Assembly: GCA_024707325.1 (NCBI GenBank)
Contig: JANPZY010000001.1
Location: forward strand, 682,001-746,000
Direction: 5' to 3'
Source: Opitutus sp.
Lineage (GTDB): Bacteria > Verrucomicrobiota > Verrucomicrobiia > Opitutales > Opitutaceae
Length of the DNA: 64,000 nt
Made by a program: the position numbers and the translations under genes. A model generated the notes under the pieces. The model did no database searches. It was not told the origin of the DNA and worked only from the letters and a program-made list of their open reading frames with translations. Below, piece by piece: positions 1-64,000 of the stretch. Numbering within the stretch: the stretch's first letter is position 1; each line of letters begins with the position of its first letter.

Positions 1-197
1 TCGTGTGGCTGATGAAGCACAGCACGCCGGCGCGCGTGTCGACGTATGCCTTTGTGAATCCGATTGTAGCGGTGTTTCTCGGCTGGCTGTTGCTCGATGA
101 GCCGCTCGGTCCTCGCACCATCGCGGCGGCGACGGTCATCGTGATCGCGGTCGCGATCGTCACGATCGCGAAAAACCGACCGACCAAAGCGCGCTGA
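1..197 (+). CDS. EamA/DMT-family transporter, C-terminal end (partial)
   Basis: The reading frame is open from the window edge to a TGA at 195-197, so only about the last 64 residues are present. They resemble the end of an EamA (drug/metabolite transporter) repeat: a helix around YAFVNPIVAVFLGWLLLDE, then a short loop and a last hydrophobic helix ending in a basic tail. The motif of a helix followed by 'DEPLG' is typical of the final two helices of this family. Substrate cannot be judged. The following TPR gene starts 56 bp downstream on the same strand. Confidence 0.8.
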   Translation, partial: VWLMKHSTPARVSTYAFVNPIVAVFLGWLLLDEPLGPRTIAAATVIVIAVAIVTIAKNRPTKAR

Positions 198-233
198 CGC
201 CTCGCGGGCCGGTTCTGCCTCGACGCTGCTGCA

Positions 234-250
234 CCTAGGTGTTTCACACC
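234..250 (+). promoter_or_regulatory. CCTAGGTG-NN-TCAC box before the TPR/exosortase operon
   Basis: The 10-bp perfect palindrome CACCTAGGTG (232-241) is followed by TT and TCAC, ending just before the ATG at 253. The same CCTAGGTG, two A/T bases, TCAC arrangement recurs before the PEP-CTERM gene that follows the exosortase, at nearly the same distance from its ATG (19 versus 21 nt). A shared operator or leader element is inferred. The AGGTG inside it might also serve as a weak ribosome-binding site. Confidence 0.45.
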
Positions 251-252
251 AG

Positions 253-2103
253 ATGCAACAAGCCAGTCCGCCTCCGACGGACGAGCCGGTCCTTTTTTCC
301 GCTTCAACCATGCAACTTCTCCAGTCGCGCTCTACGGGGCGACGGTCCCGTCACCTCAAGATTGTCGTCGCAGCACTCGTAGTTGTGGTCACTGCCGGCG
401 TGTGGTTCGCGCGCGATCCCGCGCTCGCGCGCTATCGCGTATGGAAACAGAAACGCGCTCTGGAGCAGGCGAAGGGGTTTATTGAAAAACGCGATCCGCT
501 GAACGCGCAGCTCGCGCTCGACGTAGCGCTGCGCACCGGTCCTGGAAATCCGGATACAATCCGCGCCGCCGCCGACATGCTCGAGCAAGTGGGCGCGCCG
601 CAGGCGATGCGATTGCGTCGAGCGCTGGTGCAACTGAATCCGGACTCGGCAGAAGACACCGCGCGCCTCGTGCTCTGCGGCCTGCGCTTCCGGGATTTCA
701 ACGCCGCGAAGGACGCGCTCAGCGGCGCATCGCCGGAGATTTCAGTGCAGCAACCGATGGTGCAGGCCGCACTCGCCTACGCGCTCGCGACAGGCAACGC
801 GCCCGTGGCCGACGCGCTGCTGGCGGATCTGAAGACGCGCGCGCCCAACGATCCCGATCTCCAGCACGCGCACGCGTTGCTCAAGCTCCAGCATCCCAAC
901 GCCGCCGCGCGCACCGCCGCCGTGGAGGAACTCGAGTCGCTGGCGAAAAGCCATCCCCGGCTCGAACCGCAGATCGCCCGCCAGCTCGCGGGCTACACCT
1001 TGCAACACGGGGAATTCGCCGACGCGAAGCGCCGCCTCGTGGAGTTGACGCAACGCAGCGACGCGACGCTCGATGACCACCTGCAGCTCGCGAACGTGCA
1101 ACTCGTGCACGAGGGCGCTGCGTTTGAACCGATTTTCAAGGAGATCGCGCCGATCGCCGCGAAGAGCGAATTCGCCGCCGCGCAACTCACCCAATGGCTC
1201 CTCGTGCAAAATCGCGCCGAAGAAGCCGACCGCTGGCTCGGCCAACTGTCCGACTCGATGCGCACCACGCCCCCGCTCCTCGCCGTGCAGGCAGATGTGG
1301 TGGCGCAACTGAAGGACTGGGAGCGCCTCGCGTTCCTGCTCCGCGCCGGCGCGTGGGGTTCCGTGCCGAAGGAGCCGATCCAGATCGCGTTTGCGGCCCA
1401 GACGGTCGACAACCCGACGCGGCCTTCGCTGCGACGCGAGACGTGGGACATGGCGCTCACCACCGCCGGAGGAAATCTGGTGACGCTGCGCGTGCTGCAC
1501 CGGCTGGCTTCGCTCTGGCAATGGCGCGACGAAACCGAGCGCACGTTGTGGTCGATCGCCCGCAGTTTCCCCGACCAAACCTGGGCACACCAGGCATTGT
1601 TCAATCTCTACCGCGAAAAGAAGGACACCGCGGCGATGCGCGACGTCGTGAGCACGCTGCGCGAGTCCGACGGCAGCGTGCGCCGTTACCAGCATGATTG
1701 GGCCTTGCTGACGCTGCTCACACAGCCGACCTCGAACTGGAATCCCGCGAAGGACACGATGCGCCAACTGCACTCGCTCGATCCGTCGGACCCGAGCTTT
1801 GCGACCGGTTATGCCTTCGCGCTGGCTCAGCACGGCAAAGCCGACGAGGCGCTCGCGGTGATCGAAAAGCTGTCACCGGAACACCGGGACTACCCGCCCC
1901 GCCAGCCGTATCTCGCGTATATTTACGGGGTCGCTCGCAAGGCTCAGGAATTTGAGCGCACCACGACGCTCACGACCGGCGCGAACTACCTGCCGGAGGA
2001 AAATCTTTTGTTCACCCGCGGCCGCGAAGAGCTTAACCGGAAGCCGCCCGCCCCCAAGCCCACCAAGCATTCCACCGAAAACGCCGCCGAGACGAAATCG
2101 TGA
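253..2103 (+). CDS. TPR-repeat membrane-anchored protein upstream of exosortase
   Basis: A 616-residue protein with one hydrophobic segment near residues 37-53 (a VVAALVVVVTAGVW stretch) after a basic N-terminus, then a long alpha-helical region rich in Ala/Leu and TPR-like A..LA...P.....A patterns. It is therefore probably an inner-membrane anchor with a large TPR domain outside the cytoplasm. ATG 253 is used; Met20 is an alternative start. Its TGA overlaps the GTG of the exosortase gene by four bases, which implies translational coupling and a joint role in sorting or exporting PEP-CTERM proteins. That role is inferred from context only. No catalytic motif is visible. Confidence 0.75.
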   Translation: MQQASPPPTDEPVLFSASTMQLLQSRSTGRRSRHLKIVVAALVVVVTAGVWFARDPALARYRVWKQKRALEQAKGFIEKRDPLNAQLALDVALRTGPGNPDTIRAAADMLEQVGAPQAMRLRRALVQLNPDSAEDTARLVLCGLRFRDFNAAKDALSGASPEISVQQPMVQAALAYALATGNAPVADALLADLKTRAPNDPDLQHAHALLKLQHPNAAARTAAVEELESLAKSHPRLEPQIARQLAGYTLQHGEFADAKRRLVELTQRSDATLDDHLQLANVQLVHEGAAFEPIFKEIAPIAAKSEFAAAQLTQWLLVQNRAEEADRWLGQLSDSMRTTPPLLAVQADVVAQLKDWERLAFLLRAGAWGSVPKEPIQIAFAAQTVDNPTRPSLRRETWDMALTTAGGNLVTLRVLHRLASLWQWRDETERTLWSIARSFPDQTWAHQALFNLYREKKDTAAMRDVVSTLRESDGSVRRYQHDWALLTLLTQPTSNWNPAKDTMRQLHSLDPSDPSFATGYAFALAQHGKADEALAVIEKLSPEHRDYPPRQPYLAYIYGVARKAQEFERTTTLTTGANYLPEENLLFTRGREELNRKPPAPKPTKHSTENAAETKS

Positions 2104-3659
2104 GCGCCCGTGAGACGCAGGCCGGCTCTCGGCTGAGTCAGATCATGATCTGGCTCAGCGTGGCAATTTTCGCCGCATGCTGGTTGCTGCCATTGCAGGT
2201 GACTTGGGCAACCTCGTCCGACTTGGGCCACAGTTGGGCTGTGCCGCTTCTCATCGCGTATCTGTGGTGGGAGCGTTGGGACGAGCGACCGCAAGGCATC
2301 GTGCGCACGCGACTCGGCTGGGGATGGCGGGTGTTATTGGGAGCGTTGGCCGTGGCGTTGTTGTTTTTCCGGCTGCTGCTCACGCCATTCCCGCTCTGGC
2401 CAATGCTGCTCTTGGCGTATACCGCGACCTTGGTGGCGGCGGCGCTCACTGTCGCGTGGATGGCAGCCGGCTGGTCGGGCGTGCGCTGGGTCGGCGCGCC
2501 GCTGATTCTGCTGCTGAGCGCGTTGCCGGCACCGAGCATCGTGGAAAGCTCGCTGATCGTGCCACTGCGTTCGACGATGGCGTCGGCCGCCGCGGAACTC
2601 AGCAATTGGCTCGGGCATCCTGCAATCGCGGTGGGCACCAGCGTGCAGCTCGCGACCGGCTGGGTTGGCATCGACGAAGCCTGCGGCGGCATCCGCTCCC
2701 TCCAGGCCTGTTTCATGATCGGGCTGTTTTTCGGTGAGTGGTTTCGTTTCTCGTGGACCCGTCGCGGCCTGCTGGTGCTCGCGGCGATCGGGGCCGCGCT
2801 GCTCGGGAACTTCAGCCGCGTGCTTTTCCTTTCGTTGCGCGTCAATGCGGGCGCCGATGCCGCGGAGTCGCTCCACGACCTCGCCGGCTGGATCGCGATG
2901 GGCGCGAGTTTGCTCCTCACCGGATGGCTCGCCTGCCGTTGGGCCGGCTATCGCTGGCCGCAACAGCTTTCAGTGAAGCGTCACCCCATCGCGACGCGCC
3001 AACCGTGGCTCTGGGCCGCGACGCTCGCGGGTCTGTTGCTCGTCAACGAAGCCGCCGTGCGCTGGTGGTTCTCTCAAGGCGAGGCGCAGCGCTCCCACGT
3101 GCCGCAGTGGACCGCGCAGTTGCCCACCGAACACTGGAGTTTTCGTGAGCAGCCTCTGGGCAAGGCTGCGCACGAAATGCTGCGGCCGGATCACTTCGTA
3201 GCCGGGCGCTGGCAGCATTCACGCGACGAAATCTCCGCCGCCTACTACATCGAGTGGCGACGCGGACAGGTGGCGCGCTTCGTGCCGTTTCTCCACAACC
3301 CGACCGTTTGCATGCCCCTCTCGGGGTGTGAACTCATGGCCACGCTCGATCCGCTCGCGGTGCAGTGGGACGGGCTCGAGATCCCGTTTTATGTTTATCG
3401 CTTCCGTCGCGCGGGCGAGGATATGATCGTCGCTTACACCTTGTGGGATCCGACGCGTGGCCAGCCGCTGAATCCCTCGAAGCCGACGGAAACGTGGCTG
3501 GATTGGTGGCGCCATCAATGGCGAGAGGTCGTCGAACACCGCCAACACCAGCCGGCGCAAATGCTCGCAGTCAGTATCTCCGAGACAGGACGCGTCCCCG
3601 ACGCTGAGGCACTCCAACACATCATTCGAAAGCTTATTAAGCCCCCAAGCGGGCTATAA
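2100..3659 (+). CDS. Exosortase with fused EpsI-like C-terminal domain
   Basis: A 519-residue polytopic membrane protein. The N-terminal two thirds carry the exosortase signature in order: Cys195 in GIDEACGGIRS, Arg240 in NFSRVLFLS and His259 in ESLHDLAGW. These are the expected residues of the cysteine transpeptidase-like active site that cleaves PEP-CTERM tails. After the last membrane helices (about residue 320) comes a soluble domain with H.PTVCMP..G, the pattern of EpsI proteins that often accompany or are fused to exosortases. It starts with GTG, overlapping the TPR gene stop. Likely substrates in this window are the four PEP-CTERM proteins at 3.7, 19.9, 41.0 and 42.2 kb. Confidence 0.93.
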   Translation: MSARETQAGSRLSQIMIWLSVAIFAACWLLPLQVTWATSSDLGHSWAVPLLIAYLWWERWDERPQGIVRTRLGWGWRVLLGALAVALLFFRLLLTPFPLWPMLLLAYTATLVAAALTVAWMAAGWSGVRWVGAPLILLLSALPAPSIVESSLIVPLRSTMASAAAELSNWLGHPAIAVGTSVQLATGWVGIDEACGGIRSLQACFMIGLFFGEWFRFSWTRRGLLVLAAIGAALLGNFSRVLFLSLRVNAGADAAESLHDLAGWIAMGASLLLTGWLACRWAGYRWPQQLSVKRHPIATRQPWLWAATLAGLLLVNEAAVRWWFSQGEAQRSHVPQWTAQLPTEHWSFREQPLGKAAHEMLRPDHFVAGRWQHSRDEISAAYYIEWRRGQVARFVPFLHNPTVCMPLSGCELMATLDPLAVQWDGLEIPFYVYRFRRAGEDMIVAYTLWDPTRGQPLNPSKPTETWLDWWRHQWREVVEHRQHQPAQMLAVSISETGRVPDAEALQHIIRKLIKPPSGL

Positions 3660-3667
3660 GTTTTTTT
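3633..3667 (+). terminator. Rho-independent terminator after exosortase
   Basis: The stem is AGCCC (3640-3644) with GGGCT (3651-3655), extended by CTTAT/ATAAG flanks, followed directly by seven Ts at 3661-3667. The hairpin overlaps the last codons and the stop of the exosortase gene, so it ends the TPR-exosortase transcript before the PEP-CTERM gene. Confidence 0.85.
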
Positions 3668-3715
3668 GGCCTCTCGGGGTTGCGATGTATTTTCCTTGCA
3701 AAACACCCTACAGAC

Positions 3716-3735
3716 CCTAGGTGAATCACCCTAGG
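3716..3735 (+). promoter_or_regulatory. Inverted CCTAGG box before a PEP-CTERM gene
   Basis: CCTAGGTG, AA, TCACC, CTAGG forms a near-perfect inverted repeat (CCTAGG at both ends) ending one base before the ATG at 3737. It matches the box before the TPR/exosortase operon in CCTAGGTG, spacer and TCAC. It is read as an operator or leader element linking the sorting enzyme with this substrate gene, but that is an inference from two copies. Confidence 0.45.
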
Positions 3736-3736
3736 T

Positions 3737-4525
3737 ATGAAACCTTACCGCTTCGTCTCTCTTTTTGCCGCGACTTGTTTCGCGTTCCTTCTTTCTGCGG
3801 AAGCTCAGATCGTCACCTATCAGACGCAGACTGGATACGGCGGCAGCACCACGACGTTCCTGGACTCTGCGTCGAAGACCCAAGTGTTTACGAACGTCTC
3901 GGCGGTCACGAGCCTCACCTACAATTTCTTCGCGGGCTCCGCCAACTCGAACTCCACTCAATCCTCGACGCTCTTGAGCGCCAAGTTCGGCGAGTGGAAC
4001 GGCACGGGTGGATTTGTCGCCGATACGGTGGTCGATTTCGGAGTGATTGCGATTCCTCCTACTTCCGATCCGGCTTGGACCAACTCTCTCGGCTACATCG
4101 ATCCCGTCAGCCAGCAGCCGGTGAACAATGGGACCTATCGCAACACGAGCGTCACCTTTGACTTCACCTCCGTGATCTCCGGTCTGGTGCATAGCGAGTT
4201 CGGCTACCTGACCAACGCGGCGAAAACCTACGGCTTCATGCTCACTTATGTGAGTGGCGACACCAACCTCGCACTGGGTGACAACGGATCGAGCACGTTC
4301 ACCAACGGCTACGTCTACAATTCCAATCTCGGTTCCCTCTCTTATCTGCTGCCCAACGACTACGTGTTCGCCGCGATCTCGGTCGTGCCGGGCAACCAAG
4401 AGCTCGTTCCCGTCCCTGAAGCCTCCACCATCGCTTCGATCGCGGGTGCCGTGCTCGTAGCCGGATTGGTCATTGCCCGCACCCGTCAGCGCCGCCAGGT
4501 GGCGAACGCTCCGGTCGCCGCTTAA
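3737..4525 (+). CDS. PEP-CTERM sorting-domain protein
   Basis: A 262-residue secreted protein. Residues 1-23 are a signal peptide (MKPYRF, a hydrophobic core, then SAEAQ). The body is rich in Ser/Thr/Asn/Gly. The C-terminus has the tripartite PEP-CTERM layout: VPVPEAST, a transmembrane helix of about 20 residues, then an Arg-rich cytoplasmic tail (RTRQRRQ). The motif is PEAST rather than the usual PEPST. It is predicted to be exported, processed by the adjacent exosortase and surface-attached or released. The exact function of the extracellular part is unknown. The gene has its own leader and terminator, so it is a monocistron next to its processing enzyme. Confidence 0.88.
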   Translation: MKPYRFVSLFAATCFAFLLSAEAQIVTYQTQTGYGGSTTTFLDSASKTQVFTNVSAVTSLTYNFFAGSANSNSTQSSTLLSAKFGEWNGTGGFVADTVVDFGVIAIPPTSDPAWTNSLGYIDPVSQQPVNNGTYRNTSVTFDFTSVISGLVHSEFGYLTNAAKTYGFMLTYVSGDTNLALGDNGSSTFTNGYVYNSNLGSLSYLLPNDYVFAAISVVPGNQELVPVPEASTIASIAGAVLVAGLVIARTRQRRQVANAPVAA

Positions 4526-4556
4526 TTTTTCCGCCAGGTCCGCTTCATACCTAGAG

Positions 4557-4588
4557 CCCGCGGCCACACGCCGCGGGTTCTTCTTTTT
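4557..4588 (+). terminator. Terminator after PEP-CTERM gene
   Basis: A perfect 7-bp stem CCCGCGG/CCGCGGG (4557-4563 with 4571-4577) with a 7-nt loop, followed by TTCTTCTTTTT. It lies 32 bp after the stop of the PEP-CTERM gene. Confidence 0.85.
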
Positions 4589-4703
4589 CCTCTTCGGTTG
4601 AGCGACCAGCACAGCCGGACGGCGAAAAACCACCTCACCGTCTTCGGCGCGTCGTTGCCGCCAACAACTCTGTTGGAAACGCTATCACCCGTCGCCTCCC
4701 GCC

Positions 4704-5141
4704 ATGTCCTCACCCCACATCGCTCGCGCTGAAACTGACGCGGAAATTGCCGCGTGCTTCCCCGTCATGGTGCAACTGCGCCCTCACCTGAACGCCTCCG
4801 ACTTCGTCGCGACGGTGCGGCGCATGATGAAAGAGGGCTTTCTCCTCGCCCGGCTCAGCGACGATGCCGGCGTCGTGCGTGCGGTCGCGGGCTATCGTTT
4901 CCATGAGAAACTCTTTTCCGGGCGCACGCTTTACGTGGACGATCTCGTCACCGACGAAGCCAGCCGCTCGCGAGGCCACGGAGCCGCGTTGCTCCAGTGG
5001 CTGATCGCGGAGGCGCGCACGGCAGGTTGCGACGTGTTCGAGCTGGATTCGGGCGTGCAGCGGCGCGATGCACATCGCTTCTACTTCCGCGAACGCATGC
5101 ACATCAGCTCTTACCATTTCGTGCTGCCGCTGAAACCGTGA
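4704..5141 (+). CDS. GNAT-family N-acetyltransferase
   Basis: A 145-residue single-domain protein. The acetyl-CoA binding motif A is visible as RSRGHGAALLQWL (R-x-x-G-x-G/A type), preceded by the beta strand TLYVDDLVTDE and followed by the usual GCDVFELDSG and AHRFYFRERM segments. This is the fold of small-molecule or protein N-acetyltransferases. The acceptor substrate cannot be deduced. It starts with ATG, and the next gene (lipoprotein) begins 40 bp downstream on the same strand. Confidence 0.88.
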   Translation: MSSPHIARAETDAEIAACFPVMVQLRPHLNASDFVATVRRMMKEGFLLARLSDDAGVVRAVAGYRFHEKLFSGRTLYVDDLVTDEASRSRGHGAALLQWLIAEARTAGCDVFELDSGVQRRDAHRFYFRERMHISSYHFVLPLKP

Positions 5142-5181
5142 CGCCGCCGGTCGCGCACTTGCGAGCATCCGCATTTCCCGC

Positions 5182-5643
5182 ATGTTGAGCGCGATGAAGA
5201 TCGCCCCTCTCCTCCTGACCGCGGCCCTGCTGCTCGGCGCGACCGGTTGCAGCACGTTCGAGAAACGCGCACAGGAAAAGGCGGACACCTACGCGAGCCT
5301 CGACACGGCCACGCAGGACAAGCTGAAGCGCGGCGAAATCGAGGTCGGTAACACGCCTGATATGGTCTACATCGCGCTCGGAGCACCCGACCGCAAACTC
5401 TCCACTCGCTCCGCCGATCAGGATGACGAGACGTGGATCTACAACTCGTTTTCCCGCTCGTATCAGGGGCCCGCGTTTCTCGGCTACGAACGCTCGCTGA
5501 TCTACAATCCCCGCACGAAGCGTCACTACGTCATCTACGAACCTGTGGTCGCCGACGTGTATCACGATCAGGAAGAGGAGCGCATTCGGATCATTTTCCG
5601 CGACGGAAAAGTCTTCGCCATCGAGCAGACAAAACACTCCTGA
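5182..5643 (+). CDS. Small outer-membrane-type lipoprotein, SmpA/BamE-like region
   Basis: A 153-residue protein. The N-terminal hydrophobic stretch ends in LLGATGCST, a lipobox with Cys at about residue 23, so it is a lipoprotein. Met5 (ATG 5194) is an equally good start. The middle contains GNTPDMVYIALGAPD, which resembles the 'G.s..eV...lG.P' segment of SmpA/OmlA-type domains. This is followed by a beta-rich region (DETWIYNSF, KRHYVIYEP, IRIIFRDGKV). It probably has an envelope role, but the partner is unknown. It lies in a plus-strand run between GNAT and SRPBCC genes. Confidence 0.8.
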   Translation: MLSAMKIAPLLLTAALLLGATGCSTFEKRAQEKADTYASLDTATQDKLKRGEIEVGNTPDMVYIALGAPDRKLSTRSADQDDETWIYNSFSRSYQGPAFLGYERSLIYNPRTKRHYVIYEPVVADVYHDQEEERIRIIFRDGKVFAIEQTKHS

Positions 5644-5662
5644 CGGCAGCGCGCCGGCTCGC

Positions 5663-6124
5663 ATGATCCGCCATCTCCAGCGGCGTCAGGTCGTCCCCGC
5701 GAGCCCGGACCAGGTCTGGGAGTTCTTCGCCACGCCGCTCAACCTGAACCTGCTCACGCCGTCGTCGCTGCGCTTTCGAATCGTCGGCAACGTCACCGCA
5801 CCGATGTATGCGGGGCAACTGATCGAGTATCGGCTCTCGTTTCTTCCAGGCTTGTGGACGCAGTGGGTGACGGAGATCACGCATTTGGAAGCCGGCCGCT
5901 CCTTCGTGGACGAACAACGCATCGGCCCGTATCGACTGTGGCACCACGAGCATCGTTTCGAGCCGGTCGCCGGCGGTGTCGCGATCCACGACCACGTGAG
6001 CTACGATGTCGGTTGGGGATTTCTCGGCGCGATTGCAGATCGGCTGTGGGTGCACCGCACGGTGAACGCGATCTTCGACCACCGCGCGAAGAAGATTTCC
6101 GAGTTGTTCGCGGCGCGAACATAA
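5663..6124 (+). CDS. SRPBCC-family (START-like) ligand-binding protein
   Basis: A 153-residue protein with the features of the SRPBCC/cyclase-dehydrase family: an N-terminal strand, VPASPDQVWEFFATPLNLNLLTP (the usual 'a..e.VW.f..dp.nl..ltP' opening), a central set of strands, and a C-terminal amphipathic helix (NAIFDHRAKKISELF). Members bind hydrophobic ligands or act on polyketide-like substrates. Nothing here defines the ligand. It starts 20 bp after the lipoprotein gene, so co-transcription is likely. Confidence 0.8.
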   Translation: MIRHLQRRQVVPASPDQVWEFFATPLNLNLLTPSSLRFRIVGNVTAPMYAGQLIEYRLSFLPGLWTQWVTEITHLEAGRSFVDEQRIGPYRLWHHEHRFEPVAGGVAIHDHVSYDVGWGFLGAIADRLWVHRTVNAIFDHRAKKISELFAART

Positions 6125-6176
6125 GCAGCGGCTCCGACGTCAGATCGTTACCTACTCCGCACTTGTCAGCAGCGGA

Positions 6177-6518
6177 GTGCAGAACATTTTTGCGGAGCAC
6201 ACATGCCCCTCCCCCACCCCTCCCCACGATGACGTGGTGCATAGCGAGGCGTTTCTTCGCACGCTCATGCGCCGGCAACTGCAACTCTCCATCGCGTGCG
6301 CAGCCGCGTTCATGATCGTGCTCTTCGGACTGCCGATCGCCAACTATCTCGCGCCCGAACTCATGGCCACCCGCGTGTTCGGCTTCACGTTGAGCTGGCT
6401 CGTGCTGGGCGTGCTCTTCTTCCCCGCGGTGTGGGTCATCTCATGGCTTTTCATCCGCCGCTCCATCTCACTGGAGGAGCAGGAGGTGAAATCCGTCGCC
6501 AACGTTCGGAAGGAATAA
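6177..6518 (+). CDS. DUF485-family small membrane protein paired with SSS symporter
   Basis: Two transmembrane helices (FMIVLFGLPIANYL and LSWLVLGVLFFPAVWVISWLF) with a short charged C-terminus, the layout of the DUF485/YjcH family. In many bacteria a YjcH-like gene directly precedes the acetate symporter actP, as here with a 1-bp gap before the SSS gene. The GTG at 6177 gives 113 residues. The first 20 are Pro-rich and not conserved-looking, so a later GTG (6234 or 6237) may be the real start. Confidence 0.8.
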   Translation: MQNIFAEHTCPSPTPPHDDVVHSEAFLRTLMRRQLQLSIACAAAFMIVLFGLPIANYLAPELMATRVFGFTLSWLVLGVLFFPAVWVISWLFIRRSISLEEQEVKSVANVRKE

Positions 6519-6519
6519 C

Positions 6520-8292
6520 ATGAGCGCGCTCCTTCCTCTCTCCGCTTCGCTGGCGTTTCTCGGCGGCGTCGACCCGTGGATCTTCGGTTTCTCGGCCATC
6601 ACCGTCGTCGTGACGATCTGGATGGGTTTCCGCTCTGCGAAAACCTCCAAAACCGCGAGTGACTTCTTCGTCGCGGGTCGCTCCGTTTCGGTCGGCTGGA
6701 ACGCCTCCGCGATCTCCGGTGAATATCTCTCGGCCGCGTCCTTCATGGGCATCGCCGGCATGGTGATGTCGTCCGGCTACGACGCGTTGTGGTATCCGGT
6801 GTGTTACGCGTGCGGTTATCTCTTCCTGCTGCTCTTCATCGCCGGACCGCTCCGCCGCTTCGGCGCTTACACGATCCCGGACTTCGCCGAAGGCCGCTTC
6901 GACTCGCCGCTCTTCCGCAAGATCGCCGTCTGCTTCGTGCTCTTCATCGGCTTCTTCTACACGATGCCGCAGATGAAGGGCGCGGGCACCACGCTCGCCT
7001 ACATTTTCCCGGGCATTCCCTACTGGGCCGGCGTGGCCATCGTCGGCGCCGTGATCACGCTCAACGTCGCGCTCGGCGGCATGAAGGGCATCACGCTCGT
7101 GCAGGCCTTCCAGTATTGGATGAAGATGTTTGCGATCAGCGTGCCCGTCTTCGTGCTGATGGCCGTGTATGGTGGCTACGGCGCGCACGTCGGCGCCAAT
7201 CGCACCGCCGCCGAGTCCCTCGCCGAACCCGCCGCGATCGTGCAGACGATCGACACGCCGCGCGCCACGTTGCCCGCGACCGCGCCCAGCGACGTCTCGT
7301 GGGTCTCGCCGTTCGGTCCGCTCACCACGAAAGCCGCGAAAGCCGCCGGTCTCTCTCCCGAGGAAACGAAACCGTATTCGCTCCTCTACACCTACTCGCT
7401 CATCATCGCGCTCGTCTGCGGCACCGCCGGTCTGCCGCACATCCTCGTGCGCTTCTACACGAATCCCGACGGCGTCGCCGCCAAGCGCACCACGATGTGG
7501 GTGATGATCCTCATCGGCGTGTTCTACGTGTTTCCGCCTGTATTCGGAGTTCTTGGACGCAACCTCCTGCCCGAACTCTACGCCGCAACCGGCGCCAAGG
7601 GCACCGACAAGATCGTGCTCGAGCTGCCGCGCATCATCAACGAACGCTACGGCATCTGGGGCTCCGTGCTGAGCGGCATCGCCTGCGCCGGCGCGTTTGC
7701 GGCGTTCATGAGCACGTTCAGCGGCCTGCTCGTTTCGATGACCGGCGCGCTCGCGCACGACGTTTACGGCCGCATCCTCAAGCCGCACGCCACCGCCGAG
7801 GAGCGCATGCGCATGTTCAAGATCGCCGCCGTCGTGATCGGCGCGGTGTCCGTCGTGCTCGGCTCCCAAGTCGAACAACTCCAGATCAACTTCATGGTCG
7901 GCCAGGCGTTCGCGATCGCGGCCGCGAGTTATTTCCCGCTGCTCTTCATGAGTGTGTGGTGGCGCGGCATGACGATGAAGGGTGCCGCGACCGGCATGCT
8001 CGGCGGCGGTCTCGCCGCACTCGCGTGCACCACCGTGATCAATCTCAGCGATCTCAAGATCATCGATCTCGGCGTCTTCTGGAGAACGAATCCGCTCATC
8101 CGCATCCTCTGCGAGCAACCCGCGATCTGGACCGTGCCGCTCGCGATCGTGCTGATGATCGTCGTCTCGAAAGCCACGCGCACCACCGTGCCGAGCGACG
8201 TCCGCATGAAGATGCTCGTCCTGCACGCGCCCGAAAAACTCGGGCTCAAGCAGGAATACATTCAGGAGCACTCAGCCGGCGCCGGCCATTGA
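6520..8292 (+). CDS. Sodium:solute symporter (SSS family), ActP-like
   Basis: A 590-residue polytopic protein of the sodium:solute symporter family. The opening helices include the SSS core pattern DFFVAGRSVSVGWNASAISGEYLSAASF, and later ALGGMKGITLVQAFQYW and TAGLPHILVRFYT match cation/acetate-type SSS members. There are about 13 hydrophobic segments. An insert of some 70 residues between helices (about 230-290) is Ala/Pro-rich. Partnering with a DUF485 protein supports uptake of acetate or another short monocarboxylate driven by sodium. That substrate is inferred. The gene ends 5 bp before a 22-bp repeat array. Confidence 0.88.
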   Translation: MSALLPLSASLAFLGGVDPWIFGFSAITVVVTIWMGFRSAKTSKTASDFFVAGRSVSVGWNASAISGEYLSAASFMGIAGMVMSSGYDALWYPVCYACGYLFLLLFIAGPLRRFGAYTIPDFAEGRFDSPLFRKIAVCFVLFIGFFYTMPQMKGAGTTLAYIFPGIPYWAGVAIVGAVITLNVALGGMKGITLVQAFQYWMKMFAISVPVFVLMAVYGGYGAHVGANRTAAESLAEPAAIVQTIDTPRATLPATAPSDVSWVSPFGPLTTKAAKAAGLSPEETKPYSLLYTYSLIIALVCGTAGLPHILVRFYTNPDGVAAKRTTMWVMILIGVFYVFPPVFGVLGRNLLPELYAATGAKGTDKIVLELPRIINERYGIWGSVLSGIACAGAFAAFMSTFSGLLVSMTGALAHDVYGRILKPHATAEERMRMFKIAAVVIGAVSVVLGSQVEQLQINFMVGQAFAIAAASYFPLLFMSVWWRGMTMKGAATGMLGGGLAALACTTVINLSDLKIIDLGVFWRTNPLIRILCEQPAIWTVPLAIVLMIVVSKATRTTVPSDVRMKMLVLHAPEKLGLKQEYIQEHSAGAGH

Positions 8293-8297
8293 TCCCA

Positions 8298-8411
8298 GTC
8301 CGCACCGAGTCGTGCCACAGTCCGGCACGACTCGGGACAAGGTGCGGATCATGTCGAGCCAAGGTCCGAACCGTCTCGAACCACCGTGCGGACCAAGTCG
8401 CGACAAGGTCC
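8298..8411 (+). repeat. 22-bp phased repeat array 1 (five units)
   Basis: Five consecutive 22-bp units begin at 8298, 8320, 8342, 8364 and 8386 with no indel, followed by a partial unit. Each unit is an 11-bp half like GTSCGKMCCRN followed by a half like GTCGSGMCAAG (S=G/C, K=G/T, M=A/C, R=A/G). It starts 5 bp after the symporter stop and lies between convergent genes. Because 22 is not a multiple of three, the short open frames with repeated RDKVR-like words across it are artefacts. Confidence 0.9.
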
Positions 8412-8416
8412 TAACA

Positions 8417-8524
8417 GGTGGAGCCCGCCGTCCCCGGCGGGTTTTCTTTTGTGTGCCGCTGGCGTGCGAGGGCCGCACACGTAGGCGAACATCGCCCAGC
8501 CCGGCGGGGACGCCGGGCTCCACC
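8417..8524. repeat. REPIN-like inverted pair; left half is a terminator
   Basis: The left arm GGTGGAGCCC... (8417-8441) and the right arm GCCCGGCG...CTCCACC (8499-8524) are inverted copies of one 25-bp palindromic sequence, separated by about 57 bp. The left arm folds as CCCGCCG/CGGCGGG followed by TTTTCTTTT (8424-8450) and can terminate the symporter transcript. A second such pair occurs at 27197-27277 and a single arm at 11490-11515. Confidence 0.75.
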
Positions 8525-8539
8525 TCGGAGCAATCGATA

Positions 8540-8566
8540 GGGATGCTCTCCGAGCCATCCCTGCCG
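8540..8566 (-). repeat. Short interspersed hairpin (CTCGGAGAGCC family), copy 1
   Basis: GGGATG (8540-8545) pairs with CATCCC (8556-8561) around a CTCTCCGAG loop, followed by TGCCG. Related sequences with CTCGGAG..CC.TCCCTGCC lie at 18044, 27066 (inverted) and 27168, each beside a 22-bp array or a REPIN-like pair. Confidence 0.55.
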
Positions 8567-8569
8567 CGC

Positions 8570-9567
8570 TTACGTCGGCGGGAGCGATTCGGGTTTCAGC
8601 GTGCGCGACATCAGTGCGCGCAACGCCTCGGCCGGCGAGCGGCCTTCAAAAGGATACCGTGCATCTCGCGCAGAATCGGCGCGTCGATGCCCTTCTCCAC
8701 GCACAGGCCGTGGAACGACTGCGTCGTGCGATAACCTTCGACGACGGTCTTTCGTCCCTGCAGCAGCTCGGCCACAGATTTGCCCGCGCCGATTTGCTCG
8801 CCGAACTCGCGATTGCGGCTCCACGCGCCGTGACACGTCGCCACGAGATCGCCGAAACCGCTCAGACCATAAAACGTTTCCGGTCGCGCCCCGAGCGTGA
8901 CGCCGAGCCGCACCATTTCGGCGAGCGCACGCGTGAGCAGCGCCGCACGCGTGTTGTCGCCGAGACCGAAACCGTCCGAGCAACCGGCCGCGATCGCGTA
9001 AACGTTTTTCAAGCTGCCGCCAAATTCGACACCGGGCAGATCCTCGCTCGTGTAAACGCGCAGCGTGGGTCCGCTGATTTCCTCCTGCACCGCGCACGCT
9101 TCGACGGAGTTGCCGCACGCGAGCACCATCGCGGACGGAATTGCCTTCGCGAACTCCGCGGCATTCGTCGGACCGGAGAGCGAACCGACGACGGACTCGG
9201 GCAACACGTCCGCGATCACCTGCGAGGGACGCAGATGCGTGCCGAGTTCGAGGCCCTTTGCCAGACTGAGGACGATGCGTGCGCCGCCATTGTCGCGCAC
9301 GCGCTGCGCGGTTTCGCGGAGCGCCTGCGACGGACAAGCGAGCAACACCACATCGGTGCCAGCGAGCGCGGCACGTGTGTCAGCGGTCACTTCGAGTTCG
9401 CGCGGAAACGGGACGCCGGGCAGGTAGTCCACATTTTCACCCGCGGCGCGGATCGCCTCGGCGTGTTCGCCGCGTCGCGGCACAAGCACGACCGGCCGGC
9501 CGAGACGGGCCAGATGAAGGGCAAAAGCCGTGCCCCACGCGCCAGCTCCGAGGACCGCGAACTTCAT
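8570..9567 (-). CDS. gpsA: NAD(P)-dependent glycerol-3-phosphate dehydrogenase (frameshifted at 3' end)
   Basis: Makes sn-glycerol 3-phosphate from dihydroxyacetone phosphate for phospholipid synthesis. The N-terminal Rossmann motif GAGAWGTAFALHLA, the LSLAKGLE segment, FGGSLKNVYAIAAG (catalytic Lys region) and GLSGFGDLVATCHG are all present. The frame starting at 9567 runs to an early stop at 8611 with an atypical tail (LLKAARRPRRCAH). The expected ending, FEGRSPAEALRALMSRT, lies in the neighbouring frame to 8570. One extra T (minus strand) at the four-base run 8648-8651 would join them as ILFEGRSPAEAL. This enzyme is normally essential, so a sequencing error is more likely than a mutant. 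It lies 60 bp downstream of lysA on the same strand. Confidence 0.92.
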
Positions 9568-9627
9568 GGGTGAGTGGACATCAACTACGCTGAAATCTCG
9601 TGACGCTGGCGCAAGCCACGAGTCCGC

Positions 9628-10932
9628 TCAGCGCAAAAACGCCGGCACTTTCTCGTTGGCGATCATGTGCTCGAACGTCTCGCGAGCGTTGATCAGTTCG
9701 AAACTGCTGCCCTTCACGAGCACCTCGGCCGCGAGCGCGCGGGTGTTGTAGCGACTCGCCATCGTGTAGCCGTAGGCGCCGGCGCTCATGAACGCGATCA
9801 GCTCGCCCTCGCCGACTTCCTGGAGCTGACGGTCCTTCGCGAAGCAGTCGCCCGTTTCGCAAATCGGGCCCACAACATCGACGGTGAGCGCGCGCCGCGA
9901 GGTGTCGCGGTGCAGCGGCACGATCTCGTGATAGCTGTCATACATCGCGGGGCGCATGAGGTCGTTCATGGCCGCGTCGACGATGAGGAAGTTCTTGTTC
10001 GCGCCGCGCTTCAGGTGCTCGACCTTGGACAACAGCACGCCCGCGTTGCCGACCATGAAGCGGCCGTGCTCGAGCACGATCTTCAGACCGAGCGGCTGGA
10101 GGAGCGGCGTCAGCGCTTCGCCGTAAACTTCCGGCGTGAGCGGGCGCTGCTCGGGCGGGAGCGCGTCCCACCAACCCGGCTGGCCGCTCGCGAGCGAGTC
10201 CTTGTAAACGATGCCCATGCCGCCGCCGATCGAGAAGTAGCTGATGCCGTAGCTGGCCTTCAGCTCGGCCACGAACGGCGCGACCTTCTTCACCGCCTCG
10301 ACGAACGGGCCGACCGACGTGAGCTGCGAGCCGATGTGCATCTGCACGCCCTTGAGCTCGATGTTCTTCAACTTCGAGGCGGCCTCGTAGGCCGCGGCCG
10401 CGAAGCGAAGCGGCACGCCGAATTTATTGTCGCTCTTGCCGGTCGTGATCTTCGCGTGCGTCTTCGCGTCGACGTCGGGATTGATGCGGATCGCGATGGG
10501 GGCCTTCACGCCCATCGTGCCGGCAACGTGGTTGATGCGCGCGAGCTCCGGCTCGCTCTCGACGTGGAACGAGAAAATGCCGTTCTCCAGCGCGAGCTTG
10601 ATCTCCGCCTCGGTCTTGCCGACGCCGGCGAACACGCTCGTCTTCACATTGCCGCCCGCCGCGATCACGCGACGGATCTCGCCGCCGCTCACCAGATCGA
10701 AGCCCGCGCCGAGGTTGGAAAACAGCTTCAGCAGCGCGAGGTTCGAGTTGGCCTTCATCGCGTAGCAGATCTGCAGATCGAGCCCCGCCAGGCTGGTCTG
10801 GAGACGCTTGTAGTGATCCTCGATCGTGGACGCGCTATAGACATACGTCGGCGTGCCATAGAGCCGCGCTACCGCGGCGAGATCGACGGACTCACATTGC
10901 AGATCGGAACCGGCGTAGCGGAAGTGGTGCAT
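9628..10932 (-). CDS. lysA: Diaminopimelate decarboxylase
   Basis: A PLP-dependent fold-type III decarboxylase that converts meso-diaminopimelate to L-lysine, the last step of lysine synthesis. Lys60 in CYAMKANSN is the PLP Schiff-base lysine. HIGSQLTSVGPF and SIGGGMGIVY are the phosphate- and ring-binding parts, EHGRFMVGNAG follows, and VVGPICETGDCFAKDR carries the conserved CE(S/T)GD at the dimer-interface active site. At 434 residues it has the usual length. It starts with ATG at 10932. The downstream gpsA may be co-transcribed. Confidence 0.96.
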   Translation of the reverse strand: MHHFRYAGSDLQCESVDLAAVARLYGTPTYVYSASTIEDHYKRLQTSLAGLDLQICYAMKANSNLALLKLFSNLGAGFDLVSGGEIRRVIAAGGNVKTSVFAGVGKTEAEIKLALENGIFSFHVESEPELARINHVAGTMGVKAPIAIRINPDVDAKTHAKITTGKSDNKFGVPLRFAAAAYEAASKLKNIELKGVQMHIGSQLTSVGPFVEAVKKVAPFVAELKASYGISYFSIGGGMGIVYKDSLASGQPGWWDALPPEQRPLTPEVYGEALTPLLQPLGLKIVLEHGRFMVGNAGVLLSKVEHLKRGANKNFLIVDAAMNDLMRPAMYDSYHEIVPLHRDTSRRALTVDVVGPICETGDCFAKDRQLQEVGEGELIAFMSAGAYGYTMASRYNTRALAAEVLVKGSSFELINARETFEHMIANEKVPAFLR

Positions 10933-11020
10933 GGAAAGCGGAGAAAAAGGCGTGAAAGGCCGAAGTTAGTGAATTTCACATTGAAAAAACGAACCCAAAG
11001 TTCCGATGTAAGGCGAAACT

Positions 11021-11275
11021 GTGCTGCGCGTCCTGCTCAACCTCTGCCGCCGCCCCGCGGTCCGCTTCGGTCTCGTTAGCGACCGGCGGAGCCGTCTGCG
11101 CGATCCGCGCTTCGTGAGCTTTATGGCGCAGAGCAACCGGAAGACGCTCGACACCGATCTCCACGATGCGGTGCTCCGTGGCCGCAAACTCGTGCGCCAG
11201 GGCCTGACGCTGCTGGTCGCCGGCGGTGGAGCCTGGGTCGTGATCGAGAGCGCCCGCGCGCTCTCGGTATTCTGA
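11021..11275 (+). CDS. Small hypothetical protein with C-terminal membrane helix
   Basis: An open frame of 84 codons from GTG 11021. An ATG at 11123 would give a 50-residue form (MAQSNRKTLDTDLHDAVL...). The last 24 residues are hydrophobic (GLTLLVAGGGAWVVIESA), suggesting a tail anchor. The N-terminal 34 residues are Arg-rich and less convincing, so the shorter form is preferred. No family is recognised. Its stop codon lies inside the first half-unit of a 22-bp array. Confidence 0.45.
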   Translation: MLRVLLNLCRRPAVRFGLVSDRRSRLRDPRFVSFMAQSNRKTLDTDLHDAVLRGRKLVRQGLTLLVAGGGAWVVIESARALSVF

Positions 11276-11423
11276 ACCGGGTCGGGACTAAGTGCGGCAC
11301 GAGTCGCGCCTCTGTCTGCACCAAGTCGTGCCTGAGTGCGTCCCGAGTCGGGACAAGGTCCGGACCAGGTCGAGCCAAGGTGCGTTCACGGTCGAGCCAT
11401 GGTGCGTCCACGGTCGAGCCACG
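11270..11423 (+). repeat. 22-bp phased repeat array 2 (six and a half units)
   Basis: Units start at 11292, 11314, 11336, 11358, 11380 and 11402 in perfect 22-bp register, preceded by a half-unit at 11281. The TTCTGAACCGG at 11270-11280 aligns with the other half-unit, so the array probably begins within the stop codon of the preceding small gene. It is followed 67 bp later by a REPIN-like single arm. Confidence 0.9.
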
Positions 11424-11489
11424 GTGCAAGGTTCGGCGTTTGCCCTTCTGAGCGCTTCGCGCGTGGACGCGACTGCGTTTCGCCCACAG

Positions 11490-11515
11490 GCCCGGCGCGG
11501 GCGCCGGGCTCCACC
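11490..11515. repeat. REPIN-like single arm
   Basis: GCCCGGCGCGGGCGCCGGGC followed by TCCACC is the same palindromic sequence seen in inverted pairs at 8417-8524 and 27197-27277. Only one arm is recognisable here. Confidence 0.6.
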
Positions 11516-11529
11516 TTTCTAATGCGAGT

Positions 11530-11599
11530 GCATGGGGACGCGACGCCCTCGTCGCGTCTTGAAAGCGCACCGACCGCGGCGGGGGCGCCGCGGCTCCAG
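11530..11599. repeat. Interspersed GC-rich element, shares two blocks with 27100-27144
   Basis: It begins with GCATGGGGACGCGACG and ends with GCGCCGCGGCTCCAG. Both blocks recur in the same order at 27100-27144. This copy also holds a perfect 9-bp hairpin GACGCGACG/CGTCGCGTC at 11537-11558. It fills the gap between the 22-bp array and the lipoprotein gene. Confidence 0.45.
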
Positions 11600-11681
11600 A
11601 TTCGAGCGGGTGCGCAGCAAGGCTGCGGCTAAACTTGCAGTCTCCGAAGCGTTGCGCCTGCATGACGGCAGACCTCACCGC

Positions 11682-12147
11682 ATGAAACGTTTTCCCCCTC
11701 TTCGTCTTTTTCTCGGCCGTGTTCGCCCTGGCGTTTTCCGGCTGCGGCTCGTCCCCGATCCAAAACAGCATTCACGTAAGCATTTCCTCGGTCGCGCCCG
11801 CGCCGCAGGAGCCCGGAGCGATCACGCTCACGCTGCGCTACGCCAACGAGAGCGTGTTTGCCATCGGCGTGGTGCGTTCGAACCACCGCGTGTTTTTCAA
11901 TGGCACGCTGATCGCGAAGATCGAGGACGCTGCGCCGGTGGGATTGCCGCCGATGGGTGCGGCCGACCAGGTGATCGTGGTGCCGGTCGAAAATCAGGCG
12001 GCGTTGCGTGAGCTGGTGGCGCGCTCGGGCGATCGCACGGCGTCCTATCGCTTGGAGAGCGTGCTGTTCCAGGTTTTCAACGAGGACGACTACAAGGTCC
12101 CCGCGAAGTCGGAAGGCAGCGTCGATCTGCGTCCGCTCGCCCAATAA
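11682..12147 (+). CDS. Small lipoprotein, LEA14-like beta-sandwich (frameshift in signal peptide)
   Basis: From GTG 11719 the frame gives 142 residues beginning FALAFSGCGSS, a lipobox but with too short a hydrophobic core. ATG 11682 opens MKRFPP in another frame. Removing one C from the CCCCC run at 11694-11698 joins them into a textbook lipoprotein signal, MKRFPLFVFFSAVFALAFSGC. The mature part has the pattern of a small beta-sandwich (ITLTLRYANESVFAIGV, NHRVFFNGTLIAKIED), like LEA14/water-stress domains. Its envelope role is unknown. The start at 11682 assumes the one-base error. Confidence 0.75.
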
Positions 12148-12178
12148 AAAAGCGATCCCCGCCTCGAGGAGGCGGGGA
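12146..12178 (-). terminator. Terminator of the small membrane protein gene (minus strand)
   Basis: TCCCCGCCTC/GAGGCGGGGA with a GAG loop. On the minus strand it is followed by TCGC and six Ts. It ends the transcript of the gene at 12205-12417 and its stem may also affect the convergent lipoprotein transcript. Confidence 0.8.
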
Positions 12179-12204
12179 CCGCCCCAGTGCGGGTCCGCAG
12201 CTAA

Positions 12205-12417
12205 TCAGGCCGCGAGCCGCAGATTGACGGAGCGCGCCGGCCGGGCGGCAACGACACTGGCCGAATTGTAACGCTTCGCGGGGCGAGCGTAGTCGGTCAG
12301 GAGCAGGCAGCCGAAACCGGCGAGGAGGAAGAGGCTGCTCGCGGTGGCAACCGAGAGCGAAAGCACCAGCCAGGCAGCCAGCGCGGAGAGGAAGAGGAGA
12401 ACAGGGATCGTTTTCAT
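12205..12417 (-). CDS. Small two-helix membrane protein, function unknown
   Basis: A 70-residue protein with two hydrophobic segments, IPVLLFLSALAAWLVLSLSVA and SSLFLLAGFGCLLLTDY, and a basic C-terminal tail (ARPAKRYN...RPARS). It starts with ATG after MKT. A strong terminator follows on the same strand, which supports expression as a separate unit. No family is recognised. A role in the cell envelope is possible but not shown. Confidence 0.65.
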   Translation of the reverse strand: MKTIPVLLFLSALAAWLVLSLSVATASSLFLLAGFGCLLLTDYARPAKRYNSASVVAARPARSVNLRLAA

Positions 12418-12512
12418 GAGAGTCGTAGGTGTTGTTGCCCTGACAACACAGCGCCGCGCCGAAAAGTTGCAGCGCGGTGCAAAAATCTGCGGTGGGCCGA
12501 AAAATCCGCGCG

Positions 12513-12540
12513 CAAAAAAGCCACGTCTCGCGACGTGGCT
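12513..12540 (-). terminator. Terminator of the sdhC-A-B operon (minus strand)
   Basis: On the minus strand AGCCACGTC, loop GCGA, GACGTGGCT is followed by TTTTTTG. It lies 36 bp downstream of the sdhB stop. Confidence 0.9.
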
Positions 12541-12576
12541 TGAGGAGTGGATGAACGCGTTTCGCGTGCTGCGCGC

Positions 12577-13392
12577 TTAAGCGGCGCCGCCAGCGGTGCT
12601 GACCGACTCGGGTTTGAACTTCGAGCGGATCGACGCCTTCAGGTAATCGCGGTTCATGCGCGCGATGAAATCGTGCGAGATGAGCTTCGGGCAGGCGGCG
12701 CTGCACTCGTAGTAGTTGGTGCAGTTGCCGAAGCCGAGTTCGTCCATGGTCGAGACCATGTTGAGCACGCGGCGATCGCGTTCGGCCTGGCCCTGCGGCA
12801 GGATGCCGAGAGCGGAGACCTTGGCGGCGACGAAGAGCATCGCGCTGGCGTTCTTACAGGCGGCGACGCAGGCGCCGCAGCCGATGCAGGACGCCGCGTC
12901 CATCGCGAGATCGGCGTCGCCCTTCGGCACGGGGATCGAGTTGGCGTCGCAAGCCGAGCCGGTGCGGACGGTGATGAAACCGCCGGCCTGCTGGATCTTG
13001 TCGAACGCGCTGCGATCGGTGATCAGGTCCTTGACGACCGGGAAAGGTTTCGCGCGGAACGGCTCGATGGTGATCGTCTCGCCGTCGCTGAAGCTGCGCA
13101 TGTAGGTCTGGCAGCTCGCGATGCCGCGGTGCGGACCGTGGGGCTTGCCGTTGATCACGAGCGAGCAGGTGCCGCAGATGCCTTCGCGGCAGTCGTGAGC
13201 GAAGGCGATCGGATCCTCTCCCTGGCGCTCGAGGTTGTCGTTCACCACGTCGAGCATCTCGAGGAGCGACATGTTCGGGTTCAGGTTCGACGCTTTGTAT
13301 TCGACGAACTTGCCCGGCTGGTTGGCCGCCGGTTGGCGCCAGACGCGGAGGGTGACGGAGATGAGTTTGGTGCTGTTGGATTCGGCGACCAT
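12577..13392 (-). CDS. sdhB: Succinate dehydrogenase iron-sulfur subunit
   Basis: Carries electrons from the flavoprotein to quinone in respiratory complex II. A 2Fe-2S ferredoxin domain is seen in [15 protein letters not shown] with a later CQTY. The second domain has [17 protein letters not shown] (4Fe-4S) and [13 protein letters not shown] for the 3Fe-4S/4Fe-4S ligands. At 271 residues it is slightly longer than proteobacterial SdhB, as is usual in the group that also contains Bacteroidetes enzymes. It is the last gene of sdhC-A-B. It is separated from sdhA by an AT-rich 14-bp repeat stretch. Confidence 0.95.
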
Positions 13393-13399
13393 GTTCGGA

Positions 13400-13437
13400 T
13401 TCTCGATTTTTGATTTTCGATTTTTGATTCTCGATCA
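13400..13437. repeat. 14-bp AT-rich direct repeats between sdhB and sdhA
   Basis: Three near-copies of a 14-bp unit (TTCTCGATTTTTGA, TTTTCGATTTTTGA, then TTCTCGATCAG) occupy most of the 56-bp gap between the two genes. Base composition is strikingly AT-rich for this window. It may lie in the ribosome-loading region of sdhB, but no function is evident. Confidence 0.7.
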
Positions 13438-13448
13438 GTGGGCCGAGA

Positions 13449-15371
13449 TCACTTGTAGCTGCGGACGCTCATCTTGACCGTTTCGTAGTTGAGGGGCTCG
13501 ACATTGCGGAGGGGCGTCTTGCCTTCACCCTGAAACTCCCAGGCGGCAACGTGCGCGAACTTCTCGTCGTCGCGTTTGCACTCGCCGTCCGGGTATTGGT
13601 ATTCCTCGCGGAAGTGACCGCCGCAGCTCTCCTCGCGGGTGAGCGCATCGCGGCACATGAGTTCGCCGAGTTCGAAGAAATCGGCCACGCGGCCGGCGCG
13701 TTCGAGCGCCTGGTTGAGCGTGTCGGCGGAACCGGGGACGTTGACGTTGGCCCAGAACTCTTCGCGCAGCTTCGGAATTTCGACGAGCGCCTTCTCGAGG
13801 CCCTCCTTCGTGCGAGCCATGCCGCAGTAGGTCCACATGAGCTGGCCGAGCTTCTTGTGGTAATAGTTCACCGGCTCCTTGCCCTTGGCGGACATGAGGC
13901 GCTTGGTGATCGAGGCGACGTTATCCTCGGCCTGCTTGAACTCGGGAGCGTCGGTCTTCGGACGCGAGCCGGGCTTCTGCGTGGCGAGGTAGTCGCCGAT
14001 CGTGTAAGGAATGACGAAGTAGCCGTCGGCCAGACCCTGCATCAGCGCGGAGGCGCCGAGGCGGTTCGCGCCGTGGTCGGAGAAGTTGGCTTCGCCGAGC
14101 ACGAACAGGCCGGGGATATTGGACATCAGGTTATAATCCACCCAGAGGCCGCCCATGGTGTAGTGCACCGCGGGATAGATGCGCATGGGCGTCTTGTAGG
14201 CGTTCTCGTTCGTGATCTCGTGATAGATGTCGAAGAGATTGCCGTAGCGCTCGCGCACACCGGCCTCGCCGAGGCGCTTGATGGCGTCGCTGAAATCGAG
14301 ATACACGCCGAGGCCGGTCTCACCGACGCCGCGGCCTTCGTCGCACATGCGCTTGGCGGCGCGGGAGGAGACGTCGCGCGGCGCGAGATTGCCGAAGCTC
14401 GGATAGATGCGCTCGAGATAGTAGTCGCGATCCTCTTCGGGGATCGTGTTGGGGTCCTTCTTGCAGTCTTCCTTTTTCTTCGGGACCCAGATGCGACCGT
14501 CGTTGCGCAACGACTCCGACATGAGCGTGAGCTTCGACTGGTAGTCGCCCGACACCGGAATGCAGGTCGGGTGAATCTGCGTGTAGCACGGATTCGCGAA
14601 GCACGCGCCGCGCTTGTAGGCGCGCCAGATCGCGGTGGCGTTGGAGCCGCGCGCGTAGGTGGAGAGATTGAAGACGTTGCCGTAGCCGCCGGTCGCGAGG
14701 ATCACGGCGTCGCCCGCGTGGCGGACGAGTTTGCCGGTGACGAGATCGCGCGTGATCACGCCCTTGGCGTGGCCGCCGATGACGACGAGATCGACCATCT
14801 CGTGCTGCGTGACGAGCTCGACCGCGCCCTGCCCCACCATGCGCGAGAGCGCAGAGTAGGCACCGAGGAGGAGCTGCTGGCCGGTCTGGCCGCGCGCGTA
14901 GAACGTGCGGGAAACCTGCGCGCCACCGAACGAGCGATTCGCGAGCAAGCCGCCGTATTCGCGAGCGAACGGCACGCCCTGCGCGACGCACTGGTCGATG
15001 ATGTTGACGGACACCTCGGCCAGACGATGGACGTTGGCCTCGCGGGCGCGGTAGTCGCCGCCCTTGATGGTGTCATAGAAAAGTCGATACACGCTGTCGC
15101 CGTCGTTCTGGTAGTTCTTGGCGGCGTTGATGCCGCCCTGCGCGGCGATCGAGTGCGCGCGACGGGGGCTGTCGTGAAACACGATGCATTTCACCTTGTA
15201 GCCGAGCTCGGAGAGCGTGGCGGCCGCGGAGGAACCAGCGAGACCGGCGCCGACGACGATCACTTCGTATTTCCGCTTGTTGGCGGGGTTGACGAGTTTG
15301 ATCTCGGTCTTGTGCTTGCGCCATTTTTCGGCGAGCGGGCCGGAGGGGATTTTGGAGTCGAGAGTGGCCAT
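13449..15371 (-). CDS. sdhA: Succinate dehydrogenase flavoprotein subunit
   Basis: Oxidises succinate to fumarate with covalently bound FAD. The N-terminal dinucleotide fold [19 protein letters not shown], the substrate-loop [15 protein letters not shown] (His for FAD attachment in the usual position), and RRDVSSRA-like ([14 protein letters not shown]), HYTMGGLW and [18 protein letters not shown] are present. At 640 residues it matches the long type found with single-subunit cytochrome b partners. Middle gene of the operon, 14 bp after sdhC. Confidence 0.96.
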
Positions 15372-15385
15372 GGCGGTCAGCGAAA

Positions 15386-16255
15386 TCAGTTAGAGTTGGA
15401 CGAGTCGTCTTCGGAGTCGGCGGACACATCGGCGTCGGCCTGATCGGCCTCCTCGCCATCATCCAGCTCGCTCAAGTCACCGTCGAAAATCACTTCTTCC
15501 TCAAACGCTTCGCGGGTGAAACCTTCGTGCAATTGCACCTTGCCCGCGAGGATCGACGCCGGGATCGCGAGGTTGCCGAGGAAATACGCCAGACAGAAGA
15601 GCACGGTGATTTTCCGCAGCGCGGGCGACCAGCGGCCGGAGCGCCAGCCAAACGTCTGGAACATGCTGTCGAAGCCGTGCAGCAGGTGATAGCTCAACAG
15701 ACCGACGGCAACGATGTAGAACGCCGACACCCACACGTTCTGGAAACCGAGGATGACCATGCTGTGCACGTCGAGCACCTCGGTGCCTTCCTTCACCACC
15801 GTGAAGCCCGCGACCTTGTAGTCGGTCTCGAGCACATAGGTGTTGAGGTTGTCCTTGAAGTTCTCGGTCTGCGCGTAGCCGAGCGTGAAGTGCGCGATGT
15901 GATAGATCAGAAACGCGAGCACCACGAGGCCCGTCTGTTTCATGAGTCGCGACGCGAGCGTGGCGCGGATCGTGTGCTTGATCGCGTAGCGCTCGTTGCC
16001 GCGCGCCTGATAATTCTCGATCGAGAGCGTGACGGCCGCCCACACGTGGAGCAGCACCGCCGCGATGATCACGATACGCGCCACCCACAGCATGGGCCCC
16101 ATCGTGTGCAGGAACTCGGCGTAGCCGTTAATATGATCCGGATCCTGGAAAATCTGGAGGTTGCCGACCAAATGGCCGACGACAAATCCGATCAACACCA
16201 CGCCGGTGACGGCCATGATGAATTTTCGGCCGATGGAGGAACGAAGAAGATTCAT
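15386..16255 (-). CDS. sdhC: Succinate dehydrogenase cytochrome b subunit with acidic tail
   Basis: Membrane anchor and quinone site of complex II. From ATG 16255 ([18 protein letters not shown]) there are about 289 residues with five hydrophobic helices and His residues in helices for two b haems ([39 protein letters not shown]). This is the single-chain anchor typical of type B enzymes. No sdhD is present. The C-terminal ~40 residues are unusually acidic ([18 protein letters not shown]... ending EDDSSNSN), which is not part of the usual fold. An upstream ATG at 16300 would add 15 residues and is less likely. First gene of the operon. Confidence 0.93.
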
Positions 16256-16528
16256 CGCAAGAACAAGGGGGAAAACGACAGAGAACCTCCCCACCTTCAA
16301 CGGCGTCCGCGACCTTGTAAAGTGCCCGCTCTAGCGCAGCCGCGTAATTAGGCTCACTAACCCAAAAAAGAAGCACATCGGGGAAGTTCTCGCGACCGCA
16401 TCTCAACAAGCCGCGTTTTCACAACGTGCCGCGGCCCAGGGAAACACTGCGGCGCTTCGCCGCTCCGCTCCCCGATACAAGCTCACCCTCCCCAGCGGGC
16501 GATCGGCAATCGCCCCGCCGCGAAACGC
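16256..16528. other. Intergenic region upstream of sdhC, no gene seen
   Basis: About 270 bp between the sdhC start and the stop of the next minus-strand gene. It should contain the sdh promoter, but I can identify no clear -35/-10 pair, repeat or small gene. Open frames crossing it belong to shadows of the PaaK-like gene. Confidence 0.5.
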
Positions 16529-17806
16529 TCACGAGCGCGCGAGCGGCTTCAGCAGCGAAAACTTTCCGCTCGCCGCCGGCGCGATCACGCGACGACGAAA
16601 CGCACTCACGCGCGTCCCCTCGCCCAGCAGCTTCGCAATCGCCTGCTCCACGCCGGCCGGCGCGATGTCGTCCGCCACGTAGTGGAAATCCCAACGCGAC
16701 TCCGACGTCTGCACGAGCGAGTAGTGCCAGCACTGGAACTCCGCCGGCAGCGCCGCATCGACATCCGTCGTCGAGACGAGCGAACCATCCGGACGGAAAT
16801 ACAGATTCCCCTCGCGGCCGAGCAGACGGAAACCCGTCGGGAATTTCTGCACGATGTCGCCCGTGTGATAACGCAGCAGCGGCATCGCCTCGCGATCGCG
16901 CGTTGTCACAAAAATCTGATACACGTCCGGCAGCGAACCGCTCGGCGAGCCCGCCGGAGCCCACGGCACGAGCTCGATGAACGCGTTGTCGTCGATCACG
17001 CGCGAGTTGTCCTTGAACGCCTCGCCCACGAACAAATATCCCGCCTCCGTCGAGCCGTAGAGATCGACCTGCGGCGCGGGAAACACCTCGCGGATGCGCG
17101 CACCGTGCTGGGCGCTCGCCTTGCCGTAAGTGAGAATCACGGCGCGCACGCTCGGCACCGTCACGCCACGACGCTTCGCGGCCCGCGCGAGCAGCGACAG
17201 ATAAACCGGCTCGCCCTCGATCACCTCGGGCTTGGTCGCCTGCAACTCCAACACGATGCGATCCCATTCCGATTCCGGAAAGGCGAACGGATCGCTCGAG
17301 AGATTCAGATAAACCGTGCCGTCGAAATACCGGTGCGGAAACGGATGATCCTCGTAAGGGCACAAGTTGCTCGAGCACCCCACCGGCGCGAGCACGCACT
17401 TGCGATACTTGCGGCCGACAAACTCACGCAGGATCGGCGACGCGAGATACGCGCGCTCCGTCTGCGCGTTCCACCAGCCGTCCTCCATGATCACCGTCAT
17501 CGGCGACTGCGTCGTGCCGCCGGTGCTCTCGTATTCGAAACGCTTTTCCGCGAGCCCGCGCTCGATCTCGCGATAGTCCGCGAAAAACGCCTGATGCCCG
17601 CGATCGACGATTTCCTTTTTCGAAAGCGACGGAATCTCGCGGTAACAGGACCATTGCAGCGGCTCGACGTGCAGCGGGAAACGCTGACCGTAGAGCGGGC
17701 TGCGCTCGTAGATCTTGCGAATTTCGCGCTCGAGTGGCGCCGGTAGAAAATCTCCGGACGCGGACCCAAGCGTCTCGGCGGTGTTGGCAAACAGTGGCGC
17801 AGACAT
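16529..17806 (-). CDS. PaaK-like adenylate-forming enzyme (phenylacetate-CoA ligase family)
   Basis: About 425 residues from ATG 17806 (MSAPLFANTAETLG). Adenylation motifs are visible: YESTGGTTQSPMTV (P-loop-like), VILTYGKASAQHG, VDLYGSTEAGYLF (acyl-adenylate motif), LLRYHTGDIVQKF (the 'Y.tGD' motif) and a small C-terminal domain ending GKFSLLKPLAR. This architecture is shared by phenylacetate-CoA ligase and by capsule/exopolysaccharide CapK-like enzymes, so the substrate is open. It is flanked upstream by a 22-bp array. Confidence 0.82.
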   Translation of the reverse strand: MSAPLFANTAETLGSASGDFLPAPLEREIRKIYERSPLYGQRFPLHVEPLQWSCYREIPSLSKKEIVDRGHQAFFADYREIERGLAEKRFEYESTGGTTQSPMTVIMEDGWWNAQTERAYLASPILREFVGRKYRKCVLAPVGCSSNLCPYEDHPFPHRYFDGTVYLNLSSDPFAFPESEWDRIVLELQATKPEVIEGEPVYLSLLARAAKRRGVTVPSVRAVILTYGKASAQHGARIREVFPAPQVDLYGSTEAGYLFVGEAFKDNSRVIDDNAFIELVPWAPAGSPSGSLPDVYQIFVTTRDREAMPLLRYHTGDIVQKFPTGFRLLGREGNLYFRPDGSLVSTTDVDAALPAEFQCWHYSLVQTSESRWDFHYVADDIAPAGVEQAIAKLLGEGTRVSAFRRRVIAPAASGKFSLLKPLARS

Positions 17807-17883
17807 GGAAGCGTGTGAGGTCCGCAGTAAGCGTGCGCGCTCCGCGAAGTCAAACGAGCCGGCCGTCACCTGATGCGGAACAC

Positions 17884-18038
17884 GTTGCGGACCGCGTCGC
17901 CCCCCTGTGCGCACCGAATCGGGCCAAAGTCCGCCTCATGTCGTGCCCCAGTCCGTCCCGAGTCGGGACAAAGTGCGGACCGAGTCGAGCCAAGGTGCGA
18001 ACACGGTCGCGACAAGGTGCGGCACGAGTTGAGGCATG
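17884..18038 (+). repeat. 22-bp phased repeat array 3 (six full units plus one 23-bp unit)
   Basis: Units start at 17907, 17929, 17951, 17973, 17995 and 18017, all exactly 22 bp. The unit before (17884-17906) has one extra base. Half-unit forms are the same as in the other arrays, for example GTGCGGACCGA followed by GTCGAGCCAAG at 17973. It lies between two minus-strand genes, in the orientation opposite to their transcription, and fills the gap of over 300 bp together with a short hairpin element. Confidence 0.9.
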
Positions 18039-18043
18039 GACGT

Positions 18044-18064
18044 GCTCGGAGAGCCGTTCTTGCC
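18044..18064 (+). repeat. Short interspersed element (CTCGGAGAGCC family), copy 2
   Basis: GCTCGGAGAGCCGTTCTTGCC is nearly identical to AGCTCGGAGAGCCGTCCCTG at 27168 and again directly follows a 22-bp array. Confidence 0.5.
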
Positions 18065-18133
18065 AAATGACGGACCAAAGCAGCGGATTTCGATCCGTTA
18101 TGTATCCAGATTTCAACGACACGCGCCCGCGGA

Positions 18134-18709
18134 CTACTTCGCGGCGCGGCGCTCGCGCCAGATCGGTTCGAAGAGGAGAAGCGCGTCGAGCACAAGGCCG
18201 TGCGTGATGCCGCCGCTGCGCGCGAGCGCAAAGACTTCATCGACCGGGAGCGTGGTGACTTCGATTTCCTCGTCGGTATCCCACTCCATGTCGGCGGTGC
18301 GCACGGCTTGTTCGACGAAGACGAAATGGCAGCGATTGCTCTGGATCGCGGGATTCGGGTGCACGCTGCCGAGCTGTTTGCCGGGCGCGCCGGTGTAGCC
18401 GGTTTCCTCGCGCAACTCGCGCAAGCCCGCCTCGATCGGATCTTCGCCGGGCTCCATCACGCCACCGGGAATCTCGAGCGAGAAGCCGTCGATGCCGAAG
18501 CGAAATTGGCGCACGAGCACGAGGTGTCCGTCGGGCGTGAGCGCGATCACGTTTACCCAATCGGGCGGATCGCAAACGATGAAGTCGCGTTCGGTCTGGC
18601 GCACGGGATGACGAAAACGCGCGCTGAGCAGATCGAGGATGCGCGTCTTGAGCAGCGAGGTGTGGCTGAGTTTTTCCCAACGCGAGAGGCCGGACGGAGA
18701 CGCACTCAT
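18134..18709 (-). CDS. Nudix hydrolase, ADP-ribose pyrophosphatase-like
   Basis: A 191-residue protein with a complete Nudix box, GGVMEPGEDPIEAGL followed by RELREETGYTG, fitting G-x5-E-x7-REUXEEXGU. The N-terminal extension (LKTRILDLLSARFRH...DFIVCDPPDWVNVIALT) and GKQLGSVHPNPAIQSNRCHFVF are typical of the NudF/ADP-ribose pyrophosphatase subgroup. It is probably a nucleotide-sugar or ADP-ribose housecleaning enzyme. It starts with ATG at 18709, right after the terminator of the LysM gene, so it has its own promoter. Confidence 0.88.
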   Translation of the reverse strand: MSASPSGLSRWEKLSHTSLLKTRILDLLSARFRHPVRQTERDFIVCDPPDWVNVIALTPDGHLVLVRQFRFGIDGFSLEIPGGVMEPGEDPIEAGLRELREETGYTGAPGKQLGSVHPNPAIQSNRCHFVFVEQAVRTADMEWDTDEEIEVTTLPVDEVFALARSGGITHGLVLDALLLFEPIWRERRAAK

Positions 18710-18717
18710 GCGGGCAC

Positions 18718-18750
18718 AAAAAAGCCTCCCGCCGCGAAGGCAAGGAGGCT
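18718..18750 (-). terminator. Terminator of the LysM gene (minus strand)
   Basis: On the minus strand AGCCTCC (18744-18750) and GGGAGGCT (18722-18729) form the stem around a GC-rich loop, followed by six Ts (18718-18723). It lies between the LysM gene stop at 18781 and the Nudix start at 18709. Confidence 0.85.
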
Positions 18751-18780
18751 GAAATTGCGAAGCGCGAAGTGTGCGGGCGC

Positions 18781-19302
18781 TTATTTGGCGGGCAGCTTGA
18801 TCTTCTGGCCGACGTGGAGCTTGGTCCAGTCGATGCCAGGGTTCACGGCCTGCAGATCGCTGAGGGGGAAGCCCTGAGCGCGAGCGATCTTGGCGCCGGT
18901 GTCGCCGGCCTTGATCACGTATTCGCCGGGACCGGCGACGACGGGCTCACCGCTCTTCTTGGCGGCAGCGGCGGGAGCCGGAGCACGCTTGGCGGCTTCT
19001 TCGAGCTTGGTGATGGAGGCCTGGATGTTACCGAGGCTCGCGGCGACGGTGTTGAACGCGTCCTGCGTGCTGCGGTTGAGCGAGGAGATGTCGCGCGCGC
19101 TCTTGTCGACCGAGGCCTGCATGGAGCTGACCTGCGATTCGACGGCATCGACGCGGGCGATCTTTTCTTCCTGGGCCGCCACGATCTTCTGCAGGCTCGA
19201 AGCCTTGATCGCGCCGTAGGCGCCGACCAGAAGAGCCAGCACGCCGGCGATCACGGCCGCGATCGGAAGCATGCTATTATTTTCCCGCGAGATGGTATCC
19301 AT
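18781..19302 (-). CDS. Membrane-anchored coiled-coil protein with C-terminal LysM domain
   Basis: A 173-residue protein: an N-terminal transmembrane helix (IAAVIAGVLALLVGAYGAI), a coiled coil of about 70 residues (QKIVAAQEEKIARVDAV...SLNRSTQDAFNTVAA), an Ala/Pro linker, then a LysM domain (GEYVIKAGDTGAKIARAQG to VGQKIKLPAK). LysM binds peptidoglycan, so the protein probably spans from inner membrane to cell wall. It starts with ATG, with its own terminator. The function beyond tethering is unknown. Confidence 0.88.
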   Translation of the reverse strand: MDTISRENNSMLPIAAVIAGVLALLVGAYGAIKASSLQKIVAAQEEKIARVDAVESQVSSMQASVDKSARDISSLNRSTQDAFNTVAASLGNIQASITKLEEAAKRAPAPAAAAKKSGEPVVAGPGEYVIKAGDTGAKIARAQGFPLSDLQAVNPGIDWTKLHVGQKIKLPAK

Positions 19303-19581
19303 AGGTAAAAAGTGAGTCGTGCAGGACTATCCGAACATGGGGGTGAATCAAGCAGAGATTATTCACAGAGCCCCCGCTAACGGCTGCATTTGCCTCGGAA
19401 AATGGCGCCAAAACAGCGCGGGCAAGTATTTGGCGAAAGCTCGGTTCGACCGCCGCCACTCGGGTGCCGACGCGCCCCAGCCTGCCCGGATTTAGCCCGG
19501 ACTCCGGCACGCGATGGGCCGCGGTTTGCCGTCCGTTCGCGCCCTGCAGTAAGCCTGCAGGCGATGAGTCGCTTCGCACGA

Positions 19582-19658
19582 TGGTCGGGGCGATAGGATT
19601 CGAACCTACGACCTCCTGGTCCCAAACCAGGCGCTCTACCAGGCTAAGCTACACCCCG
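19582..19658 (-). tRNA. tRNA-Pro (anticodon UGG)
   Basis: The minus strand gives a full cloverleaf: acceptor CGGGGTG/CGCCCCG, D-arm with AGCCTGGTAGAGC, anticodon stem CCTGG/CCAGG around loop TTTGGGA (anticodon TGG), T-arm with GGTTCGAATCC, and an encoded 3' ACCA. Confidence 0.97.
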
Positions 19659-19931
19659 TCGTGCAAGGTGGGATGGGACGCGGGCGGACGAAGCATGTCA
19701 ACACACGCGCAGCAGATCGGCGGTTGGCGGAAAACTTGCTGGATTAGCCGCGCTGCAATCAGCCGCAGCACCCGCCACTTCACGCGAAACTTCCGTTAAC
19801 CGCTTGCCCGCTAGCTCGCGCGTTTCTAGGAACTTGCACGCTTCAACTCCCCGCCCAGTTATCCAGCCAACTCGGACGCGACCAAGAGCCCTTCTCCGAA
19901 GCTCTGCTGCGCGCCCACCTCCAGCTTCAAC

Positions 19932-21546
19932 ATGCGCGCCTCTCGCTACGCCCTCCTGCCTGCGCTAATCGTGATGCTTGCTAGCAGTGTCGCATTAAGA
20001 GCGCAGACGACTATTACGTGGGGCAACTCAGGCGCCTCGGCGTGGCGCTCGACGAATGGCTGGACGGGAAACGTGGTCCCAGGCGGGACTGATATAGCAC
20101 AGGTAGGCGCGACTGGCGTCTCGGGAAACAAACTTGGCATAAACTTCACCACCACACCTGTCCTCAATGACATTCAAATAGGAGCTTTCGAACTTACCTC
20201 CGCTTACGTCAAAGCCGACCTTGCTATCGTTAATTCAGGCGACCGAGCCAATCCGAGCACGCTGACATTCAATGGCGCGCCTGTGAACGGCACAGCCAAT
20301 GTCATCCTCAGGAATGCGTCATCGTTCAACCTCACGATCCAGCACGATGGCACTCACGGGTCTAGCCCTCAGCCTTTGGGAGTGGTGCTGGGAAATTCCA
20401 CCGCCAACGTCGTGTTGATCGATGGTTCCGGCAATATTACGATCTCCAGCAATATCAGCGGTTCTTCAAAGCAGCTCACACTAGACCACAGCGCGGGCTC
20501 CAGCGGAACTGGTTCGTTGACCCTTAGTGGCTCAAATTCGTTCACCGGCGGAGTGAAGGTCAACGCAGGGACACTTAACATCAATTCGGCGTCGGCTCTC
20601 GGCACTGGAACTCTCGAGCTAGTCGGCGGCACGCTCGATAACACGAGCGGGAGCTCCATCACCAATTCGAACAACAATGCCCAAACGTGGAGCGGCAATT
20701 TCACGTTCACCGGCACCAATGATCTGAATCTCGGCACGGGTGCCGTCGCGTTAAGCGGTGGCAATCGCACGGTGACCGTGAACGGCAGCACACTCACGGT
20801 GGGAGGTGCGATTGGCGACGGAGGCAACGGCTACAGTATCACCAAATCGGGCGCGGGCACGCTCGCGCTCTCCGGCAACAACACCTACTCCGGCGGGACA
20901 ACGATTTCGGCGGGCACGCTGACGGCGGGGCACGATAATGCGCTCGGCACCGGTAGTGTGATTGTGAATACGGGCGGCACGCTCGCGATCAGCGACAACG
21001 TGACGATCGGAAATGAGATTCAGCTCGATGGCGGTGCGCTGCAGGGTCTCGGCAACAACAGCAAATTCAGCGGCACGCTCAGCGGCAGCGGCACGCTTAC
21101 GGGACCGCTCACGCTCACCGAGAGCGCGGTTTATCAATGGCACCCTCAACTCCGCCAGCACCTCGGGCGCGAACGCGCTCTCGATCGCGACGGGCACGCT
21201 CACGATTGCCGATGGCGCCAAGATCGCGCTCTCGTTTGGCGCTGGCGAAGGCGTGTCTCCGGTCGCCGGCGGCTTCTGGGATGTTACGCAGACGTGGACC
21301 ATTGTAAGCAAAGGCGAATCCGGCTCGATCATCGCCAGTTCGGTCGCTGTGGCGGAAAACAACAAAGAGCTTTGGAACGATCTCGGAAACTTTCAGGTCG
21401 CGCTTGAGAGCGGCTCGCTGGTGTTGATTTGGACGCCGCATGTGGCGGCGATTCCCGAGCCCTCCACCTACGCCGCTTGGCTCGGTGCTGCGACTCTCGT
21501 CGGTGCGGGTTGGTATCGTCGCCGTCAACGCGCTGCGAAAGCCTGA
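19932..21546 (+). CDS. PEP-CTERM protein with autotransporter-type beta repeats (frameshifted)
   Basis: A signal peptide (MRASRYALLPALIVMLASSVALRAQ) precedes a Gly/Ser/Thr/Asn-rich beta-helix. At least two copies of the autotransporter-associated repeat are seen (LTLSGSNSFTGGVKVNAGTL and LALSGNNTYSGGTTISAGTL). The frame from 19932 is lost near 21130. The neighbouring frame continues INGTLNSASTSGANALSI and ends with a classic PEP-CTERM tail, IPEPSTYAAWLGAATLVGAG followed by WYRRRQR. Removing one T from the TTT at 21130-21132 joins them as AVINGTLNSAS. The whole protein would be about 537 residues. It is a likely surface or matrix protein processed by the exosortase at 2.1 kb. Confidence 0.85.
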
Positions 21547-21673
21547 ACGCAGGCCAAACGCGCTCCACACGCTGCACTCTGCGTAGCGCTCGCGCGTAAA
21601 CGCGTGCGTTTCGCCTCGCGCCCCCGCGCGCGTTTGTCGTCCTGTCCGCCTTCTCTGCTCCGGCGGCGTGCGC

Positions 21674-21703
21674 AAAAAAGCGCGGACGGGATCGTCCGCG
21701 CTT
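21674..21703 (-). terminator. Terminator of the YfgM-like gene (minus strand)
   Basis: On the minus strand AAGCGCGGACG, loop ATCC, CGTCCGCGCTT is followed by TTTTG. It lies 30 bp after the stop of the gene at 21734. Confidence 0.9.
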
Positions 21704-21733
21704 TGAGAAAGGAAAGCGTCTGCTCGACGAGGC

Positions 21734-22435
21734 TTAGTCGTTGAGGCCGGGGAGCGAGATGCCGACGTCGCTGGACTCGGGAGCGGCTTCGCCGGGGAAG
21801 CGCATGCGGAGCATCATCACGCGCTGCGTCCAGGGGCTCATCGGATCGATCGACATCACGAGCTCGGAATACTTTTTCACGTCGTCGGCGCGGTTGGCGG
21901 CGGCGGCGATGACGGCGAGTTGATACGCCGCCTCGGTGCGGATCGCCTGGGTTTGCTGCGCGTCGGAAGAGAGCGCGTTCAAATCCTTTTCGGCGTCGGC
22001 GGTGCGGCCGACTCCGATTTTGGCCATCGCCAGGCCGAGCTTGGCGCGACCGGCGAGCACGGAATTCTTCAAGGCCGGCAGCGCTTTTTCGTAAGCGGTC
22101 ACGGCTTCGTTGTAGCGGGCGGCCGTGTAGGCTTCGTCGGCGATGCGGACCTGCGCGGCACCGGCGAGCGGGTGGCCGTCGTGCTCCGCGGCAAAGCGCT
22201 TCAGCTGATCGCTCGTGGTCGCGGCCGCGTAGTCCTTTTGCACGGACTGTTCACGCTGCTCGGCGACATACTCCCACGCGTAGTAGGCGAGGATCGCGAT
22301 GATGATGGCACCGATCGCGCCGAAGACAGCCTTGGAATTCTTTTCCCAAAACATGTGCACGCGATCTTCAAAGCTCGGCGTGATGTTGGTCGCGGCCTCG
22401 GAGGCAGAATGGGAAGACGAAGCGGGGGTGCTCAT
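21734..22435 (-). CDS. TPR membrane protein, YfgM/AncA-like
   Basis: 233 residues: a cytoplasmic N-terminus of about 37 residues, one membrane helix (AVFGAIGAIIIAILAYYAW), then a TPR region (AGAAQVRIADEAYTAARYNEAVTAYEKAL, GRAKLGLAMAKIGVGR). This is the layout of YfgM-type proteins, which associate with the Sec/periplasmic chaperone network in E. coli. That role is by family resemblance only. It starts with ATG and has its own terminator. Confidence 0.8.
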   Translation of the reverse strand: MSTPASSSHSASEAATNITPSFEDRVHMFWEKNSKAVFGAIGAIIIAILAYYAWEYVAEQREQSVQKDYAAATTSDQLKRFAAEHDGHPLAGAAQVRIADEAYTAARYNEAVTAYEKALPALKNSVLAGRAKLGLAMAKIGVGRTADAEKDLNALSSDAQQTQAIRTEAAYQLAVIAAAANRADDVKKYSELVMSIDPMSPWTQRVMMLRMRFPGEAAPESSDVGISLPGLND

Positions 22436-22571
22436 GCGGTCGGAGATTTGGTAAACGGCGACGAGAGCAAAACCGCCCCCGGGTGTCCATCCCGTGTTTT
22501 GCAGGAAAAACCGCCGTTCTGTCGGGTGTAAATCGCGCTCGGTGCCGCACAGGGCGGCCGCCCGTGCCGCG

Positions 22572-23458
22572 TTAGTCGAAGACGACGGTCTTGTTGCCGT
22601 AGGCGAGCACGCGGGCGTTGAGGTGCCAGCGCACGGCTTGGGCGAGCACGCGCTTCTCGAGATCGCGGCCGATGCGGATAAGATCGTCCACGCCGTGGCG
22701 GTGCGTCACCCGCGTGACATCCTGATGGATGATCGGGCCTTCATCGAGGTCGCGCGTGGCGTAGTGCGCGGTCGCGCCGATGATCTTCACGCCGCGCGCG
22801 TGGGCCTGGTGATACGGCTTGCCGCCGGCAAACGCGGGGAGGAACGAATGGTGAATATTGATCACCGGCTTCGCGAACTGCCCGAGAAAATCCGCCGAAA
22901 GCACCTGCATGTAGCGCGCGAGCACCACGAGATCGGCGTCCAGCCGTTCGAGCAGCGCGAGTTGCTGCGCCTCAGCCGCGGCTTTCGTATCGGCCGTGAC
23001 CGGGATGTGGTGGTAGTCGAGTCCGTAGCCCTCCGCGGCTTCGCGGAGGTTGGGATGATTGGAAACGACCGCCACGAGATCGCCGGCAAACTCGCCCGCG
23101 CGCCAGCGGAGCACGAGGTCGTGGAAGCAGTGGCTCTCCTTGGAAACAAAAACGACCACCCGCGGACGATTGGCGGTCGAGACGACGCGGGCCGTCATGC
23201 CGAGCGACGCGGCAAACGCGCGAAACTCCGCCATGGCCTGCAGCTCGGCCGCCTCGAGGTCGGCGGGATTGGCCGCCGCGGCGGTCGCGTAGGAGGGCAC
23301 CCACTCCACGCGCTGAAAAAAGATCCCTGCCTCCATGTCGCGGTGCTGATCGGCGTGCAGGATGTTGCCGCTGCGCTGAAAATCCAACCGGCCACGCGCG
23401 CCACGAGACCCGGTTGATCGGGACCGTGCAGGAGAGCGATGAGGCGGTTGGCTGACAT
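22572..23458 (-). CDS. purU: Formyltetrahydrofolate deformylase (frameshifted in ACT domain)
   Basis: Releases formate from 10-formyl-THF for purine synthesis and one-carbon balance. The N-terminal ACT domain opens in one frame from ATG 23458 (MSANRLIALLHGPDQPGLVA, then RVAGWIF) and continues in the next frame with QRSGNILHADQHRDMEAGIF and FQRVEW. Adding one T (minus strand) to the four-base run at 23379-23382 joins them. The formyltransferase-like domain is intact: VVVFVSKESHCFHDLV, NHPNLREAAEGYG, KPVINIHHSFLPAFAGGKPY with the catalytic His/Ser loop, and GATAHYATRDLDEGPII. The single-base break in a homopolymer suggests a sequence error. Confidence 0.9.
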
Positions 23459-23513
23459 GGACAGATCTTTCTCTCAATCCTTCCCCCCGGCGTCGAGCCA
23501 CTGGGGCTGAACT

Positions 23514-23547
23514 GACGAAAGAGAAAGATTAAGACGAAAGAGAAAGA
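23514..23547. repeat. 15-bp purine-rich direct repeat between purU and carB
   Basis: GACGAAAGAGAAAGA occurs at 23514-23528 and again at 23533-23547, separated by TTAA. On the minus strand these are pyrimidine tracts just downstream of the carB stop. No function is evident. Confidence 0.6.
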
Positions 23548-23557
23548 GTTTGTTGGA

Positions 23558-26797
<3,240 letters not shown>

Positions 26798-26898
26798 GGG
26801 CGTGGATTTCGCCGAGGGTTGAGACCGCCGAAACGCGCGGCAAGCGGGAAAGCGGCACCGCATTGCAAATCGGGCGCTCCTCCACCCTCGCGCCGCCC

Positions 26899-27074
26899 TT
26901 TGGCTCGACTCGGAGCGGACTTAGGCGCGACTCATGCCGCACTCCGTCCCGACCCAGTCCGCACCTTGTCCCGACATGGGACGGACCTTGGCTCGACCCG
27001 GGACACACCTTGTCCCGACGTGGGACGGACACGGGCGCGACCTAGGACGCACTTTGGCTCGACTCGGCAGGGAC
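26899..27074 (-). repeat. 22-bp phased repeat array 4 (eight units, minus orientation)
   Basis: The longest array: eight units of exactly 22 bp in register (26899, 26921, 26943, 26965, 26987, 27009, 27031 and 27053). Read on the minus strand they take the same form as elsewhere, for example GTCCGTCCCAT followed by GTCGGGACAAG. It lies 100 bp upstream of carB and is followed by hairpin and REPIN-like elements up to the next gene. The whole 530-bp gap 26798-27328 is thus made of repeats, with no gene. Confidence 0.92.
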
Positions 27075-27091
27075 GGTCCTCCGAACCGTCC
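27066..27091 (-). repeat. Short interspersed hairpin (CTCGGAGAGCC family), copy 3
   Basis: GACGGT (27072-27077) and ACCGTC (27085-27090) form a perfect 6-bp stem. On the minus strand it reads GTTCGGAGGACCGTCCCTGC, matching the copy at 27168 in the opposite orientation. It overlaps the end of array 4. Confidence 0.5.
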
Positions 27092-27099
27092 GCTTGGCT

Positions 27100-27144
27100 G
27101 CATTTGGGGACGCGACGCGCGGAGCCTGGGCGCCGCGGCTCCAG
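27100..27144. repeat. Interspersed GC-rich element, second copy
   Basis: GCATTTGGGGACGCGACG at the left and GCGCCGCGGCTCCAG at the right match the two blocks of the element at 11530-11599, here with a shorter middle. Confidence 0.45.
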
Positions 27145-27167
27145 TTTTCATGCGATGCGTGACGAAC

Positions 27168-27189
27168 AGCTCGGAGAGCCGTCCCTGCC
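27168..27189 (+). repeat. Short interspersed element (CTCGGAGAGCC family), copy 4
   Basis: AGCTCGGAGAGCCGTCCCTG then CC, close to copy 2 (18044) and inverted relative to copy 3 (27066). It sits directly before a REPIN-like pair. Confidence 0.5.
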
Positions 27190-27196
27190 CGCTCAA

Positions 27197-27277
27197 GGTG
27201 GAGCCCGGCGTCCTCGCCGGGCTGTCCGAGCTTTGCCCGGCGAAACAAAAACCCGCCGGGGACGGCGGGTTCCACCT
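27197..27277. repeat. REPIN-like inverted pair; right half is a minus-strand terminator
   Basis: GGTGGAGCCCGGCG... (27197-27222) faces CCCGCCGGGGACGGCGGG then TTCCACC (27252-27276). Read on the minus strand the right arm is CCCGCCG, loop TCCC, CGGCGGG and TTTTTGTTT, almost identical to the terminator hairpin at 8424-8450. It can end the transcript of the regulator at 27329. The two arms are 81 bp end to end, shorter than the 108-bp pair at 8417. Confidence 0.75.
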
Positions 27278-27328
27278 GTCGCTTTGCCCTGTGCTTCCGT
27301 GCACGTGCGGCCCGGAATTTCTCCGGGC

Positions 27329-28573
27329 TTACAGCGGGACGCCGAGGATTTTTTCGGCGGCGGCTTTGTCGCCACGGCAGGCGTGCAGGACCATCTCGCG
27401 ATACTGCGCTTCCTGTTGCGCGAGGTATTCGGCGAGCGTGGGCCAGCTCTTCATCTCGCGGAGGCGCAGCGGAAGTTGTTCGGAGGTGACGATGCGCGTA
27501 TCGGTCGTGGCCGCGATCTGCGAAACGACCTGGTTGAGTTCGGCGAGATTTCCCGGCCAGCGATAGGTGGCGAGGATCGCGAGGGTGTCGTCGGTGAACT
27601 CGATGAGGCTCGCGTCGAAATTCGGATTCGTGGCCTGCGAAGCGTAGTGTTTGACCAACAGCGGAAGGTCTTCGATGCGCTCGCGGAGCGACGGCATGTG
27701 CACGGGCAGCGAGGCGACGCGGTAGAAGAGTTCGTCGTGAAACTTGCCCTCGTCGGTGAGCAGTTCGAGGTCGACCGTGGTCGCGCAGATGAGGCGGAAA
27801 CCGTGCGCAGTGTTGCGCAGGACGCTGACGAGCTCCTTTTGCGCAGCGAGCGAGAGATGCTCGAGATGCTGGAGGAAGAGCGTGCCGCCCTTGGCCTGGC
27901 GGACCCAGTTGCCGCCTTCGCCGTTCTCGCCGAGGAGGCCTTCGCGAATGTGCGCTTCAGACGCGAGGGCGCAGTCGACGCGGATGAATTGATTATCGGT
28001 GGCGCCGAGCGCTTCGTGGAGCAGCTCCGCGACCATGAGCTTGCCGGTGCCGGCTTCGCCCATGAGGAGCACAGGCGTGCGCGCGGCGGCGAGTTTGCGG
28101 ATCTGCTGGATGAGGCGGCGAACGACCGCGCTCTGGCCGACGATGCGGGCCTCGATATCGCCCTGTTTCACGGCCGACGCGGCGCCGCTCGCGGCCTGCT
28201 CGCTTTGGAAATCCTTGAACTCGATGCCGCGGCGGAGCGTGGCGATCAGTTCGTCCACGCGGAATGGTTTTTGCAGGTAATCAAACGCCCCGAACTTCAG
28301 TGCCTGCACCGCGCTCTCGGTGGAGGCGTAGGCGGTCATGATGACGACGATGGCGTTGGGATCGTAGGCCTTCAGCTGCTTGAGCAGCGTGATGCCGTCC
28401 ATCGGCTTCATGTCGATGTCGGCCAGCACGAGGTCGAACTTCTCCGTCTTGTAACGGGCGAGCGCCTTTTCGCCATCCGTGGCGAAGGCGGTCTGGAAGC
28501 CGGTCGGCTGGATGACGGCGCCGAGCATCTCGTGGATCGAGAGCAGGTCGTCGACGATGAGGACAGAAGGCAT
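27329..28573 (-). CDS. NtrC-like response regulator with degenerate AAA+ domain
   Basis: From ATG 28573 (MPSVLIVDDLLSIHEML) about 414 residues. The receiver domain is complete (VDD, FDLVLADIDMKPMDG with the phospho-Asp, MTAY and LQKPF). The following sigma-54-activator-type AAA+ domain is eroded: Walker A reads GEAGTGKL without the Ser/Thr, the GAFTGA loop is missing, and the Walker B position reads TLFLQHLEHL without the acidic pair. LRERIEDLPLL and YRWPGNLAELNQV remain. The C-terminus stops at AAAEKILGVPL, within what would be the first half of a Fis-type HTH. It is probably not a sigma-54 activator and may act by protein contact. The adjacent pilC suggests a link to pili. Confidence 0.82.
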   Translation of the reverse strand: MPSVLIVDDLLSIHEMLGAVIQPTGFQTAFATDGEKALARYKTEKFDLVLADIDMKPMDGITLLKQLKAYDPNAIVVIMTAYASTESAVQALKFGAFDYLQKPFRVDELIATLRRGIEFKDFQSEQAASGAASAVKQGDIEARIVGQSAVVRRLIQQIRKLAAARTPVLLMGEAGTGKLMVAELLHEALGATDNQFIRVDCALASEAHIREGLLGENGEGGNWVRQAKGGTLFLQHLEHLSLAAQKELVSVLRNTAHGFRLICATTVDLELLTDEGKFHDELFYRVASLPVHMPSLRERIEDLPLLVKHYASQATNPNFDASLIEFTDDTLAILATYRWPGNLAELNQVVSQIAATTDTRIVTSEQLPLRLREMKSWPTLAEYLAQQEAQYREMVLHACRGDKAAAEKILGVPL

Positions 28574-28633
28574 GAGTGGATATATACGTCCGACGGACGG
28601 GCGGGAAGTCAACCGGACGCGCGAGGCAAGAGG

Positions 28634-29815
28634 CTATTGCAAGCCGCCTGCCACAGCTCCGAGTTGGAAGATCGGAAGGAACATCGCCATGACGATGCCG
28701 CCGACCACCACGCCGAGAAAGACGATGAGCATAGGCTCGATGAGCGAGGTCAGCGCGGCCACCGTCGCTTCGCACTCCACGTCGTAGAAATCGGAAATCT
28801 TGGTCATCATGCCGTCCACGTTGCCCGTGGATTCGCCGGCCTTGACCATGTGTTTCATCATCGGCGGGAAGAACGGATTGGCCGCGAGCACTTCGGAAAC
28901 TTGTCCGCCCTGGCTGACGTGGCGCGAGATGTCGGTGCACGCGTCCTCGATCTGCACGCGACCGCTGGCCGCGGACACGATCTCGAGCGTGCGGAGGATC
29001 GGCACACCGGAGCGGATGAGCGTGGCGTAGGTGCGGCAGAAACGGGAGAGCGCGATCTTGTGGATCAGGTTGCCGAAAATCGGCGCCTTCACGAGGAACT
29101 GGTCCTTCTGGCGGCGACCAGCGGGCGTCGCGGTGTATTTGCCGAGCAACCACCAGCCCACCCAGCAGCCGAGGAGGAGCGCCCACCACCAGGCCTTCAT
29201 GAAATCGGACAGATCGATCAGGAACTGCGTGGGCGCGGGCAGCTTCGCGCCAAAGTCCGCGAACATTTCCGCGAACACCGGAATGACGAAGATGAGCAGC
29301 ACGTTCACCAACGCGACCGCGAGACCGATGACCGCGATCGGATAAGTCATCGCGGACTTTACCTTCTTGGTAAGTTTGACCGTGGACTCGAAGTAGCTCG
29401 CGACCTTGCCGAGAATTTCCGCGAGGCCGCCGCTCGCTTCACCAGCCTCCACCATGGAAATGAAGAGCGAGTTGAAGGCGTTCGGGAATTTCTTCACCGC
29501 CGAGGAAAAGGAATTGCCCGAAGAAATATCCAGACGGACGTCGCGGATGATGATGCGGAAACAGGGATCCTCCGTCTGATCCTGCAGCGCTTCGAGACAT
29601 TGCACGAGCGGCAGACCGGCGGTGAGCAGCGACGCGAGCTGCTGGGTGAAAATGGCGAGCTCGCCGAGCGGCAGCTTGTATTTCTGAGCTTTGCGCTCGA
29701 GCGCCTTTTGCTTCGCGAGTTCCTGCGCCGCCTTGACGTTCAGCCCTGACTTTTTGCCTCCGTTGTGACGGGCCAGCGCGCCCGCAGAAGAGGCAGCTGA
29801 AGAAAGTTGAGCCAT
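28634..29815 (-). CDS. pilC: Type IV pilus / type II secretion inner-membrane platform protein
   Basis: About 393 residues from ATG 29815 (MAQLSSAASSAGALARHN). It has two GspF domains (LAIFTQQLASLLTAGLPLVQCLEAL and LSRFCRTYATLIRSGVPILRTLEI), each followed by FFxxMxxxxExG-like helices (FISMVEAGEASGGL, MKHMVKAGESTGNV) and the membrane segments MTYPIAVIGLAVALVNVLLIF and IEPMLIVFLGVVVGGIVMAM. It is the platform on which the pilin or pseudopilin motor works. No other pilus gene is in the window, so it could equally be called gspF. The degenerate regulator follows 60 bp downstream. Confidence 0.92.
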   Translation of the reverse strand: MAQLSSAASSAGALARHNGGKKSGLNVKAAQELAKQKALERKAQKYKLPLGELAIFTQQLASLLTAGLPLVQCLEALQDQTEDPCFRIIIRDVRLDISSGNSFSSAVKKFPNAFNSLFISMVEAGEASGGLAEILGKVASYFESTVKLTKKVKSAMTYPIAVIGLAVALVNVLLIFVIPVFAEMFADFGAKLPAPTQFLIDLSDFMKAWWWALLLGCWVGWWLLGKYTATPAGRRQKDQFLVKAPIFGNLIHKIALSRFCRTYATLIRSGVPILRTLEIVSAASGRVQIEDACTDISRHVSQGGQVSEVLAANPFFPPMMKHMVKAGESTGNVDGMMTKISDFYDVECEATVAALTSLIEPMLIVFLGVVVGGIVMAMFLPIFQLGAVAGGLQ

Positions 29816-29993
29816 GCTGCGAGGAAAGAGCACGCATTGACGCTCGCAATCCCTTTTCGACCTGAGGTTAGTAAAAATCCCGCTAGACGTATCAGCGTTT
29901 ATCCGCGGTCGTGCGGGCACCGTTGCGCTTTCGACAACCGAACACAGGCTTGACCCTGCTGACGCGTCACAGCGAAGCTCTCCCTCACGCCTC

Positions 29994-30067
29994 GCGGGTG
30001 TAGTTTAGTGGCAAAACTCCTCTCTTCCAAAGAGGTATCGTCGGTTCGATTCCGTCCACCCGCTCCA
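29994..30067 (+). tRNA. tRNA-Gly (anticodon UCC)
   Basis: Acceptor GCGGGTG/CACCCGC, anticodon stem CCTCT/AGAGG around loop CTTCCAA (anticodon TCC), T-arm with GGTTCGATTCC, and an encoded TCCA 3' end. Confidence 0.96.
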
Positions 30068-30164
30068 GCCTTTGCGCCGGCCCTCTCCGAGGTCGAGATT
30101 GCGCCGCGACGGGCGATCGCCACCGTGCCTGTCGATCGACTCCCCCTCCCCGGCCTTCGCTCCC

Positions 30165-31460
30165 ATGCCCGCTCCTTTTCAAACCGTCGCCCCCACCGGA
30201 TCGGCCGTCAGCGACGCCGCGGTTCAACAACTCATCGCGCAGGCCTGCCCCGCCGATGCGTTTCGCGGCCAGCGCGTCCTCCTGATCATCCCCGACGGCA
30301 CGCGCACCGCGCCGGTGGGGCTGATGTTCAAGACGCTTCACGCGCAGCTCGCGCCGGTCGTGAAGAAGTTCGACGTCATGATCGCGCTCGGCACGCATCC
30401 GCCGATGAGCGACGAGGCGATCAACGCGCGCGTCGAGATCACCGCCGAGGAGCGCGCGGGCGTGTATTCAAAAGTTGAATTCATCAATCACGAGTGGGAC
30501 AACCCCGCCGCGCTGCGCGACCTCGGCTCGATCACGGCCGACGAGATTCGCGAACTCTCCGGCGGCCGCTTCGCGATGGATGTGCCGGTGCACATCAACA
30601 AGCGGCTCTTCGACTACGATCGAATCCTCATCTGCGGCCCGGTGTTTCCGCACGAGGTCGTGGGTTTCTCGGGCGGCAACAAATACCTTTTCCCCGGCGT
30701 CGCGGGTCCGGGCATTTTGAACTTCTTCCACTGGCTCGGCGCGGTCGTCACCAATCCGATGATCATCGGCAACAAGTGGACGCCTGTCCGTAAAGTCGTC
30801 GATCGCGCGGGCGCGATGGTCACGGTGCCGAAGCTCTGCTTCTGCATGGTCGTGCGCGGCGAAGGCCAGCTCGCGGGACTTTTCGCCGGCACGCCCGAGG
30901 AGGCGTGGGACTCCGCCAGCGAACTCTCGCGCGAACTCCACATCACCTACAAGGACCGGCCGTTTCACACCGTGCTGTCGTGCGCGCCGAAGATGTATGA
31001 CGAGCTCTGGGTCGGCGGAAAATGCATGTATAAACTCGAGCCGATCGTGGCCGACGGCGGCGAACTCATCATCTACGCGCCGCACATCCGCGAAGTCTCG
31101 GTCGTGCACGGCCGCACGATCGAACGCATCGGCTACCACTGCGTGGATTATTTCCTGAAGCAGTGGGACAAGTTCAAACACGAGCCGTGGGGCACCCTCG
31201 CCCACTCGACCCACGTGCACGGTATTGGAACTTTCGATACAGCCACCGGCGTCGAAACACCGCGCGTGCGCGTCACGCTCGCCACCGGCATTCCACGCGA
31301 GGTCTGCGAGCGCATCAATCTCGGCTATCGCGACTGGCGCACGATCCATCCGGAGGCCTACGCGGACCGCGAGCACGAGGGCGTTTTCTACGAGCCCAAG
31401 GCCGGCGAACGCCTCTACCATCTGCGCCAAAAACCCAAGTGGGCCGGCGGAGAAACGTAA
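30165..31460 (+). CDS. LarA-like nickel-dependent racemase/epimerase family protein
   Basis: About 431 residues from ATG 30165 (MPAPFQTVAPTGSAV); an earlier in-frame codon at 30072 overlaps the end of the tRNA region and is rejected. Family signatures of lactate racemase (LarA, DUF2088) are visible: LLIIPDGTRTAP, IALGTHPPMSDEAI (first active-site His), and GPVFPHEVVGFSGGNKYLFPG, which holds the second His and the Lys used with the nickel-pincer cofactor. The larB, larC and larE cofactor genes are not in the window, and the substrate may be a 2-hydroxy acid other than lactate. Confidence 0.85.
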   Translation: MPAPFQTVAPTGSAVSDAAVQQLIAQACPADAFRGQRVLLIIPDGTRTAPVGLMFKTLHAQLAPVVKKFDVMIALGTHPPMSDEAINARVEITAEERAGVYSKVEFINHEWDNPAALRDLGSITADEIRELSGGRFAMDVPVHINKRLFDYDRILICGPVFPHEVVGFSGGNKYLFPGVAGPGILNFFHWLGAVVTNPMIIGNKWTPVRKVVDRAGAMVTVPKLCFCMVVRGEGQLAGLFAGTPEEAWDSASELSRELHITYKDRPFHTVLSCAPKMYDELWVGGKCMYKLEPIVADGGELIIYAPHIREVSVVHGRTIERIGYHCVDYFLKQWDKFKHEPWGTLAHSTHVHGIGTFDTATGVETPRVRVTLATGIPREVCERINLGYRDWRTIHPEAYADREHEGVFYEPKAGERLYHLRQKPKWAGGET

Positions 31461-31473
31461 GCGTAGCGCCGCC

Positions 31474-32190
31474 GTGAATCTGATCCTCTTCGACCGCGAC
31501 GAAACCGAGCGTCCGCTGCCGCGACACGATCCGCGCGCCCGCCACATCCTCAACGTGCTGCGCCGCACGCCGGGCCAGACGTTCGACGTCGGACTCGTCA
31601 ACGGCCCGAAAGGAAAAGCCGAACTCGTCGCGTTCACCGACGATGTCCTGACGCTGCGCTTCACGTGGCAGGACTCGGTCCCGACACAGGAGCGAATCAC
31701 GCTGATCGTCGGCCTGCCCCGTCCGCAAACCGCGCGCGACATCCTTCGCGACGCGAGCACGCTCGGCGCGTCCGCGCTGCACTTCGTGCGCACCGATCGA
31801 GGCGAATCCAGCTACGCGCAAAGCACGCTTTGGAGCAGCGGCGAATGGGCGCGCCACGTGCGCACGGGCGTCGAGCAAGCCTTCGAAACACATCTGCCTG
31901 AGGTCACACACGGCCGCTCGCTGGCCGACGTGATCGCATCGCTTCCCTCCGACTCCGCACGCATCGCGCTCGACAACTACGAGTCGCCCGTCCGCCTCGG
32001 AGAATGTCAACTATTGGTTGACAATGTCGTTCTCGCGATCGGCTCGGAGCGCGGATGGTCGCCGGCGGAGCGCGCGCGGTTGCGTGCGTCGGGCTTTCGT
32101 TTCGCGCATCTCGGCCCGCGCGTGCTGCGCACCGAAACCGCGTGCATCGCTGCGCTCACGCTCGTGCGCGCGCAGTTGGGTTTGCTCTAG
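31474..32190 (+). CDS. rsmE: RsmE-family 16S rRNA m3U1498 methyltransferase
   Basis: 238 residues from GTG 31474 (VNLILFDRDETERPLPRHDPRA). The N-terminal PUA-like part (HILNVLRRTPGQTFDVGLVNG) is followed by a SPOUT fold: LIVGLPRPQTARDILRDASTLGASALHFVRTDRGE and the knot motif VVLAIGSERGWSPAERARLRA with LGPRVLRTETACIAAL. This matches RsmE, which methylates N3 of U1498 in 16S rRNA. It starts 13 bp after the larA-like gene and is probably co-transcribed. An upstream extension of the same frame is only a shadow. Confidence 0.9.
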   Translation: MNLILFDRDETERPLPRHDPRARHILNVLRRTPGQTFDVGLVNGPKGKAELVAFTDDVLTLRFTWQDSVPTQERITLIVGLPRPQTARDILRDASTLGASALHFVRTDRGESSYAQSTLWSSGEWARHVRTGVEQAFETHLPEVTHGRSLADVIASLPSDSARIALDNYESPVRLGECQLLVDNVVLAIGSERGWSPAERARLRASGFRFAHLGPRVLRTETACIAALTLVRAQLGLL

Positions 32191-32251
32191 AACGGGCGCT
32201 GCGTAGCGGATGTCTCGAAGAGACGTCCCGTCCGAATCGTTCTCGAGCGAA

Positions 32252-32827
32252 TCACGCGCCCGCGTTTTCGCTGCGGCGGAAAAATGACGCGGTCGGCTGG
32301 CGCGCGCCTTTGCCGAGGCGTTTCAGGCAGGTCCAACCCTCCGGCGCGATTTCGAGTTCGCCCGGCATCTCGAACACCACGAGCAGGTCCGGCTGAGCGG
32401 CGGCGAGCTCCGTAAGTTTCGCGAAGAGCGGCGGAACGACCTCCGTGATAATTTCGTAGGGCGGATCGATAAACACGAGATCCGGCACGCCGCCGCTGGT
32501 CGGCACCGCGAGCGCGTCCACCTGCAGCACCTGCACACCCGTCGGCGCACGACCGAGACTCTTGCACACGGCCGCGAGATTCTGCCGCACACAGGCCGCA
32601 GCCTTGGCGTTCTTTTCGACGAACGTGCCGCCCACCGCGCCGCGACTCAGCGCCTCAAGGCCATACGCGCCGCTGCCCGCAAACAAATCGAGAAACACTG
32701 CGCCGGACACACGCGCGCCGAGACTCGAAAACACCGCCTGCCGCATGCCATCGGTCGCGGGCCGCACGGCGTCGCCTTTTGGCACCATGAGCGTGATGCC
32801 ACGCGCCGCTCCGCCGCTTATGCGCAT
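32252..32827 (-). CDS. rsmD: 16S rRNA (guanine966-N2)-methyltransferase
   Basis: 191 residues with the RsmD pattern: MRISGGAARGITL, RPATDGMRQAVFSSL (the 'RPT.d.vre.lFn.L' block), FLDLFAGSGAYGLEALSRGA (SAM binding) and FIDPPYEI (the DPPY catalytic motif). It methylates G966 in the 30S head. It lies convergent with rsmE, so two 16S modification genes are neighbours on opposite strands. Confidence 0.94.
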   Translation of the reverse strand: MRISGGAARGITLMVPKGDAVRPATDGMRQAVFSSLGARVSGAVFLDLFAGSGAYGLEALSRGAVGGTFVEKNAKAAACVRQNLAAVCKSLGRAPTGVQVLQVDALAVPTSGGVPDLVFIDPPYEIITEVVPPLFAKLTELAAAQPDLLVVFEMPGELEIAPEGWTCLKRLGKGARQPTASFFRRSENAGA

Positions 32828-32890
32828 GGGACTGCCTTTCGCTGAGAAGTTTGCGGAAAACTGCGTCGTGAATTCATAAACGCGACTCCG

Positions 32891-33856
32891 ATGTCACTGC
32901 CGCCGTCCGACCACTTCAACGGGAAAACCTTCTTCAACCGCGACCACGTGAACCGCTCGTTCGTGGATGTCTGGCGGTGGAAACGGACGAGTCGTCCCGC
33001 GCGTTGGCCCACACTCGTCCCGCTTGTGCCGCAACCCGCGCCACCTTCGGCGCGCGGCGACGAGATCGTGATCACGTGGATCGGACACGCGACGTTTCTG
33101 CTGCAAACCACGCGGGGAAATTTCCTCACGGATCCGCAATTTTCCCAGCGCTGCGGCCCTTTCGGTCTGCTCGGTCCGAAACGCGTGCAACCGCCCGGCC
33201 TCGCGCTCTCCGCGCTGCCGCGCATCGACGCGATTCTGCTCAGCCACGACCACTACGATCATTGCGATCTCGCGTCGCTGCGCTGGCTGGCGCGGCGCGA
33301 TCAGCCACGCGTGATCACCGGGCTCGGCATGCGTTCTCTCGTGGCGCGAGCCGGACTCACGCGCGTGGACGAACTGGACTGGTGGCAGCAGTATCCACTT
33401 TCCGGTGACGCCACCGCGACCTTCACGCCCGCGCGCCACTGGAGCAACCGGCTCAGCGGCCGACGCAACGCCCGGCTCTGGGGTGGTTTTCACCTGCGCC
33501 TCGGCCGCACGACTGCCTGGTTCGTCGGCGACAGCGGTTACGATACAGAATTGTTTCACCGCATCCGCGAAAAACTCGGCGCCCCCGACGTCGCCATGAT
33601 TCCGATCGGTGCCTACGAGCCTCGGTGGTTCATGGCCGCGCAGCACTGCAATCCGGAAGAAGCGGTGCGTATCCACCTCGATGTCGGCGCCCGGCTCAGC
33701 CTCGCGATGCACTGGGGCACGTGGCAGCTCACCGACGAGGGGCGCGAGGATCCGCCGCGAGCGCTCCATATCGCTCGCGAGTTATATCACGTTTCACCTG
33801 AGCATTTTCATACGCTCGAGGCAGGCGGTTCGGTTGTGGTGGACGCCGCACAGTAG
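32891..33856 (+). CDS. MBL-fold metallo-hydrolase (NAPE-PLD/UlaG-like)
   Basis: 321 residues. Metal-binding motifs: ITWIGHATFLLQ, LTDPQFSQRCGPF, LLSHDHYDHCDL (HxHxDH), an ARHWSNR His, WFVGDSGYDTELF, and a late AMHWGTW His. The set and the N-terminal PP..HFNG..FFN opening are those of the group with N-acyl-phosphatidylethanolamine phospholipase D-like and UlaG-like hydrolases. The substrate may be a phospholipid or lactone; it cannot be assigned. It is divergent from rsmD. Confidence 0.88.
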   Translation: MSLPPSDHFNGKTFFNRDHVNRSFVDVWRWKRTSRPARWPTLVPLVPQPAPPSARGDEIVITWIGHATFLLQTTRGNFLTDPQFSQRCGPFGLLGPKRVQPPGLALSALPRIDAILLSHDHYDHCDLASLRWLARRDQPRVITGLGMRSLVARAGLTRVDELDWWQQYPLSGDATATFTPARHWSNRLSGRRNARLWGGFHLRLGRTTAWFVGDSGYDTELFHRIREKLGAPDVAMIPIGAYEPRWFMAAQHCNPEEAVRIHLDVGARLSLAMHWGTWQLTDEGREDPPRALHIARELYHVSPEHFHTLEAGGSVVVDAAQ

Positions 33857-33997
33857 TCCGCCCACAAAGCAGCCATTTACAAAAGAAACTCCCTTCCCGC
33901 GCTTCGGCGGAACAATCTTTCACCACCCAGTCCAACCACTGTTCGCACGGCATCTTGCCAAAGACCGGGCACCCGTTAGCCTCCTAACTAATTTTGC

Positions 33998-34774
33998 ATG
34001 CTGCAATCCGTTGGACAGAACGTGCTGGCCGCCATCGGTGAACTCGGGGACCTCACCCGCTTCACGACGAAGTCGTTCGTGGCCATCCCGGCCACACCGC
34101 GACTCGGCCGGCGCGTCGTGCGCGCGATCTTCGAACAGGGTGTCCGCTGCGTGCCCGTGATCCTGATCGTCGGGTTGTTCACGGGGTTGGTCCTTGGTCT
34201 CCAAGGTTACTATGTGCTCGCCCGCTTCGGCTCCGAGAGCCTGCTCGGCACGCTCGTCTCTCTCACGCTGACGCGCGAACTGGCGCCTGTGCTCGCCGCA
34301 CTCATGATCGTTGGGCAGGCCGGCTCCGCGCTCGCGGCGGAACTCGGCATCCAGCGCAACAGCGAGCAAATCGACGCGCTCGAGACGATGGGCGTCGATC
34401 CGCACGGTTACCTGATCGCACCGCGCTTGCTCTCGGCGCTGCTGGTGTATCCGGTGCTCACGTCGTTTTTTACGCTGATTGGTCTGGTCGGCGGCTGGCT
34501 CTCCGGCTCGCTGCTCCTCGCGCTCGATGGCAACGTCTACTGGTCCGCGGTGTTTCGCGCGGTCGATCCGGTGGACGTTCGCGAGTGCCTGGTGAAAGCT
34601 CTCGTCTTCGGCGTGCTCACGACCGCGATCTGCGCGCACAACGGCTTCTACGCCAACCGCCGCTCCGGTGCGACCGGTGCCCGCGCGGTGAGCGCGTCCA
34701 CCACGCGCGCCGTTGTTTACTCGAGCATCGTGGTGCTTGCGGCGGACTACGTCATCACCTCCCTCCTCGTATGA
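33998..34774 (+). CDS. mlaE: Mla-type ABC transporter permease
   Basis: 258 residues with five membrane helices and the MlaE/permease signature (IEQGVRCVPVILIVGLFTGLVLGLQ... is seen as CVPVILIVGLFTGLVLGLQG; ELAPVLAALMIVGQAGSALAAELG; NSEQIDALETMGVDPHGYL). It forms the inner-membrane core of the MlaFEDB-like phospholipid transporter that maintains outer-membrane asymmetry. First gene of mlaE-F-D-C-A. Its stop overlaps the ATG of mlaF. No mlaB (STAS) gene is found in the cluster. Confidence 0.94.
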   Translation: MLQSVGQNVLAAIGELGDLTRFTTKSFVAIPATPRLGRRVVRAIFEQGVRCVPVILIVGLFTGLVLGLQGYYVLARFGSESLLGTLVSLTLTRELAPVLAALMIVGQAGSALAAELGIQRNSEQIDALETMGVDPHGYLIAPRLLSALLVYPVLTSFFTLIGLVGGWLSGSLLLALDGNVYWSAVFRAVDPVDVRECLVKALVFGVLTTAICAHNGFYANRRSGATGARAVSASTTRAVVYSSIVVLAADYVITSLLV

Positions 34775-35580
34775 GCGCCGCGAACGAACTCCTTCTCGAC
34801 GTTCGCGGAGTCCGCAAGGTCTTCGGCGATCAAGTGGTCCTCGACTCGGTCGACCTGCAGGTCCGCCGCGGCACGATTGTCACGATTCTCGGCAAAAGCG
34901 GCACGGGCAAATCCGTCCTGCTCAAATGCGTGGCCGGCATCCTGCGGCCCGACGCGGGCGAGATCCGCTTCGACGACCACGTGCTCGATGCGGCCAACGC
35001 GACCGCGCGCGCGGAATTCCGCCGGCGCTGCAGCTATCTTTTCCAGAGCAACGCACTCTTCGATTCGCTCACCGCGCTGGAAAACGTCGGCCTCCCGCTC
35101 GAGCAGACCACGAAGCTTTCCGACCGCGAAGTGCGCGAGCGCGCCCGCGCCGCTCTGGCGCGACTCGATCTGGAGAAATTCGCCGATCGTTATCCGGGCC
35201 AGATGTCCGGCGGCATGCAGAAGCGCCTCGCGCTCGCCCGCGCGATCGTGACGCATCCCGAACTCGTGCTCTTCGACGAGCCCACCGCCGGCCTCGATCC
35301 GATCCGACGCAACTCCGTCTTCGAGATGATCGTGCGTTATCAGCGCGAGTTTGATTTCACCGCGCTGGTCGTCACGCACGATGTGCCCGAGGCACTCGCC
35401 GCGAGCGATCAGGTGGCGCTGCTCGACGGCGGTCGCGTGCGTTTCGCCGGCGCGCCCGCGGAGTTCGCGCGCTCCACCGATTCCTTTGTCACCACGTTCC
35501 GCGACAGCGCCGCGGCTCTCACTGCCTCCCTCGCCGCCCTGCGCTCGGGCGCGACCGCCAACTCCGAATCTCTCGCATGA
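34771..35580 (+). CDS. mlaF: Mla-type ABC transporter ATPase
   Basis: 269 residues from ATG 34771, which overlaps the mlaE stop (ATGA). Walker [10 protein letters not shown]-loop [21 protein letters not shown], signature [16 protein letters not shown], Walker [14 protein letters not shown] and the H-loop [14 protein letters not shown] are all present. It energises lipid movement through MlaE/MlaD. The LFQ.nALFDSLT.lENV segment is characteristic of MlaF rather than other ABC importers. Confidence 0.95.
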
Positions 35581-36056
35581 AATCGTCCAAGCTCGAGCTC
35601 GCCGTGGGCACCTTCGTTTTGGTCGGCCTCGCCGCCATCGTTTACCTCGCGCTGAAGATCGGCGCCGGCGCCCTCATCGGCAGCGACACCTATGTCGTGA
35701 AAGCACGTTTTTCGAACATTGGCGGGCTCAACACCGGCAGCAGCGTGGTCATCTCGGGCGTCACCGTGGGCCGCATCGAATCCATTTCTCTCGATCAAAA
35801 CTTCGCCGCCATCGTCGAGCTGCGCATCCGCAAGGACGTGCAACTCCCGAGCGACACGATCGCTTCGATCCGCACGAGCGGCCTCATCGGCGACAAGTTC
35901 CTCGCGCTCTCTCCGGGCGGCGACGAAGAAACCATTCCCCCCGGCGGCCTCATCACCGAGACCGAGTCCGCCGTCGACCTCGAGTCGCTCATCAGCCGCT
36001 TTGCTTTCGGTAACGTCCAGAAGGACAAGGAGCCCGCCCCGGCACCCTCGCAGTAG
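35577..36056 (+). CDS. mlaD: MlaD/MCE-domain lipid-binding subunit
   Basis: 159 residues: an N-terminal transmembrane helix (LAVGTFVLVGLAAIVYLAL) then one MCE domain (YVVKARFSNIGGLNTGSSVVI, SGVTVGRIESISLD, IRTSGLIGDKFLALSPGG). The single MCE domain with a short C-terminal Pro/Ala tail is the MlaD type that forms a hexameric ring in the periplasm. The start codon overlaps the mlaF stop (ATGA). Confidence 0.95.
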   Translation: MKSSKLELAVGTFVLVGLAAIVYLALKIGAGALIGSDTYVVKARFSNIGGLNTGSSVVISGVTVGRIESISLDQNFAAIVELRIRKDVQLPSDTIASIRTSGLIGDKFLALSPGGDEETIPPGGLITETESAVDLESLISRFAFGNVQKDKEPAPAPSQ

Positions 36057-36076
36057 CCCCACGCAGCTCTCACACC

Positions 36077-36694
36077 ATGCAAACATTCCGCCTGCTCGCG
36101 CCATCTGCCGCGATCGTCGCCGCCCTCTTGACCGGGGCGTCCGCCGTCGCCGCTCCCGCCACGGATCCGCAGAGTTTTCTGCGCGGCGCCGTGGATGAGG
36201 TTCTCGCCGTCGTTTACGCGCCCGATCCCGGCTCTCAGCCGCTCTCGGTTCGCGTGCGTCCGCTGCTCGAGAAACACTTCACCGCTGAAGGCATCACGCG
36301 CCGCGCCGTCGGCCCGGGCTGGCGTCAGTTCACGCCCGCGCAGCAGAAGCGCACGGTCGAGCTGTTCTTCGATCTCGTGCTGCGCACCTACGCCGATCGG
36401 TTCACGCCGACCGAGAAACCGCGCATCACCTTCGGCGCGACGACCGAGATCGCTGCGAATCGCCGCGAGGTCCAAACGTCGCTCACGTATCAAGGTTCCA
36501 CCTACAGCGTCGCGTATCGCGTCGAGCAGACCGGCGACACGTGGAAGATCTACGACATCGTCATCGAGGGCGTCAGCATGGTCGCCAACTACCGCGCGCA
36601 GCTCGATGCGCTTTTCCAGAAAGGCGGCGCGGCCGAGGTGATTCGCACGCTAGAACAAAAGCTCACCGAATTGGACAACGCAAAATCCGCGTAA
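36077..36694 (+). CDS. mlaC: MlaC-like periplasmic phospholipid-binding protein
   Basis: 205 residues: a signal peptide (MQTFRLLAPSAAIVAALLTG...SAVAAPA) followed by the MlaC/Ttg2D fold (FLRGAVDEVLAVVYAP, EGITRRAVGPGWRQFTPAQQKRTVELFFDLVLRTYADRF, EVQTSLTYQGSTYSVAYRV, WKIYDIVIEGVSMVANYRAQLDALF). It shuttles phospholipids between MlaA at the outer membrane and MlaFED at the inner membrane. Confidence 0.94.
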   Translation: MQTFRLLAPSAAIVAALLTGASAVAAPATDPQSFLRGAVDEVLAVVYAPDPGSQPLSVRVRPLLEKHFTAEGITRRAVGPGWRQFTPAQQKRTVELFFDLVLRTYADRFTPTEKPRITFGATTEIAANRREVQTSLTYQGSTYSVAYRVEQTGDTWKIYDIVIEGVSMVANYRAQLDALFQKGGAAEVIRTLEQKLTELDNAKSA

Positions 36695-36695
36695 C

Positions 36696-37544
36696 ATGAA
36701 CCCCCAACTCACGCGCCTCGTCGCGAGCGCCACGCTCGCACTGCTCATGATCTCCGCCGCGCCTGAAGCGCGCGCGCAGGGCAACTGGTTTGGCGAGTTC
36801 ATGCGCCAGCTCACCGAGCCATTTAAGAAGAAAAAGGACACGCCCGAGGAAGGCACCACGCCCGCCGCTCCCGCGCCCGCCGTCGAAGCCGATGCCGACG
36901 ACGACGAATACGCCGTGCAACGCGTGCCCGTGCACGACCCGTTCGAGAAGTTCAACCGCGCGATGTTCAAGTTCAACGACGGCGCCTACACCCACGTCGT
37001 TCGTCCCGTGAGCCGCGGCTACGAGAAAGCCGTGCCGCGCCCCGTGCGCTCCGGCATCTCGAACTTCTTCGACAACATCCGCTTTCCGGTTCGCTTCACC
37101 AGCTCCGTGCTCCAGCTGAAGTTCGGACGCGCCGGCAAAGAAACGGGCAAGTTTCTCGTCAACAGCACCGCCGGCCTCGCCGGTTTCATCCGCGTGCACG
37201 ATGAGATTCCCGCGCTCGCCGATGTGCCATCGGAAGACGTCGGTCAGGCGTTCGGCGTCTGGGGCATCAAGCCCGGTCCGTATCTCGTGGTGCCGCTCTT
37301 CGGCCCCACCAGCACGCGCGATCTCTTTGGTCGCACGGGCGACTTTTTCCTCACGCCCACCAACTGGCACATGATGGAATCCGTCGAGTGGGAAGCGCGC
37401 GTCGGCATCAACGCCCTCGACGGCGTCAGCGACTTCCCGCACCTCCTGCGCAACTACGACGACTTCAAAGCCGGCGCGCTCGACCCCTACATCGCCGTGC
37501 GCGATGGCTATCTGAACTACCGCGAAGCGCAGGTGCAGAAGTAA
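36696..37544 (+). CDS. mlaA: MlaA/VacJ-family outer-membrane protein
   Basis: 282 residues. The conserved VacJ core is clear: HDPFEKFNRAMFKFNDGAYT, VPRPVRSGISNFFDNIRFPV, GKFLVNSTAGLAGFI, EDVGQAFGVWGIKPGPYLVVPLFGPTSTRDLFG. The N-terminus is a cleavable signal ending ALLMISAAPEARAQG, with no lipobox cysteine, so unlike E. coli MlaA it is probably not a lipoprotein. Between signal and core is an Ala/Pro/Glu/Asp-rich linker of about 40 residues. Last gene of the mla operon, 1 bp after mlaC, followed by a strong terminator. Confidence 0.94.
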   Translation: MNPQLTRLVASATLALLMISAAPEARAQGNWFGEFMRQLTEPFKKKKDTPEEGTTPAAPAPAVEADADDDEYAVQRVPVHDPFEKFNRAMFKFNDGAYTHVVRPVSRGYEKAVPRPVRSGISNFFDNIRFPVRFTSSVLQLKFGRAGKETGKFLVNSTAGLAGFIRVHDEIPALADVPSEDVGQAFGVWGIKPGPYLVVPLFGPTSTRDLFGRTGDFFLTPTNWHMMESVEWEARVGINALDGVSDFPHLLRNYDDFKAGALDPYIAVRDGYLNYREAQVQK

Positions 37545-37566
37545 GCGCACTCCAACTTGTCACTCG

Positions 37567-37594
37567 AGCCCGCCGAAAACCGGCGGGCTTTTTT
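37567..37594 (+). terminator. Terminator of the mla operon
   Basis: AGCCCGCCG (37567-37575) and CGGCGGGCT (37581-37589) form a 9-bp stem with loop AAAAC, followed by a run of Ts. It lies 22 bp after the mlaA stop and just before 22-bp array 5. Confidence 0.92.
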
Positions 37595-37608
37595 GTGCGC
37601 AGGTTCGA

Positions 37609-37773
37609 TCGTGGCGCGAGTCGAGCCTCGCACCGCACCACGTCGCCCCCAAGTGCGGACCGGGTCGGGACTCGTTGCGTCCCACGTCGAGCCAAGGTCC
37701 GTCCCATGTCGGGACAAGGTGCGCGCCGGGTCGCGCCACGTGGCGGCACGAACCGCACCGCTGTGCGGATGTG
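37609..37773 (+). repeat. 22-bp phased repeat array 5 (about seven units)
   Basis: Register is exact from 37631: units at 37631, 37653, 37675, 37697, 37719 and 37741, with weaker halves on both sides. The clearest pair is GTCCGTCCCAT followed by GTCGGGACAAG at 37697, identical to units in array 4. The array lies between convergent genes (mlaA and the gene at 37780) and ends about 6 bp before the latter's stop codon. Confidence 0.88.
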
Positions 37774-37779
37774 ATGCCC

Positions 37780-38316
37780 TCAGGGCTCGAACGTGCCGAC
37801 GAACTTCACCTTCGGACGGCCGCCGTCTTCGATGCGGATGAAAAATGAGCCGAGCACGCCGGGCTCCACCCGCGCTTTGCGGGGTTTGTTTTCGTCTTTC
37901 TTCGGCGCCCAGAAGTTTCCGTCGACGACCTTCCAGCGCTGGCCGTTGGCGAGACGCAGCACGGTGCCCTTTTCATAACCGCGGAACGGGCCGAAGATCT
38001 CGGTTTCGATCGTCTCGTAATCGATCTCGGTGCCAGGCGTGAGCATCACCTTCATGCGGCCGAGAAGATTCGGTTTCTCGGTCACGAGTGCGGCGCGCAC
38101 CTTGACGGCTTCGTCTTCGCGCGCTTTCGCCACTTCGCTGCTGCGCTGGTTTTTCACGAGCTCGTTCAGGCGCGCGAGTTCGGCAGGCGAAAGCTTGTCG
38201 AGGCCGGCGGCGGCAAACTCTTCCGGCGCGAGCGTTTCGGAAAACTCCGCGGCGTGCGCAGTCAGCGTGACGAGGGCGATCAGCGACCCGAGGGCGAAGC
38301 GGAACGGCGTCTTCAT
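37780..38316 (-). CDS. Secreted protein of unknown function
   Basis: 178 residues from ATG 38316. There is a signal peptide (MKTPFRFALGSLIALVTLTA, HAAEF), then a short helical segment with LDKLSPAELARLNELVKNQ and charged residues, then a beta-rich part (YETIETEIFGPFRGYEKGTVLRL, GQRWKVVDGNFWAP) with a C-terminal SFFIRIEDGGRPKVKFVGTF. The segment KARVEPGVLGS is encoded by DNA resembling a REPIN-like arm (37856-37877). No known family is recognised. The longer frame to 38457 is rejected because the signal peptide starts at 38316. Confidence 0.7.
   Translation of the reverse strand: MKTPFRFALGSLIALVTLTAHAAEFSETLAPEEFAAAGLDKLSPAELARLNELVKNQRSSEVAKAREDEAVKVRAALVTEKPNLLGRMKVMLTPGTEIDYETIETEIFGPFRGYEKGTVLRLANGQRWKVVDGNFWAPKKDENKPRKARVEPGVLGSFFIRIEDGGRPKVKFVGTFEP
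37856..37879 (-). repeat. REPIN-like arm inside a coding sequence
   Basis: On the minus strand GGTGGAGCCCGGCGTGCTCG lies within the gene at 37780-38316 and encodes RVEPGVLGS. It matches the left arm at 27197 at most positions. Only one arm is present, so it may be a remnant or a chance match in a GC-rich gene. Confidence 0.35.
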
Positions 38317-38438
38317 GCGGGCGAGTGAGCAATGCACGCGCCACGCCGGCAACGCATTTTCCCACGGTGCCGACTCCACGCTTGCCAACACTTTCCGAGC
38401 GGCTGTCACTCTTGGCACGCATCTCATCGCGCCACTGC

Positions 38439-38912
38439 ATGCCTGGACGCTTCTCACAACTCCTCGATCCCGCTCGCATCCAACTGAAGATCGCGAACAC
38501 GAAACGCACGGCTGCGTTGCACGAAGTGGCGGCTCAGCTCGCCAGTCATCCGAGCGTGACGAATTTCGACGGTTTTTATGCGGAGTTGCTGGCGCGTGAC
38601 CGGCTCGACACGACGAGTCTCGGTCACGGTTTCGCGGTGCCGCATGCGCGGACGGAGCACGTGCAGCAGATCGTGCTCGCCGTAGGGCGGAGCGATCAGG
38701 GTGTCTTGTTCGATCAGGGCGAAACCGTGCGCGTGATGTTCATGCTCGGCACGCCGAAGAATCGCCCGGGCGACTATCTGCAGATGCTGAGCATCCTGTG
38801 CCGGCTGCTGAAGTCGCCGGACAATCGCGAGGCGTTTCTTACCGCGACCACGCCGGAGGAGTTCATCCGCGCGGTGACCGAGGCCGAGAACAAGCTCCTC
38901 GGCTCGGCCTGA
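38439..38912 (+). CDS. PTS EIIA domain protein (fructose/nitrogen type)
   Basis: 157 residues from ATG 38439 (MPGRFSQLLDPARIQLKIA). It has the type-2 EIIA fold: LHEVAAQLASHPSVTNFDGFYAELLARDRLDTTSLGHGFAVPHART, where the His in PHAR is the phosphoryl-accepting residue. VRVMFMLGTPKNRPGDYLQMLSILCRLL and FLTATTPEEFIRAV complete the fold. No sugar-specific EIIB or EIIC gene is nearby, so it is more likely a regulatory PtsN-like protein than a transporter part. It precedes corA by 24 bp. Confidence 0.87.
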   Translation: MPGRFSQLLDPARIQLKIANTKRTAALHEVAAQLASHPSVTNFDGFYAELLARDRLDTTSLGHGFAVPHARTEHVQQIVLAVGRSDQGVLFDQGETVRVMFMLGTPKNRPGDYLQMLSILCRLLKSPDNREAFLTATTPEEFIRAVTEAENKLLGSA

Positions 38913-38936
38913 TTTCCGGTTATTTCCGCTTCCGCC

Positions 38937-39905
38937 ATGATCCACTCCTTCATCTTCAGCGACGGTAAGTTGGTGGGGCGGGACTTGGAGCTCGAAGCGC
39001 TCCGGCTCGTGCGCGCCGACAAGGGCTTGCTGCTCTGGGTCGATCTCGAGAACCCCACGGACGAGGAAATCAAAGCGATCCTCGAGGGCGTGTTTCAGTT
39101 TCACCCGCTGGCGATCGAAGACTGCGTGGCGCCGAGTTCGCTGCCGAAGGTCGAGGACTACGACGACTACCTCTTCATCGTCACGCACGCGGTGGATTTC
39201 ACCCGCACGGAGAAGTTCAACACGACCGAACTCGATCTGTTTCTGGGCAAGGACTATCTCGTGTCGTTTCACCGTTCCACGATTCGGGCGATCACGGGTT
39301 ACCTCGATCGCACCGCGAAGAGCGTGGGCGTGGGCCCGCGCGGTCCGGACCGCATCGCGCACTCGCTGCTCGACATGCTCGTGGACAACTACGCGCCGGT
39401 GCTCGACGAGCTGCGCGGCGAGCTGGAGGAACTCGAGGAGCACGTGCTCGCGAAAGACGCGGGGCAGAACAAACTCGTGAGCGAACTGCTGCACGTGCGC
39501 GGCGACTTCAACACGCTGCGCCACATCGTGCGTCCGCAACGCGATGTGATCGACCGCCTCGCCCGCGGTGAAAGCAAACTCGTGCGCGCGAAGATGCTCC
39601 CCTACTTCCGCGATTTGCGCGACAACCTCATGCGTCTCGAGGACACGGCCATCAGCTACCACGAACGGTTGATGATGGCGTTCGACATTTACCTCAACAA
39701 AGCGGCCTTCGAAGCGAACGAGGGAATCAAATTCCTCACCGCGATCACCGCCGTGACGATTCCGATCATGGCGATCGGCACGTGGTATGGCATGAACTTC
39801 GAAAACATGCCCGAGCTGTCGCACGGTTATCCGTGGGCGATCGGCTGCACGATGGGCACCACGCTGCTGATGGTGATTTATCTGAAGCGCAAAGGGTGGT
39901 TCTGA
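38937..39905 (+). CDS. corA: CorA-family magnesium/divalent-cation channel
   Basis: 322 residues. A cytoplasmic alpha/beta domain and long helices (LRGELEELEEHVLAKDAGQNKLVSELLHVRGDFNTLR, MLPYFRDLRDNLMRLED) lead to two C-terminal membrane helices with the selectivity motif YGMNFENMPE (GMN) and a basic end YLKRKGWF. It is a pentameric Mg2+ (or Co2+/Ni2+) channel by family. It follows the PTS IIA gene closely, so a shared transcript is likely. Confidence 0.94.
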   Translation: MIHSFIFSDGKLVGRDLELEALRLVRADKGLLLWVDLENPTDEEIKAILEGVFQFHPLAIEDCVAPSSLPKVEDYDDYLFIVTHAVDFTRTEKFNTTELDLFLGKDYLVSFHRSTIRAITGYLDRTAKSVGVGPRGPDRIAHSLLDMLVDNYAPVLDELRGELEELEEHVLAKDAGQNKLVSELLHVRGDFNTLRHIVRPQRDVIDRLARGESKLVRAKMLPYFRDLRDNLMRLEDTAISYHERLMMAFDIYLNKAAFEANEGIKFLTAITAVTIPIMAIGTWYGMNFENMPELSHGYPWAIGCTMGTTLLMVIYLKRKGWF

Positions 39906-40093
39906 AGTTTCGCGCCCGCGCGGCGCTGCGCGCGAAAGCTCCCGCACCTTGTCGCGCTTCGGTGACTTCCGCGCTGACGGAGGGTTGCTCCACTTGCAAC
40001 TTCTGCTGCAATGCTTCGTCATCTCGCAGGAGTCGCGTCCGTTTTTGACGGTTCTTCGCGAGAGGCTTCCACTCCACCCCACGTTTCCCAACC

Positions 40094-40905
40094 TTGCCGG
40101 CCGACGTCCAGTCCTTCAGCCAGGCTTGTCGCGGGCTTTTCGCTCCCGGCCTCAGCCTGACCAACTTCGCGTCTCGCAGCTTCGCTTTTCTGCGCGGCGT
40201 GATCTCCGCCGAGTTCATCGCCTGCGGCGTGCTCGAGACGCGCGATCGTCGTCTCTCGATCGGGTTCGACACATCGCATCCGGGATTTCCCGCCGCGATG
40301 ACGGCATTCGGTGCGCTGATGGGGAAGTATCCGCTCTTCAACTTCGATCCCGCTGTTTGCGAAGGGCGTCCGTTTTCCCGGAGCCACTTTTTCTCCCCCG
40401 GCAGTTCGCGGACCTTGATATTTTCCAGGAGGTTTTCCGTCCGCTCGGAATCGACAACCACTGCGCCTTCCACGTGCCGACGACGCCAACCGAACGAATC
40501 TTTTTTGGAATCGAACGTGCCGGCGGTCCGGATTTTTCGGCGGACGATCTTTCGGTGCTCCAGTTGGCGCAGGTGCACCTCGCAGATGCGCACGCGCTCG
40601 CCCGCACGCTCGACGCACGCGGTGACGATTCGGTTGAGCCTGAGTTGCTCACGCTGGCCGGACTGACGCCGCGCGAGGCGGAAGTCCTGTCGTGGGTCAA
40701 CGAGGGCAAAAGCAACCACGAGATCTCCATGCTTCTGGGCATCGGCCTCTACACGGTGAAGGCGCACCTTGGCTCAATCTTCGACAAGACCGGATCGAGC
40801 AATCGCCTCGCCGCCATCGTCTGGGCTCGCGAAACCTGTCGCCGCTTGCGCCGGCAGGCCCCACCGCCGCGCGGTTTCGTGGACGTCGCAGCCCTCGTGG
40901 AATAG
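40094..40905 (+). CDS. LuxR-type transcriptional regulator (frameshifted mid-gene)
   Basis: The N-terminal part runs from TTG 40094 (start uncertain: PADVQSFSQACRGLF...LTNFASRSFAFLRGVIS) and is lost after about GRPFSRSHFF. The neighbouring frame then gives LPRQFADLDIFQEVFRPLGI and a complete LuxR/FixJ HTH at the C-terminus: LTPREAEVLSWVNEGKSNHE and ISMLLGIGLYTVKAHLGSIF. One extra base in TTTTT (40388-40392) or CCCCC (40395-40399) joins the two. There is no receiver domain; the N-terminal domain is unassigned. It is directly upstream of two tandem PEP-CTERM genes, which it might control. Confidence 0.8.
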
Positions 40906-40925
40906 ATCTTCCGTCATCGCCCCCC

Positions 40926-40962
40926 TCCGAAGTGCAATGGTGGCGATCCGCGTTTGTTGCTA
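40926..40962 (+). promoter_or_regulatory. Shared leader/promoter block of PEP-CTERM paralogue 1
   Basis: TCCGAAGTG, one base, AAT, then TCCGCG, and TGTTGCTA. The same three words occur at identical spacing (31 bp from TCCGAAG to TTGC) before paralogue 2 at 42150-42186. The ATG follows about 11-13 bp after TTGCTA in both. It is likely a promoter with an activator site. No standard -35/-10 can be fixed. Confidence 0.55.
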
Positions 40963-40971
40963 GACTGGTGA

Positions 40972-42093
40972 ATGCGACTTCACCGGGTGCTCCGCCGCAA
41001 CGTTTCCGTTTTCTGCGCATCACTCGCCTTCGCGACGTCCGGCCTTCACGCCGACATCATCGCCACGGATAACAATGTCCCGTCGATCATGGATGTCGGC
41101 GGCACCGAGGATGATCCTGCGACTTATATCCTCGGGCTCGCAGGCGCCATCTCCCGCGATGTCGGCAACACCGGAGCCTACGTTGGCCTCTCCTCCAGCT
41201 ACAACTTTCTCGTGGTTGCGTCCGGGTCCACGCTGACGAGCAAAGGCGGTATCGTCGGTTCGGGTTCCGCCAGCCAATACAACATGGTCGCTCTTACCGG
41301 ATCTGGCACGTCATGGGCCGCCGGTGATCGGATCGATGTGGGAAAAGACGGCAGCAACAATCACCTCTCCGTCGAGGAAGGTGCTCACATCACCGTCGGG
41401 AAGACCTATGTGGGACTCACGGGAACAGCCCACCACAACACGCTGAATATTCTCGGCGCAGGCTCCTCCATGACCGTTTCAAGCTCAACCGGTATCACTC
41501 TCGGTTCCTACGGCTCGAACAACATCCTGCGCGTTGGATACGGCGGAACGCTCACAACCGGCATGGCCTACATCGGTTTCAATGCCGGTGCGAATGACAA
41601 CGAAGCCATCGTTTACGGACGAGGCTCCACGTGGTCGCTTAAACAACTCTCCATCGCCTCCTACTTCGATGGCACCGGCAACGCGCTCACCATCGAAGAC
41701 GGCGGGCTCGTCCGCGTAAGCGGATACTATAGCTTGAACTCCGCGGTCGCCATCAACTCAAGCGACAACAATTTCCTCAACTTCAACGACGGTTTCCTCG
41801 CGATCGACGGGGACGCGACCGAGATCATCGCCGGACTCATCGACGACGGTGCTTTTCGCATCTGGGACGGCTCGACGTGGCAAATCGCGGGCGTGGACGA
41901 TCTCCTCTTCGGCTATTTTGACAACGACTCGGACGCACTCGCGTTCAGCGGCTATACCGAACTCGGCGGCTACACCATCCTCACCAACGTCGCCGGCACC
42001 GCGATCCCCGAGCCCTCCACCTACGCTGCGCTTGCCGGCTGTGCCGTGCTCGGCCTCGCGATCGCCCGCCGTTATCAGCGCGGTCGCCGCTGA
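40972..42093 (+). CDS. PEP-CTERM surface protein, tandem paralogue 1
   Basis: 373 residues: a signal peptide (ending SLAFATSGLHAD), a beta-rich Ser/Gly/Asn body with repeated strand-turn words (GSGTSWAAGDRIDVGKDGSNNHLSVEEGAHITVG, GAGSSMTVSSSTGITLG, GGTLTTGMAYIG), and a PEP-CTERM tail IPEPSTYAALAGCAVLGLAI followed by ARRYQRGRR. The repeats resemble the solenoid of surface beta-helix proteins. It is about as long as and clearly similar along its length to the next gene, so the two arose by tandem duplication. Processing by the exosortase at 2.1 kb is inferred. Confidence 0.88.
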   Translation: MRLHRVLRRNVSVFCASLAFATSGLHADIIATDNNVPSIMDVGGTEDDPATYILGLAGAISRDVGNTGAYVGLSSSYNFLVVASGSTLTSKGGIVGSGSASQYNMVALTGSGTSWAAGDRIDVGKDGSNNHLSVEEGAHITVGKTYVGLTGTAHHNTLNILGAGSSMTVSSSTGITLGSYGSNNILRVGYGGTLTTGMAYIGFNAGANDNEAIVYGRGSTWSLKQLSIASYFDGTGNALTIEDGGLVRVSGYYSLNSAVAINSSDNNFLNFNDGFLAIDGDATEIIAGLIDDGAFRIWDGSTWQIAGVDDLLFGYFDNDSDALAFSGYTELGGYTILTNVAGTAIPEPSTYAALAGCAVLGLAIARRYQRGRR

Positions 42094-42149
42094 TCCTCGA
42101 GGTCAAATACCAACTGAAGCAGTGAGCTGCAGGGGCCATTTGCGCCCCC

Positions 42150-42186
42150 TCCGAAGTGGAATACCCGTTGTCCGCGGCTGTTGCTA
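42150..42186 (+). promoter_or_regulatory. Shared leader/promoter block of PEP-CTERM paralogue 2
   Basis: TCCGAAGTGGAAT... TCCGCG...TGTTGCTA matches the block before paralogue 1 with the same 31-bp spacing. The sequence between the matching words has diverged, which suggests the words themselves are under selection. Confidence 0.55.
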
Positions 42187-42196
42187 AGGTGGCGGC

Positions 42197-43366
42197 ATGA
42201 CTTTCCAGAAGGTTTCCCGCTTCGCCGTTCTCGCCCTCTTTGCGTCCGCTGCTCCGAGCCTCCACGCGGGTCTCCTCGCCACGGACGAAAACCTCCCGGC
42301 AAGCATGAGCTGGGGTGGCACGGAGGACGATCCCGCCATCTACATCCTCGGAACCGAAGGCGCGGTCACTCGCGACATTGGCGCCACGTATGCCTATGTC
42401 GGCTTCGGCTCGAGCTACAACCAACTGACGATCCAGTCCGGCTCCACCCTCATCGGCAACCAAGGCGTCGTCGGCTATTTCGACACCTCCACCCACAACA
42501 CCGTCAGAGTCACCGGTCCAGGGTCTTCCTGGATCGTCGGCGACTCCAACCCCGCTACAACAACCGACGGCTGGTTCGAAGTCGGAAGCTACGGCAGCCA
42601 CAACCAAGTTACGGTCGAAAATGGTGCGCACCTCTCTGCTCAACTCGTCGGCTACATCGGAAAGGCAAATGGAGCCAACTATAACAGCCTCCGCGTGATC
42701 GGATCTGGCACGACGATGACCGTCGGATTCATGGGGCTGAATCTCGGCTCCAGCGCAGGCCATTACAACACGCTCCACGTGGGCGACGGAGCGACGCTCA
42801 CAGTGGACGGATCGTTCCACTTGGCGAGCTATGGTGGCGGCGATCACAACGCGGCCTTCGTCTACGGCCCAGGGTCCATAATCTCCATGACCCAACTCGC
42901 GGTCGGTGTATCAGGAGGCACAGGAAACTCACTGACGCTCCAAGACGGAGGACTCGTGCGCATCAGCGACTACTGGAATATCAACTACGCTCTCAAAGTC
43001 GATTCTGACACGGACAACTTCATCAACTTCGCGGACGGCTTCATCGCGATCGAAGGCGATGCGACCCATATCATCGCCGATCTCATCGACGACGGTGCTT
43101 TCCGAATCTGGGATGGCTCCACCTGGAAAATCGCGGGCCTCGACGACATGCTCTTCGGCTATTTTGCCGACGACGCAGACGCGTTCGCGTTCAGCAGCTA
43201 CTCGGACCTCGGCGGCTACACCATCGTCACCAATCTCGCCGGCACCGCGATCCCCGAGCCCTCCACGTATGCGGCGCTGGCTGGCTGTGCGGTGCTTGGA
43301 CTCGCGATCGTTCGTCGCTATCGCCGCAAAAGCGGGTCGAGCGACGCTCCCCAAACGCGAAACTGA
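42197..43366 (+). CDS. PEP-CTERM surface protein, tandem paralogue 2
   Basis: 389 residues, paralogous to the gene at 40972. Shared blocks include AT(D/E)N.P.SM..GGTEDDPA.YILG near the N-terminus, DGGLVR(V/I)S.YY/WN, FLNFNDGFLAIDGDAT / FINFADGFIAIEGDAT, LIDDGAFRIWDGSTW.IAG.DD(L/M)LFGYF and the tail AGTAIPEPSTYAALAGCAVL followed by GLAI. A signal peptide is present (ALFASAAPSLHAG). The most variable part is the central beta-helix, as expected for surface-exposed regions. Confidence 0.88.
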   Translation: MTFQKVSRFAVLALFASAAPSLHAGLLATDENLPASMSWGGTEDDPAIYILGTEGAVTRDIGATYAYVGFGSSYNQLTIQSGSTLIGNQGVVGYFDTSTHNTVRVTGPGSSWIVGDSNPATTTDGWFEVGSYGSHNQVTVENGAHLSAQLVGYIGKANGANYNSLRVIGSGTTMTVGFMGLNLGSSAGHYNTLHVGDGATLTVDGSFHLASYGGGDHNAAFVYGPGSIISMTQLAVGVSGGTGNSLTLQDGGLVRISDYWNINYALKVDSDTDNFINFADGFIAIEGDATHIIADLIDDGAFRIWDGSTWKIAGLDDMLFGYFADDADAFAFSSYSDLGGYTIVTNLAGTAIPEPSTYAALAGCAVLGLAIVRRYRRKSGSSDAPQTRN

Positions 43367-43403
43367 TTTCGTAGTTGGTCCGCGAGTTGCATGGGCGAAC
43401 GTC

Positions 43404-43763
43404 ATGGAAATCGTCCGCCTCGCTGACCAACCCGCCTACGTCGCACCCGATCGCGCCATCGCACGCCAGATCGCCGCGCCGGGAAACTCACGCCTGCGTT
43501 CGCACAGCATCGCGCACATCACGATCCCTGCGGGCGCGAGCGTGACGCCGCATGTTCACCGTGTGACCGAGGAGGTTTATCACGTCGTATCCGGAGGCGG
43601 ACTCATGCACCTCGCCGGTGAGGAAGCGGAGCTCGGGCCCGGCGAGACGGTCGTGATTCATCCGGGCGAGCGGCACGCGATCACGGCGCATGCCGAGAGC
43701 GATCTCGTGATGATCGTCACCTGCGTGCCGGCGTGGTCCGCCGAAGATCAGTTCTTCGACTGA
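43404..43763 (+). CDS. Cupin-domain protein
   Basis: 119 residues from ATG 43404 (MEIVRLADQPAYVAPD). Cupin motif 1 is visible as ITIPAGASVTPHVHRVTEEVYHVVSG (G-x5-HxH-x3,4-E-x6-G) and motif 2 as LGPGETVVIHPGERHAI. The metal ligands His, His, Glu and the second-motif His are all kept. It is probably a small metal-binding isomerase, dioxygenase or sensor; the substrate is unknown. It is 38 bp downstream of PEP-CTERM paralogue 2. Confidence 0.88.
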   Translation: MEIVRLADQPAYVAPDRAIARQIAAPGNSRLRSHSIAHITIPAGASVTPHVHRVTEEVYHVVSGGGLMHLAGEEAELGPGETVVIHPGERHAITAHAESDLVMIVTCVPAWSAEDQFFD

Positions 43764-43769
43764 GTCGCG

Positions 43770-44237
43770 TCAGGCCACGCGAATCTCGGGCTCGTGCTCG
43801 ACGGGAAATTTCACCGAGCGCGCGATGAAGCAAAACCGGTGCGCCTCGGTGTGGAGCGCGCGCGCCTTGGCCGCGTCGCCACCAGCAGCGATCGTCACAT
43901 GCGGGCGGAGAACAACCCGCACAAACTCTCCCGCACCGTCGGGCGTCTCGTTCATGAAACCTTCCGCGTCGTCGCGGTAGTCCGTGACCACGATCGCGTT
44001 GACCGAGCAGAGGTGGAGATACCACAGCATGTGGCAACCGGAGAGACTCGCGACGAGGAGTTCTTCGGGGTTGTAGCGGCTCGGATCGCCGCGGAACGCG
44101 GGATCGCTGGACGCCGCGATCGACGGCTTGTTGCCCGCGGAGACAACGTGATCGCGGCGATAGCTGCGGTAGTTCTGTGTGCCGGCGCCATCGTTGCCGG
44201 TCCACTCGACGCGGGTGGTGTAGCGGTGCTGTTTCAT
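43770..44237 (-). CDS. OsmC/Ohr-family peroxide-related protein
   Basis: 155 residues from ATG 44237 (MKQHRYTTRVEWTGNDGAGT). OsmC features: a strand-rich N-terminal half, FRGDPSRYNPEELLVASLSGC with the first redox Cys at the start of the central helix, and HRFCFIARSVKFPVEHEPEI carrying the second Cys. OsmC and Ohr proteins reduce organic hydroperoxides with a Cys pair. Whether this one is a peroxidase cannot be told from the sequence alone. It is convergent with the cupin gene. Confidence 0.87.
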   Translation of the reverse strand: MKQHRYTTRVEWTGNDGAGTQNYRSYRRDHVVSAGNKPSIAASSDPAFRGDPSRYNPEELLVASLSGCHMLWYLHLCSVNAIVVTDYRDDAEGFMNETPDGAGEFVRVVLRPHVTIAAGGDAAKARALHTEAHRFCFIARSVKFPVEHEPEIRVA

Positions 44238-44267
44238 GATTTTGAAGCGGCCAAAAAAAGCAGGCGC

Positions 44268-44296
44268 AAAAAAGGCCGGCGGAGATCCGCCGGCCT
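44268..44296 (-). terminator. Terminator of the deoxyhypusine-synthase-like gene (minus strand)
   Basis: On the minus strand AGGCCGGCGGA, loop TC, TCCGCCGGCCT is followed by TTTTTT. It lies 18 bp after the stop of the gene at 44314. Confidence 0.93.
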
Positions 44297-44313
44297 GGAG
44301 TGAAGGGAGACGC

Positions 44314-45359
44314 TTACTTGCCGAGCACCCAGTTGAAGATGAGCGGAGCCACGATGGTGGCATCGCTCTCGACGATGTATTTCGGCGTCGACGAGGCGAG
44401 TTTGCCCCAGGTGATCTTCTCGTTCGGCACGGCGCCGGAGTAGCTGCCGTAGCTCGTGGTCGAGTCGCTGATCTGGCAGAAGTAGCCCCAGAGCGGCACG
44501 CCGCGGCGCTCGAGATCCTGGTGCAGCATCGGCACGACGCAGATCGGGAAATCGCCCGCGATACCACCGCCGATTTGGAAGAAGCCGATCGAGCCCTCCT
44601 TGTTGCGGAGCGTCTTGGCGTTCTTCGTATACCAAGCGGCGAGCCAGGTCATGTATTCGATGCCGGTGCGGACGGTGTGAACATTCTTCACATCGCCGCG
44701 GATCACGGCGGCCGCATACATGTTGCCGAGCGTGGAGTCTTCCCAGCCGGGGACGATCATCGGCAGGTTCTTCTCGCAGGCGGCGAGCATCCACGAATTC
44801 TTCGGATCGATCTGGTAGCTCTTCTTGAGCTTACCGGAACGGAGAATCTTGAACATGAACTCGTGCGGGAAGAACTGCTCGCCCGCGCGATCGGCGGCGA
44901 CCCACTCCTCGAGCACGGCCTTCTCGATGCGGCGCATGGCCTCCATCTCGGGAATGCACGTGTCGGTCACGCGATTCATGTGACGATCGAGGAGCTTTTG
45001 CTCATCGGCAGCCGTAAGGTCGCGATACTGCGGCACGCGCTCGTAGTAGTCGTGCGCGACGAGGTTGAAAATGTCCTCCTCGAGATTCGCGCCCGTGCAG
45101 ACGATGGCGTGAATCTTGTCCTTGCGGATCATCTCGGCGAGGGTGATGCCGAGCTCCGCGGTGGACATCGCACCGGCGATGGTCACCAGCATCTTGCCGC
45201 CGGCGGCGAGGTGAGTCTCGTAGCCCTTCGCGGCGTCGACGAGAGCGGCCGCGTTGAAGTGGCGGTAATTGTGGGCGATGAACTTCGACACCGGCCCTTT
45301 TTCGCGGCGAGCGCGGCGTTGATGTCTTCGGGTCGTTTCGAGGAGCGTTTGGCTTTCAT
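44314..45359 (-). CDS. Deoxyhypusine-synthase-like protein (frameshift near N-terminus)
   Basis: From GTG 45291 the frame gives 325 residues (SKFIAHNYRHFNAAALVDAA, GKMLVTIAGAMSTAELGI, IVCTGANLEEDIFNLVAHDYY, SIGFFQIGGGIAGDFPI, ITWGKLASSTPKYIVESDAT). This is the deoxyhypusine synthase fold with the NAD-binding and WGK-lysine regions. Bacteria do not carry eIF5A, so bacterial members are thought to make homospermidine or act on another target. A second frame from ATG 45359 (MKAKRSSKRPEDINAALAAK, KG) would join as KKGPVSKFI if one base were added at the run 45295-45302, so the gene start is placed there. It has its own terminator. Confidence 0.87.
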
Positions 45360-45446
45360 TTGAGTGCGCAGAAATAGAGCGCCGCCGATTGGCAACGCCA
45401 CAAAAAACGTCGCCCGAGGCGACCCGCTCCGCTGCGATGCCACGCC

Positions 45447-46356
45447 ATGCTCGCGGCGCTGCTCACGACGCTCTTCTTTTTCGCTCTCGTCGATCTTCGC
45501 CAATCGCTCGGTGCGCGAGCTCGGCGGTGTGCGCGCCAACGTCGCGCGACTCCTCTTCGCCGCGTTTTGTTTGGGTGCGTATGCGCACGTGTTCGGACCC
45601 GGACTCAGCGGCGCCGGTCGCGATTGGTTTTTGCTCAGCGGCATCATTGGCATGGGCTTGGGTGATCTTGCACTCTACGCGGCGCTGCCGCTGCTCGGTG
45701 CGCGACTCTCGGTGCTGATGACGCAGTGCCTCGCCGCCCCGATTGCGATTGTCGCGGAATGGCTGTGGCTCGACACGGCGCTCACTGCGACGCAGCTCGC
45801 ATGCGGTGCCGTCGCGGTCGCGGGCGTCGCGTGGTCATTGATGCCATCGAAAAGTTTGCCGCCACGCGTCGCGGTGAAGCCCATCGGTTTTTTCTACGGC
45901 GTGCTCGCCGCCGCGGGCCAGGGACTGGGAGCGGTGGTGAGCCGGCACGCCAACGCCGTGACCGTTTCCGCGGACGAAACGATCGACGGCCTGAGTGCAG
46001 CGTATCCGCGCATCCTCGGCGGACTCGCGGTCGCCATTGCGTATTTCGCAGTGCTCAAACTGCTGCGCAAAGACGACGATCTGGCCGGTGGCGGCGCCCG
46101 CACCCATGCGCGCGAGTGGCGTCGCTACCAATGGGTGCCGCTCAACGCGCTCGCGGGAGCCGTGCTTGGCGTAGGTTGTTATCAGTGGGCGCTTCTCACG
46201 ACGCCGAGCGGCCTCGTGCTGCCAATCGTGGCGTGCACGCCGTTGATGATCATTCCGCTCAGCCGCTGGCTCGAAGGCGAACGCCCCACGCGGCGCTCGC
46301 TCGTCGGCGCGGTGGTCGCAGTCAGTGGCGTGATCGGACTCACGCTCGCGCGCTGA
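45447..46356 (+). CDS. EamA/DMT-family transporter (frameshift near N-terminus)
   Basis: Ten membrane helices in two EamA repeats: RELGGVRANVARLLFAAFCL, GMGLGDLALYAALPLLG, SVLMTQCLAAPIAIVAEWLWL, then FFYGVLAAAGQGLGAVVSR, ALAGAVLGVGCYQWALLTT and LSRWLEGERPTRRSLVGAVVAV. The start is at ATG 45447 (MLAALLTTLFF). Removing one T from TTTTT (45477-45481) joins this to the SLSSIFANRSVRELG frame. Without the correction no start with a proper first helix exists. Metabolite export is likely; the substrate is unknown. Confidence 0.85.
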
Positions 46357-46417
46357 GCCGGTTTTTCATCTTTGACGCCGCGCGCACCAGCCGGTCTTTT
46401 GACCAACTCCCTTTCCG

Positions 46418-48290
<1,873 letters not shown>

Positions 48291-48309
48291 GCGCGATCGC
48301 GCGCTCCGT

Positions 48310-49617
48310 TCACCCACCGATCACTTCGCCAATCAGATCCGGCGGATTCACCGGACCGTCGTCAATCGTGATGGCTTGCGCGAGCGCCGCCTGAGCCTCG
48401 GCGAGTTTCGTGTCGCTGTTCGCGTAGATCGTCGCGAGCCGAGCGCCTTCCTCCACGCGCTCGCCGATCTTCACCAGATCCGCGACACCGACCGAGTGAT
48501 CCACCGCGTCTTCGGCCCGCGCGCGCCCCGCGCCCAAGGCCAGCGCGACCAGCGCCACCGCGCGCGCATCGACATCGCGCACGACGCCAGCACGCGCAGC
48601 TCTGACCGCACCTCGGCACGACCCGAGCCGCAGTCGCGACGGATCGTCCGCCACGCGCTCATCGCCACCTTGTGCGCGCACCATCGCGCGGAATTTTTCC
48701 AGCGCGAGTCCGCTGTGGATCGCCTGATTCAGATGCGCCCGCGCTTCATCCACCGAGCCGGCCCGTCCGGCAAGAATCAGCATCTGTTCACCCAGCGCAA
48801 AGGTCACCGACATCGTGTCCGCGGGACCATGACCATGCAGGCACTCGATGGACTCGATCACTTCGAGCGCGTTTCCGACCGCACGACCAAGCGGCTGGTG
48901 CATCGCCGTCATCACCACACGCGTCGGTTTGCCCATCGCGGTGGCGACATCCACCAACGCCTGCGCGAGTTCGCGGGCTCTTTTCTTTTCCGGCAAAAAC
49001 GCGCCGCGACCAAACTTCACGTCGAGCACGAGCGCGTCGATGCCTTCGGCGAGCTTCTTCGCGAGAATAGAACCGCAGAGGAGCGGGATGCTCTCGACCG
49101 TCCCGGTCACGTCGCGCAGCGCGTAGAGTTTCTTGTCGGCCGGCGCGAGTTCGGCTGTTTGCCCGATCAGCGACAAACCGATCTCCTCGAGTTCACGACG
49201 ATACTCGCCGAGCGAGAGGTTCACGCGGAAACCCGGAATCGATTCGAGTTTGTCGAGCGTGCCGCCGGTGTGACCGAGTCCGCGGCCGGAAATCATCGGC
49301 ACCGCCACGCCGCACGCCGCGATCATCGGCGCGAGATGCAGGGAGACTTTGTCGCCCACGCCGCCGGTGGAGTGCTTGTCCACTTTCGGCAGCGCAATCG
49401 AAGCGAGATCGGCAACGACGCCCGATCGCATCATCGCTTCCGTGTAGTGCGCCGTTTCCTGCGGCGACATGCCGCGGCAGCAGATCGCCATGAGCATCGC
49501 GCTGAGCTGGTAATCGGCCCACGAGCCATCCGTCGCGCCGCGCACGAAAGCGGCGATCTCATCGCGCGAGAGTGCGTGTCCGTCTCGTTTTTTGGCGATG
49601 AGGTGCTGCGGGAACAT
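48310..49617 (-). CDS. deoA: Thymidine / pyrimidine-nucleoside phosphorylase
   Basis: 435 residues. It cleaves thymidine or deoxyuridine with phosphate to the base and 2-deoxyribose 1-phosphate. Visible signatures: the N-terminal helix AFVRGATDGSWADYQLSAMLMA, the family pattern KVDKHSTGGVGDKVSLHLAP (phosphate site), MISGRGLGHTGGTLDKLESI, ALRDVTGTVESIPLLCGSIL and the C-terminal domain AGVVRDVDARAVALVALALG. The deoC and ribokinase genes 10 kb away could complete a deoxyribose route. It is convergent with the ABC-F gene. Confidence 0.92.
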   Translation of the reverse strand: MFPQHLIAKKRDGHALSRDEIAAFVRGATDGSWADYQLSAMLMAICCRGMSPQETAHYTEAMMRSGVVADLASIALPKVDKHSTGGVGDKVSLHLAPMIAACGVAVPMISGRGLGHTGGTLDKLESIPGFRVNLSLGEYRRELEEIGLSLIGQTAELAPADKKLYALRDVTGTVESIPLLCGSILAKKLAEGIDALVLDVKFGRGAFLPEKKRARELAQALVDVATAMGKPTRVVMTAMHQPLGRAVGNALEVIESIECLHGHGPADTMSVTFALGEQMLILAGRAGSVDEARAHLNQAIHSGLALEKFRAMVRAQGGDERVADDPSRLRLGSCRGAVRAARAGVVRDVDARAVALVALALGAGRARAEDAVDHSVGVADLVKIGERVEEGARLATIYANSDTKLAEAQAALAQAITIDDGPVNPPDLIGEVIGG

Positions 49618-49737
49618 GACCGCAGCGTTTCACGCGCTCGCGCCGTGGGCAAATCCGTAAGCACACCTCCCGCCCGCAATTCTCGTGGCCCGGCGCTCTT
49701 CGTGCGCGTCGCCACCGCGCACGAAAAGAAGCCGCGC

Positions 49738-50499
49738 TCACGCGTCCTGCTGCGGATTGAGAATCAGCGTGGAGGTGCTGCCGGCGAAAAACTCGTAGTC
49801 GGTCCGCTGCACGCGCGAGGTGACGCCGCGCGCGAGCAGTTCGCGCCGCAGGCGCTCGAGCTCGGGATAAAGCCGGCCGTCGGCGCCGACGATCGGGTGG
49901 ATGCGCACCTCGGCGGTGCTCACGCGCGCGAGTTCGCGGCAGGCGGCCAGGTGCCACTCGAAATCGAATTGTTGCGCGTAGATGAAAAGCAGGTGCGCGC
50001 ACAGCACCAGGTCGAAGGTGCCGTCGAAGAACGGCAGCCGCGGCAGCGCCGCCGCCACATAGCGACCGTGCACCGCGTGCGTTTCGAAATCGGAAACAAA
50101 CCGTTGCGCCGCCGTCCGGCGGTCCTCCTCGGCCGCTTCCAGCGAGGAAAACGACTTGAGCTTGAACAACCGCCGCTTGGCGCGGATCTGCGCAAACATC
50201 GCGTCGTAATCGCGCGTGATCTGCTCCGAAAGAGCGTATCCGCTCTTCGAATACTGCGGATCGACCGCCACGGCGTCGATGCCCCGCCGGCACGCCTCCG
50301 CGGTGAACGACGAGGGGCCGGCGGCGACGTCGAGCACCGAGAGGCCGCGCAGCGCGGCGACATCGAGCGCGAAGAAGCGCGCGTATTCGTCGAGCGTCCG
50401 GCCGAAGAACGACACGGCGGGCAGCTCGAGTGCAGGGAGGGGCCGCGGCCTGGTTTGAAGCCGCGGCCGGGTTATGGGCGGATCGAGGAGCGTAGGCAT
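49738..50499 (-). CDS. Class I SAM-dependent methyltransferase-like protein
   Basis: 253 residues from ATG 50499 (MPTLLDPPITRPRLQTRP). The Rossmann core is visible as LRGLSVLDVAAGPSSFTAEACRRG (motif I D-x-A-x-G), AVDPQYSKS and the post-motif FDGTFDLVLCAHLLFIYAQQF. The VARYLYPELERLRRELLARG-like end is unconserved. No substrate hint. It is separated by a terminator from the small gene upstream. Confidence 0.82.
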   Translation of the reverse strand: MPTLLDPPITRPRLQTRPRPLPALELPAVSFFGRTLDEYARFFALDVAALRGLSVLDVAAGPSSFTAEACRRGIDAVAVDPQYSKSGYALSEQITRDYDAMFAQIRAKRRLFKLKSFSSLEAAEEDRRTAAQRFVSDFETHAVHGRYVAAALPRLPFFDGTFDLVLCAHLLFIYAQQFDFEWHLAACRELARVSTAEVRIHPIVGADGRLYPELERLRRELLARGVTSRVQRTDYEFFAGSTSTLILNPQQDA

Positions 50500-50559
50500 A
50501 AAGCGAGAAGGAGTTGGAGAGAGGAAGTTGGGAGGAGCGGAGGCGGAATCTGGAAAACG

Positions 50560-50587
50560 AAAAAGCCCGACTCGGATGAGTCGGGCT
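50560..50587 (-). terminator. Terminator of the 44-residue small gene (minus strand)
   Basis: On the minus strand AGCCCGACTC, loop ATCC, GAGTCGGGCT is followed by TTTTC. It is 36 bp beyond the stop at 50624 and 61 bp before the methyltransferase start, so it marks the end of a separate short transcript. Confidence 0.9.
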
Positions 50588-50623
50588 CGGGAGGGATGAG
50601 GGATTTTATTTTGGCGGTGTGCT

Positions 50624-50758
50624 TTACTCCCACACCGCGGCGCCATTTCGCGCCTTCATCATCTCTGCCGAGCCCTTGGAATGCCACCAAGCGCGTTTAC
50701 CGGCCGCCATTTTAACGGCGGACGTGCAAACTCGACGAAGCGTGACGGCGGAAATCAT
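50624..50758 (-). CDS. Candidate 44-residue basic protein
   Basis: ATG 50758 to TAA 50624 gives MISAVTLRRVCTSAVKMAAG, KRAWWHSKGSAEMMKARNGA and AVWE. It is rich in Lys/Arg with a double Trp and no membrane segment. A strong terminator close after the stop supports expression as an independent short mRNA. A start at the internal Met17 would leave 28 residues. No family is recognised. It sits between 22-bp array 6 and the methyltransferase gene. Confidence 0.5.
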   Translation of the reverse strand: MISAVTLRRVCTSAVKMAAGKRAWWHSKGSAEMMKARNGAAVWE

Positions 50759-50850
50759 TGAGCGCTCGTGATGCGCCCGACGCAGGTGCAGTGCAAGTGC
50801 AAATTGCGGAAAGTGCTCCCAGCCGAGCACCAGCGAAACGCTGACGTCAC

Positions 50851-51026
50851 CTCGGGCGCGAGTCGGGACAGCGTGCGACCTGAGTCGAGCCACGGTCCGG
50901 ACCGGGTCGCGCCAAGGTGCGTCCACGGTCGGGACAAGGTGCGGACCGGGTCGGGACAAAAGAAAGCCCGAGTCGCGCCAGGGTGCGGCACGGCTCGGGA
51001 CGAAAGGCGGCGCGAGTCGGGGCTGA
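50851..51026 (+). repeat. 22-bp phased repeat array 6 (about eight units)
   Basis: Full units start at 50873, 50895, 50917, 50939, 50961, 50983 and 51005, all exactly 22 bp, with a weaker unit before. Examples are GTCCGGACCGG followed by GTCGCGCCAAG and GTGCGTCCACG followed by GTCGGGACAAG. The last unit ends at 51026, directly against the stop codon (51027-51029, minus strand) of the coiled-coil gene. Confidence 0.9.
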
Positions 51027-51581
51027 TTACTTCGTGACTCGGAGCGCGGCGAGGAACGGCGCTTGCGTGAGGCGCTGCATGGTCGTGAGCGGTTTTTCCT
51101 TTTGCCGCTCTTCCTCGGACAACAACGCCTGCTCGCGAGCGATCAGGCTGGCTTCGCGTTTCATGAGCTCGGACTCGCGACGGCGGAGCGCGGCTTCGGC
51201 TTCGCGAAACGCGAGGCGGTCATTACGGAGGTGTTCCTGCTCGGCTTCGAGGAGCTGACGCGCGCGGTGAAATTTATCCCACGCAGCCTGAAGCGCGACT
51301 TCATCGCCAAAAGGCGTGCTGCTGTTGGGACGCTGAAAAGCCGTGCCGACGGCCACGCGCCCGACCGGCGCTCTGGCGGCATCGATCTCCGCCTGCCACG
51401 CGCGGAGCCGTTCCTCGTAGGAGCGCAGATTCGCCTCCCGCTCGCGGAGTGCGGCGAGTTCGTCGTCCGGAGCCGCCGCGGGAGCCGGTGCGAAAGGCAC
51501 GCTCGTCTCGCCTGACGTGGAACGGCGGGGCAGCTTCAAAACAGGCCGGCCGGCGGGGAACGGAGCTTGGGTGGAGTTCAT
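51027..51581 (-). CDS. Coiled-coil protein of unknown function
   Basis: 184 residues from ATG 51581. The N-terminal 40 residues are Pro/Ala-rich, then come two long charged helices likely to form coiled coils: DDELAALREREANLRSYEER and RLRAWQAEID, and DKFHRARQLLEAEQEHLRND through RRRESELMKREASLIAREQA. It ends LTQAPFLAALRVTK. There is no signal peptide. No family is recognised; a structural or partner-binding role is plausible. Confidence 0.7.
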   Translation of the reverse strand: MNSTQAPFPAGRPVLKLPRRSTSGETSVPFAPAPAAAPDDELAALREREANLRSYEERLRAWQAEIDAARAPVGRVAVGTAFQRPNSSTPFGDEVALQAAWDKFHRARQLLEAEQEHLRNDRLAFREAEAALRRRESELMKREASLIAREQALLSEEERQKEKPLTTMQRLTQAPFLAALRVTK

Positions 51582-51651
51582 GACGCGGAGCTGGTTGCGA
51601 ACACGCTAGATACAGCTCGCGGCGGCCCATGGCTACCGTGACGCAAATTTT

Positions 51652-54111
51652 TTACGCCTCATTTACAATCGGGCGATTTCCCGAATCCAAGGCAGAGCGC
51701 ACCCGATGGAGGAGATCATCGGCGCCGTAAGGCTTCGCCAGAATCTGGGTGCCGGGGACGTTCAACACACTGCCGTCGAGAGCGGCGCCCGCGTAGCCAC
51801 TGCAGAAAATCACGGGCAGGCCGGGCTTCAGTTTGGTGATGCGCTCGTAGGCTTCGCGTCCGCCGAGATTGGGCATGACGACATCGAGCACGATGAGAGC
51901 GATGTCGTTTTGATGCGCCTCGAACTTCGCGCAGGCTTCGACGCCATCGACCGCCACGATGACACGGTAGCCGGAGCGTTGGAGGATGCGGATCGCGAGT
52001 TCGCGGACCATCGGTTCGTCTTCCGCGAGCAGAATTGTTTCCGAACCGCGCGCGGGAACGGGGGTGTGTTTCGGTCCGACGGCGGTGGCCGAGCGCGCGA
52101 CGATCGGGAGGTAGATTTTGAACGTCGTGCCCTGGCCCGGCTCGCTGTAGACGTGGATCATGCCGTCGTGCTGCTTGATCACGCCGTAAACGACAGCGAG
52201 GCCGAGACCGGTGCCTTTGCCGGTGGGCTTGGTGGTGAAGAACGGTTCGAAGACGTGACTCAGCGTCTCGCGGTCCATGCCGACGCCGTTGTCGGTGACG
52301 GTGAGGAGAACGTAGCGGCCGGGCTTCGCCCACGGGTGGCTTTCGCGGAAGGCGCCGTTCACGAGCACGTTTTCGGTTTCCAACGTGATGCGTCCACCGG
52401 CCGCGAGCGCGTCGCGGGCGTTGACGCAGAGATTGAGGACCACTTGGTCGATCTGCGCGCGATCGGCGTAAACGTTGCCGAGATCGTGGCCGGGAATGAA
52501 GTCCACCGAGATCTGCTCCCCGAGCACGCGACGGAGCATTTTGAGGAGTTCGGAGATCGCCTGATTCAGATCCAGATCGGATTTGCGCAACGTCTGCTGA
52601 CGGCCGAAGGCGAGCAGTTGCTGCGTCAATTGGGCGGCGCGCTCGGCGGCCGCTTTGACCTGATCGAGGTGCGACTTGCGCTCGGGCCACGTGGAGCCGG
52701 AGTCGAGCGCCATCGCGGTGTAGCCCTGGATGACTTGGAGGAGATTGTTGAAATCGTGCGCGACGCCGCCGGCGAGCAGGCCCACGGCCTCCATCTTTTG
52801 CGCGACGCGCACCTGTTCCTCGAGGGAGACTTCGCGCAGGCTGCGACGATATGAATCGCTGAGCACGCCCGCCTGTTGCACGAGCGTCTCGAGTCGCTCT
52901 CGCGCGTCGCGGCTCATCGGCTCCGCACCGCCGCCGACACCGAGCAAGCCGACGGTTTGCTGCGCGTGCTGCACCGGCAAGACCAGTAAATCAGGCGCGG
53001 CGGGAATGTCGTCGGCCGGATCAGCGGCGTTGGCGATCACCACACCACCCGATGTCAGCAGGCGACCCGAGAGCGCTTCAAACTGACCAAACTCCAACCA
53101 ACCACTGCTGGCGTGTTCGGCGGTCGCGCGCCGCCACTCGTCGGCCCCGACGATCATTTCCCACGACATGCCGACGTGCGCGAGCACACGGAGGCGTTGA
53201 TTGCCCACGATCACACCGACGAAGCCGCGAGCGCTCTTCGTCTGCTGCAGCGCACCGCGCAGCAAGATTTCGTGCGCCGCGCGCCAGTCGCCCGTTTGCA
53301 GATAGCTGCGCATCGCCTCGGTCACGGCAGCGAGCAACTCGCCCTGCGCGCGCAGCAGGCCGCTCACGCGCTGCCGCTCCGTCACATCGACGCCGACACC
53401 GCCGATCAGCGTCTCGCCGTTTCCATCGCGGAGCGGAAACAGATACACGTGAATCATGCCTGCGGGCGTGTGGTGCTCCGCCTCCACGAGACGATTTTCG
53501 CGCAGCACCCGGTCGTTGACCGCCTCATACTCCGATGCGCGCTCGGGCGGATAAACTTCGCTCAACTTCCGGCCGACCGGCGAAGACTCGAACTCTCCGT
53601 CAGCGAGCCACGTATCGTTGACGAAGCGATACCGTCCCTCGCGATCCACGATCCATCCCGGCAACGGGATGCTCTTCAAATAGAGTCGCGCGATCTCCTC
53701 GAGCGGGCCAGGAGCAACGTGGATCAGCGGGGCGCGCTCCGTCGGCGAAGCAGCCGCGCGGCGCTTGCGCACAAACCAGATGCTCGCCGCAAGCAATCCG
53801 AGCGCCGCGGCGGCACGCGCCACTGCCTCCACATCGACCGGCAGACCGGCCGTGGTGAACTGCAGCACGCACACCAGCACGACGCCGATTACGACGGCGG
53901 TGGTCGCGCGTTTCGATCCGGCAACTCCGCACCCGACCGGCCAATTCATCGCGGCCCACGCAACGAGCGTGCCGCACGCGAGGGCGAGTGCTCCGCCCGC
54001 AAGCGTTTCGAGCGCCTTCTGCCACGGGAGAAGTTCCCGGGCTTCAGCGAGCACCGGATTTCCCGTCATCCATCGAGTTGCTTCGAACGCGAAGGCCAGC
54101 GTGGACAGCAT
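51652..54111 (-). CDS. Hybrid sensor histidine kinase (PAS, GAF, HisKA, HATPase, receiver)
   Basis: 819 residues. Three N-terminal membrane helices (residues about 34-115), a PAS domain (IPLPGWIVDREGRYRFVNDT...GVGVDVTERQR, about 145-245), a GAF-like domain (about 255-420), then the kinase core: H-box VGLLAGGVAHDFNNLLQVIQ, N-box VVLNLCVNARDALAAGG, G1 VTDNGVGMD, F-box FEPFFTTK and G2 GKGTGLGLAVVYG. The C-terminal receiver has LLAEDEPMVREL, IALIVLDVVMPNLGG (phospho-Asp) and ILAKPYG. It has no DNA-binding output of its own. The order NatB then this gene places it downstream of the LytSR/NatAB operon on the same strand. Confidence 0.93.
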   Translation of the reverse strand: MLSTLAFAFEATRWMTGNPVLAEARELLPWQKALETLAGGALALACGTLVAWAAMNWPVGCGVAGSKRATTAVVIGVVLVCVLQFTTAGLPVDVEAVARAAAALGLLAASIWFVRKRRAAASPTERAPLIHVAPGPLEEIARLYLKSIPLPGWIVDREGRYRFVNDTWLADGEFESSPVGRKLSEVYPPERASEYEAVNDRVLRENRLVEAEHHTPAGMIHVYLFPLRDGNGETLIGGVGVDVTERQRVSGLLRAQGELLAAVTEAMRSYLQTGDWRAAHEILLRGALQQTKSARGFVGVIVGNQRLRVLAHVGMSWEMIVGADEWRRATAEHASSGWLEFGQFEALSGRLLTSGGVVIANAADPADDIPAAPDLLVLPVQHAQQTVGLLGVGGGAEPMSRDARERLETLVQQAGVLSDSYRRSLREVSLEEQVRVAQKMEAVGLLAGGVAHDFNNLLQVIQGYTAMALDSGSTWPERKSHLDQVKAAAERAAQLTQQLLAFGRQQTLRKSDLDLNQAISELLKMLRRVLGEQISVDFIPGHDLGNVYADRAQIDQVVLNLCVNARDALAAGGRITLETENVLVNGAFRESHPWAKPGRYVLLTVTDNGVGMDRETLSHVFEPFFTTKPTGKGTGLGLAVVYGVIKQHDGMIHVYSEPGQGTTFKIYLPIVARSATAVGPKHTPVPARGSETILLAEDEPMVRELAIRILQRSGYRVIVAVDGVEACAKFEAHQNDIALIVLDVVMPNLGGREAYERITKLKPGLPVIFCSGYAGAALDGSVLNVPGTQILAKPYGADDLLHRVRSALDSGNRPIVNEA

Positions 54112-54187
54112 CGCGCGCTACGATGCTGTCGCCCCTTCGCGTGGCGACAGCAAAAAGCACTCACCATGACCTTATTAGGCCTGCGGC

Positions 54188-55411
54188 TTAGCTGCGAAAG
54201 ATCACATCTTCGCGCTTAAACATTTTCACCGCGAGCAGGAGTGCGATCGCGGCATACAGCGAAGACGAACCGAAGATCAGCGCGATGTAGTGCCAGTTCC
54301 AGACACCCGAGAGCATCTCCTTGCAAACGAGTGACAGATTAAGAATCGGCACGAGCGCGAGTCGCGGATTGAGGTCGATGCCCGGCAACATGCCGACGAT
54401 GGCCGGCATGATCACCACGAACATCAGCGGTGTCACATAGCTTTGCGCCTCTTTGTAGCTCTTCGCGAACAGCGCCAGCGTGAAGACCAGCGCGGAGAAA
54501 AACACCGCGACGGGGACCACCATCGCGAGCACACCGACGAGGCCCAGCGGATCGATCGTCGGCAAAGGCATCGTCGCAGCAGCGGAGGCCGCCGCGGGCT
54601 TGGCATTGCCCATGAGCAGCATGCCGGCGGCAAATGCCGAGACGCCCATCGACACGAGCGCGAGCACCATCGCCGCCAGCGAACCGGTGAGCACCATGAG
54701 GAACTTGCCGAGCACGATCTCGCCCCGCCCCACGGGACTGCACAACAACGTCTCCATCGTGCCGCGCTCCTTCTCACCGGCGGTGAGATCCATCGCGGGA
54801 TACATCGCACCCGTGAGACAGAGAATGACGATGATGTAGGGCACCAAACCACCGAGGAGATTGCCGCCGACCTTTTCCGGCGGCGCGACGTTCTGCCGCG
54901 TCGTCGAAAACGGATTCACCAAGCGCTGCGGCAAATCGCGCTCCTGCAGCAATCGCGTGACCGTGCGTTCGCGCAGCTCCCGGAAGAAATCCTCGAGATG
55001 GCCAAGCGCCACGCGCGACTTCAGCTCGCCCTCGTAGTGGTAGAATTTCACTTCGCCGGCCGAGCCGTCCCTCAGCCCCGCTTCGAAGCCCGGCGGCAGC
55101 TCCACGACCGCGCGTATCTTTTTATCGGATACCTGCTGTTTCCAGTCCTGGACCTCGGGCACGAGCTCGACCTTTTCCAACTGGCGCAGCTGCTCGACCA
55201 CTCCCGGAGAATCCTCGCCGCCGAGAACCATGATCTGCGCGGTCGCGTCCTTCACCTTGCTCACGACGCCCGTCGCGATCTTGCCCACGCCGAGGAAAAG
55301 TCCCGGCATGATGAGCGTCGGCACCACGATCATCGAGATGAGCGTGCGGCGATCGCGCAGCGAATCCTTCAGTTCCTTCAGATAGACGGTGACAATGTTG
55401 CGCCAGTTCAT
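54188..55411 (-). CDS. ABC-2 type transporter permease, NatB-like
   Basis: 407 residues with an N-terminal helix (RTLISMIVVPTLIMPGLFLG), a large extracytoplasmic domain of about 130 residues, and five C-terminal helices (YIIVILCLTGAMYPAMDLTA, FLMVLTGSLAAMVLALVSMG, LAMVVPVAVFFSALVFTLAL, YVTPLMFVVIMPAIVGMLPG and ALIFGSSSLYAAIALLLAV). GEKERGTMETLL is the usual ABC-2 loop. The layout matches NatB and similar Na+-export or drug-efflux permeases. It overlaps natA by four bases. Confidence 0.9.
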   Translation of the reverse strand: MNWRNIVTVYLKELKDSLRDRRTLISMIVVPTLIMPGLFLGVGKIATGVVSKVKDATAQIMVLGGEDSPGVVEQLRQLEKVELVPEVQDWKQQVSDKKIRAVVELPPGFEAGLRDGSAGEVKFYHYEGELKSRVALGHLEDFFRELRERTVTRLLQERDLPQRLVNPFSTTRQNVAPPEKVGGNLLGGLVPYIIVILCLTGAMYPAMDLTAGEKERGTMETLLCSPVGRGEIVLGKFLMVLTGSLAAMVLALVSMGVSAFAAGMLLMGNAKPAAASAAATMPLPTIDPLGLVGVLAMVVPVAVFFSALVFTLALFAKSYKEAQSYVTPLMFVVIMPAIVGMLPGIDLNPRLALVPILNLSLVCKEMLSGVWNWHYIALIFGSSSLYAAIALLLAVKMFKREDVIFRS

Positions 55412-56154
55412 GCGTTCGCCTCCTCGATGCCGGCCACCTTGACGAAAACCTCCTCCAGATCCTGCTCGCCGTAGCGTGCTCGCAGGTCTGCAACCGTGCC
55501 CTCGGCGAGCAAGCGTCCGCCGTGGATGATGCCCACGGTGTCACAGAGTTTCTCCACCTCGCTCATGATGTGCGTCGAGTAGATCACGGTCTTGCCGCGA
55601 TCGCGGCATTGACGGACGAAGCGCACGATCGAGCGCGCGGTCATCACATCGAGTCCGAGCGTGGGTTCGTCGAAGATCATCACCTCCGGATCGTGCACCA
55701 GCGTGCGGGCAATGGAGGTCTTCTGCTTCATGCCGGTCGAAAACTTGTCGCAGCGCCGGTCGAGGAATTCGTGCAGGTCGAGTTCTGTCGCCAGTTCCTG
55801 GATACGCGTGCGGATCGCCGCATCGCTCATGCCGTTGAGCCGGCCGAAATACTCGATCATTTCCCGCGCCGTGAGGCGTCCGTAGAGCGCGGTGCTCGCG
55901 GCAAGAAAGCCGACGCGGGCGCGCACCTTCTCCGCATGCGTGACCACGTCGAAACCGCCCACGACCGCGGTGCCGCTGCTGGGCTGCAGCAGCGTCGCGA
56001 GCATGCGCAGCGTGGTGGTCTTGCCTGCGCCGTTGGCGCCAAGCAGCCCGTAAATGCGACCGGGCTCCGCGCGGAACGACACGTCGTCGACCGCGCGAAT
56101 CTCGCCGCGCTTCTTGTCCTTGAAAATCTTCGTGAGGTGTTGGGCTGCAATCAT
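55408..56154 (-). CDS. ABC transporter ATPase, NatA-like
   Basis: 248 residues from ATG 56154 ([20 protein letters not shown]). Walker [15 protein letters not shown], signature [16 protein letters not shown], Walker [14 protein letters not shown] and the H-loop [16 protein letters not shown] are all present. Partner of the overlapping NatB-like permease. The upstream extension of this frame to 56250 lies inside the small glycine-rich gene and is rejected. Confidence 0.93.
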
Positions 56155-56164
56155 GCGGGCGGAG

Positions 56165-56326
56165 TTAACAGGTTTTGCGTCCGGTGAGACTGAAACAAAG
56201 AGCCACGGCGACACCGATACCGATGCCGACGCCCCATCCGCTGGAGACACCGAGCGCCGTGCCGATGCCCGCGCCCATCGCGATGCCGAACCGGGTGAGG
56301 CGGAAGGGAGTTTTATTTTGCTTCAT
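56165..56326 (-). CDS. Candidate 53-residue glycine-zipper membrane protein
   Basis: ATG 56326 to TAA 56165 encodes MKQNKTPFRLTRFGIAMGAG, IGTALGVSSGWGVGIGIGVA and VALCFSLTGRKTC. It is a basic N-terminus followed by one or two short helices with many GxxxG/GxG spacings and a basic end, a typical small membrane protein. It fits neatly between the LytTR regulator (37 bp away) and natA (11 bp away) on the same strand. No clear Shine-Dalgarno is seen. A regulatory or stabilising subunit of the NatAB transporter is a guess. Confidence 0.6.
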   Translation of the reverse strand: MKQNKTPFRLTRFGIAMGAGIGTALGVSSGWGVGIGIGVAVALCFSLTGRKTC

Positions 56327-56362
56327 GGGGAGGTGGACAGCGGGTGTGCGGAGTGTCGGCGA

Positions 56363-57109
56363 CTAGAGACTCATTTTTTCGCGAAACTCCTGAGCCTGGC
56401 GGCGACTGAGTTCAACCTTGGCCCCTCCTTTGAGGTGCACGAGCAGCCCGCCGCTGAACCACGGCTCGATCTGCTCGATCCAGGCGAGATTGATGATCTG
56501 GCGACGATTCGCGCGGAAGAAGTATTTCGGATCGAGTCGATCCTCCATCGCATTGAGCGAACGGAAGAGTTGCGGCTGCGCGTTGTCGAAGTGCACGCGC
56601 GTGTAGTTGCCCTCGCTCTCGAGCAAGCGGATGGACTTCACCTCGACAAACCAGCACCGCTCACCTTCGCGCACAAACACCTTGTCCTCGGCGGCGAGGC
56701 GCTCGCGCGCGGCACCCTTGCCCGTCTCGACATTAGTCGCGGCCGACGCCGGTCCCGCGCGACGTGCGCGCAAGCGCTCGATCGCCGCCGCGAGTCGCTG
56801 CGGATCGACCGGCTTCAACAGATAATCGAGCGCGTTCAGCTCGAACGCCTTCACGGCAAATTCGTCGTAAGCCGTCGTAAAAATCACGTCCGGCGCCGGC
56901 GGCTCCAGGGATTCGAGAAACTGCATGCCGGTCTCACCGGGCATCTGCACGTCGAGGAAGAGTAAATCCGGCCTCAACGCCGCGAGCTGCTCCCGCGCCT
57001 GTTTCGTATTCGCCGCCTCGCCGACGACCTGCAGGTCGGCATATGCCGCCAACAGACGTCGCAGTTCGTTTCGGGCCAGTCGTTCGTCGTCGATGATCAG
57101 CGCCTTCAT
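56363..57109 (-). CDS. LytTR-family response regulator
   Basis: 248 residues. The receiver has IIDDERLARNEL, LLFLDVQMPGETG (phospho-Asp), TTAYDEFAVKAFELNALDYL and LLKPVD. The C-terminal LytTR DNA-binding domain has SIRLLESEGNYTRVHFDN, LNAMEDRLDPKYFFRANRRQIINLAWIEQIEPW and VELSRRQAQEFREKM. It is directly paired with the LytS-type kinase upstream (10 bp) and followed by the small protein and natAB, which are its likely targets. Confidence 0.94.
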   Translation of the reverse strand: MKALIIDDERLARNELRRLLAAYADLQVVGEAANTKQAREQLAALRPDLLFLDVQMPGETGMQFLESLEPPAPDVIFTTAYDEFAVKAFELNALDYLLKPVDPQRLAAAIERLRARRAGPASAATNVETGKGAARERLAAEDKVFVREGERCWFVEVKSIRLLESEGNYTRVHFDNAQPQLFRSLNAMEDRLDPKYFFRANRRQIINLAWIEQIEPWFSGGLLVHLKGGAKVELSRRQAQEFREKMSL

Positions 57110-57119
57110 GGGGAGAAAA

Positions 57120-58256
57120 TCACGCGCGTGGCGAGTGCAGCGGGATCACCGCTTCCGCGGTCACCGACGCCGGGGCCGACTCGCGCAATTGCAGCGTCGC
57201 CCGTTCGCCAAACAGGATCCGCAGCCGCTCCGCGGCGTTGCGCAGGCCCACGCCGGTGGACTCGCTCGTGCGCGCCGGGTCTTCCGCGGGACCGATTGCA
57301 CCGGGATTCGTCACCTGCAAAAGCAGCGCTCCGTCTTCGCAGCGCGCAGTGATTCCGATTTCGCCGCCTTCAGGTCGCATCGAGATGCCGTATTTCACCG
57401 CGTTCTCCACCAGCGTCTGCAACAGCATCGGTGGAATCGGCAGCGCCAGCGTGTCGGGCGAAACGTCGAGCTTCACGCGCAACCGTTCCTCGTGCCGCAC
57501 CTGCTCGAGCGCGAGGTAATCGTTCACGATCCGCAGTTCGTCCTCGAACGCCACGGTCTCGTATTGTCCGCTTTGCAGCGAATAGCGAAGCAGGTTCGCA
57601 AGCTGCGTCACCGCGCCGCGCGCCCGGACCGGATCCTCGTCGATGAGCGCGCGGAGCGAGTTCAGCGCGTTGAAAATGAAATGCGGGTTCACCTGCGACT
57701 TCAGCGCCCGCAGTTCGGCTTCCTTCACGTGCGCCGAAAGCCGCAGTCGCTCGATCTCCGATCGATTGAAACGATCGAACAAGTGGTAGATGAAATACAC
57801 GCACATCCACCCGAGGTAGAGCACCGTGCCGTTGAGGCAGCTCAGCGCAAAGAGCACGAACGGACTGTAATTTCCCTCCGGCCACGGCAGGCGCATCAAT
57901 CCGTAGGTGAAACCATAGCCCAGCACGCTCCAGAGCACGGAGAGCACCAGCGACAGACCGAACACGCGCGGCACCACTTGTCGCCAGCCCATCTGCGTCC
58001 AGCCCCAGCGCCGCATCAACGGCCGCGCGAAGTGCGACAGCAACAAGCCGAGCGCGATCACCATCGTCAGCACGGACACTTCCGTCACGAGATCGCGGCC
58101 CTCGCCTTTCCGATCGAAATACGAGGTAAAGAACACCTGCAATCCCAGCAGGAAACCCCACCCGCTCAGCTGGCAGATCACATACAGCCGCTCTCTCGCG
58201 CGCTGGCGGCGGGCTGTGTCGTCCAAGACCACGTCGGTTTCGCGGAGGGGTTGCAT
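57120..58256 (-). CDS. LytS-type sensor histidine kinase (His_kinase/HATPase)
   Basis: 378 residues from ATG 58256 (MQPLRETDVVLDDTARRQRA). Four membrane helices (LYVICQLSGWGFLLGLQVFF, VSVLTMVIALGLLLSHF, VFGLSLVLSVLWSVLGYGF, LFALSCLNGTVLYLGWMCVY), then a coiled linker and the LytS-family core: ELRALKSQVNPHFIFNALNS (phospho-His), IPPMLLQTLVENAVKYGI (N-box) and STGVGLRNAAERLRILFG. It has no separate sensor domain beyond the membrane part. An upstream extension to 58559 is rejected as a shadow. Confidence 0.93.
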   Translation of the reverse strand: MQPLRETDVVLDDTARRQRARERLYVICQLSGWGFLLGLQVFFTSYFDRKGEGRDLVTEVSVLTMVIALGLLLSHFARPLMRRWGWTQMGWRQVVPRVFGLSLVLSVLWSVLGYGFTYGLMRLPWPEGNYSPFVLFALSCLNGTVLYLGWMCVYFIYHLFDRFNRSEIERLRLSAHVKEAELRALKSQVNPHFIFNALNSLRALIDEDPVRARGAVTQLANLLRYSLQSGQYETVAFEDELRIVNDYLALEQVRHEERLRVKLDVSPDTLALPIPPMLLQTLVENAVKYGISMRPEGGEIGITARCEDGALLLQVTNPGAIGPAEDPARTSESTGVGLRNAAERLRILFGERATLQLRESAPASVTAEAVIPLHSPRA

Positions 58257-58386
58257 GTTCTTCGCATAGTAAGTTGCCCGGCGCTGCGGAGGGCAAACTT
58301 TGGACAAACGGCACCGGCTGTCGGATGAGCGGCGCCACACCGCGCGACTTGTCTCCTGTGCCGGCGCAAACGTAGCCTTCGCGCCG

Positions 58387-59331
58387 ATGACTCCCCGCGT
58401 CGTGATCGTCGGCAGCTTCGTGCAGGATCTCTGCTTCAACTGCGAACACTTCCCCGCCCCCGGCGAAACCACGCTCGGCCGCTTTTTCACCGGTCCGGGC
58501 GGCAAGGGATCCAACCAGGCCGTCGCCGCCGCCCGACTCGGCGCGGCGGTCACGTTCATCGGAGCCGTCGGCGACGACGCGTTTGCCGCGGGTGCCCGCG
58601 CGTTTCATCGCAGGGAGGGAATCCGCTCGATTTTGATTCCGAAGCGCGGTTACGCCACCGCCGCCGCCACGGTGCTCGTGGACGCGACGGCGCAAAACGA
58701 AATCGTCGTCGCGCTCGGCGCCAGTGCGCGTATCCAACCTTCGGATATACCGCCGGCCGCGCTGCGCGGATCGCGGATCGTCGTGTGCCAGCACGAAGCC
58801 AATCCGCGCATCAACGCGCACGTGTTCCGCCTCGCTCGCAAGCAAGGCGTCACCACCGTGCTCAACCCCGCCCCGATGCGCGGCGATTTCGATCCGACGA
58901 TTCTGCGGCACACGGACATTCTCATCCCGAACGAAACCGAGTTCGTCCAACTCGCCCGCGCGCTAAAACTCTCACGATCCCTCGACGAAGCCGCCCTCGC
59001 GAAACTCGACTCCGTCGCGCTGCAAAAACTCTGCCGCGGCTTCGGCGTGCCCACCGTGATCGTGACGCTTGGCTCGCGCGGTTGCTTTGTCTCACTGGCC
59101 GACCGCGGCGAACTCGTGCCCGCCTTCAAGGTGAAGCCCGTGGACACCACGGGAGCCGGCGATGCGTTTGTCGGCGGCTTCGTAGCCGCGCTCGCGCGCA
59201 GTCCCACCCATGTCATCGCCGCCGCGCGTCAGGCCAATGCGGTCGCCGCCCTCTCCGTCACCAAACCGGGCACCTCGCCTTCGATGCCCACCGCCAAGGA
59301 ACTCGCACGTTTCCTGAAAACGCACGCCTGA
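58387..59331 (+). CDS. rbsK: PfkB-family sugar kinase, ribokinase-like
   Basis: 314 residues from ATG 58387 (MTPRVVIVGSFVQDL). Both PfkB signatures are present: TGPGGKGSNQAVAAARLGAA near the N-terminus and DTTGAGDAFVGGFVAAL with the catalytic Asp at the C-terminus. ARARIQPSDIPPAAL-type and LNPAPMRGDF segments are as in ribokinases. Placement 235 bp before deoC makes a deoxyribokinase or ribokinase role in deoxyribose use possible, but the substrate is inferred. Confidence 0.88.
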   Translation: MTPRVVIVGSFVQDLCFNCEHFPAPGETTLGRFFTGPGGKGSNQAVAAARLGAAVTFIGAVGDDAFAAGARAFHRREGIRSILIPKRGYATAAATVLVDATAQNEIVVALGASARIQPSDIPPAALRGSRIVVCQHEANPRINAHVFRLARKQGVTTVLNPAPMRGDFDPTILRHTDILIPNETEFVQLARALKLSRSLDEAALAKLDSVALQKLCRGFGVPTVIVTLGSRGCFVSLADRGELVPAFKVKPVDTTGAGDAFVGGFVAALARSPTHVIAAARQANAVAALSVTKPGTSPSMPTAKELARFLKTHA

Positions 59332-59340
59332 GGATCCGAA

Positions 59341-59514
59341 CCACAGGAGGCACCGAGAATCGGAGCTGGATCACGGAAACGCGGAAGCACGGAAAAGAAC
59401 CGAAAATCGAACCACAGCGACACCGAGGTCCGAGAGAGGAAGACTTGGGGTCCGTGTTTCCGTGATTCCGTGATTCGGACGGGGACTTCTGTGCTTTCCG
59501 TGCCTCTGTGATCC
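59341..59514. repeat. Large imperfect palindrome of CACGGAA/CCACAGAG words
   Basis: The left side has CCACAGGAGGCACCGAG, GGATCACGGAAACGCGGAAG and CACGGAAA. The right side carries the reverse complement as TTCCGTGATTCCGTGATTCGG and CTTTCCGTGCCTCTGTGATCC. It fills the gap between rbsK and deoC. A related element is at 62554-62650. Such C(A/C)CAGAG/CACGGA hairpins are seen between genes in many environmental bacteria. No coding frame is visible inside. Confidence 0.65.
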
Positions 59515-59566
59515 AACTTAACCAGCCGGGTCTTGCCGCGGGTCTTTGCTGCACTAGGCTTCGTTC

Positions 59567-60268
59567 ATGAATCTCACGGCAGCTGGGCTCGCAGCCACGT
59601 TTGACTCCACCAATCTGCGCCTCGACGCAACCGACGCGGATCTCGATGCGCTCTGCGATGAGGCCGTGACGCTGAAATTCGCCGCCGTGATGCTTTACCC
59701 CACCGGCGTCGCCAACGCCGCCCGCCGACTCAAGGACACGGGCGTGAAAGTCGGCACCGTGATCGGTTTCCCAAGTGGTCGCTTCACCTCCGCCGCCAAG
59801 AGTGCGGAGATTTCCGCCGTCGTCGCCGCCGGCGCAGACGAGGTCGATGTGGTGCTCAACTACGCGGCGTTGCGCGAAGGCCGCGCGGATATCGCCACGG
59901 CCGAAATCTCGGCGCTCACGGCCCACGCGCACGCTCTGGGCGCAACGATCAAGGTGATCGTCGAGACGTGTTATCTCAACGCCGAGCAGCGCATCGCCGC
60001 TCTGCGGATCTGCGAGGACGCGGGCGCTGATTTCATCAAAACCTCCACGGGTTTCGGCAGCGCCGGTGCGAAGGTGGAGCACATCCGCGAATGGGCGGAA
60101 AAGCGCCGCGGCAAGATTCAGCTCAAGGCGAGCGGCGGCATCAAGACGCTCGCCAACGCCCGCGCGTTGATCGAAGCCGGCGCGACGCGGCTCGGCACTT
60201 CGAGCGCGGCGGCGATTCTTGCCGAGTTCAATGGCGAGAAGCCCGCGGCGGTGTCCGCGGGCTATTGA
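59567..60268 (+). CDS. deoC: Deoxyribose-phosphate aldolase
   Basis: 233 residues. It cleaves 2-deoxyribose 5-phosphate to acetaldehyde and glyceraldehyde 3-phosphate. Visible sites: TNLRLDATDADL near the start, VGTVIGFPSGRFTSAAKSAE, VDVVLNYAALREG, IVETCYL and DFIKTSTGFGSAGAKVEHI with the Schiff-base Lys, then IQLKASGGIKTL (second Lys). Usual class I aldolase length. It is convergent with the POT transporter. Confidence 0.95.
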   Translation: MNLTAAGLAATFDSTNLRLDATDADLDALCDEAVTLKFAAVMLYPTGVANAARRLKDTGVKVGTVIGFPSGRFTSAAKSAEISAVVAAGADEVDVVLNYAALREGRADIATAEISALTAHAHALGATIKVIVETCYLNAEQRIAALRICEDAGADFIKTSTGFGSAGAKVEHIREWAEKRRGKIQLKASGGIKTLANARALIEAGATRLGTSSAAAILAEFNGEKPAAVSAGY

Positions 60269-60283
60269 GTCGCGAGCGTTGTT

Positions 60284-61660
60284 TTACTTTCCCGTCGGCG
60301 CGTCGGTCAGCGGCACCGCAGCTTCGGGTTCGCCCTGCAGGTAGGTCTTTTCCTGATACTTGCGCGCGATGAACACGAATACGGCCACGCAGCCGATCGA
60401 GAGCCACGCGTAGAACTTGTAGTAGTCGGCGCCGTGCAGTTTCACCGTGCCGTCGGGATTGGCGATGAACCAGTGCACGGCGGCGGTGAACAGGTTACCC
60501 GCGGAAACGGAGAGCAGGTAAAGCGCCTGCACCATCGCCTTCATGTGTTTCGGCGCCTGCGTGTAGGCAAACTCGAGACCGGTGATCGACACCATGACTT
60601 CGCCCGCAGAGAGCAGAGCGTAGGCGGGAATCTGCCAGCCGATGCTGGGCTGCAGACCGGCGGCGATCTGCGACTCGATCCACGCACTGACGAGGAACGA
60701 GAGTCCCGTGACGACGAGACCGGCCCCGATCTTGCGCAGCGGCGTGAGCGGCACCACGCGGTTCACGAGCGGATAGATCACGTATTGGAACAACGGGATG
60801 AACGCCAAAATCATGATGGCGTTGAGCGCCTGGATCTGGGACGCGAGCCAGTTGATGCCGAGGAAATGGAGATCCATTTTCTGCGCCTGCAGCACCCACT
60901 CGCCGCCGCTCTGATCCCACAGCGACCAGAAGATCGCCACGAAGATGAAGAGGATCGAGAGCCGCCCGAGCGCGGCGCGGCCTTCGCGATCGAAGGAGTT
61001 TTTGAGAAACGATTTTCCGACCGGTGGAATGTGCGCGAACTTGTAGCGGCCGGACCAGAAGATGTAGGTGGCGGTGAGCATCAGGATCGCAGGCACGCCG
61101 AACGCCGGAAACGCGCCGTAGCGATCGAGCAGCCACGGAATAAGCAGGATCGAGAAGAACGACCCGAAGTTGACCGAGAAATAAAACCAGCCGAACGCGC
61201 GCGAGAGCAGGTGCTGGTTGTTGGGTCCGAACTGATCGCCGACGTGTGACGATACGCACGGTTTGATACCGCCCGAGCCGATCGCGATGAGCGTGAGACC
61301 AAGCGTAAGTCCAAGCCGCGTCTGATCGAGCGCGAGCACGACACTGCCGAGACAGTAAACCAGCGAGAGCCAGAAGATCGTGCGATACTTGCCCCAGAAC
61401 GCGTCGGACAGAATCGCGCCCATCGTCGGGAAGAAGTAGTTCGCGAAGAGGAACAGGTGGTAATACTTGTTCGCCTCGTTTTCCGACATGGGCGAAAGCT
61501 CGCCGGAGCGATCGACGAGATACTTCGTCATGAACACGACGAGGATCGCGCGCATCCCGTAGAAGTTGAACCGCTCGGCGGCTTCGTTGCCCACGATGTA
61601 GGGAATGCCCGGTGGCATCGTGGTGATCTTCTGCGGGGAGGTCAGGTAAGGTTGCGACAT
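60284..61660 (-). CDS. POT/PTR2-family proton-dependent oligopeptide transporter
   Basis: About 458 residues from ATG 61660 (MSQPYLTSPQKITTMPPGIP). It has twelve or more hydrophobic segments. Family motifs: PYIVGNEAAERFNFYGMRAIL (PTR2 motif 1, with the E-x-x-E/R-F-x-x-Y-G pattern), ILSDAFWGKYRTIFWLSLVY, IGSGGIKPCVSSHVGDQFGP (the 'GTGGIKP' motif), FYFSVNFGSFFSILLIPWL and LLSAGEVMVSITGLEFAYTQAP. It takes up di- or tripeptides with protons by family. A longer frame to 61726 is not supported. Confidence 0.93.
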   Translation of the reverse strand: MSQPYLTSPQKITTMPPGIPYIVGNEAAERFNFYGMRAILVVFMTKYLVDRSGELSPMSENEANKYYHLFLFANYFFPTMGAILSDAFWGKYRTIFWLSLVYCLGSVVLALDQTRLGLTLGLTLIAIGSGGIKPCVSSHVGDQFGPNNQHLLSRAFGWFYFSVNFGSFFSILLIPWLLDRYGAFPAFGVPAILMLTATYIFWSGRYKFAHIPPVGKSFLKNSFDREGRAALGRLSILFIFVAIFWSLWDQSGGEWVLQAQKMDLHFLGINWLASQIQALNAIMILAFIPLFQYVIYPLVNRVVPLTPLRKIGAGLVVTGLSFLVSAWIESQIAAGLQPSIGWQIPAYALLSAGEVMVSITGLEFAYTQAPKHMKAMVQALYLLSVSAGNLFTAAVHWFIANPDGTVKLHGADYYKFYAWLSIGCVAVFVFIARKYQEKTYLQGEPEAAVPLTDAPTGK

Positions 61661-61893
61661 GACGACGACGTTAGCAGGAGGTGTTCTCACGCGAGGGGTG
61701 TGGCGCGAGAGAAAGGAACTGCGCAAACACTCGGCAGGCTCGCCGCCGTTGCCAAACGAAAAGGTCGCGCAGCGCTTGGAGAAATCGCGCCGGGAATTGG
61801 CGTGGGCGATCGCGAGAGATTTGCGCCCGCAGAGAACGCGCCGGGACAGGATCTTGTCTTTACGACCGCCCGCTTCTTGTTGGCGTTTTGCCC

Positions 61894-62505
61894 ATGGCGC
61901 TGAAACGCAAAAAGATCTTTCGTCCGCCGCCGCCCGATCCGACCACGATCTACGTGCGGCCGGGCTACAATCGCGTGCTCGCTGACGAGTTCCTCGCCCT
62001 CAAGGCGAAGCGCGTCGACCTCGTGAAGGACAAAGTCGAGGCGCACTCGCAGGGCGATCTGCGCGAGAACTTCGGCTTCAAGGCCGCGAAGGAAGCGATC
62101 CGCGCCGTGGACCGCAAAATGACCGCGCTCGATCGCTTCGTGGCCCGCAACACGTTCATCGAAGTCGATCCCGCGACGTGGCTCACCAAGCCCACGGACT
62201 TCGTGCAACTCGGTCACATCGTTTCGATCGAGAAGGTGGACGTCGCTTCGAAGCGAAAGCACCGCTTCACGTTTCTCGTCGCGACGCACGGCGAGACCGC
62301 GATGGAAGACGAGACCGGCATCGAGTGTCTCCCTCACAACTCGCCGCTCGGCACCGCGATCCTCGGTCTCGACGACGGCGAATCGACCCAAGTGCGACTG
62401 CCCGCCGGAGAAGCGATCCTCACCATCCTCTCGATCCGCAATCCCACGCAGGCCGAACTCGACCGGCTGCTGATGGAGATCAAACCACCTGAGATCGAAG
62501 AGTAG
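61894..62505 (+). CDS. GreA/GreB-family transcription elongation factor
   Basis: 203 residues from ATG 61894 (MALKRKKIFRPPPPDPTTIY). The N-terminal coiled coil keeps the acidic tip, AHSQGDLRENFGFKAAKEAI (GDL.EN with Asp and Glu), required for RNA cleavage in backtracked polymerase. The C-terminal FKBP-like domain has TAMEDETGIECLPHNSPLG and LGLDDGESTQVRLPAGEAIL. The first 40 residues are longer and more basic than in E. coli GreA/GreB. An in-frame upstream extension is a shadow. Confidence 0.88.
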   Translation: MALKRKKIFRPPPPDPTTIYVRPGYNRVLADEFLALKAKRVDLVKDKVEAHSQGDLRENFGFKAAKEAIRAVDRKMTALDRFVARNTFIEVDPATWLTKPTDFVQLGHIVSIEKVDVASKRKHRFTFLVATHGETAMEDETGIECLPHNSPLGTAILGLDDGESTQVRLPAGEAILTILSIRNPTQAELDRLLMEIKPPEIEE

Positions 62506-62553
62506 CGCGACTGGCGCATCCCCTACGTGCTAACGAACAAAATCCAAGCCGAA

Positions 62554-62650
62554 GCCACAGAGAGCACAGAGCTCCGACACAGAGGGCACGGAGAGTCAGT
62601 CCTGGACCGACTCTGTGAACTCTGTGTCCGCCCTCCGTGTCCTCTGTGGC
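62554..62650. repeat. Large imperfect palindrome (CACAGAG/CTCTGTG)
   Basis: The left arm GCCACAGAGAGCACAGAG, CACAGAGGGCACGGAG pairs with the right arm CTCTGTGTCCGCCCTCCGTG, TCCTCTGTGGC around ACTC at the tip. It sits between the Gre factor and the ABC exporter on opposite strands and may act as a bidirectional transcription stop. Same general family as 59341-59514. Confidence 0.7.
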
Positions 62651-62674
62651 CAACCGTTTGAGGCCCTCTGCTGC

Positions 62675-64000
62675 TCAGGCCGTTTCCTGAAACTGCAGCG
62701 CGTGCAGATGGGCATAGAGTCCGCCGCGGGCGAGCAACTCGGCGTGCGTGCCATGCTCGGCGAGGCGCCCCTGCTCCATCACCAAAATCAGATCGGCGCT
62801 CTGGATCGTCGAAAGCCGGTGCGCGATGATGAACGCCGTGCGGCCTTTCATCAGCCGCTCCATCGCCTGCTGGATGAGTCGCTCCGATTGCGTGTCGAGC
62901 GCGCTCGTCGCTTCATCGAAAATCAGAATCCGCGGGTCGCGCAGGATCGCCCGCGCAATCGCGATGCGCTGACGCTGCCCTCCTGAGAGCTTCGCCCCGC
63001 GCTCGCCGACGACGGTGGCGTAACCATCCGGAAGTTTCGCGATGAACTCGTGCGCATTCGCCGCTTCTGCCGCGGCCTGCACCTGCGCGGGCGTGGCGTC
63101 GGTGCGACCGTATTTGATGTTATCCTCGAGCGTGCCGGAAAAGAGCACGTTTTCCTGCAGCACGATGCCGATCTGCCGGCGCAGCGACTCCACGGTGACG
63201 TCGCGCACATCGTGGCCGTCGACGAGCACCTCGCCGCTCGCAACATCGTAGAACCGCGCGACGAGATTGATGATCGTGCTCTTGCCGGAACCACTCGGGC
63301 CCACGATCGCCACGACCTTGCCGGCAGGAATCGTGAAGTTCACGTCCGTCAGCGTGCGCGGACGACCCGCGCCAGGTGGCTCGAGTTCGTAGTCGAAGCA
63401 TACATGGCGAAACTCCACTTCACCGCGAATCACCGGCAGCTCGCGTGCTTCCGGGCGATCCACGATCTCGGGTTTCGTGTCGAGCAGCGCCCACATGTTT
63501 TCGAGCGCGGTGTTGGCGCGCTGAAACACCGCTGCGAGATCCACAAAGCGCACGATCGGCGGGAAAATAAACACGATGTAGGCGTTGAACGCCACGAGTG
63601 TGCCGACCTGCATCGCGCCGCTCACGACGAGCCAACCGCCGTAGCCGAGCACGATCAACGCACCGAGCGAACCGAGCACATCGGCCACCACCGAGAGGCG
63701 CGTGTTGCGCATCACGATCTGCGAGTAGTTGAAGTAGTCGGCGTTGATGCCGCTCGCGAAGGTGTTGGTCTCGGCCGCCTCGCGCGTGAACGATTTCACC
63801 ACGCGGGCCGCGGCGACGCGCTCGTGGAGAAAGCCCACGACTTTGTCCCAGTTATCGCGGTGCACGCGGCTCTCCTCGCGCATTTTTCGGCGATTGTAGA
63901 GGTAGTTGAGCGCGAAAAGCGGCAGCACGAGCGTGACCGCGAGCGCGAGTCTCCACTCCACGTAGAAGAGAAATCCAAGCACGCCCACGACCGTCACCGA
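62675..64000 (-). CDS. ABC exporter with fused membrane and ATPase domains (partial, 5' end cut)
   Basis: The frame is open to the window edge, so the N-terminus is missing. About 440 residues remain: part of the type-1 exporter membrane domain (YVEWRLALAVTLVLPLFALN, RVVKSFTREAAETNTFA) and a full NBD with Walker A VGPSGSGKSTIINL, Q-loop IVLQENVLFSGTLEDNI, signature LSGGQRQRIAIARAIL, Walker B ILIFDEATSALD and H-loop IIAHRLST. The MsbA/LmrA-like arrangement suggests lipid or drug export. The product ends HALQFQETA near 62675. Confidence 0.92.
   Translation of the reverse strand, partial: SVTVVGVLGFLFYVEWRLALAVTLVLPLFALNYLYNRRKMREESRVHRDNWDKVVGFLHERVAAARVVKSFTREAAETNTFASGINADYFNYSQIVMRNTRLSVVADVLGSLGALIVLGYGGWLVVSGAMQVGTLVAFNAYIVFIFPPIVRFVDLAAVFQRANTALENMWALLDTKPEIVDRPEARELPVIRGEVEFRHVCFDYELEPPGAGRPRTLTDVNFTIPAGKVVAIVGPSGSGKSTIINLVARFYDVASGEVLVDGHDVRDVTVESLRRQIGIVLQENVLFSGTLEDNIKYGRTDATPAQVQAAAEAANAHEFIAKLPDGYATVVGERGAKLSGGQRQRIAIARAILRDPRILIFDEATSALDTQSERLIQQAMERLMKGRTAFIIAHRLSTIQSADLILVMEQGRLAEHGTHAELLARGGLYAHLHALQFQETA

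Follow-up and report, generated by a model that had tools for sequence, protein, structure and literature searches.

Evenly spaced intergenic arrays of phased 22-bp units in an Opitutus genome, putative docking platforms of a DNA-binding protein

Described repeat systems and the arrays

The REP/BIME elements of E. coli and other bacteria share with the Opitutus arrays described here a copy number in the hundreds, an intergenic position behind gene ends and restriction to a lineage, and BIMEs have been described as bound by several proteins (PMC2817692). The arrays differ in being built of direct tandem 22-bp units rather than a 20-40-bp hairpin palindrome, near-dyads being confined to 8-bp words, in being evenly spaced, and in belonging to a genome where the RAYT-type transposase family is not expanded. 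STRR or heptamer repeats of cyanobacteria and Beggiatoaceae likewise form many intergenic sets of short direct repeats. The TAACTGA arrays of Beggiatoaceae, however, consist mostly of exact heptamers lying mostly just upstream of start codons (PMC4679880), whereas the arrays here are made of degenerate 22-bp units built of words, lie nearer to stop codons, are few at divergent promoters and have neighbouring units that are not duplicates.

Uptake signal sequences (USS/DUS) resemble the arrays as a genome-wide, species-specific self motif, but the arrays comprise ~13 phased half-units each, occur at much lower density, are intergenic, and have isolated counterparts near background only. Such uptake sequences have accumulated by molecular drive in Haemophilus and Neisseria. 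Features of CRISPR are missing from the arrays, which have no spacers and whose units are degenerate, not near-identical. A genuine CRISPR-like array, made up of 162 copies of the repeat GTCGCGCCCCACGCGGGCGCGCGGATTGAAAC, is present at C3:659562-670263, ~12 kb to the left of the window (the whole 64,000-nucleotide stretch analysed, C3:682001-746000 of a 4.04-Mb genome in four contigs). REP/BIME, STRR/VNTR, CRISPR and uptake sequences each fail to match the arrays in a tested defining feature.

Some plasmid centromeres are 11-bp (ParR/parC) or 7-bp (omega) direct repeats bound cooperatively by dimers, and like the arrays they are tandem direct repeats with a period near one helical turn. They occur once per plasmid beside partition genes, in contrast to ~350 arrays per chromosome for which no matching protein was found. 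The SegB sites of Sulfolobales are scattered on the chromosome and linked to its organisation and segregation, but are 13-bp single palindromes, ~50 per genome and mostly intragenic, unlike the arrays (PMC12284271). The non-random genome-wide distribution typical of sites for chromosome-organising proteins (NAP or partition type) is found for the arrays also.

Arrays of the window and the anatomy of their units

The window contains exactly six arrays, the number given in the earlier note, whose observation is confirmed, although it understates the case. Array 4 occupies 26888..27063 on the minus strand, between carB (23558-26797, minus strand) and a gene for a response regulator/sigma-54 activator (27329-28573, minus strand), both identified by Pfam. 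It was correctly described as eight 22-bp units (GTCGAGCCAAA, GTGCGTCCTAG and so on) without an indel, but its assigned limits, 26899-27074, are 11 bp, or half a unit, out of phase. The units score 7-26 bits, and Tandem Repeats Finder calls the array at periods of 22 and 44. The remaining arrays are all on the plus strand: array 1 (8309..8418) with five units, array 2 (11281..11412) with six units and one degenerate partial unit, array 3 (17874..18027) with seven, array 5 (37620..37773) with seven, and array 6 (50862..50993) with six unit positions, of which one has decayed. Convergent genes lie on either side of arrays 1 and 5. Arrays 4 and 5, on opposite strands, have 38 exact bases in common. 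A terminator-like palindrome, GGTGGAGCCCGCCGTCCTCGGCGGG, together with a TGTCATTCTGAGC element, is found at 27185-27275 of the window and dispersed at many other loci, often near arrays.

Each unit consists of word 1, 3 bp, word 2 and a further 3 bp. The commonest forms of word 1 are GTCGGGAC, GTCGAGCC, GTCGCGCC, GTCGCGAC and GTCGTGCC, and those of word 2 are GTGCGGAC, GTGCGCAC, GTCCGCAC, GTGCGTCC, GTCCGGAC, GTCCGTCC and GTGCGGCT. The words are discrete and internally correlated, for example GTCG(GGA|AGC|CGC|CGA|TGC)C, with single-step intermediates between them being rare and unit positions 5 with 7 and 17 with 18 covarying. Both words had been described as near-palindromic, which holds for two base pairs in each: pairs 1-8 and 3-6 of word 1 and pairs 1-8 and 4-5 of word 2 are complementary in 66-95% of units, as opposed to 26-56% for the remaining pairs (random 28%).

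Base identity within arrays is 0.62, 0.63 and 0.61 at lags of 22, 44 and 66, compared with 0.44 at lag 11 and a random value of 0.29; the true period is therefore 22 bp with a weaker but real 11-bp sub-period, and the earlier proposal of a true period of about 11 bp is too strong. The 22-bp register is kept in 619 of 634 successive unit pairs. Only about seven of the 634 show a true shift of +/-1, so the frequent indels that the earlier note had named as a sign of chance or one-off duplication are missing. Unit scores are highest in the middle of an array and drop symmetrically to background within ~6 units, and the off-consensus rate at conserved positions rises from ~7% in central units to ~14% in edge units.

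Adjacent units agree at 14.20 of 22 positions versus 13.97 of 22 for units permuted across the genome, a slight excess only, and identity is flat from lag 22 to lag 66, so that the local duplication characteristic of STRR and VNTR loci is lacking and the units are kept up by something other than recent duplication. Recent tandem duplication was rejected on this basis, proximity having no more than a slight effect on adjacent units. The arrays were also rejected as recent copies of one element, since no two of them exceed an in-phase identity of 0.83, and the best value in permuted data is 0.82. There is a weak signal in the order of units (418 bits vs 81-145 after shuffling), and some arrays have cores of 38-53 bp in common, which hints at copying long ago or at some constraint that depends on position. 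Judged from sequence, a maintained pattern would account for the register and words better than neutral decay.

Number, placement and spacing of the arrays

A matrix of the 22-bp unit, built from 1.2 Mb of the genome, found 982 units above 12 bits in that sequence and 26 in its reverse, while a 19-base pattern matched the genome exactly 86 times and not once when read backward, excluding a chance origin of the arrays. The earlier note had regarded a scarcity of arrays elsewhere as the sign of a one-off event; instead, at least 136 arrays with three or more units, 877 units in total, are present in 1.6 Mb (C3:400001-2000000), where the threshold overlooked roughly a dozen more that are short or frame-shifted. 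These 136 arrays have a mean of 6.4 units, a mode of 6-7 and a narrow peak at 5-8. Extrapolation from the 1.6 Mb gives ~340-380 arrays for the whole 4.04-Mb genome, in which a two-unit pattern has 364 matches. Arrays are present on all three large contigs, and single units outside arrays are little above background.

Genes were called with a simple purpose-made program based on hexamers rather than with a standard annotator, and by these calls the cores of 125 of the 136 arrays lie between genes. This, together with a period that is not divisible by 3, led us to reject a coding function, in line with the non-coding nature originally claimed. The arrays lie mostly behind gene ends, favouring convergent pairs and avoiding divergent promoters: convergent gaps have an array in 50 of 152 cases, tandem gaps in 64 of 642 and divergent gaps in 11 of 177. 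The median distance from array to stop codon is 30 bp in convergent gaps, and in tandem gaps the medians are 54 bp from the upstream stop and 153 bp from the next start. Array strand bears no relation to the direction of co-directional neighbour genes (32:32). Neighbouring arrays lie on the same strand in 86 of 135 cases versus 67 expected (p=0.0008; C3:400001-2000000), irrespective of gene direction, and this strand autocorrelation has p=0.014 when limited to arrays of clear strand. Arrays of a 6-bp repeat, GAGAAC/GAGAAA, adjoin some of the 22-bp arrays in this genome.

Array density falls with GC content, from 1.0 per 10 kb at typical GC to 0.3 at 0.58-0.61 and 0 below 0.58 (three GC windows), and a 66-kb low-GC island-like stretch at C3:473848-539826 has no array. 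A second such stretch, C3:1601901-1636066, is also array-free, with a short overlooked array just past its right end. In the 1.6 Mb no arrays lie within 2.4 kb of each other, and the modal distance is 7-9 kb. The spacing was compared with 5,000 random draws of an equal number of gaps, weighted by orientation and measured from gap centre to gap centre. Spacings of 6-11 kb were observed 57 times versus 26.7 +/- 4.6 expected, those below 6 kb 18 times versus 45 expected, and those below 2.4 kb once versus 18 expected. So few close pairs occurred in none of the 5,000 simulations, and the over-dispersion persists outside low-GC regions. The distribution of arrays across the genome is thus non-random and over-dispersed, with approximately one array per 8-10 kb.

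Within the phylum, the arrays appear to be confined to this genome. The one-unit pattern had no match in 387 other genomes of the phylum, the two-unit pattern had none in 251 other genomes of the family (the congener and 250 more), and the congener had none even when one mismatch was allowed. In a wide contig scan the 19-base pattern had at least 54 single matches in unrelated taxa, a chance-like result. Arrays with lags of 11, 22 or 44 but other words were absent from the sequence examined in the congener (400 kb) and in six other genera (~380 kb), which shows just 7-bp or coding repeats, and the orthologous gaps that could be matched in relatives are array-free and mostly shorter. Another Opitutaceae genome (G010:C24, ~439-449 kb) has degenerate 7-bp intergenic arrays with CAGAAGC/CGGAGGC words. 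Viral contigs, phages and plasmids gave no match to the arrays, and a mobile source in any of these was rejected. The literature, mainly open-access papers, yielded no report of such repeats in Opitutus or Verrucomicrobia, and no named family was found to match, as had been stated at the outset.

Putative docking platforms and alternative readings

The arrays are best read as serving a DNA-binding role, as first proposed. We consider them putative docking platforms of a sequence-specific protein, acting as evenly spaced nucleoid or topology anchors, and give this reading a probability of about 0.42. A DNA-level role fits all features of the arrays: register, words, independent-like units, centre-to-edge gradient, placement, spacing, strand-neutrality, and absence from low-GC regions and relatives. 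From these we infer protein binding, its dimeric and cooperative nature, and a purpose in chromosome organisation. A dimeric protein would bind once per helical turn to ~13 near-dyad 8-bp words set 11 bp apart over ~140 bp; loading would be cooperative, beginning at the array centre and spreading outwards into a phased filament. Some 350 such platforms, standing every ~8-10 kb in gaps sheltered from transcription on the chromosome of a single species, would then provide regularly spaced anchors for organising the nucleoid or for topological domains. Bacterial topological domains of ~10 kb are well established, and we know of no DNA sequence that marks them at that pitch. More tentatively, the arrays could represent a novel, species-specific type of positional signal that marks the whole chromosome on the scale of supercoiling domains, with ~13 helically phased putative binding words per array for an undescribed filament-forming protein, each array being independently written from a small vocabulary of words, one per 8-10 kb.

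Several observations weigh against docking. The absence of arrays from all 251 family genomes searched would be unusual for a basic chromosome function, steps of 11 bp drift relative to the 10.5 bp per turn of relaxed DNA over 140 bp, and the order signal and matches of 38-53 bp may mean that part of the pattern is old copying. A search of this genome with Pfam profiles for HU, ParB, RHH, histone fold and Y1 produced no candidate binder: HU and ParB are each encoded once, which is also the case in most relatives, no histone fold was found, one inspected RHH gene has the look of a NikR-type regulator and adjoins a transporter, and Y1_Tnp has one weak match, fewer than in any of the seven relatives searched.

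The main rival, which we regard as unlikely, is that the arrays label self DNA as uptake or packaging signals accumulated by molecular drive. They are species-specific, strand-neutral with respect to genes, evenly spaced and scarce in low-GC islands and promoters, and a passage of PMC1939737 cites Karlin et al. for even spacing of uptake sequences. Known uptake signals, however, are single motifs of ~10 bp at approximately one per kb rather than 140-bp phased arrays, and the near-background level of isolated units here does not favour this reading. We consider equally improbable an old non-autonomous mobile element with target immunity, dispersed early in the lineage, shunning its own copies and later diverging. 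Immunity could produce the over-dispersion, and the shorter array-free gaps of relatives, the residual order signal and the common cores are in its favour. Flanks beyond the arrays are not in common, though, no recent near-identical copies exist, the Y1 transposase family is at its minimum in this genome, and neutral decay would not preserve the register and correlated words.

Still less probable, and disfavoured by us, are neutral degenerate tandem repeats of the STRR or microsatellite kind, arising by slippage and tolerated between genes. The 7-bp degenerate arrays of other Opitutaceae and the 6-bp arrays of this genome give some precedent for them, and positions behind genes are where such repeats are tolerated, but adjacent units hardly more alike than distant ones, the narrow peak in array size, spacing far from random and a single consensus common to the whole genome all speak against slippage. 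An RNA-level role, the alternative raised in the earlier note, fares worst. Elements of 3' UTRs acting as terminators, Rho-binding sites or mRNA stabilisers could explain why arrays lie behind stop codons, why one strand is C-rich with an 11-nt period, a pattern that RNA bound by Rho could also have, and why the arrays fold somewhat better than their dinucleotide shuffles (z ~ -2). They do not explain the even spacing. A Rho or terminator reading was rejected on the exactly 32:32 orientation to the upstream gene, and RNA structure was rejected because the arrays fold no better than units drawn at random or arrays whose unit order was shuffled. No Rfam family matches the window arrays, two tRNAs being the only matches to reach gathering score in the window.

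Unit independence within the arrays represents an unusual form of repeat evolution, in which upkeep is by pattern and not by copying. On the native chromosome of this Opitutus the arrays form a physical mark, regularly spaced and phase-locked, at the ~10-kb scale of topological domains. With the mark absent from foreign-looking islands and from the congener, its gain, its putative binder and its effect on chromosome contacts are directly testable.
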